A DNA stretch of 29,193 nt from IMG/VR virus record IMGVR_UViG_3300020378_000029, positions 1 through 29,193 of that record. One strand, given 5' to 3'. The position numbers and the translations under genes are program-made. Positions 1-29,193 of the stretch are shown piece after piece. The notes beneath the pieces were generated by a model. It made no database searches. It was not told the origin of the DNA and saw only the letters and a list, made by a program, of their open reading frames with translations. The stretch's first letter is position 1; every line of letters starts with the position of its first letter. The stretch is from a virus.

Positions 1-495
1 AATTATTTGTGGTTTATAAGTTAAAGCACTTGTTGTATTATGAGAAGTATCAACTAAAGGAGGGCAATGCATACCTCTAATATATCCACTATTGTATTCT
101 CTTGATGTTAAACATAATGCTCTCCAACTACTACCACTACCAGAACCATAATTATTTGTAACATTACCATAACTACCACTACCAATTTTTCTTAGTATTC
201 TTAATGCACCACCATAACCACCATCACCAGAATTATGTGGACTTATATGTCCAAAAGTTAAATAAACTATAATAATACTATTAGTAGCTGAAGGTGTAAT
301 AGATGCTGTCCAAACACCAGATCCTGGATTAATGTCAGAAAAAGAAGTTCCTCCCGCCGATTGTTCCCAAGTACCTAACTGATAAGAATCTACTGTTTGT
401 AATAATTTACCACCACCAGCACCACTTACTGTACCCGTAAAGGCATAATTATCGGCTAGGTTCATTGATTCAGATTGTATTTTACTTAATGGCAT
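1..495 (-). CDS. Putative tail fibre / receptor-binding protein, partial (C-terminus beyond left edge)
   Basis: The frame stays open for 165 codons from the ATG at 495 to the window edge, so the C-terminus is missing. An AAGGAA ribosome-binding site lies 6 bases upstream, inside the end of the preceding gene. The protein is rich in Gly, Ser, Thr and Asn, with many GSGS-type stretches, as is usual for trimeric phage fibres. Near residues 20-30 it has GAGGGKLLQTV and then WTASITPSAT. The protein encoded at 795-1661 has the matching GGGKLLQVV and TASITPSAT, so the two look like relatives built from one fibre module. It closes the tail-fibre block. An adhesin role is inferred from composition, shared motifs and position; no enzymatic motif is seen. 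Confidence 0.7.
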   Translation of the reverse strand, partial: MPLSKIQSESMNLADNYAFTGTVSGAGGGKLLQTVDSYQLGTWEQSAGGTSFSDINPGSGVWTASITPSATNSIIIVYLTFGHISPHNSGDGGYGGALRILRKIGSGSYGNVTNNYGSGSGSSWRALCLTSREYNSGYIRGMHCPPLVDTSHNTTSALTYKPQII

Positions 496-498
496 AAT

Positions 499-795
499 CT
501 ATTCCTTTGGGTATTTATCCTTAACTGTTTTTATTGTTTTTTTCCATTCATCTATACCTTTATGATAAATAGTATCTAATTGTTCTTCTATTCTTGGATA
601 TTCTTTTACTCTTTGCATCTTATATTCATTAGCTTTATCTATCTTATCCAATTCTGTTTTTTTTGTTTTAATTTGGTCAACAGTAATTTTGTTTGGATTG
701 TCATCAAACCAAGTAATTTTATCATAATCTTCGCTTACTACTTTTACTTTTGCTTTTGCATCTAAAGCTAATATTGCATCTACTATATTTGCCAT
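499..795 (-). CDS. Small tail-fibre-associated protein (possible fibre assembly factor)
   Basis: Encodes 98 residues, highly charged (Lys/Asp/Glu-rich) and probably alpha-helical. The start ATG shares bases with the stop of the upstream fibre gene (TAATG), so translation is probably coupled. The C-terminal half contains YPRIEEQLDTIYHKGIDEWK. The motif YPxxxxQLDxxYHxxxxxWK recurs in small proteins beside phage tail-fibre genes, often annotated as fibre assembly or hypothetical tail proteins. No signal peptide or membrane segment is visible. A chaperone or assembly role is inferred from that motif and from its place between two fibre genes; it could equally be a minor structural part. Confidence 0.7.
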   Translation of the reverse strand: MANIVDAILALDAKAKVKVVSEDYDKITWFDDNPNKITVDQIKTKKTELDKIDKANEYKMQRVKEYPRIEEQLDTIYHKGIDEWKKTIKTVKDKYPKE

Positions 796-1661
796 TATGC
801 ACCTATTTCCATTAAAGTAATATTTGAAGTTGGAACTCCTGTTTCTTTATTATTATAAGAATAACCACCACCATTGATTACTAAAGTTGAATTGCTTAAA
901 CTACTGCCAAAATGGTTAGCATATCCTTTAAAATTATATGTTGTTGCAGAAGTTGTAGATGGAGTATCTAAAAAATGTATAGGTACTGCTCTATCTGGTT
1001 TTGAATAACTAGCATTATCTCCTCTAGCCACTATTGAATGTGCTGTTCCTACACCACTATTCCAACTACTTGCATCACCTGTACCAATAACAGTTGAACC
1101 TCTTAATAATTCTATACCATAGCTTTGAACACTTGAATTAGTTGAGGACATACTTATAAATCCTGTGAGTAATATTTTACTATCTGTTGCACTCGGAGTT
1201 ATACTTGCAGTAAAAACTTGCACTTTACTGTCAACATTAGTGTTTGAATAAGTAGCATAATCATTATTATGAACATTAACAACTTGTAATAACTTACCTC
1301 CACCTGCTTCTGCAAAACTATTATCACCTCGTAAAAATGTTGTACTGTTTTTTGTACCTGTAGCTGATAACTCACCTACACCTACACTCCCACTTGGTGG
1401 ATTTATCGTTCCCACCGATTTGCCCAAGTAGATACAGTACATATCGTCTGATGAAGATGTTGCCTCTGACAATGTTAATGCAGTACCACTTGCTGAATAT
1501 GCTGTAGTAGGTTCTTGTCTTACATTATTAATAAATAAAGCTATCTCATTAGCACTTGTTACTGAACTAGATAACGTATAAGACGTTGTTGCACTTGTTG
1601 AGAAATCTTGTTTAGATAGTGTTTGAAACGATGTTGCTGGTGCTGACCCCAGATAAGGCAT
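795..1661 (-). CDS. Putative tail fibre protein with GGGKLLQ module
   Basis: Encodes 288 residues, rich in Ser/Thr/Asn/Gly and low in charge, typical of beta-rich fibres. Three parts can be seen. An N-terminal segment (about 1-85) includes MPYLGSAPATSF and FINNVRQEPTTAY, resembling attachment segments of marine phage fibres. A linker with GTKNSTTFLRGDNSF lies near 105-115. A C-terminal domain begins at GGGKLLQVV and continues through FTASITPSATDSKILL. The last module is repeated in the partial fibre gene at 1-495. Translation starts one base after the stop of the preceding gene. A host-recognition role is inferred from composition and position; the receptor cannot be told from sequence. Confidence 0.75.
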   Translation of the reverse strand: MPYLGSAPATSFQTLSKQDFSTSATTSYTLSSSVTSANEIALFINNVRQEPTTAYSASGTALTLSEATSSSDDMYCIYLGKSVGTINPPSGSVGVGELSATGTKNSTTFLRGDNSFAEAGGGKLLQVVNVHNNDYATYSNTNVDSKVQVFTASITPSATDSKILLTGFISMSSTNSSVQSYGIELLRGSTVIGTGDASSWNSGVGTAHSIVARGDNASYSKPDRAVPIHFLDTPSTTSATTYNFKGYANHFGSSLSNSTLVINGGGYSYNNKETGVPTSNITLMEIGA

Positions 1662-1662
1662 T

Positions 1663-2007
1663 CTATGTTTGCTCCATAATTGATACTGACATGTCTAAAG
1701 CAGATCCCGCTGATGCTTGAGCTTTAACCACATCGGTTGTTTGTAATACTAATTTTTGACCACCAAAAACTTCTAATGTTGTGTTTGCTGGTATGCTCAC
1801 TGATTTTAACAAAAAGATATTAGCATTTGTTTCTGTATCAGATGTATCTGAAACCAGTTGCACATCTGCTGTAATTGCACTACTGGTAATATTACATAGT
1901 GACATTCCTAAAACAATTGTAGTTGTTGCGCTTGGTACAGTATATATTGTATCTAAAGAGCTGTTTGATACAGCAGCTTTAGTTTTTATTTTAAAAGTAT
2001 TTGCCAT
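1663..2007 (-). CDS. Small tail-region structural protein, unknown
   Basis: Encodes 114 residues, rich in Thr/Ser/Val/Ala with an alternating polar-hydrophobic pattern that suggests an all-beta fold (for example TIYTVPSATTTIVLGMSLCN and VSIPANTTLEVFGGQKLVLQ). The start has a good site, AAAGGAG, 6 bases before the ATG. It lies between the T7-type fibre stem gene and the second fibre gene and is read in the same direction. It may be a fibre-tip, decoration or adaptor protein. I do not recognise a named family; the structural role is inferred from composition and context only. Confidence 0.7.
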   Translation of the reverse strand: MANTFKIKTKAAVSNSSLDTIYTVPSATTTIVLGMSLCNITSSAITADVQLVSDTSDTETNANIFLLKSVSIPANTTLEVFGGQKLVLQTTDVVKAQASAGSALDMSVSIMEQT

Positions 2008-2017
2008 GTTTTCTCCT

Positions 2018-2677
2018 TTAACCTAAAGCAATAGCCAATGCCGTAGCATCAGCAAGTGTAGTTTCACCATCAGCACCTGCATTTCCTTGTGCACCAGTGT
2101 TACCAACTGGAATGCCAATTGTAAAATTAAAAGTAGCAGCTTGAGTCGTTCCTGAGTTTGTAATAGCAACTGTTGCATTACTACCTGCGCTCAAGGTATT
2201 TGTAGTTACAGATCCAACAGCTACAGTAGATCCATTAGAATCTACATAACTTTTTGTAGCTGCATCTTGAGCGGCTGATGGATTAGTAACATTTTTAATA
2301 CGTCTGCTTGTTGCATCAAATTGATCGGTGCTGTCTTTTGTTAAAGCATCACTAGCAATATCAATAGACTCTTGAGCCATATTAAAAGCCTGAATACTAT
2401 CGTTGTCTAAATCTGATTCCTTAAAGACAGAACCAGCAGCATAATCAACGAGTCTTGTAGATTGACTTGTAGCTCTTCTTATTTCTATTATTGCATCTTG
2501 AGCTGGAGGTGTTCCAAACTGTATTTGATTAGAACTAGGAAAAGTGTAGTGAGTTGTAATTGTCTTGGTTACTCCATCAACCTTTACGATAACATCATCA
2601 GTTGATCGGTAACTAAAAGGTACACTGAATGTAGTGGTACTGTTATTGCCAGTATAACGATTTAAAGCAAATGCCAT
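2018..2677 (-). CDS. Tail fibre stem protein with T7 gp17-like N-terminal domain
   Basis: Encodes 219 residues. The first 150 or so match the tail-attachment domain of T7 gp17: RYTGNNSTTTFSVPFSYRS, then VKVDGVTKTITTHYTF, IEIRRATSQSTRLVDYAAGS and SDLDNDSIQAFNMAQESID. A coiled-coil-like stretch and SAAQDAATKSYVD follow. Near the C-terminus is a short collagen-like run of G-x-y triplets (GNTGAQGNAGADGE), and the protein ends soon after at ALAIALG. T7 gp17 is 553 residues with a distal shaft and tip; here the adhesive parts appear to be in separate genes downstream (795-1661 and 1-495). The protein therefore probably anchors the fibre to the tail and docks the others. Anchor function is by family; the split-fibre model is inference. 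Confidence 0.88.
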   Translation of the reverse strand: MAFALNRYTGNNSTTTFSVPFSYRSTDDVIVKVDGVTKTITTHYTFPSSNQIQFGTPPAQDAIIEIRRATSQSTRLVDYAAGSVFKESDLDNDSIQAFNMAQESIDIASDALTKDSTDQFDATSRRIKNVTNPSAAQDAATKSYVDSNGSTVAVGSVTTNTLSAGSNATVAITNSGTTQAATFNFTIGIPVGNTGAQGNAGADGETTLADATALAIALG

Positions 2678-2686
2678 AGTTTTTCC

Positions 2687-5600
2687 TTATTGTTGTTGTT
2701 GTTCTTTAAGTATGTTTAGGATAGCTGGCACTTCATTCATACCAGCTTTTGCGAGTGATTTGGAAACCTCTTTGTTAATAAACTTATCAAATAAATCTTT
2801 GTTTTGTTCTGTCTTACCCTCTTCCATTATTGTAAGAAGCATAGCTTGATCTCTGATTTTTTGAATAGCAGCTTTAACTTTTGTAAAACCAGCTCCTCTT
2901 TTAGATACATCTTGAGTACCAAAAGGAAGTCCAGCTCTTGCATAAGCATTAACAACTTCAACAAGTCCAAGCTCTCTTGTTTTTCTCATGTATCGATCCA
3001 TAAGAGTTTCTTTACCATCCGCTGTTTTAGTTATATTAAGTTGTATTCCTGGTAAGAACCTATGAGTTACTTGTGGTATAAAATTTGTACCAGTAGCCTG
3101 ACCAGCAGCTATTAAATATCTTTCTGCATATAACTCTTCTTTCGTTACAGCTTCTTTTCTTATCTTAGTGTCCATTACATTTAGTCCAACAAATTTAGAC
3201 ATAAATGGATTGTGTATTTTTCTTGGTCTTCCTAAAGGTGTATATGAGTTAGCAATCGTTCCAGATTTAAACATGGACATAGCATACTGCTCTAAAGTTT
3301 GTGGATCTTTAAGTTGATCATCAAATTGGTAAGCAACATTTTGAATTGTTTTTGGTATAAGCAATCTTACTTTTGACGTAAAAAATTCCATAAGGTCATA
3401 TTCAGCATCCTTACTAGTGTCATCTATTTCATCTGTTAATTTTAATATTTGATCAATACCACCAAATAAATTAGCATCTCTTATTGTATTTACTATAGAA
3501 AACCATGCAGTTTGTACATACTGTAAAGTTTCTTTATATGCTGATGCATTAACAAATTCACCTTGTTCTCTTCTCATCTCAAGGTTAGTTAAATAATCAA
3601 AACTATTAAATAGTATTTTTAGAGGAGTAGATATAGGATCTAAATTTCTATAATTTATTTCTTTATCACCAATTCTAATTGTATAAGGAGGTAAATCACC
3701 ATACTCTTCTGACTGTCTTCTTAGCCTATGATTTGTAGCAGTAATACTACCAGTTGCATTTCCAGTTATATATAAAGACATAGCAGCAGCTACAACACTA
3801 TATCCAAACAATGCTTCACCATTAGCTCTTGCTTGTCTTCTGATTCCATTTTTACCTTGCAAGTCAGCTAGATATTTAGGAGCTAAAAACTGAACTCCAG
3901 GTGTCATCCTAACACCAACTTCCATAACTCTTATTGGAGTTCTAAAGAATAACTGTCCTACAATTTTCATTAAAGGATGTTTAGCTACAAAATTTTCATA
4001 AGCTCCAGCAATTTTTCCTACACCTTTGCTTGAAAACTCTCTCTTAAACAGAAAGTCTTTTGTAAAGTCTAAACCCTCAGTATCTAATCCAGTCTTCATT
4101 CCCTCTTTATTTTTATCTACTGCTTTCTTTACAAATATTTCTAGTTTCTTACCAGATAAACCTCTGTTTTTCCCATCTCTTATCAAAGCATCAATAGCAG
4201 TCTTTTTAAATTCCAAAGATTCATCTATTGTCTTTTTTATGTGACTCTTAAGATCTTCTTTAAACTTTTTACTTTTAACATACTTTATACCAAGCTTTTT
4301 ATCATTTAGAGCCTTTTCAGTAAACTCTTCAGCAGCTTGCCCAGCTATGTAACCTCTGTAAGTTGTCTGCTCAAAGAAAGCATCAGTTGCTAATAGAAGT
4401 CTAGGAAAAGTTCTTATTAAACCAGCACCAAATCTTTTTGGAATAGAGGGTAAATTCTTTCCACCAAACTCCATAAACTTATCATAAGTATCAGTAAGAA
4501 AAGCTTTTTCATATTTTAATGCTGCTCGGAAAGCTTTTATTCCTGCTCCAGCAGCTTCTTTTAATGCACCATATTGAGCTGATAAACCTTTAATAGCTCC
4601 GATACTATAATCACCTCTACCAAAAAATTCTAACAAAGGATTTAGTGCAGTTCTATAAAATGATGGTATACCATTAACAGTTAATGATGTTGTACTTAGT
4701 GCATTACTAATCATAAGTTCTGATACAAGCCTATTTACTGGTTGTAAAATACTGTCATAAACTTTTTTAGGTAAACCATCAGTTTCAAATGATTTTTGTA
4801 TAAGTGACTCTTCTACTTCTCTAAGCTTCTCTTTAAGCTCTACAACTTTTGTGTAATTGCCACTTGCAAATTCTGAATCAATTTGTCTGTTTAAAGATTT
4901 TATTAAAGGATTAATTCTTGCTTTTTGTAATCGTCTTACATAAGCATCCATAAATTGATTTAAATTTTGTTGTTGTTTCTTTGTTAATTTTACTGTTGGA
5001 TCATCAGGAACAACATCACTTACTTTTACTTTATTTAACGACCCAGCAAAAACTCTGTCTTGTCTTTGTCCTAATGTTCTAGCTGAAGATTGACTAAAAT
5101 CATCATCTAACTTAAATAGTTTATCTTCAAGTGTTTTTAAATTATTATAGTGATCTATTAAATCTCTACTTGGAATTTCATCTGTTGTTTTTTGTAATAT
5201 TTGAAATGTTTTTATTAATTTTGTGCTAATAGTATCTCTAGCTTCTCCGATTGACTTTTGTAATAACTGACTTTGTGCATCGGTTAATTCAGTTCCAAAT
5301 AATTTATGTAACTCGTCTACTTCGTCTAATCCTAATGTTTCAAGATCTTTAGTTACAGCTTCTACTAATTTACTTACAACTTTTCTACTTTGTATTCCAT
5401 CTTCATTTACACCTACTGGGGTATCATCTGTTAGCTGTTTAATCTTTCTTACTATGTCATTTAAATTATTAGCAATAGGATTAGAACCAAGAGTAGCTTC
5501 TTCTTCTATAAGTTTCTTTTCTTCATCAGTTACTTTTATTTTTTCTGATGGTAATTTCTTGTTTGTCTTTTTTGCAGTTAATAAGTTTGTTACTGTTTTA

Positions 5601-6364
5601 GCTCCAGTTCCTAATACACCACCTAAAGCTCCTCCGATAGCTGTAGCTAAAGCAACTTCACCTCCACTTATCTTTTCTTTTTTACCACCAGCAACTTCAA
5701 CTGTTTGCCTTGATACATTTTCTAAAGCTGAAAAGGTAGCTGTCTCGGTTGCTAACATTACACCTGTTCCAACAGATGATTTAAGTGCTTTTTTAATCTT
5801 TTGTTTCATCGCTTTTTTTGCAACAAATTTAGCACCAACTCCGATACCTAATGTTCCTACACTTAACCAATTAGTTAAATCTGTGCCCATACCAACAACA
5901 GCTCTTTTTGTACCAGACAAAGATAAACCTAAATCATCGTAGGCATCCATCATATATAAGAAAGCTTTCTTTTGTTCATCTGAAGCTCTTCTAATATAAT
6001 TAGCTTTAAACATTGTAGAGCCAAGATTATAGTTAAACCATCCCATTTGGTTAAGACCATACTCACCAGCTTCTTCGTCAGTACCATTAAAGTCTCTTCC
6101 TCGGTTCATTCTAAATATTATTTTAGAAGCATCAATAAAGTCAGGATCGTTTTTTAAGAACTCATCATTGGTAGAGTTTTCTGTATCAGGATCTTGATAC
6201 ATTTTATCGAAACTAGGTTTAGGAGGTTGTTGAGTTTCAGCTTGTTGTGGAGCTTGTGTTTTCTCATAAGCATCAATCTTTTCCTGCATTTGCTGAATAG
6301 TAAGGTCTTCATCTTTGAAATTATAATTCTTACCAGTTCTGGGATCAGTGTATTTTCTAACCAT
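2687..6364 (-). CDS. Large internal virion (ejection core) protein, gp16-like by position
   Basis: Encodes 1225 residues, the largest protein here, in the slot of T7 gp16 after the gp14-like and gp15-like genes. T7 gp16 enters the host envelope and helps form the DNA ejection channel. The N-terminus (KYTDPRTGKNYNFKDEDLT) is not the lytic transglycosylase domain of T7 gp16, and I see no clear Glu-Ser transglycosylase motif. Around residues 150-270 lie Gly/Ala-rich hydrophobic stretches (LSVGTLGIGVGAKFVAKKA; VALATAIGGALGGVLGTGA) that could insert in membranes. Long charged helical regions follow, and the C-terminus ends in a glutamine run. Its ATG shares bases with the upstream stop (TAATG). 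The family call rests on size, position and composition. Confidence 0.8.
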   Translation of the reverse strand: MVRKYTDPRTGKNYNFKDEDLTIQQMQEKIDAYEKTQAPQQAETQQPPKPSFDKMYQDPDTENSTNDEFLKNDPDFIDASKIIFRMNRGRDFNGTDEEAGEYGLNQMGWFNYNLGSTMFKANYIRRASDEQKKAFLYMMDAYDDLGLSLSGTKRAVVGMGTDLTNWLSVGTLGIGVGAKFVAKKAMKQKIKKALKSSVGTGVMLATETATFSALENVSRQTVEVAGGKKEKISGGEVALATAIGGALGGVLGTGAKTVTNLLTAKKTNKKLPSEKIKVTDEEKKLIEEEATLGSNPIANNLNDIVRKIKQLTDDTPVGVNEDGIQSRKVVSKLVEAVTKDLETLGLDEVDELHKLFGTELTDAQSQLLQKSIGEARDTISTKLIKTFQILQKTTDEIPSRDLIDHYNNLKTLEDKLFKLDDDFSQSSARTLGQRQDRVFAGSLNKVKVSDVVPDDPTVKLTKKQQQNLNQFMDAYVRRLQKARINPLIKSLNRQIDSEFASGNYTKVVELKEKLREVEESLIQKSFETDGLPKKVYDSILQPVNRLVSELMISNALSTTSLTVNGIPSFYRTALNPLLEFFGRGDYSIGAIKGLSAQYGALKEAAGAGIKAFRAALKYEKAFLTDTYDKFMEFGGKNLPSIPKRFGAGLIRTFPRLLLATDAFFEQTTYRGYIAGQAAEEFTEKALNDKKLGIKYVKSKKFKEDLKSHIKKTIDESLEFKKTAIDALIRDGKNRGLSGKKLEIFVKKAVDKNKEGMKTGLDTEGLDFTKDFLFKREFSSKGVGKIAGAYENFVAKHPLMKIVGQLFFRTPIRVMEVGVRMTPGVQFLAPKYLADLQGKNGIRRQARANGEALFGYSVVAAAMSLYITGNATGSITATNHRLRRQSEEYGDLPPYTIRIGDKEINYRNLDPISTPLKILFNSFDYLTNLEMRREQGEFVNASAYKETLQYVQTAWFSIVNTIRDANLFGGIDQILKLTDEIDDTSKDAEYDLMEFFTSKVRLLIPKTIQNVAYQFDDQLKDPQTLEQYAMSMFKSGTIANSYTPLGRPRKIHNPFMSKFVGLNVMDTKIRKEAVTKEELYAERYLIAAGQATGTNFIPQVTHRFLPGIQLNITKTADGKETLMDRYMRKTRELGLVEVVNAYARAGLPFGTQDVSKRGAGFTKVKAAIQKIRDQAMLLTIMEEGKTEQNKDLFDKFINKEVSKSLAKAGMNEVPAILNILKEQQQQ

Positions 6365-7962
6365 TATAGTGTCGGTATCTCAAAATCAGGAGCTGGAATG
6401 TCAAAAGTTGAGACATTTCTCTGATTTGCTGATCTATTATCTAATATTTTCATAAAACCAAAACCCTCTTCTAGTGCTTTCTTTGTTTCAATAGAAGCTT
6501 TTTGATATACTTCTTTTTCTAAGACACCTTGAGGTACTTTGCTAAAATCTCTTCCATTATTTTCATAAACAAATAATAGTAAGTCCTCAACAGCATCATC
6601 ATAATATTGTTGTGCCCAACCTTGTAAATCTACTCTTTGCTGAAGTATATCATATAAAGGACTAGCTTTAAAAGTTGATATATGAGAAGTAGAAACAAGA
6701 TTGAAATACCTATCATATTCTGGTCTATCCTTTAAATTTCTTGCACCATTAGCAAGTGATCTCACTTTTTTCATTAAAGCTATTTTTTCTGGCTTATTAA
6801 TATCCGTTGCACCTTTTATTTCTTCTAATATTTCAGATTCAGTTCTATCGCCTTTTAAAGTTGAACCAACTATCTGTATTTCAAGTTGTGAACTGTTAAT
6901 TAAACTTGTTTGATCGTCAACCTCATTTGGGTCTTGTGTATTTAAAAACTCTACTAAATTTTTATTTGCAGGATCGTAGTCTAAGTAACTTATTTTTTCA
7001 TTAGGGTTTTGTTCTTTTCTCTCATATAACTCTACTTGTTCCTGTCTTATTCTTAAAGTCCTCTCTCTTTCTCCAGCTTGAAATTTAGCAGATTGTCTTG
7101 CAAAAAGAGATTGTTCTATAGATACTTTTTTATCAGCGACTTGTTGTTTAAGATCAGGTGTTAAATAGTTTCCCTTTGGTATCATCTCTAGCACCTTTAC
7201 TGCCTGTGTAATGTCACCAGTCTCATCTGCAATTCTTTCAGCTACATCTAAAACAGTTTCAACTATTCCATCTCTTCTTGATATAGCATCTAAAGATGAA
7301 GATTTTGCCCAAGTATCATCTATTGCTTTTAATGAAGTAGGTTGAGCAGATGTTAAGTTACCTCTTATTACTAAAGATACTTTTCTTCTAAAATCATCAT
7401 TTTGTATCTGTATATCTCTTTTTGCTTGTTCTGATCTAAACTGTAAGTTGTACTGTCTGATCTGACCCTCTAGTGTAGATAATGCTCCTTGAGCAAAAAA
7501 CTCTCTGCCATCTACTTGCTGTGAAATATCTTGTCTTAAATCATTAAAGAATACTGATCGTGCACCAGCATTAAACTTTATGTTTTCATCTGATAATGCT
7601 TTTTGTATTTGTTCATCAAAATATTTTTCTGCATATTGAGCACCTAATCCTTCGGCAACCCTTGCTCTAACTCTAGGTGATAAATCAGGAAATATCTCTC
7701 CTACCTGTGTCTTACTAGCCAGTCCAAGCTCTGCATCTTTTTTAAACTCATTGACATAGAAATCAATTTTTTCTAAATCTTCTTTTTCTTTTTCTTGTCT
7801 TTTTTGTTCAACAATTTCAGAAGCTACACCTAAAGCATTTGCTAATTCACCAGCTCCTGTGCCAGCTTGTTGATTACCTCCTCCAGCAAAAGCATCTATA
7901 GGTCTTGCTTGAGGTTGTAGTCCTGGTTGTTTTAAGTTACCAACTGGTTTATTTTTTGCCAT
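6364..7962 (-). CDS. Internal virion protein, gp15-like
   Basis: Encodes 532 residues, mostly helical and Gln/Glu/Lys-rich, with few hydrophobic runs. The N-terminus is low-complexity (LKQPGLQPQARPIDAFAGGGNQQAG), and a long helical body follows (ASEIVEQKRQEKEKEDLEKIDF onward). T7 gp15 (747 residues) is a helical core protein ejected with the DNA that forms the periplasmic part of the channel; this one is shorter. The start has GAGGAAAG upstream. It sits between the gp14-like and gp16-like genes and its stop overlaps the start of the latter. Assignment depends mainly on gene order and helical composition. Confidence 0.78.
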   Translation of the reverse strand: MAKNKPVGNLKQPGLQPQARPIDAFAGGGNQQAGTGAGELANALGVASEIVEQKRQEKEKEDLEKIDFYVNEFKKDAELGLASKTQVGEIFPDLSPRVRARVAEGLGAQYAEKYFDEQIQKALSDENIKFNAGARSVFFNDLRQDISQQVDGREFFAQGALSTLEGQIRQYNLQFRSEQAKRDIQIQNDDFRRKVSLVIRGNLTSAQPTSLKAIDDTWAKSSSLDAISRRDGIVETVLDVAERIADETGDITQAVKVLEMIPKGNYLTPDLKQQVADKKVSIEQSLFARQSAKFQAGERERTLRIRQEQVELYERKEQNPNEKISYLDYDPANKNLVEFLNTQDPNEVDDQTSLINSSQLEIQIVGSTLKGDRTESEILEEIKGATDINKPEKIALMKKVRSLANGARNLKDRPEYDRYFNLVSTSHISTFKASPLYDILQQRVDLQGWAQQYYDDAVEDLLLFVYENNGRDFSKVPQGVLEKEVYQKASIETKKALEEGFGFMKILDNRSANQRNVSTFDIPAPDFEIPTL

Positions 7963-7976
7963 CTATACTTTCCTCA

Positions 7977-8672
7977 TTATATACCTGGTATCATGTTAGT
8001 TGAACTTTTCATAAATGGTGATACACCACTTAAACTTCCTAATCCTGTTGTTCCAGCAGCCGTACTACCAACTGCTAGATTACCCATGACAGGAGTTGTT
8101 GTCATAGCCGACCTACCCATACCAAAACTATTACCAAACGTACTACCAAAAGATGGTATTTTTAGTGCATCGCCTATTCCAGGAATAGCAGCTATTGATG
8201 CACCAGTAGATATAATAGAACCTAAGATGTTACCACCAACTGGCTGCTCTTGTTGTGCATATCTATTTGCAAGTGTTGCATAAGCTCTTGTTCTATCATC
8301 ATTAAGAGCAGCTACAGTGTTCGTAAAGTTTCTTTGAATTGTTTGGTTAGCCATGCCAGCTTGCATTTCTGTATCAGCTAAAATTGCATCTACTGACAAA
8401 CCAGTGATACCCGCTTCACCAAGCCTTACTTGTTTAGTAGCTCGGTTTTCCATAGCTTCTATTTTAGCTTGAAATAGTTCTTGTCCAGACTTCTCAGCTT
8501 CCTCTTGTTGTCTTCTATCTAAGATAGCCATGTCTCTTCTATAGGCGGCATCTGCATTAGCTCTTAAAACAGCATTTCTATCTTTAGCTGCACTTTCATC
8601 GTTCTCAGCTTGTATGTAGCTCAAAGCTCCCTGACCTATTGTCAAGACTGCTGCAACAACTGGATCACACAT
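7977..8672 (-). CDS. Internal virion protein, gp14-like
   Basis: Encodes 231 residues. A hydrophobic N-terminal helix (PVVAAVLTIGQGALSYIQ) leads into a long charged helix rich in Ala, Arg, Glu and Gln (about residues 22-95), and then a Gly/Ala/Ser/Met-rich low-complexity tail. This is the pattern of T7 gp14, the core protein that forms the outer-membrane pore during DNA ejection. The length is close to T7 gp14 (196). The start is preceded by AAGGAAT and overlaps the upstream gene by 8 bases. Function is by family pattern and by the gp13/14/15/16-like order of this block. Confidence 0.83.
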   Translation of the reverse strand: MCDPVVAAVLTIGQGALSYIQAENDESAAKDRNAVLRANADAAYRRDMAILDRRQQEEAEKSGQELFQAKIEAMENRATKQVRLGEAGITGLSVDAILADTEMQAGMANQTIQRNFTNTVAALNDDRTRAYATLANRYAQQEQPVGGNILGSIISTGASIAAIPGIGDALKIPSFGSTFGNSFGMGRSAMTTTPVMGNLAVGSTAAGTTGLGSLSGVSPFMKSSTNMIPGI

Positions 8673-9132
8673 TATTTAATTCCTTTGTAAATAAATAAAA
8701 ATTTTCTTTTTTAACACCATAAGGTCTTTGAAATTTAATATCAAAACCACACCATTGAAGCCACCTCATAGCAGTTTTGTTTTTGTCATGAACAAAATTA
8801 TATAAGACTGGATATTTTTCACCTAAATGATCCACCCAATCTTTACATTCTCTTAAAAATTCTCTTGATATTGTTTTTATTGAACTTGAAGTTAACATCC
8901 AAGGCACTCCATAGTTTGTACCATTAACACAATCAGAAACACCAAACATTCCTATTACTTCTATACCATCAACAATAGTATACACTTTAGCATTAGGAGC
9001 TGCAAATGCACCTAATAAAGCATCAATTGGTTTATGGTCATTCATAGCTTTTATTTCTTCAACATCTTCTCTCCTTAATCTAGGAGCTAATATTACAGCA
9101 TGAGTTTTAGTTGCTTCTACTACTTCAGCCAT
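8665..9132 (-). CDS. gp13-like virion-region protein with GNAT (acetyltransferase) look
   Basis: Encodes 155 residues from the ATG at 9132, which shares bases with the stop of the tail tube B gene (TAATG). An in-frame ATG further upstream at 9171 would overlap that gene by 40 bases and is less likely. The order of elements suggests a GNAT fold: an N-terminal helix (REDVEEIKAMN), a strand pair with IVDGIEVIGMFGVSD, a helix (ISREFLRECKDWVDHL), then VLYNFVHDKNKTAMRWLQWCGF, which resembles the final GNAT helix and strand (N-x-x-A-x-x-x-L-x-x-x-G-F). T7 gp13, in the same slot, is assigned to the DUF2833 group. Catalysis is not shown; it may only use the fold in virion assembly. Confidence 0.78.
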   Translation of the reverse strand: MAEVVEATKTHAVILAPRLRREDVEEIKAMNDHKPIDALLGAFAAPNAKVYTIVDGIEVIGMFGVSDCVNGTNYGVPWMLTSSSIKTISREFLRECKDWVDHLGEKYPVLYNFVHDKNKTAMRWLQWCGFDIKFQRPYGVKKENFYLFTKELNNV

Positions 9133-11210
9133 TATATTCTTTGTGATCTGATAGTATAAAAACCCTCCCACTCAGCTTTTTGAAAAGCACAAGGAAGATA
9201 ACTATCAGACGTTATTGATATAGTTACTCTATCGTTTTTAGATAAAATAGGAAACCTAAATGTACCATCATCAAGTCTAACCTCTTCAATTAAACTATCG
9301 GCTTCATTAATAATAATTCCATTAAATTCATAACTACTAGCAGTCCTAGATTTAGGAGTTACATTAATTACAAAGTGACCAGTATCTTCATAGTCAACAC
9401 TCATAGTTCTTAACTGCAACCTACCAGAGTTAACTGTTACAGTAGCATTTTTTTCTTTAACATGTTGTTGTGAAAATTGATAAGTAAATGTATACGGGAT
9501 ACCTACTAAAGATGCTGATGCACTATAATTACCAGTGGCTGTAACTGTTGTTGTAGATGTTCTATTTAATGTAGGAATATCTACACCTTTTCTACTTGCC
9601 CAAGCGCCTGACTTTACAACTTTTACAGGATCACTTGTAGGAATAGGATAGGGTAAAGTCCAGGTAGTAATGTTAGTGCCTGAATTATAAGAACCAGTAA
9701 GAGAAGTTTTTCTATCTAGTCTTACATTAAAATCTAGACCAGTATCAGAAGGATATTGTAACTCCATCTTTTCAATGTAAACACCATCTGTTCTTGCTAC
9801 AATTAGGTACAAAGTGTTTTCTAATAAATCAATATTAAGAATTGTATCATTGTTAGATAGCTCGTAAAACGACCAAGCTGATAAAGCTTTTTTAGCTCTT
9901 GTTATTGTTGTTTCACCAGCAGTAAAATACCATCGGTAAACATAAATTCTATTTACATCCCCTGAAGTAATTGCATAAAGTGAATCTTCAGAATTAGATG
10001 CAACCATTGTTTTTACATTATTCGGAATATATTGAGGAACGTGAGCTGTAATGTTTGCAGCATTCTTTGTAATATTATCTTCGTCTACAAAGTATTCTCT
10101 TACGTTTGTGAATGCACCTTTTCTATATGCAAAATAAACATTATTACCAGCTCCCACAGGTTGCACATTTGTATCAACTTCAAACTCTGTAGTTGCGGTA
10201 ATACTAATTGTTTCTGGTGTTAGATTGCCATTAGATTCTAAAATAAATTGTGTCTTGTCTGAAAAGAACAATAAACTTTCATTATAAGGTATAACTCTTT
10301 TCAAAATAGAAACACTAGTGTGACTAACTGTTACATCTATAGGTGAATCATCTAGTAAAGCTGTAACTGTACTAGGAAAGAAATTAAAAAAATCACCAGC
10401 TCGACTAAAGATTACATTTTCATCAGATATAAAGCCAAGTCTATTTTTATGAAAGAAAACACCATTAATAGTTTGTCCTACAAAACTTGGATCAGGAGCT
10501 GAGTCTAAGTCTCCTACAGTTCTGTCATCATAAGTCGCTCTATCAAAAGTAAATGAACCACTAGACAAAGCAAGTTTATGTGGCATTGTTGTATTATTTA
10601 TTTGAAACGTAATGCCTGGCTTTACAGTTTCCTCATAGTCACCTCCAGTAGAGGTGGCCTTTACATAGTACTCATCAAACTCGTTACTAGGGTCACCTAT
10701 AATTTTAAAAATATCTCCAACACTTAAACCTGAAGTTGGAAGTTGTGAGAACTGGTTTTTTTCATCAGTAATACTTCCTGGTGTAGTAGAAGTATTCATG
10801 GTAACTGTTGTTTTTTTATTTATAATAAAAGTAAAATCAGCAACAGTTAAAAATTCTAAATCAGTTGAGGGGTTACTACATACTAAATAACTAGTGCCAT
10901 TAGGTGTGTTTACAGTAACAGCATTACCATTTAAATCATAAGCAACGATAGATGCAGTCGAATTATCACTAGTAACAACAATTATATATTGATTACTTGT
11001 ATCCCTGTTTACAACATGAATAGCTGCATTACTTAATGATGAAGATGAAATTTTTGCCACATGTTCTGTTGGTGGCCTTTTAAGTAAACCATCAACAACT
11101 GAACTAACTCCATTAATTTGACTATCACACTGTGTAAGTTGTCTCAGTGTAGCTGGTTGTTGTGAAACACCATTAATTAAATTTGGTATTGATGTACTGA
11201 CTAAAGGCAT
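9132..11210 (-). CDS. Tail tubular protein B (gp12-like nozzle)
   Basis: Encodes 692 residues, close to T7 gp12 (794), and follows the tail tubular A gene. The N-terminus is diagnostic: SIPNLINGVSQQPATLRQLTQC, then a segment on linking the subject to GLLKRPPTEHVAKI. The motif NGVSQQP followed by R-P-P-T is typical of T7-like nozzle proteins. The middle contains NRLGFISDENVIFSRAGDFF and LLFFSDKTQFIL, also family-like. The rest is beta-rich and Thr/Ser-rich. In the virion six copies form the tail nozzle through which DNA passes. GAGG lies 6 bases before the start. Assignment is firm. Confidence 0.93.
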   Translation of the reverse strand: MPLVSTSIPNLINGVSQQPATLRQLTQCDSQINGVSSVVDGLLKRPPTEHVAKISSSSLSNAAIHVVNRDTSNQYIIVVTSDNSTASIVAYDLNGNAVTVNTPNGTSYLVCSNPSTDLEFLTVADFTFIINKKTTVTMNTSTTPGSITDEKNQFSQLPTSGLSVGDIFKIIGDPSNEFDEYYVKATSTGGDYEETVKPGITFQINNTTMPHKLALSSGSFTFDRATYDDRTVGDLDSAPDPSFVGQTINGVFFHKNRLGFISDENVIFSRAGDFFNFFPSTVTALLDDSPIDVTVSHTSVSILKRVIPYNESLLFFSDKTQFILESNGNLTPETISITATTEFEVDTNVQPVGAGNNVYFAYRKGAFTNVREYFVDEDNITKNAANITAHVPQYIPNNVKTMVASNSEDSLYAITSGDVNRIYVYRWYFTAGETTITRAKKALSAWSFYELSNNDTILNIDLLENTLYLIVARTDGVYIEKMELQYPSDTGLDFNVRLDRKTSLTGSYNSGTNITTWTLPYPIPTSDPVKVVKSGAWASRKGVDIPTLNRTSTTTVTATGNYSASASLVGIPYTFTYQFSQQHVKEKNATVTVNSGRLQLRTMSVDYEDTGHFVINVTPKSRTASSYEFNGIIINEADSLIEEVRLDDGTFRFPILSKNDRVTISITSDSYLPCAFQKAEWEGFYTIRSQRI

Positions 11211-11213
11211 TGG

Positions 11214-11819
11214 TTACCTCAAAGCTCGTCTTAGTACACCCCTGTTAACAATCTTACGAGTGGTAAAGTTGTCATTAAGTACATTGTAATCCTGTGTTTG
11301 AGCTTCTATTTGTTCAAAGTATAATAGAGCTTCATTCTCATCAGCTTGAGTAAATCCTGATAAAGTTTGCGATCCTAATATTCTATTTTGAAATCTTCGT
11401 GCAGATTTAACTGTTATGTATCTTCTTACATGTTGAGGTAAATCTGTAAATTCTAAGAGTAAAACCATAGTAACAAAAAGAGTACCAGTAAAAGTTGTAA
11501 AACTTCGTTGTCCTCTATCATATAACCTTGTTCCTCTTTGTACAACATCAGTTTGTATTGATTGACCAGTAGTATCTACACTAACACAATTAACAGGTAA
11601 ATCTATTTCTCCATTTGTATTAGGAGTAATAGGAAAATTTATTTCTGTATTACAATGTAACCCTCTAGATTGTATTTCTACATTTGTTTCATCTAAAATA
11701 CTTTCAGCAATAGAAACGTCAGCAAGAGTTGCATCATCTAAAGATGAAACTGGAGCTTCACCTATTGATGCAAGCATAATGTTTACAGCTTGTATTTTAC
11801 TAGTCGGTGTTAATGCCAT
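11214..11819 (-). CDS. Tail tubular protein A (gp11-like adaptor)
   Basis: Encodes 201 residues, similar to T7 gp11 (196). Family features are the N-terminal AVNIMLASIGEAPVSSLDD, the helix with VEIQSRGLHCNTEINFPI, the GEIDLPVNCVSVD segment, and LYDRGQRSFTTFTGTLFVTM. The protein forms the dodecameric ring joining the portal to the nozzle. The start is preceded by AGGAAT and lies just after the terminator hairpin at 11834-11865, so this may be the first gene of the transcript segment after the capsid. It is followed 3 bases later by the tail tubular B gene. Confidence 0.92.
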   Translation of the reverse strand: MALTPTSKIQAVNIMLASIGEAPVSSLDDATLADVSIAESILDETNVEIQSRGLHCNTEINFPITPNTNGEIDLPVNCVSVDTTGQSIQTDVVQRGTRLYDRGQRSFTTFTGTLFVTMVLLLEFTDLPQHVRRYITVKSARRFQNRILGSQTLSGFTQADENEALLYFEQIEAQTQDYNVLNDNFTTRKIVNRGVLRRALR

Positions 11820-11833
11820 TTAATATTCCTAAG

Positions 11834-11865
11834 TTAAAAAAAGGAGCACCATTACGATGCTCCTT
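11834..11865 (-). terminator. Rho-independent-type terminator after capsid and PqqA-like genes
   Basis: On the minus strand an 8-bp perfect stem (AAGGAGCA / TGCTCCTT, plus positions 11841-11848 and 11858-11865) with a 9-base loop runs into a tract of consecutive T. T7 has its main terminator in the same place, just after the capsid gene 10. The plus strand beyond the stem is also T-rich, so it might act both ways. It lies between the PqqA-like gene (stop at 11876) and the tail tubular A gene (start 11819), and would give high capsid and peptide expression with reduced read-through into the tail genes. Confidence 0.85.
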
Positions 11866-11875
11866 AGTTTTAGTT

Positions 11876-11956
11876 TTATTTTTTAGCGCAAGCATATGCA
11901 TTGATTTCAAGGCCAATAGCAATAGCTTGAACTTTTGGTTTAGTCCAAATCGCCAT
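11876..11956 (-). CDS. pqqA-like: PqqA-like precursor peptide (26 residues)
   Basis: The ORF has an ATG at 11956 preceded by an AGGAG site 10 bases upstream, and lies 18 bases after the capsid gene stop. The peptide has W4-T-K6-P7 near its N-terminus, then G15-L16-E17-x3-Y21 and a short tail ending in Lys-Lys. Known PqqA peptides are 22-30 residues long and share an N-terminal W-x-K-P-type segment and a G-(L/M)-E-x3-Y core. PqqE links that Glu and Tyr, and they become pyrroloquinoline quinone. Every hallmark is present with exact spacing. No pqqB, C, D or E is seen in the window, so processing would need host enzymes; the peptide may instead serve another purpose. The motif is seen in the sequence; PQQ formation is inference. 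It would share the capsid transcript and end before the terminator. Confidence 0.82.
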   Translation of the reverse strand: MAIWTKPKVQAIAIGLEINAYACAKK

Positions 11957-11974
11957 ATTATATTTCTCCTATAA

Positions 11975-12943
11975 TTAAGCAGTTTGAATTTGAACAGCAG
12001 CTTCAGGTCTAAGAACACCATGACCAGCAGCATATTTTGCTACCATTAGTGTACCTTGTCTTCTGATGTCATATTCTGACTCTACTGCAAGATCCATTAA
12101 TTTAACTGTACCCACAGAAGATGGGTGTGCAATAATGGCCACTGTATTTGCAGCCGCAGCTACCTGTTGTCCATTAGCACCACCAGCATCGACACCAGTG
12201 CCAGTAACATTGGCAGTTGGTAGATGAGGTACTTTAATTAAATTAATACCAGCTAACTGAGGAACTTGTCCTGTTGCAATTGAACCTTGACCTGAAAAGT
12301 CAACATTCACAGCATTCGTAGCATTAGCTAAAAGATAATATTGTTCTGGTTTTAAATAACAATATCTGTCTTCCGCTGGTACATAGTTGTCATCCAAAGT
12401 TTCGGCTGCTGAGAAAATACTAGCAATTAAAGATGTTGCATTGGTATTCGCATCTGCATCAGTTATAACTGTTCCTGATGGATAACTTGTATCACCAACA
12501 TTAGCTGTAGATTCGTTTGCAGCAGCAACCATCATTTGTAAAACGTGCTTATCCATTTGGAAAGCAAGTGCTCTACCCATCTCTTGTGAGTAGATAGATC
12601 TTACATCATAATGATTTTTTGCTTCATCGATATTAGCAATGAAGTGATGTGATATTAATAGGTCATTGATTTGAATAATTTTCTCGTTGTGGTTCAAATC
12701 TGTACCTACGATTTCAGCTCCAGGGGTGTGATAAGAAGCACTTGATCTCCCCATTACGGGAAATTGCGCCGATTTTCCACTGGGTATTTGCCTGACAAGA
12801 TGTTTGTCCATTGTTACGGCAGTTCTTTCAAATGATTCCATAACCTCACCACTGAACACTTTAAGAAATAAAGAGTTTGCATTAGCATAGTTACTATCAT
12901 TTGCATTAACTGCGCCTAGTCTTGAGACTGTTGCATTAGTCAT
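11975..12943 (-). CDS. Major capsid protein (gp10-like)
   Basis: Encodes 322 residues, similar to T7 gp10A (345). It lies directly after the scaffold gene, as in T7. Recognisable segments are the N-terminal LFLKVFSGEVMESFERTAVT, the region with GKSAQFPVMGRSSASYHTPG, and the helix with DISHHF-like LLISHHFIANIDEAKNHYD, which matches the T7-like HK97-fold E-loop and spine-helix region. The protein builds the icosahedral shell. The start has a strong AAGGAG site 7 bases upstream and a 100-base leader, fitting high expression. A terminator follows after the small peptide gene. I see no frameshift signal of the T7 10A/10B kind. Confidence 0.93.
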   Translation of the reverse strand: MTNATVSRLGAVNANDSNYANANSLFLKVFSGEVMESFERTAVTMDKHLVRQIPSGKSAQFPVMGRSSASYHTPGAEIVGTDLNHNEKIIQINDLLISHHFIANIDEAKNHYDVRSIYSQEMGRALAFQMDKHVLQMMVAAANESTANVGDTSYPSGTVITDADANTNATSLIASIFSAAETLDDNYVPAEDRYCYLKPEQYYLLANATNAVNVDFSGQGSIATGQVPQLAGINLIKVPHLPTANVTGTGVDAGGANGQQVAAAANTVAIIAHPSSVGTVKLMDLAVESEYDIRRQGTLMVAKYAAGHGVLRPEAAVQIQTA

Positions 12944-13045
12944 GTTTTATCTCCTTGATAAAATAAGTTAATATAAATGTTTTCTATCTACACCTTACTT
13001 TGCAAAAGTATTCTCCTCGGAGAGTTTTGTTCGTTTTGGTTTTGA
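12944..13045 (-). promoter_or_regulatory. Capsid gene leader
   Basis: This 102-base non-coding gap lies between scaffold and capsid, the longest in the head region. It has an imperfect dyad at 13004-13028 (AAAA...TTTT outer arms around a TCTCC/GGAGA core), then an AT-rich stretch, and the strong capsid ribosome-binding site AAGGAG. In T7 the corresponding gap carries a strong late promoter and an RNase III site. A similar role is plausible, but I cannot identify a phage promoter consensus. Confidence 0.4.
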
Positions 13046-13825
13046 TTAGAGTTTGGAACGAGCCAACTTATCTTGAACTTCTTGTTGATAAGCTGGATCT
13101 TTACGATACTCTGGTTTTGCCATGTCAGCAGTGACTTGACTCCAGTTATCATATCCGACTCCAGTGGATACAGCAGATTTACCACCAACTAGGGATGGGT
13201 CTGTGCCCTCTGAACTTGTATATCTAGCTTTTAAACCTTGTACTGCAAGATTTATTTGAGCTACATCAGAACTGTTAACAGCAATGTTGAAAGCATTTAC
13301 TTCATCTTTAGATAAGCTATCTTTTGCCCAGTTAACCATTTCTGTATATTGTTCTTTACCACCCACACTATTGTAGACTTGGTTTTGAACATTTGTAGCT
13401 AAAGCCTGCTGACCAGCAATGTACTGGTCAACGACATTTCTTGGTATGCCTTTTTGTTCCATCTCAATGTAACTTGAGTCGGAAAGACTACCATTAGTAT
13501 TATATTCATTTGAATATTTATTAAAATCCAAACCAACAGACTGCAATGCTTCTTCTGCATTTTCACCTTGTATTTCTAAAGTATCATCTTTGGATTGTTC
13601 TTTAGGTTGTTCTTTTGGCTCTTTTGCTGTTTGTTCAGCTTGTTTTTGTGTAAGCTTTGTATATTCACCTTGAAGTGAGTCATAAGCTTTTGCTAAGTCT
13701 TCTGGTGACTTAAACTTTTCTTGTAACCACTCAGGTCGTTCTTGTGTTGTTGCTTCTTCCTTAACTTCTTCTTGAGGTTTTTCGGAAGTAGTCTCTTCTG
13801 ATTTTATTGTAACTGTTTCAACCAT
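13046..13825 (-). CDS. Scaffold (capsid assembly) protein, gp9-like
   Basis: Encodes 259 residues, strongly acidic and Gln/Glu/Lys-rich at the N-terminus (SEETTSEKPQEEVKEEATTQ), with the common phage scaffold motif RPEWLQEKFKSPEDLAKAYD near residues 30-50. The C-terminal part is basic-helical (AYQQEVQDKLARSKL), a typical capsid-binding end. T7 gp9 is 307 residues. It templates procapsid assembly and then leaves. It lies between the portal and capsid genes as in T7. The start follows AAAGAG at 6 bases. Confidence 0.9.
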   Translation of the reverse strand: MVETVTIKSEETTSEKPQEEVKEEATTQERPEWLQEKFKSPEDLAKAYDSLQGEYTKLTQKQAEQTAKEPKEQPKEQSKDDTLEIQGENAEEALQSVGLDFNKYSNEYNTNGSLSDSSYIEMEQKGIPRNVVDQYIAGQQALATNVQNQVYNSVGGKEQYTEMVNWAKDSLSKDEVNAFNIAVNSSDVAQINLAVQGLKARYTSSEGTDPSLVGGKSAVSTGVGYDNWSQVTADMAKPEYRKDPAYQQEVQDKLARSKL

Positions 13826-13827
13826 GA

Positions 13828-13986
13828 TTAACTCTTTACAATAATTGAGCCTTGAGCATTACGATACTTTTTACCTGGTTCGGCAGTTTGTGCATTCCAT
13901 AATGGTAGGTCTTCAATTTTTAGTTCTTTAGTCTTGGTTTCTTCTTTTGGATTATCCTTATCACTAAGGGTCTTACTCAGTTTCAT
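13828..13986 (-). CDS. Small protein between portal and scaffold, unknown
   Basis: Encodes 52 residues from the ATG at 13986, chosen because AAGGAA lies 7 bases upstream. It overlaps the end of the portal gene by 14 bases. An earlier in-frame ATG at 14040 would overlap by 68 bases and lacks a good site. The peptide is Lys/Glu-rich at first and then has LPLWNAQTAEPGKKYRNAQG, a compact segment resembling short beta-hairpin domains in phage structural proteins. I do not recognise it. Position suggests head assembly. Confidence 0.65.
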   Translation of the reverse strand: MKLSKTLSDKDNPKEETKTKELKIEDLPLWNAQTAEPGKKYRNAQGSIIVKS

Positions 13987-15541
13987 TTGTAGTTCCTTGT
14001 TGTTGTTGTTGCTGGAGATTTTGAGCTGAAGCTTTAGCATATTCTTTTACAGCTCCAGGTGCAGCTTTCTCCATAGCAGAATTTAACATTTGTTGCTGCA
14101 TAGCTTGCTGTTGTTGTTGAACTTCAGCAGCTAATTGTTCATCAGTTTTAATTAGACCTGACGTGTCTATTCCATGACCAGTAGCCAATCTAGTTATTAA
14201 ATCACCAAAGTCAACTCTTTGAATTGTTTCTGGATTAGCTTGAGCTAGTTGAATAACATCTGTCATAAAGGTTCTAAGCTTATTAAGATCATTACCTCTA
14301 CCAAGAGCTTCAATACCAGTTATAATTACTGGTGCTACTTTGTCTTTTGGAATCTTTGGTATCTTACCACTTGCTGACATTCTTTGCATAAGAATATTAA
14401 CAATAGGTAATTGCATTTCTTGAGATAGAATAGAGTAAACACCACCCAGTGCTGTCTCTAATTCTTGAGCCATATATCTAATTTCTTCAGCAGTGACTCT
14501 TTCAGCTTTTCTTTGTATTGCAGAATTAAGTAAGAAATCAAATGCTAGTCGTTCTTCAATTCTTGTAATAGCTTGAAGAGACACTTGCATGTCTGCCCTT
14601 TTTTCAGTTTGTAAAACTCGTACATCATCAGGTTGACCAGTAATCACTGCACCATTCTCAGCTTCAGCTATGTCTCTTTTTCGTGTGGTAGCATTAGGCC
14701 TTACTAAGAACACAACTTTAGATGTGGCAGCAGCAGCTTCAACCATTGCTTCAGTCAAACCCTCAAGACTTTTTAAGTCTCCTATAAATTCTTCACAATA
14801 ACTTCTACCATAATCTTCATTATCTATTCTAACCATTCGTAATGGTATAAAAGGTAAAAGTTCTTTTTTGTATCTTCCTTGTGATTTAGGAATAATTACA
14901 TCTTTAACTTCTTGTTGCACATTATAGAAGTCACCATCTTTTCTAACAACAGTAAACACTTCAACGTCTTCATCTTGATTTTTAATATCAGCTTGCTGCC
15001 TTATTTCTTCATCAAGTGACATTGGCGAAACCATTTCTTTTACAATGATCTCTAGTATCTCGCCTTGTGGATCTCTTTTTACACCAAAAGAATGTAGAGG
15101 AAAAACTCTTAAACTACCTTTTTTAGGTAAGTGTAACAAAACATTACCAGCTACAATCAAATGTTTTAAAGCTTCGTAAATCGGCACTCTAATAGCTGAG
15201 TTTTCAACTTCAGCTTGTATTTCTCTTTCTATGTTAGCGAGTGTATCTTCTACTTTTGTTTTTAAACCAGGTTGATTAATTAATTCTTTTTTAGTTTTTG
15301 AGTCAACAGACAATCTAAAAAAAGGACTATTAGGTGGAAACAATAAAAGCAATAGCTTACTTGCTAGATTATTAACACCTCTTGATCCAACAGATTGATA
15401 AGGTTGATATAAATCGTTACTATAAGTAAACCCCTCATAAGGCAATAAGGAAGGTATAGTTAACTCAGCACACTCTCGTGCTCTATCTAAATAAAGTTCT
15501 CGTTCTGTTACTAACTTTTCGTATCTGCCTGATGCACTCAT
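13973..15541 (-). CDS. Portal / head-to-tail connector protein (gp8-like)
   Basis: Encodes 522 residues, close to T7 gp8 (536). Family segments include RYEKLVTERELYLDRARECA with TIPSLLPYEG near the N-terminus, SVGSRGVNNLASKLLLLLFPPNSPFFRL near 55-80, the region with RVTAEEIRYMAQELETALGGVYSILSQE, and LGRGNDLNKLRTF. Twelve copies form the ring at the unique vertex, the DNA gate and nucleator of capsid assembly. The C-terminus is Gln-rich with a short poly-Gln run coded by CAA repeats. It follows the Pro-rich protein gene with one base between them; no strong ribosome site is seen, so translation is probably coupled. Confidence 0.95.
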   Translation of the reverse strand: MSASGRYEKLVTERELYLDRARECAELTIPSLLPYEGFTYSNDLYQPYQSVGSRGVNNLASKLLLLLFPPNSPFFRLSVDSKTKKELINQPGLKTKVEDTLANIEREIQAEVENSAIRVPIYEALKHLIVAGNVLLHLPKKGSLRVFPLHSFGVKRDPQGEILEIIVKEMVSPMSLDEEIRQQADIKNQDEDVEVFTVVRKDGDFYNVQQEVKDVIIPKSQGRYKKELLPFIPLRMVRIDNEDYGRSYCEEFIGDLKSLEGLTEAMVEAAAATSKVVFLVRPNATTRKRDIAEAENGAVITGQPDDVRVLQTEKRADMQVSLQAITRIEERLAFDFLLNSAIQRKAERVTAEEIRYMAQELETALGGVYSILSQEMQLPIVNILMQRMSASGKIPKIPKDKVAPVIITGIEALGRGNDLNKLRTFMTDVIQLAQANPETIQRVDFGDLITRLATGHGIDTSGLIKTDEQLAAEVQQQQQAMQQQMLNSAMEKAAPGAVKEYAKASAQNLQQQQQQGTTNETE

Positions 15542-15542
15542 T

Positions 15543-15752
15543 CTAATTAGGGATGTTTAAACCTGATCCACTGCCATAAGAACCACCCAAGGCTGTATCA
15601 GAACCAGTAGTTCTTAACGAGCTTCTTCCCTTTTTCTTTTTCTTTTGAGCTTCATTATCTACCAACTCAGGTGTCTCAATATCTGATGGATCAGTAAGAG
15701 GAGGGGGTGGTGGGGGTGCGGGCGGGGGCTTTGGAGCGCTAAATACACACAT
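15543..15752 (-). CDS. Proline-rich small protein upstream of the portal gene
   Basis: Encodes 69 residues. The N-terminus is mostly proline (FSAPKPPPAPPPPPPLTDP), the middle has a lysine cluster (AQKKKKKGRSSLR), and the end is Gly/Ser-rich (GGSYGSGSGLNIP). Similar small Pro-rich proteins precede the connector gene in several marine T7-like phages; that is from memory, and function is unknown. A disordered, head-associated role is possible. The polyproline codons use C-rich triplets in an otherwise AT-rich genome, creating the G-rich block at 15703-15728 on the plus strand. Eight prolines in two runs would normally stall ribosomes unless EF-P is present. Confidence 0.75.
   Translation of the reverse strand: MCVFSAPKPPPAPPPPPPLTDPSDIETPELVDNEAQKKKKKGRSSLRTTGSDTALGGSYGSGSGLNIPN
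15703..15728 (+). other. G-quadruplex-capable G-rich tract
   Basis: On the plus strand four G runs of 5, 5, 3 and 5 bases are separated by loops of 4, 3 and 1 bases. This fits the usual quadruplex pattern (four runs of at least 3 G with loops of 1-7). It is the strand complementary to the polyproline codons of the small protein gene at 15543-15752, that is, the template for minus-strand transcription. It is the most GC-rich patch I noticed. Whether it folds in the cell is unknown. Confidence 0.6.
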
Positions 15753-15753
15753 A

Positions 15754-15930
15754 TTATTCTTCCTTATTTTCTTCGTTTTCTTTTAATGTTATTAACCATT
15801 GAACAACTGACCTTTGACCAGCTTTAAACCACACTTCTCTATCAGTGAGTTTTATATCTGGACACTCATTTGGAAAAATCTTATCAAGTTCATCTATAAG
15901 ATCTTCTAATTTATAAGGTAATTGTTCCAT
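15754..15930 (-). CDS. Small acidic protein, unknown
   Basis: The ORF of 58 residues starts at the ATG at 15930 and fills the gap between the reductase gene (stop 15958) and the Pro-rich gene (start 15752), one base from the latter. The peptide begins MEQLPYKLEDLIDELDKIFP, continues with CPDIKLTDREVWFKAGQRSVVQWL, and ends in a Glu/Asn/Lys tail. It is predicted mostly helical, with a Trp-containing middle. No known family is recognised. Its tight fit between neighbours and normal codon composition support it as a real gene. Confidence 0.7.
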   Translation of the reverse strand: MEQLPYKLEDLIDELDKIFPNECPDIKLTDREVWFKAGQRSVVQWLITLKENEENKEE

Positions 15931-15957
15931 GAAATGTTTCTAAAACCAGTAGTACAG

Positions 15958-17919
15958 CTATCTTACTGGACAAGCTCCTGTTGCACATTCATCATCTTTT
16001 AGTTCTTCTAATGAATTTGCCGAGTTAATATCTACAGATTCTAATTGTTTTACATACTCATCGTGTTCTTCTTTAGTTACTACCTCTTGTGGTAAGTAAG
16101 GATAACCAAGATCAGAAGCTGACTTTGTAGGGTCGTTTCTGTAAAGAAAAGAAACACCTATGTAAATATCCCAGTTCTTAAGTAACCACTCTATTATTGC
16201 TGGAACTTCTTTTTTATCATAAGAGATTGTTACCGAGCAATTATGGTCAACATAGTTTTCCATTAACAATTTATATCTATTAAGTTGATCAACCGCTGCT
16301 TCCAAGTTAACTTCTTTACCATCTACTTCTGTAAAATCAACATTGTCATGACAAACAGGAAACGTAACTAATACACTTGTATCATCGTAAGGATTATCCA
16401 TAACCTTATAATTACTTTGTTTTAGTTTTTCTACAAGAGGATCACTTTTAGAAAAGTTAATGTTATTAAAAATATATTTACCTAATGGTTTATGTACTCC
16501 CTCAGTAGTGTCCATTATTTTAGATAAAGTTCCACTAGGTTTTACAGTAGTTACAGCTTTAGGTCTTGGCATGTTAAGTTCTTCGGCCATGCTTTCAGCT
16601 CCCTTAACTGCCATCTCTCTTAAACCTTTAAATGATTTAGCGGAGTCACAATGTTCCCAACTTACTATTCCAGTCAGTCCAACCCCACATAGCCGTAAAA
16701 AGTTATTAAGCTCATGCCATGTGTCAGCTAATACTCCATCTTTTAAATTAACACAAGTTTGTCTATAATTAGCTCTTGCTATTAAATAAATAGCTCTAAG
16801 TAAACTTTCCCAGTCACCATTAAATTTTCCTAAATCACACTCTACCAAGTTACAAAAATTTTTATTACCTAGTAAAATTTCTGCGCAAGGGTTTAATCCT
16901 TTAAACCATGCTGCTTTTCTTTTTGCTGTTTCAGCATTTATAAATCCAGGTTCTGAACCACCAGCTTCTTCCATTAATTTAAATATATAATGTAGTTCTG
17001 CTTTTGTAGGTTTTTGATGAAACACTAAAGAATTATTAGATTGACTTCTTTGTGGATTATCATTGAAATGATCTTTTTTAGCTTTAGCAAAATCTTCCCA
17101 CTCTGGGCTATTATAATCTAATAAACATATCTCTGCTGATCTCCTGCTTGATAATACAGTTCCTATCCAATTAACAATATCCAGAATATCCAAATGACTA
17201 AGAAGATTACCAGACCTCCTATTAAGTATGTCAACGATTCGTAAAAATGCTTTTGACAAAAGTTTATCGCCTTGCGAAATCCAACCATAACCTGAGAGTC
17301 TTGAACCCTCTGGTCTAATTTCAGAAAAGTCAATAACCAGTTTTTCACAATCGTACTTACCAGCAAGCAGCTTTCCAAGACCTTTGCACCAACTTTCGGC
17401 ACTATCGCCAATACTAACTTTCCAAAGTTTTTTATCTTTGTCATAAGATTCAATGTTGTCATCTCTACCTCCTTTCGTTTTTCTTTTAGTTCGGATGACT
17501 TCGACATTATGAATGTAGTTTTGAAATCCATTCAAAGTTCCAGTGACAGGTTGGAAACCAACACCACATCCTTGAAGTAATAACCAGAAAGCATCTACTA
17601 CATCATAAACTGTTTCTACTCTTAAAAAGCTACAATTAAACTGAGAAGCTTCTCTGTGTTTAGAAACTTCAGTTCCACCTAACCATAGTGTCCTACCAGC
17701 TACAGATACCTTTCTTTCTAAAAGTAACTCTTTTAATTGATTAAGCTCTTGTGATTCTTCATATGTCAAATCATGTTTTTTAGCTCTAATCCACAACCAT
17801 CTTTGATGACTAATAACTCTACTTATAGTTTCTTCCCATGTTTCAAAATTATTATTATTATTATCTAGTGGTCTATTATAAGTTCTTCTTGTAATTACTT
17901 CTGCTCTAGTAGATACCAT
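15958..17919 (-). CDS. nrdJ: Class II (adenosylcobalamin-dependent) ribonucleotide reductase
   Basis: Encodes 653 residues, similar in size to the monomeric Lactobacillus leichmannii enzyme. It reduces ribonucleotides to deoxyribonucleotides for phage DNA synthesis, using adenosylcobalamin to make a thiyl radical. Visible residues are C96 in FNCSF, the radical cysteine C345 in NPCAEI with E347, its redox partner C356 eleven residues later (the same spacing as C408/C419 in the Lactobacillus enzyme with C96 matching C119), and the C-terminal shuttle pair C645-x4-C650. GCGVGFQPV and KPSGTLSKIMDTTEGVH are also reductase motifs. No small (NrdB) subunit gene is present. AGGAG precedes the start by 9 bases. 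It sits with the nucleotide-metabolism genes before the portal. Confidence 0.93.
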   Translation of the reverse strand: MVSTRAEVITRRTYNRPLDNNNNNFETWEETISRVISHQRWLWIRAKKHDLTYEESQELNQLKELLLERKVSVAGRTLWLGGTEVSKHREASQFNCSFLRVETVYDVVDAFWLLLQGCGVGFQPVTGTLNGFQNYIHNVEVIRTKRKTKGGRDDNIESYDKDKKLWKVSIGDSAESWCKGLGKLLAGKYDCEKLVIDFSEIRPEGSRLSGYGWISQGDKLLSKAFLRIVDILNRRSGNLLSHLDILDIVNWIGTVLSSRRSAEICLLDYNSPEWEDFAKAKKDHFNDNPQRSQSNNSLVFHQKPTKAELHYIFKLMEEAGGSEPGFINAETAKRKAAWFKGLNPCAEILLGNKNFCNLVECDLGKFNGDWESLLRAIYLIARANYRQTCVNLKDGVLADTWHELNNFLRLCGVGLTGIVSWEHCDSAKSFKGLREMAVKGAESMAEELNMPRPKAVTTVKPSGTLSKIMDTTEGVHKPLGKYIFNNINFSKSDPLVEKLKQSNYKVMDNPYDDTSVLVTFPVCHDNVDFTEVDGKEVNLEAAVDQLNRYKLLMENYVDHNCSVTISYDKKEVPAIIEWLLKNWDIYIGVSFLYRNDPTKSASDLGYPYLPQEVVTKEEHDEYVKQLESVDINSANSLEELKDDECATGACPVR

Positions 17920-17923
17920 TTAA

Positions 17924-18160
17924 TTATTCTCCTCTCTTTTTAAATAATTCCCATTTATTAAGTTTATATTTTTTATACCATACAGATGGTTCATTACACT
18001 TTGCAGCTCTAAATTTTCTTAATGGATATTTTTCTTCATAATGTTCCACTAGCTCATATATACCTTTACCACAATCAGTAACCCAATGATAAGGATAGTG
18101 TTTCATATATAATTTATTGTTTAGTTCAAACCAAAGTGTTATAATAAAAAAATCAAACAT
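17924..18160 (-). CDS. Small protein, unknown
   Basis: Encodes 78 residues from the ATG at 18160, overlapping the previous gene by 8 bases. The N-terminus is hydrophobic (MFDFFIITLWFELNN). From M19 on it is a basic aromatic-rich peptide (HYPYHWVTDCGKGIYELVEHYEEKYP, then CNEPSVWYKKYKLNKWELF). Starting at M19 (18106) would give 60 residues, but no ribosome site precedes it, so the start is uncertain. It resembles small host-takeover or regulatory phage proteins only in size and composition; I do not recognise a family. Confidence 0.6.
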   Translation of the reverse strand: MFDFFIITLWFELNNKLYMKHYPYHWVTDCGKGIYELVEHYEEKYPLRKFRAAKCNEPSVWYKKYKLNKWELFKKRGE

Positions 18161-18359
18161 CGATGCCTAATCTCTTTCTTGCATTTTCTCTAATTTTAAA
18201 AGTTTCCTCGTCATAACATCCCCACCCTTGAAGGTCAATGTTATGCTCTTGTTCATAAATCTCAACTTTATTCCATATTTCATCTATGATACAAGCTTCT
18301 ACTTCACCATAGACAATTTCTTCACCAGTATAGAGAAACAATATTAATATCCATTTCAT
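18153..18359 (-). CDS. Small protein with hydrophobic N-terminus, unknown
   Basis: Encodes 68 residues. A short hydrophobic N-terminus (MKWILILFLYTGEE) could be a strand or a weak signal-like segment; it is too short for a clear signal peptide and no cleavage site is obvious. The rest is acidic (EVEACIIDEIWNKVEIYEQE) and ends in a basic helix (RENARKRLGIDV) with two Cys in between. Its ATG shares bases with the stop of the DUF3310-like gene (TAATG), which argues for coupled translation and a real gene. No family recognised. Confidence 0.62.
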   Translation of the reverse strand: MKWILILFLYTGEEIVYGEVEACIIDEIWNKVEIYEQEHNIDLQGWGCYDEETFKIRENARKRLGIDV

Positions 18360-18613
18360 TATACACCCGCTTCTTGTCTAAAATTTTGTTCGTTTTGAAT
18401 TAAAAATTCTATGTAGGCTTTTGCTTTTTTAAGGTCTTCTATGTGACCTTTTTCTTGGTAACGACAAATGTATTTTATAACATTTCCCTCACAAAAACCA
18501 AGCTCATTAGCAAGAATAAAATTTATTGGTTGAATTTTATGCTGACTATAGTGGTCAGGATTTATAGATTTATCTTTTTCATCTTTTATAGCTTTAGCAA
18601 TATCAAAGTACAT
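18359..18613 (-). CDS. DUF3310-like small protein (putative nucleotide-kinase-related)
   Basis: Encodes 84 residues. The core NPDHYSQHKIQPINFILANE, followed by CEGNVIKYICRYQEKGHIEDLKKAKAYIEFLI, is the DUF3310 pattern: an HY-x-x-x-I-x-P segment, then N-x-x-KY-x-x-R-x-x-x-K, D-L-x-K-A. The family is common in phages. T7 gp1.7, a nucleotide kinase, has been linked to it as I recall. A role in nucleotide supply would fit its neighbours, the exonuclease that releases nucleotides and the reductase. GGAG precedes the start by 5 bases, and the gene overlaps the exonuclease end by 11 bases. Family assignment is good; activity is inference. Confidence 0.8.
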   Translation of the reverse strand: MYFDIAKAIKDEKDKSINPDHYSQHKIQPINFILANELGFCEGNVIKYICRYQEKGHIEDLKKAKAYIEFLIQNEQNFRQEAGV

Positions 18614-19337
18614 TTGGACTCCATAGTTTTATTTGTTTATTTTTAAAGTCATAATCACTAGCTCGTAAAATTCTAGCCATACGAGCTTGTAATAAAGCTT
18701 CATTTTCATCTAAGTTTGCTTTAGCAAAACAATTTAGAATTGATTGCCAAGAACATTCTTTACTTAAAATTTTTTCAGCAGTTACATTTCCAATACCAGG
18801 AACACCTGAGTAACCATCAGTAGCATCCCCAACAAGTGTTTGTTTGAAAAAATTATAGTCCGCTACATCTTCATCAATTTCATGCAGCTCGTTACTTTTC
18901 CACAACAAACCTGGAATTGTCATTAAGTCTTTATCTTCAGACACAACAATCTTTTTATCTTTTATAAGAGTAGGGTGTGTAGATAAAATTCCTAATACAT
19001 CATCAGCTTCTAGCTCTGGCCTTACATAGGTTTTGTAATTATCTTTAATCCATTTAACTAATTCCTTGTAACAAACTGGCTTTCTAAGTTTTTTTCTATT
19101 AGCTTTATAACTAGGATTAATCTTTTTTCTAAAGTTTTCCTTATCAGTAAAAGCAAATATAACCTTATCAGCTTCGGTTGCTTCAAGCAAGCGATCTATG
19201 TATTGTGTTATTAAATTTGAAGCTTCCTTCCGATCACTCCAAAGTGTCCAGATATCGTCACCCCAGTCAACTTCATGCTCACTAGCAGAAGAATATTGAT
19301 AAGCACAAATATCTCCATCAATTAATAATGTTGTCAT
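18603..19337 (-). CDS. 5'-3' exonuclease (T7 gp6-like, FEN family)
   Basis: Encodes 244 residues (T7 gp6 has 300). It shows the flap-nuclease order of acidic metal ligands: D7 and D9 in LLIDGDICAYQY, the AFTDKENFRK region with YKANRKKLRKP, ELEADDVLG, VVSEDKDLM, and the helix-hairpin-helix stretch GDATDGYSGVPGIGNVTAEKIL. The enzyme removes RNA primers, degrades host DNA to feed nucleotide pools, and takes part in concatemer processing. The start overlaps the upstream nuclease stop by 4 bases (ATGA), with GAGGTG as ribosome site. It belongs to the replication block directly after the DNA polymerase and nuclease. Confidence 0.92.
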   Translation of the reverse strand: MTTLLIDGDICAYQYSSASEHEVDWGDDIWTLWSDRKEASNLITQYIDRLLEATEADKVIFAFTDKENFRKKINPSYKANRKKLRKPVCYKELVKWIKDNYKTYVRPELEADDVLGILSTHPTLIKDKKIVVSEDKDLMTIPGLLWKSNELHEIDEDVADYNFFKQTLVGDATDGYSGVPGIGNVTAEKILSKECSWQSILNCFAKANLDENEALLQARMARILRASDYDFKNKQIKLWSPNVL

Positions 19338-19738
19338 TTAACACCTCTATGTATAGGTCTGTGTTTTACAAACCTTATTTTTTTTGTATGAGGATTATAA
19401 TGTAAATATCTTACACCTAACTTTTTTTGTGTTGGAGTTCTTGAGGATAACCTTCCATCTTTGTAACTCTTAACATCAACTAATAACAATTCACCAGAGT
19501 TTACATTTAGTGCTATTAAATCAACAGCTCCAGACTGACCACTATTTCTAAACACTTCATATCCTTTTGACCATAACCAAGCTATACAATGATGCTCTGC
19601 TATATCTCCTTTACGTTGAGGACTAATGTGTTTGCGACCAATTTTTTCCCACTCGGTATTCGCAATCCAGCTCACATCGGAAGTTAAACCTTTTCTCTGA
19701 GTTTCGGATTGCTTGCTTTGCGAGTTTTCCAAGCTCAT
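19334..19738 (-). CDS. PD-(D/E)XK nuclease, Holliday-junction-resolvase-like
   Basis: Encodes 134 residues from the ATG at 19738, preceded by AAAGGAG 7 bases away. A further ATG at 19777 lacks a site. The core resembles archaeal Hjc and related resolvases: RKGDIAEHHCIAWLWSKGYE with E48, then SGQSGAVDLIAL with D73, and LLLVDVKSYKDG with D88-x-K90, the metal-binding set. The first 39 residues are coded inside the end of the DNA polymerase gene in another frame (116-base overlap), and there is no Met after the overlap. Unlike T7, this phage has two nucleases of this fold, the other being endonuclease I at 23695. It could cut branched or host DNA; the substrate is not determined by sequence. Confidence 0.85.
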   Translation of the reverse strand: MSLENSQSKQSETQRKGLTSDVSWIANTEWEKIGRKHISPQRKGDIAEHHCIAWLWSKGYEVFRNSGQSGAVDLIALNVNSGELLLVDVKSYKDGRLSSRTPTQKKLGVRYLHYNPHTKKIRFVKHRPIHRGVK

Positions 19739-21359
19739 CAGCATTCTCCTTTCTTGTTTCAATTTGTATTTCATCATGAACCCATGCTACTTGTTTGCAG
19801 TCTAAGTTATGCTGATGGATTAATTCGTGGACATCTATAATCCACTGTTTACAAATCAATGCTCCTGATGATTGCAATAAAGTATTAAGAGCTTTGTGAG
19901 CTGATCTAATCTTTAGTTGCCTGCCATCAAGACCTTTGATGTAACCTTTAGTTGCTTTTTGTTGTACGTCTTCTATTAATCTTTTGAGTGCTGGTGTTCT
20001 TTTCATAAAATCAGAAATAATTTTCTTTCCTGCCTTTACATCTTTACCAAGTATCTCTCCCATCTTAGCTGCACCACAACCATAAACTAATGCATAAATA
20101 AAAGTCTTAGCTTGTGCTCGTGTGTCTAAGCCTGCTGCCTTTTGATTTGCAGTATGTATGTCTCCATCTAAAACTTCTTTTATGTAAGTTCCATTATCAT
20201 AACGAGACATAAAATGAGCTAAACATCTTAACTCTAATCCTGATACATCAATCCCAACTAAAACATTTTCATCATCTACAGTAAATAATTCTCTACACTC
20301 TTTACCATAAGGAACAGTGGTCGCAGGAACATTTCCTACGTTAGGGTGACTGTGGGTAGCTCGACCTGTTACTGCACCATTTGTATTTACACTTCCATAA
20401 ATTCTATTGTTCTTAACAAGTTTTAACCAAGCTTGTCTTCCCTCGGCTAACTGTCCTATTCTTTTTTCTATTGTGTAATACTCAACAAGAACTTTTGATT
20501 CAGGGTAAGGTAAACTTTTTAGAACATCTTCATCTACTTTTGGCTTACCATCATTTGTATATTGTTTTGGTTTCCATCCTCTAAGGTTTATTAATCTGTT
20601 TGCAACATGATCTCTTGAGCTTGGATTAAATTCTATGACCTGAACTTTTTCAGTTGGTATGCCTTTTCTATACCCAAGTTTTTTGTTATTTACTTTTGGT
20701 ACAAAAGGTGTTCTTACCTCCCAGTCAGGGAAAGAATTTTTAAGGTCTTGTTTTAGACTTTCTCTTTTTGCAGCAAGGTCACTATACAATCGTTGAGCTT
20801 TAGTTGTATTAAACTTAAAACCATTACACTCCTGCTGATAAATTATTTCAGCTAATTTATGTTCCAATTCTATTGACTCTTCACTATAATTTTTTTCACA
20901 AATCTTTTTCCAAAGGGAGTCAGTGACATGAACATCTTGAATACAGTATAATAACATTTCATTATTAAATTGCTCCCAAGATCCTGTGTAGTCTCCCTTA
21001 GTGTTTCCTAATCTAACACCCCAAGCTTGTAATGAGTGTCTACCAATTAGCTTAGTTGGAAAATCTTTTGTCTGAAAATCTCGTTCTTTAATATCTGACC
21101 AGATCAAACGAGTTAAGACTAGAGTGTCTCGGAGCTTACCTTTATAATTAAAGTCATATACTTTTTTTAATGCAGGTAAATCAAACTTAATTATGTTGTG
21201 ACCTACAATACAGTCAGCTTGCTCCAATCTTTTAAGACCATCTTGAATATTATCAGTATAAGTTTCAACCTTATTTGTAGATGTATCTTTTAAAACAAGA
21301 CAATGAACTCTATCCAAGTCATCAAGCAATCCATTTGTTTCAATATCAAATATAATCAT
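19623..21359 (-). CDS. DNA polymerase, family A, T7 gp5-like with 3'-5' exonuclease domain
   Basis: Encodes 578 residues. The exonuclease domain starts with IIFDIETNG (D5, E7) and has IVGHNIIKFDLPAL and YCIQDVHVTDSLW. The polymerase domain has FNPSSRDH, GRATHSHPNVGNVP, motif A GIDVSGLELRC (D371), motif B R414-x3-K418-x3-Y422 with YG, and motif C HDE at 528-530. The C-terminus (GKNWSQTH) is T7-like. T7 gp5 has 704 residues. The segment before FNPSSRDH, where T7 carries its thioredoxin-binding loop, is much shorter here, so a different processivity partner or none is likely. The start overlaps the zinc-ribbon gene stop (ATGA); the end overlaps the nuclease gene. Confidence 0.95.
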   Translation of the reverse strand: MIIFDIETNGLLDDLDRVHCLVLKDTSTNKVETYTDNIQDGLKRLEQADCIVGHNIIKFDLPALKKVYDFNYKGKLRDTLVLTRLIWSDIKERDFQTKDFPTKLIGRHSLQAWGVRLGNTKGDYTGSWEQFNNEMLLYCIQDVHVTDSLWKKICEKNYSEESIELEHKLAEIIYQQECNGFKFNTTKAQRLYSDLAAKRESLKQDLKNSFPDWEVRTPFVPKVNNKKLGYRKGIPTEKVQVIEFNPSSRDHVANRLINLRGWKPKQYTNDGKPKVDEDVLKSLPYPESKVLVEYYTIEKRIGQLAEGRQAWLKLVKNNRIYGSVNTNGAVTGRATHSHPNVGNVPATTVPYGKECRELFTVDDENVLVGIDVSGLELRCLAHFMSRYDNGTYIKEVLDGDIHTANQKAAGLDTRAQAKTFIYALVYGCGAAKMGEILGKDVKAGKKIISDFMKRTPALKRLIEDVQQKATKGYIKGLDGRQLKIRSAHKALNTLLQSSGALICKQWIIDVHELIHQHNLDCKQVAWVHDEIQIETRKENADELGKLAKQAIRNSEKRFNFRCELDCEYRVGKNWSQTH

Positions 21360-21520
21360 TCGTCTTTAGCCCTGTATACAATTACAAAAGCCCTACACTC
21401 AGGACAACTTAAATTTGTAACCATATCAAACTCATCAATAAAACCATCTCTTTCATATTCTTCATCAATGTCTTGGTCACCGCCCCAAATTAATTCAGTT
21501 CCACAATGCCAACATTTCAT
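21356..21520 (-). CDS. Small zinc-ribbon protein
   Basis: A 54-residue ORF lies between the protein ending at 21520 and the DNA polymerase, overlapping each (TAATG and ATGA). AAGGAG precedes the ATG by 9 bases. It has CWHCG near the N-terminus and CPECRAF near the C-terminus, separated by an acidic stretch (GGDQDIDEEYERDGFIDEFD). The two C-x2-C pairs form a likely zinc ribbon. Such proteins often bind nucleic acid or partner proteins. Its place inside the replication block suggests a replication accessory, but the function is unknown. Confidence 0.78.
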   Translation of the reverse strand: MKCWHCGTELIWGGDQDIDEEYERDGFIDEFDMVTNLSCPECRAFVIVYRAKDE

Positions 21521-21723
21521 TAGTGCACACTCCTTACCTTAACAATTATTTTTTCAGCTTCTTCATAATCTTCTGCAATTTCATCTAAAAGATCTTGCAT
21601 GTGTATTTGACTTACAACATCAGGTGCATAAAGAACTAATGGTTTTCCATTCTTTTGTATCTTTTTAATTGCCCGCTCAAGGGTCTTTCCTAAATTAAAA
21701 ATATTATCGTCAGTAGTCATCAT
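21520..21723 (-). CDS. Small protein between primase-helicase and zinc ribbon, unknown
   Basis: Encodes 67 residues from the ATG at 21723, preceded by GGAGG 6 bases away; the next codon is also ATG. It overlaps the primase-helicase end by 14 bases. The sequence is helical (LGKTLERAIKKIQKNGKP, then LVLYAPDVVSQIHMQDLLDEIAEDYEEAEKIIVKVRSVH), with a strand-like LVLYAP in between. No family is recognised. The tight overlaps on both sides make it a real part of the replication operon. Confidence 0.7.
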   Translation of the reverse strand: MMTTDDNIFNLGKTLERAIKKIQKNGKPLVLYAPDVVSQIHMQDLLDEIAEDYEEAEKIIVKVRSVH

Positions 21724-23272
21724 TATAATCCTCCAACAATCTCCCAGTTTCAGGGTTATATAAAAGGTGACCACATGTTCCAGTCTCACCAGTAAAACGA
21801 TTTTTAAGAACTCTTACTGTAGTTTTGTGAGGGTCTTCAGCTTGTTGATTTCGTTCTAAACTTAAAACCATATCTGATAGTTGAGCAATACTATGACTAC
21901 CTCTAAGGTTAGTAAGTGAAATGTTTTTACCCTCTTCAAAAGAAGTGTCTGATTTAGGTCTGTTAAGATGTGACACACAAAGTAAACAAATATTTAACTC
22001 CTGAACTAGTGTTCTAAGGTTAGTGACAAAGTTATCAATCATACGTCTTTCATCAGTTTGTAAATTAGTGGAAAGAGCAATATGCAGATGATCCAATATA
22101 ATAAACTTACACCCACATGACTGTGCAAAATATCTAATCCTTGACTGTAAGTTGTCAAGTTCAGTAGCACCAAAACTATCATAAAAATAAACTCTCCCAG
22201 AACCGACAGTACGATTGTAAGGGTCAACCAAGTCATCAAAAAGAACACCATTCGACTCAAGGTGTAAGGGTCTTTCGATTTCAATACCAATAAGACCAAG
22301 CGCAGTTCTTTTGATACTCTCTTCAAGCATAATAAATCCAACACTTTCTCCTCCTTTAATAAGACTATGGCCTATTTCTCTAACAAAAGATGATTTTCCT
22401 ATTCCTGAACCTGCGCAAATAGTCACAAGCTCACCACATCTAAGACCTTTTGTTTTTTCATTTAATTTTTTATAAGGATAATCTGCCCTATAAACAAGTT
22501 CCTTTTTACTTATAATATCCCAAAGGTCTCGACCATCAACGATACCATCAGGCCTAAATGTTTTTGCTTCCCATATAGAGTTAAGCAACTCCTTTACTTT
22601 ACCTTTAACAACCATATCATTAGGATCTTTTTCTGATATACGAGCAATCTTTGCTTTGCCTGGAGCTATAAGTTGAGCACATTCTTGTGCAGCATGTTGA
22701 CCTGCTTCATCCATATCAAACAGAAAAACTACAGTTTCATAACTGTTAAGAAACTCTAGTGATTTGCGAATATCATTTTTAGCCGAGCTTGCACTTCGTA
22801 CTGAAACAACAGAATACTTATGGTTAAAACATTGAGACAGTGATATACAATCTAGCTCACCCTCAACCACAGTAATCATCTTACCGCCTTGTCTCCACAA
22901 CCACTCACCATAAAGTAAACAAGAATCAGTGTCACCTATAAATTGAAACTGTTTGTTCGGGTATCTTAATTTTTGTGCAACAACTTTATTATTCAGATAA
23001 TAGTTGGCAATCTGAAAAGATTTACCATTTTGCTTACCCACTTTATACCCAAACTTTTCACATGACTCAGCAGTAATATGTCTTTTGGTTAATGCCCTTA
23101 TCTCCCCATCATAAAAATTTTTATCTAATTCTTTTTCCATAAACTCCTCTCCTTGATAACCACATCCAGGTGTGAAACAAAAACTTCCATTAGAATACAC
23201 CGCTAGGTTGTTTTTACTTCCACACTTTGGACATGGTGAATGATGTAAAAAATGTGAGTCAGATTTCAACAT
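21710..23272 (-). CDS. DNA primase-helicase (T7 gp4-like)
   Basis: Encodes 520 residues from the ATG at 23272, or 526 from the ATG at 23290; neither has a good ribosome site, and 23272 gives the shorter overlap (14 bases) with the amidase gene. N-terminal zinc finger: CPKCGSKN and CFTPGCGY. The TOPRIM primase domain has VVEGELDCISL and FLFDMDEAGQHAA. The RecA-like helicase has Walker A GSGIGKSS (K293 from the chosen start), Walker B FIILDHLHI, and the downstream LRGSHSIAQLSD and KNRFTGETG. It unwinds the fork and makes primers for the neighbouring polymerase. T7 gp4 is 566 residues with an internal start; an equivalent is not obvious here. Confidence 0.95.
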   Translation of the reverse strand: MLKSDSHFLHHSPCPKCGSKNNLAVYSNGSFCFTPGCGYQGEEFMEKELDKNFYDGEIRALTKRHITAESCEKFGYKVGKQNGKSFQIANYYLNNKVVAQKLRYPNKQFQFIGDTDSCLLYGEWLWRQGGKMITVVEGELDCISLSQCFNHKYSVVSVRSASSAKNDIRKSLEFLNSYETVVFLFDMDEAGQHAAQECAQLIAPGKAKIARISEKDPNDMVVKGKVKELLNSIWEAKTFRPDGIVDGRDLWDIISKKELVYRADYPYKKLNEKTKGLRCGELVTICAGSGIGKSSFVREIGHSLIKGGESVGFIMLEESIKRTALGLIGIEIERPLHLESNGVLFDDLVDPYNRTVGSGRVYFYDSFGATELDNLQSRIRYFAQSCGCKFIILDHLHIALSTNLQTDERRMIDNFVTNLRTLVQELNICLLCVSHLNRPKSDTSFEEGKNISLTNLRGSHSIAQLSDMVLSLERNQQAEDPHKTTVRVLKNRFTGETGTCGHLLYNPETGRLLEDYNDDY

Positions 23273-23717
23273 CGCTGGGAGGAGTAACATTTAGATCGAT
23301 GTTGTGATCTACCCATGCTTTTACATCAAACGATGGACACTCTTTACGATTATCAAGATCTCGGTGTCCAACAATTTCTGCATTTGGATAGTCTTTTGCA
23401 AGACTTAAGAGTAACATTTGTAATGCAGAAAACTGTTTATCAGTGTAGTTATCTTCAGCTTTCATATCGTCATCAACTCCACCGACTAAAGCTATACCAA
23501 TACTATGAGAATTATGCCCTTTTACATGAGCACCTACAATATTTAAATCTCTACCATTTTCAATAGTACCATCTCTTTTAATAACTTTGTGATATCCAAT
23601 GTCTAACCACCCTTGCCCTCTGTGAATTTTTCTAATCCACTCAGCATCTATATCCATGTCTGGTTTAGTGGCAGTACAGTGAACAACTATATAATTAGTC
23701 TTTCTTCTTTCTGTCAT
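23259..23717 (-). CDS. N-acetylmuramoyl-L-alanine amidase (T7 lysozyme gp3.5-like)
   Basis: Encodes 152 residues (T7 gp3.5 has 151). It cleaves the bond between muramic acid and the peptide stem. Zinc ligands match T7: H13 in VVHCTATKP, H118 in VGHRDL and C127 in KECPSFD; Y42 (GYHKV) and K125 match T7 catalytic Tyr46 and Lys128. In T7 this protein also binds and inhibits the phage RNA polymerase; the same position and size make that possible but it is not shown here. AAGGAG lies 8 bases before the start. It overlaps the endonuclease gene by 23 bases. No signal peptide or holin gene was seen next to it. Confidence 0.93.
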   Translation of the reverse strand: MTERRKTNYIVVHCTATKPDMDIDAEWIRKIHRGQGWLDIGYHKVIKRDGTIENGRDLNIVGAHVKGHNSHSIGIALVGGVDDDMKAEDNYTDKQFSALQMLLLSLAKDYPNAEIVGHRDLDNRKECPSFDVKAWVDHNIDLNVTPPSDVEI

Positions 23718-24150
23718 TTATGCATCTCCTTATAGCTTGTATACGTTGTTGTTGCTTTGGTTCTCTAATCCATTCAGGCGGAATAGAAATATCAGAATAA
23801 AAAAAGCCAAACCTCTTACACCACATGGCATATGTTGTTTTGCTTTTCTTACCGATCCTTGTTTTTGAATTACTAAAGACAAATCGTATATCTAAATCAG
23901 GATGTTGTTGTGAAATAAGCTTATGCTTAGACCTATCACTTGAAACAAACTGCCCTTTAGCTTCAATAATAATTCCATTTTGTAAAATAAAATCTGGTGT
24001 GTATTTAGAAGTTGGCTTAGAGTATTTCACTGTCAAGGTCTCATACTCAAAATTAATTTTTTGTTTGCATAGTTGACTTGCAATAGATTTCTCCAAACCA
24101 CTTCTAAACTTCACTGGATTAAAAATCGTCAGATTCGTCTGGTTTTTCAT
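23695..24150 (-). CDS. Endonuclease I (T7 gp3-like Holliday junction resolvase)
   Basis: Encodes 151 residues from the ATG at 24150. This start puts the first catalytic residue at E20, as in T7 endonuclease I; earlier in-frame ATGs at 24183 and 24207 would extend further into the SSB gene. Catalytic residues are E20 (FRSGLE), D53 (YTPDF), and E63 and K65 (IIIEAKG). The later SSDRSKHKLISQQHPDLDIRFVFSNSKT is also strongly T7-like, as is PPEWIREP. The enzyme cuts branched DNA and breaks down host DNA. The start codon overlaps the end of the SSB gene by 32 bases and lacks a strong ribosome site, so the exact start is uncertain; the family is firm. Confidence 0.92.
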   Translation of the reverse strand: MKNQTNLTIFNPVKFRSGLEKSIASQLCKQKINFEYETLTVKYSKPTSKYTPDFILQNGIIIEAKGQFVSSDRSKHKLISQQHPDLDIRFVFSNSKTRIGKKSKTTYAMWCKRFGFFYSDISIPPEWIREPKQQQRIQAIRRCINDRKKKD

Positions 24151-24721
24151 CTTCGGTTTGTGAATCTGAGTTAGGTGATTCATAACCTTTTTCTTCCTTA
24201 AATCCATGATCTTTCATATCTCCATTTTTACCTGAAACTAAGTCAATTATCTGAACAGCTTTAAGTCTAAGACTACAGCCGTACCCAGTAGCTGCAACAA
24301 AATAAGGTACTAACAAAGCGCTTACTCTACACTTTGTTCCACCCCATATTTGTTCATTAGTAAGTTTAACACCCTTACTATCAACAACGACTGGCTTAAG
24401 ATCAACTTGTGTTCCATCTTTTAAATTTATTTTAGACTTTTGTTTAAACCTAAAAATTAAATTACCAGTAGGTTGATCTTGATCATCAAGCTCTTCTTTG
24501 TAAGGTCGTGTAGCTTCTTTTGCTTTTTTACCTTTAGTAAGCTCTTTTGCTTTTTCAATAGCTTCATCTATTTTTTTAATGACAGGCGCTGATTGTTCTT
24601 TATTAAGAATCAATTCAATTTTGAACTCAGGAGGATTAGAATACCTATCATCTGGATAATTTAACCAAGGGTATCTTGCAGTACCAATATCAGTAACTAC
24701 TTGTTCATATTTGTTTGCCAT
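24119..24721 (-). CDS. Single-stranded DNA-binding protein (T7 gp2.5-like)
   Basis: Encodes 200 residues (T7 gp2.5 has 232). The OB-fold region includes GTARYPWLNYPDDRYSNPPEFKI, a Lys-rich helix (KIDEAIEKAKELTKGKKAKE), and VSALLVPYFVAATGYGCSLRLKAVQI. The C-terminus is acidic and ends in an aromatic residue (DEKPDESDDF), the T7 gp2.5 hallmark used to bind the polymerase and helicase. It protects single-stranded DNA and organises the fork. AAAGGA lies 6 bases before the start. A hairpin lies in its leader at 24746-24769. Confidence 0.9.
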   Translation of the reverse strand: MANKYEQVVTDIGTARYPWLNYPDDRYSNPPEFKIELILNKEQSAPVIKKIDEAIEKAKELTKGKKAKEATRPYKEELDDQDQPTGNLIFRFKQKSKINLKDGTQVDLKPVVVDSKGVKLTNEQIWGGTKCRVSALLVPYFVAATGYGCSLRLKAVQIIDLVSGKNGDMKDHGFKEEKGYESPNSDSQTEDEKPDESDDF

Positions 24722-24745
24722 GTTTTTTCCTTTCTAAAAGTAGCA

Positions 24746-24769
24746 ACACATAGAAATTATTCCATGTGT
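24746..24769 (-). promoter_or_regulatory. Hairpin between RNA polymerase and SSB genes
   Basis: Arms of 10 bases (24746-24755 and 24760-24769) pair with one mismatch on the plus strand, which becomes a G-U pair in the minus-strand RNA, around a 4-base loop. No T tract follows, so it is not a standard terminator. It fits an RNA processing site such as those T7 has between early genes, or a stabiliser of the SSB mRNA. The gap holding it is about 60 bases. Confidence 0.55.
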
Positions 24770-24783
24770 AGTTATTGTTATTA

Positions 24784-27228
24784 TTATGAAAAAAAGAAAT
24801 CAGAATCTAACACCTGTTCAATAATTAAATCTCCTTTTTTTGGTGGCATCGGAACTGATTCTTTTTTTGATTCAGGAAGCATCGATATGATGTCATTCCT
24901 AAAATCTATTAAAACGTCATGGCTTTTATAAATGTCAACAAAAGTAGCTCTGCAACATTCTCCAAGACGTTCAACATCAGCAGCAAGTGTTCCATAACTG
25001 TCATGCACCATAGCAAAATCTTTGATACCTTCTCCAAAGGCGGTACACAAAGTCATTTGTAAATGACAACTATCAAGAGCATGTACCCAGTTAGGTGAAA
25101 CTCCTGCTGCTTGTTTTCTTTTATCCCACTTGCTGTTTAAATTTTCATTTGAAACTTTAAGCTGTGGTCTAAAAACTTTTCCCATTAATTTAGTTTGTAT
25201 TTGTAGTGGTTTATAATTTTCATAAGCTTGTTGAACTGGAAAACCCATAGGTGTGTACCACACTATAGGAATACCTTCCGCACTTGCAATTCTTGCCACC
25301 TCTTGTAACCATTTCATTACTTTAGATGCAGCTTCTATTACATCACTAGCAACTTCCCACATAATTTTTGCAAGATAACTACAAGCTTTTAGTAAATCAT
25401 CACCAAAAGGATGCATCTGACCTTTTTCTTTTCTTTTTTGTACAATTTCATTTACAAAGTCAGTCCAGGAATATTGTCTACTGCCATAACATATAGTCAT
25501 AGTAGGCCTTTTTGCTATCGACCTATCAACACCAAAGTCTAACCATTTTTTTGCGAATGAATTTTCTTCTTTTTCTAATCTTAAAATTACATTGTCTGCA
25601 ACTTTTTGATAAATATCCGCAGGCACTGTACTCGGAATCATATTAACTTGTTTACCAGTCACTAAACTTCTGATTGATGCACTAAAATGCTGAAGGCCTG
25701 AACATGTTGCATCCATAGACACTGGCAGTGAACTTTCATAATCTATTCCATTGTCTAAAAATTTTTTCCACTCAAAACAAAAAGCTAAAAACTGCCAAGG
25801 ATCATCAGCATCCATCCAAAACTTATTGCTATAAGGATCTTCTGCTGAAGCTTTTATCTTATCATTATTGTTTTCAACAAAATCTATTCGATCTTGAAAA
25901 GAACACTTATCATATCCAAAACAATTAGAACCATGTATAGCCAGATAACATGCACCTTTCTCACCCAAGGGTTTAGAGTTTGCAAATGTCAACAATGCTT
26001 TTTGATAGTCAGCGCCTTGTGGATTTAGGAAGGCCGTAGTTGCATATAATCTACCCCTAAAATCTAATTGGTAAGGAAAATAAAACTTATAATTATAAAA
26101 CTTGTCCGCTAGTTCAAATGTTTTTGCACATTGTATTTGTTTGGATTTATGTCTTTCAACTTCCCCGTACCAAATAACCATCTCTGCTTTGTACTTCCTT
26201 AATACATCTTTGTTTTTTAAAGCTTCTGCACTTGGTTTTGTTGGTTTTTCATCTTTTAAATTACCAGGAACAGACCCAACAGTGTGTCCTTTTTCCCAAA
26301 AATGTTTTTGTACTTTTAATATCTCTCTATTTATGACAAAAGGAGTTTCCTGACAGATGTTTATAGAATCATACACACCAGTCATATCTTTTTCTGCAAG
26401 CTCTTGCAAATATTTGTTGTTTTTAGTTTTAACAACAGTCAATGGTGGTAAGTGATTAGAGTAATATCCACCACCATAAGGTGAGTTCCATAGTTTTGGT
26501 ATGACAACTGTCGGTAACCTTTCAGGGTGTAATATTGATCCTCTTAATTTTTTCTCTTTAATCCATGCAATACATTTATCAGTAGGACTAATAAATTTTT
26601 GAATCTTTTTACCTTTTCTAAAATCTAACTCAGTAAATAAATTACTAACAATTTCAACAATAACGTAAAGAGTTCTACCGACTCTTAGTTTATCTTTTAC
26701 TGTCCACTCTATTCTATGTTGTCCATCTCTTTGTGATGCTTCTAAATATTTTCTACGGCTATATTCATAACCCGCATTTCTGCTTTTTAAATCAGAATAA
26801 ATTTTTGTAAACAACGTAGGGTTTTGTTCCTCCATAGCTAAACAATTAATTTCATCTAAAATATGTTTGCCTATTTTAATAAAGGTTGATGTAGCTGGCT
26901 TTCTCCTTGTTGCATTATTTAATAGAGTTTTTAATGTTATAATAGCAGCAACATCTGATTCTATAAGACCTAGATTTTCTATTGCCTGCGCTCTTAAGAC
27001 TGGACTCTTTTTTGATTTCTCGCTAGTTATATATTCATCAAGCTTATCTGCAACAGGTTTTATGTAATGCTTAACTAAAGTCTTAGCATAATCTGTCGTA
27101 GCTTCTTGACCTCTCTCTTTTTTCTTTTCATTGTTTTTTTCATATCGATTGATACCTAAGACTCGGCTTTCTAATTCTAAGTTAATTTGCTCTTGTAAGT
27201 TAACTTGTTGTTTTATTTTATCCTGCAT
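24784..27228 (-). CDS. Single-subunit DNA-directed RNA polymerase (T7 gp1-like)
   Basis: Encodes 814 residues (T7 has 883). Catalytic residues can be placed: D506 in SMDATCSGLQHFS (T7 D537), K573 and Y581 in AKRPTMTICYG (T7 K631, Y639, the same spacing), and D743 in VHDSYGT (T7 D812). FRGRLYATTAFLNPQG is also typical. It transcribes the phage middle and late genes from its own promoters, whose consensus I could not establish. The C-terminus ends DSDFFFS rather than T7 FAFA but is similarly aromatic. AAGGAG lies 5 bases before the start, directly beside a large dyad at 27244-27308. The upstream neighbour is the integrase gene. Confidence 0.96.
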   Translation of the reverse strand: MQDKIKQQVNLQEQINLELESRVLGINRYEKNNEKKKERGQEATTDYAKTLVKHYIKPVADKLDEYITSEKSKKSPVLRAQAIENLGLIESDVAAIITLKTLLNNATRRKPATSTFIKIGKHILDEINCLAMEEQNPTLFTKIYSDLKSRNAGYEYSRRKYLEASQRDGQHRIEWTVKDKLRVGRTLYVIVEIVSNLFTELDFRKGKKIQKFISPTDKCIAWIKEKKLRGSILHPERLPTVVIPKLWNSPYGGGYYSNHLPPLTVVKTKNNKYLQELAEKDMTGVYDSINICQETPFVINREILKVQKHFWEKGHTVGSVPGNLKDEKPTKPSAEALKNKDVLRKYKAEMVIWYGEVERHKSKQIQCAKTFELADKFYNYKFYFPYQLDFRGRLYATTAFLNPQGADYQKALLTFANSKPLGEKGACYLAIHGSNCFGYDKCSFQDRIDFVENNNDKIKASAEDPYSNKFWMDADDPWQFLAFCFEWKKFLDNGIDYESSLPVSMDATCSGLQHFSASIRSLVTGKQVNMIPSTVPADIYQKVADNVILRLEKEENSFAKKWLDFGVDRSIAKRPTMTICYGSRQYSWTDFVNEIVQKRKEKGQMHPFGDDLLKACSYLAKIMWEVASDVIEAASKVMKWLQEVARIASAEGIPIVWYTPMGFPVQQAYENYKPLQIQTKLMGKVFRPQLKVSNENLNSKWDKRKQAAGVSPNWVHALDSCHLQMTLCTAFGEGIKDFAMVHDSYGTLAADVERLGECCRATFVDIYKSHDVLIDFRNDIISMLPESKKESVPMPPKKGDLIIEQVLDSDFFFS

Positions 27229-27243
27229 AATTACTCCTTATAA

Positions 27244-27308
27244 TGGTGGACATAGTAACATGGTGATTATGGGGAAGGAAATATTGAACCATTGCTACTA
27301 TGTCACCA
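27244..27308. promoter_or_regulatory. Long imperfect dyad between integrase and RNA polymerase genes
   Basis: Outer arms of 13 bp (27244-27257 and 27296-27308, one bulged base at 27249) enclose inner arms of 5 bp (27260-27264 and 27288-27292) and a loop of about 23 bases. In minus-strand RNA the structure ends a few bases before the RNA polymerase ribosome site. No T tract follows. It could be an RNA processing or translational control element, or part of the phage attachment site, which often adjoins the integrase gene. No tRNA-like segment is evident. Confidence 0.6.
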
Positions 27309-27315
27309 AATTGTG

Positions 27316-28320
27316 TCACTTAAGTGTTACCACATTCTTAGACTGAAGTATATCTCTAGCTTGCTCTAAGTTTTTATCACATAAATGAGCATAACGTAAA
27401 GTTGTCTGCATGGATTTGTGACCCATCCACTTCATAACTACAGTCAGTGGTACACCCTTTTGTACCAGTCTAGATGCGCAAGTATGTCGGCAAATATGTG
27501 GTACAAAATCTTGATCATTTCTATCTAAATGTATTCTTACTTGATTCCACCAGAATCTTACCTGATGGTCTTTAAAAATAAACCTATTGTATTTTTTAAG
27601 TATATTGGCAGCTCTATCGGTCAGATATACAGTTCTTTCTAGGTCATTTTTACTACCATAAACATGTAATGAATTATCTTTTTCATTAAAATCTTTAATA
27701 GAAATTTTAAGCGCTTCACTTCTCCATCGTAAACCAGTATCAATTAGAAATGCAACAAAATCACAAAACTCTTTTGTATAGACCTGCAAGTATTCTAAAA
27801 TTTTAGCTTCATCTTCATACGACAAATAACTAAGTCTGCCTTTACTTTCTTTTAATTGTTCTAACCTTGGCTGAAGTTCTAGCTCACCAATTTTTACTGC
27901 ATATTTTAATGATTTTGACATAACCGCATTATATCTATTTACTGTTGCATTAGACACTTTGCGCTGATTAATAAGATAATCCTTTACCCTTTCTAAATGC
28001 TTATATCTTATCATGTTTACTGGTAAGTCTTTACCTAAAACATCAGTAATAAGTTTCATTTTAGATAAGGTACTTAGATTTGTCTCATCATTATAAAATT
28101 GTTTATGTACATTAGAGAATAATTTCTCAAGAGTGTATATAGACTTTATTTTGTTGCTTTTTGGAATTGGTAAATTGTTTTCTAACGAGTACATTACTTC
28201 TGCATGAAATAATTCAGCGGCAGTTTTTGTTTTAAATACCACTCTAATTCTTTGTGGTTTAAAATGTTTGCCTAAAAAACAATCAGCAACCCATTTTTTA
28301 CCTTTATGTATTACTGCCAT
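27316..28320 (-). CDS. int: Tyrosine-type site-specific integrase
   Basis: Encodes 334 residues. An N-terminal arm-binding-like basic region (KGKKWVADCFLGKHFKPQRIRV) and a core-binding helical region (YKHLERVKDYLINQRKVSNATVNRY) precede the catalytic domain. The catalytic set is R198 (TGLRWRSEA), K224 (YGSKND), H275-x2-R278 (HICRH), H301 (MGHKS) and the nucleophile Y310 (LRYAHL), with standard spacing. It would insert the phage genome into the host chromosome, so the phage is probably temperate. GAGGAGG precedes the start, which directly follows the stop of the 59-residue gene. No repressor or excisionase is recognised nearby, though the small upstream genes are candidates. Confidence 0.95.
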   Translation of the reverse strand: MAVIHKGKKWVADCFLGKHFKPQRIRVVFKTKTAAELFHAEVMYSLENNLPIPKSNKIKSIYTLEKLFSNVHKQFYNDETNLSTLSKMKLITDVLGKDLPVNMIRYKHLERVKDYLINQRKVSNATVNRYNAVMSKSLKYAVKIGELELQPRLEQLKESKGRLSYLSYEDEAKILEYLQVYTKEFCDFVAFLIDTGLRWRSEALKISIKDFNEKDNSLHVYGSKNDLERTVYLTDRAANILKKYNRFIFKDHQVRFWWNQVRIHLDRNDQDFVPHICRHTCASRLVQKGVPLTVVMKWMGHKSMQTTLRYAHLCDKNLEQARDILQSKNVVTLK

Positions 28321-28500
28321 TTACACCTCCTCGTGTTTAATTTTTAATGCTTCGTGTATCTTAGCCATGGCATAAGTTACATCATTCCATTGCTCGTCAT
28401 TGCTTTCAATACCCTCAGATATACAGTCCTCTCTTGCCATATGTAAGACCTCCCAAACTGTAGACAAGTTTTTAATTAATTCGTTTCTATCGAGTTGCAT
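28321..28500 (-). CDS. Small protein upstream of integrase, unknown
   Basis: A 59-residue ORF starts at 28500, sharing bases with the upstream gene stop (TAATG), and its stop abuts the integrase ATG. It is acidic and helical (LDRNELIKNLSTVWEVLHMA, then NDVTYAMAKIHEALKI), ending KHEEV, whose codons include the integrase ribosome site GAGGAGG. Translational coupling with int is likely. No helix-turn-helix is obvious. An early regulatory or excision role is possible only by position. Confidence 0.68.
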   Translation of the reverse strand: MQLDRNELIKNLSTVWEVLHMAREDCISEGIESNDEQWNDVTYAMAKIHEALKIKHEEV

Positions 28501-28835
28501 TAGTTACTCCTTTCTATTTTTTCAAGATGATTAACAAGCATATCCAAACCATCACACACACCTTTATATTCTGCTTGTGTTTGGCTATCGTTAACCCATT
28601 CATCATCAGATTTAATATCCATTACTATGTTTTTTATTTTTTCTAATGAAACTAAAAATGGTGGACTATAATTATCTTCTTTCAATAGTTTTCTTAGCTT
28701 CGCATTATCTAGTAAGTGATAATATAAATTGTCAAATAAATTTGCATCTACTATACCCTCATCAGATAATCCCATTGTGTGAAATAAAGTTAAATCTAAA
28801 ACTTTAGATATGTGTTTTTTGTTAGCTTCTTTCAT
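28500..28835 (-). CDS. Early protein, unknown
   Basis: Encodes 111 residues, mixed-charge and helical (ANKKHISKVLDLTLFHTMGL; NLFDNLYYHLLDNAKLRKLL; YKGVCDGLDMLVNHLEKIER). AAGGAA precedes the ATG by about 6 bases. It is the first gene after the repeat-bearing leader at 28851-28893, so any control acting there would hit this gene and the integrase behind it. No helix-turn-helix or named family is recognised. It could be a regulator or a host-interaction protein; this is speculation from position. Confidence 0.72.
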   Translation of the reverse strand: MKEANKKHISKVLDLTLFHTMGLSDEGIVDANLFDNLYYHLLDNAKLRKLLKEDNYSPPFLVSLEKIKNIVMDIKSDDEWVNDSQTQAEYKGVCDGLDMLVNHLEKIERSN

Positions 28836-28850
28836 ATTGTTTCCTTTTTA

Positions 28851-28893
28851 TTTCTCATAAGTATTAATATTATTTTGTTTCTCATAAGTATTA
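28851..28893. repeat. 16-bp direct repeat pair with a dyad; possible operator or promoter
   Basis: The sequence TTTCTCATAAGTATTA occurs twice (28851-28866 and 28878-28893), 27 bases apart start to start. The second copy extends into a perfect dyad, CATAA-gta-TTATG (28883-28895). On the minus strand each copy begins TAATAC, like the start of the T7 promoter, but the rest does not match. It lies in the leader of the early gene set that includes the integrase. Operator for a repressor, or promoter of the phage RNA polymerase, are the main options. Confidence 0.6.
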
Positions 28894-28908
28894 TGTTATA
28901 ACCTCCTT

Positions 28909-28948
28909 AGAGCTAGGAGAATTAGTTACTCGCCTAGCTCTTTTTTTT
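28909..28948 (+). terminator. Terminator-like hairpin oriented on the plus strand
   Basis: A 9-bp perfect stem (28909-28917 and 28933-28941), with a 15-base loop, runs straight into a run of T to 28948. This is the form of a factor-independent terminator for plus-strand transcription, although every gene here is on the minus strand. On the minus strand it is preceded by A residues and followed by TAAGGAGG, so it would not terminate there but could form a 5' leader hairpin. Confidence 0.7.
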
Positions 28949-28950
28949 GG

Positions 28951-29127
28951 TTAACTATCTCTCATCTCCTCAATCATGGCATCAATTTCAGCTGCGCAAA
29001 AACCACATACCCACCCCTCTACATCACCATCATCTCGAGGGTATCTATTAACAAATCTACCACTACCAAAGTGGCAAGGTTCACCACACTCTACACATAT
29101 TTGTGAATCAAATAAATCTTTAGTCAT
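28951..29127 (-). CDS. Small Cys-rich (zinc-ribbon-like) early protein
   Basis: A 58-residue ORF starts at 29127 with AAGGAG 9 bases upstream. Cys residues are C11, C14, C18 (CVECGEPCHF) and the pair C41-x2-C44 (VCGFCAAEI), consistent with one zinc site. The C-terminus is a short acidic helix (EIDAMIEEMRDS). It overlaps the upstream partial gene by 8 bases and is followed by the plus-oriented hairpin. Function unknown; small zinc proteins in early phage regions often bind host proteins or nucleic acid. Confidence 0.72.
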   Translation of the reverse strand: MTKDLFDSQICVECGEPCHFGSGRFVNRYPRDDGDVEGWVCGFCAAEIDAMIEEMRDS

Positions 29128-29193
29128 TACTCGTTCTCCTTATGTGTTCATTAATGACACCTAATATTTTACTAATGTTAGGGTCAGTTGATG
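29120..29193 (-). CDS. Partial early gene (C-terminal end only)
   Basis: An open frame enters from the right edge and ends at the stop at 29120-29122, giving 23 residues (TDPNISKILGVINEHIRRTS is the main part). The helical, charged composition looks protein-like, and its stop overlaps the next start (ATGACTAA), as is usual in this genome. The ribosome-binding site of the next gene lies inside it. The start and identity lie outside the window. Confidence 0.45.
   Translation of the reverse strand, partial: STDPNISKILGVINEHIRRTSND

Follow-up and report, generated by a model that had tools for sequence, protein, structure and literature searches.

The locus considered here raises a simple question: what is a gene for the precursor peptide of pyrroloquinoline quinone (PQQ) doing, by itself, behind the capsid gene of a T7-like phage? 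During synthesis of the cofactor, the Glu and Tyr of the short peptide PqqA are crosslinked by PqqE together with its chaperone PqqD, and PqqB and PqqC finish the molecule. One PqqA is consumed for each PQQ made, and the peptide is the sole component of the pathway to be so consumed. Alcohol oxidation in abundant marine bacteria, including the oxidation of methanol, is PQQ-dependent. The window, by which we mean the whole stretch of 29,193 nucleotides that was analyzed, has a GC content of 33.6% and is genuine phage DNA, with an RNA polymerase and head and tail proteins of T7-like type as well as genes for a ribonucleotide reductase and a tyrosine integrase; no tRNA gene was found in it. The nearest sequenced phage relatives of its capsid gene are the HTVC019P-type pelagiphages, at approximately 60% amino acid identity. 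Between the integrase and RNA polymerase genes (27241-27310) lies an imperfect inverted repeat, TGGTGGACATAGTA...TACTATGTCACCA, a possible att or regulatory site. The features that define the pqqA locus are as follows.

11876..11956 (stop codon included), minus strand: pqqA, encoding the 26-aa PQQ precursor peptide MAIWTKPKVQAIAIGLEINAYACAKK; TIGR02107 31.9 bits, PF08042 23.4 bits
11966..11970, minus strand: Shine-Dalgarno sequence AGGAG, 9 nt before the pqqA ATG, read from the sequence
11975..12943, minus strand: T7-like major capsid protein gene, 322 aa (phrog_267, E 2.9e-90), immediately upstream of pqqA and in the same direction
11836..11865, minus strand: intrinsic terminator closing the capsid-pqqA unit (-16.5 kcal/mol, z -5.77)
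11214..11819, minus strand: tail tubular protein A (phrog_446), the first gene past the terminator, which marks the slot

The gene is read from 11956 to 11876 (ATG GCG ATT TGG ... AAA TAA), and its product carries W4, K6, P7, G15, L16, E17 and Y21, with Glu17 and Tyr21 in E-x3-Y spacing. These residues and the ribosome site had been listed in the initial annotation, which was silent on the strand, and they are indeed present. Its placement of the gene between the capsid gene and a strong terminator also holds: 18 nt separate pqqA from the end of the capsid gene (stop codon 11977-11975), and the hairpin AAGGAGCAUC...GGUGCUCCUU-U7, which is kept in sister phages without pqqA, lies on the other side. 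Given this position, late capsid transcripts would carry pqqA. An overlapping 77-aa ORF on the minus strand (11800-12033) was considered and rejected; it covers the end of the capsid gene and the slot that is missing in sister phages. As had been claimed, the window contains no pqqB-E, in that a profile search found no pqqB and none of its ORFs of at least 60 aa resembles pqqC-E. Methanol dehydrogenase is likewise absent from the window.

By both curated models, the open reading frame is a bona fide PqqA as judged from its sequence. The NCBIfam equivalog TIGR02107 scores the peptide at 31.9 bits (E 8.4e-8) against a cut-off of 20, and the Pfam model PF08042 at 23.4 bits against 21.1; the absence of any match in 14 control genomes suggests that these scores reflect more than chance. 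The earlier identification, which had been staked on a significant profile score, is thus sound. Moreover, when the core EINAYACA was sought as degenerate DNA in a genome collection of approximately 85,000 species, 93 stretches were recovered, which nearly all encode PqqA in Alphaproteobacteria, for the most part in Azospirillum and other Rhodospirillales/Acetobacteraceae, and the exact core proved common to approximately 90 bacterial PqqAs. The window peptide departs from the consensus at A11, where most PqqAs have E or D, and in its K-K C-terminus, and it has no family in PHROGs. The pqqB-E neighborhood typical of PqqA was not encountered in the window or in the other viral loci. This neighborhood is usual and not strictly required, in view of the orphan pqqA copies found in host genomes (see below) and in a methylotroph whose five pqqA copies include three that stand alone, one of these being strongly expressed (PMC9851590).

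Comparison with near relatives suggests that pqqA is an optional gene of this phage lineage, the simplest reading being a recent gain. Four related IMG/VR contigs (L002-L005; 97-100% capsid identity) encode the identical peptide, and the sole nucleotide difference in their pqqA is synonymous, such that the lineage offers few copies and one synonymous change. Seven sister contigs with 95-97% capsid identity have the same slot and terminator and no ORF, the terminator following almost directly on the capsid stop codon; pqqA is a clean element of approximately 100 bp, present or absent between near relatives. A profile search across the complete sister records, one of them 37.9 kb long, found no pqqA elsewhere, and more distant relatives are also without it in the slot, which together make a gain in the window lineage the most economical account. 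That phages so closely related do without the gene indicates that it is dispensable. With regard to the expectation that E-x3-Y would be kept in the same slot of related phages, the immediate sisters are wholly without the gene and show no decayed copy, while other T7-like lineages carry a PqqA with E-x3-Y there.

How widely viruses carry the gene was assessed by two scans of viral contigs with degenerate DNA patterns for W-x-[K/T/A]-P-x7-G-x-E-[I/V]-[N/T]-x-Y. These recovered at least approximately 240 IMG/VR contigs with a free-standing short PqqA ORF, many beside phage genes, and two kinds of viral peptide among the matches listed, one gamma/beta-like (GFEVTMY) and the other alpha-like (GLEIN[S/C/A]YACA). 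All 26 of the 26 representative viral peptides passed TIGR02107. The representative alignment shows no variation at W, P, G, E or Y and E-x3-Y occurs in all aligned homologues, although the patterns themselves demanded W, P, G, E and Y along with [IV][NT], a requirement that accounts in part for the conservation of those residues in this set. In a second T7-like lineage (L105 and its relatives), the peptide MSWNKPQVTEVSVGLEINAYACAVQ is encoded directly behind the lineage's capsid gene, past the terminator. Among 80 capsid relatives of this lineage, fetched regardless of pqqA, the eight closest all carry the gene (8/8) in three peptide variants, in which flanking residues change while W, P, G, E and Y stay; relatives at or below 91% capsid identity are without it.

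None of these viral genes was accompanied by the remainder of the pathway. No PqqB, PqqC, PqqD or PqqE was detected at E < 1e-6 in 259 viral loci among the matches listed, in a search of approximately 2.1 Mb that included three bacterial controls, and the bacterial positive controls were found in the same search. Most of the contigs (181 of 236) extend more than 1.5 kb past pqqA, where bacterial pqqB would lie. Independent profile searches found no true PqqE in 50 records and no PqqB in the window or in seven phage records. The separation of the viral gene from pqqB-E in every case could signify that viral PqqA is a decoy, bound or modified by host PqqD/PqqE to give another product or to titrate the enzymes, leaving less host PQQ or a differently modified peptide, and the departures of the window peptide at A11 and its C-terminus would suit such a role. 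However, the invariance of W, P, G, E and Y (to some extent a product of the pattern used), the retention of E and Y amid varying flanks in the L105 lineage, which was recovered by capsid and not by pattern, and the close likeness of viral peptides to productive host ones make diversion of this sort decidedly unlikely.

Cultured phages carry the gene as well. The common gamma/beta-type viral peptide, used as a tblastn query against 50,697 phage records, matched nine Methylophilales phage records (Venkman, P19250A, MEP301, MEP401, MEP402 and four Melnitz); beyond these, the only matches were an environmental podovirus and two entries labeled "Acinetobacter phage MD-2021a." Every cultured methylophage genome turned up by the search has pqqA, the set being those with sequences in the collection; sequences of MEP431-434 and Venkman EXVC038S were looked for and not found there. 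In the methylophages examined, pqqA is unannotated or lies beneath an annotated ORF of the opposite strand, and two published descriptions of OM43 phages make no mention of it. Annotation has probably overlooked viral pqqA because the gene is only 23-26 codons long. In Melnitz-1 (L457 2461-2556) and the Manatee Spring podovirus (L458 2067-2195), a deposited hypothetical protein antisense to pqqA hides the real gene. The Acinetobacter records were rejected as phage evidence, as the one examined of the two (L459; CAKLQF020000010.1) is a bacterial contig, a piece of chromosome with ppk, pqqA, pqqB, pqqC, pqqD and a radical SAM gene. Neither the window peptide nor alpha-type queries matched any phage record by tblastn; consequently, that collection yielded no phage with a PqqA of alphaproteobacterial type.

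The genomic position of viral pqqA is informative with respect to a further proposal of the initial annotation, that of a virion or capsid-stage peptide retaining the PqqA motif. A head-protein gene lies directly upstream of pqqA in at least 26 of 188 contigs (16+5+5; three capsid protein kinds), and the gene follows a capsid gene in at least five lineages, as a structural peptide might. Nevertheless, the proposal gains nothing from the survey as a whole. The upstream neighbors of viral pqqA form 104 sequence clusters among the matches listed, and its neighbors include, beyond head proteins of four PHROG families, portal, terminase, holin, endolysin, RegA and ssb; in the methylophages it is surrounded by genes of recombination, of replication or of unknown function, and it often runs in the opposite direction to them. 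A structural role, furthermore, is not expected to conserve the residues that PqqE crosslinks, and we regard it as very improbable. Other genes were noted near viral pqqA in passing: a peroxiredoxin (AhpC-like) gene follows it in two loci (L227 3888-4481 and L308) and may be a further auxiliary gene or a sign of host sequence, and in L422, L369, L260 and their relatives a gene resembling sugar-nucleotide transferases (heptose adenylyltransferase family) and one for an Hsp20-type heat shock protein are among the neighbors.

Patterns of substitution bear on whether the peptide does anything at all. At the codons left free by the search pattern, to which the computation was confined, pN/pS was 0.31 overall and 0.12 for close pairs among 183 distinct gamma/beta-type sequences, and 0.40 overall and 0.31 for close pairs among 31 alpha-type sequences. 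Given that the pairs lack independence and that synonymous sites approach saturation, these values (approximately 0.12-0.40) are indications of purifying selection and not estimates. Were pqqA a neutral hitch-hiker, that is, a recently acquired host fragment devoid of function, its patchy occurrence among near relatives would be readily understood. Such a fragment would not, however, be expected to recur across many unrelated phages and in every cultured methylophage genome recovered, or to show synonymous-biased change and a well-formed ribosome site in a genome that is otherwise economical, and we consider this explanation unlikely.

The window phage probably infects a PQQ-producing alphaproteobacterium, and a marine one with a streamlined, low-GC genome is plausible. 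Among 385 sampled Alphaproteobacteria, the PqqAs nearest the phage peptide come in part from genomes of low GC content (27-37%) and small size (0.8-1.4 Mb), whose marine habit we infer from size and composition. Several of these bacteria have pqqABCDE near a PQQ-dependent alcohol dehydrogenase, and some (L620, L621, L623, L624) have one or two extra orphan pqqA far from pqqBCDE, in ordinary chromosomal or housekeeping surroundings that are not obviously prophage. A lone pqqA therefore occurs in such bacteria, as it does in the methylotroph mentioned above. A search with the integrase-adjacent att-region DNA returned AT-rich chance matches only, and the integrase protein has no close relative in the 385 sampled Alphaproteobacteria. 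Two peculiarities of these genomes were recorded: a TonB-dependent-receptor-like gene immediately preceding pqqABCDE in one low-GC genome (L625 2376-4634), which may encode an importer of a metal or of PQQ, and an in-frame TGA in the PqqE of a host-like genome (G188, locus L633), attributable to assembly error or decay.

Having weighed these data, we think it probable that the window ORF is a functional pqqA serving as an auxiliary metabolic gene, feeding host PqqB-E the substrate that is consumed and sustaining PQQ-dependent alcohol oxidation in infection. Late in infection, the viral peptide would be bound by host PqqD, its Glu17 and Tyr21 would be crosslinked by host PqqE, and host PqqB and PqqC, together with a protease, would complete PQQ. 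The extra cofactor would then keep PQQ-dependent methanol/alcohol dehydrogenases supplied during the shutdown of host gene expression. Because PqqA is the only component consumed one per PQQ, the phage would need pqqA alone to raise flux, and an arrangement whereby the phage supplies the substrate and the host the catalysts would explain the lone pqqA, its frequent late high-expression slot and its occurrence in phages of methylotrophs. Homology to a host metabolic gene and its acquisition are evident in the core shared identically with alphaproteobacterial PqqA and in the clean insertion relative to sister phages. Among the options first offered for this peptide, that of an auxiliary metabolic gene is strongly favored by the free-standing gene in at least approximately 240 viral contigs and nine cultured methylophage records, the absence of pqqB-E and the synonymous-biased change. 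A different use of extra PQQ would be superinfection exclusion, with the cofactor saturating a PQQ-binding outer-membrane receptor of competing phages; in E. coli, PQQ blocks a phage that uses the PQQ importer PqqU (PMC12124388). Yet PqqU is largely absent from Alphaproteobacteria (PMC12124388), the group whose PqqA the window peptide resembles, and there is no known link of pqqA phages to PqqU, and we give this use very little credence. Each of the four rivals (diversion, a virion role, neutral carriage and superinfection exclusion) is less likely than an auxiliary metabolic gene.

Viral pqqA as a kind is already known from Lake Baikal, where it was reported in the phage population VP_266, described as methylotroph-infecting and as carrying methanol dehydrogenase (PMC7678222), and pqqA is listed in reservoir viruses (PMC13188868). 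The literature searched appears to contain no report of how widely the gene occurs, of its carriage by cultured methylophages, of its recurrent position behind the capsid gene, of an alphaproteobacterial type in T7-like phages or of the fact that pqqB-E are consistently missing. We lean toward a general strategy in which unrelated tailed phages of PQQ-dependent bacteria, especially methylotrophs, have repeatedly gained pqqA, often behind the capsid gene, to control host PQQ with a lone consumable precursor peptide instead of an enzyme. If phages do control PQQ through the substrate peptide only, the logic would be unlike that of enzyme-type auxiliary metabolic genes, and infection would be tied directly to the ocean methanol cycle. 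As pqqA has been missed or annotated antisense in cultured methylophages, the idea is testable with existing virus-host pairs, such as Venkman or Melnitz on Methylophilales H5P1; the oversight also warns that small-ORF cut-offs conceal functional viral genes.

Set against known systems, the HTVC019P-type pelagiphages, the closest sequenced relatives by capsid, share the gene order around the slot with the window, but tblastn found no PqqA in them, nor did it match any other pelagiphage record. Bacterial PqqA (TIGR02107/PF08042) resembles the window peptide in length, in the W-x-K-P start, in the G-x-E-x3-Y core and in passing both cut-offs, and that of Azospirillum and other Rhodospirillales has the identical core, whereas the window copy is phage-encoded and occupies a slot between capsid gene and terminator without pqqB-E alongside. 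The cultured methylophages (Venkman, P19250A, MEP301, MEP401/402 and Melnitz) similarly have a free-standing pqqA and no pqqB, but differ in their gamma/beta-type peptide (GFEVTMY), genome positions and Methylophilales hosts. The Baikal population VP_266 offers a precedent in interpretation, its pqqA having been taken for an auxiliary metabolic gene that serves the PQQ-dependent oxidation of methanol (PMC7678222). That case concerns one representative genome with methanol dehydrogenase, whereas the window belongs to a T7-like phage with an alphaproteobacterial-type PqqA and no such enzyme gene in the window, and the present survey extends to at least approximately 240 viral contigs and to cultured methylophages.
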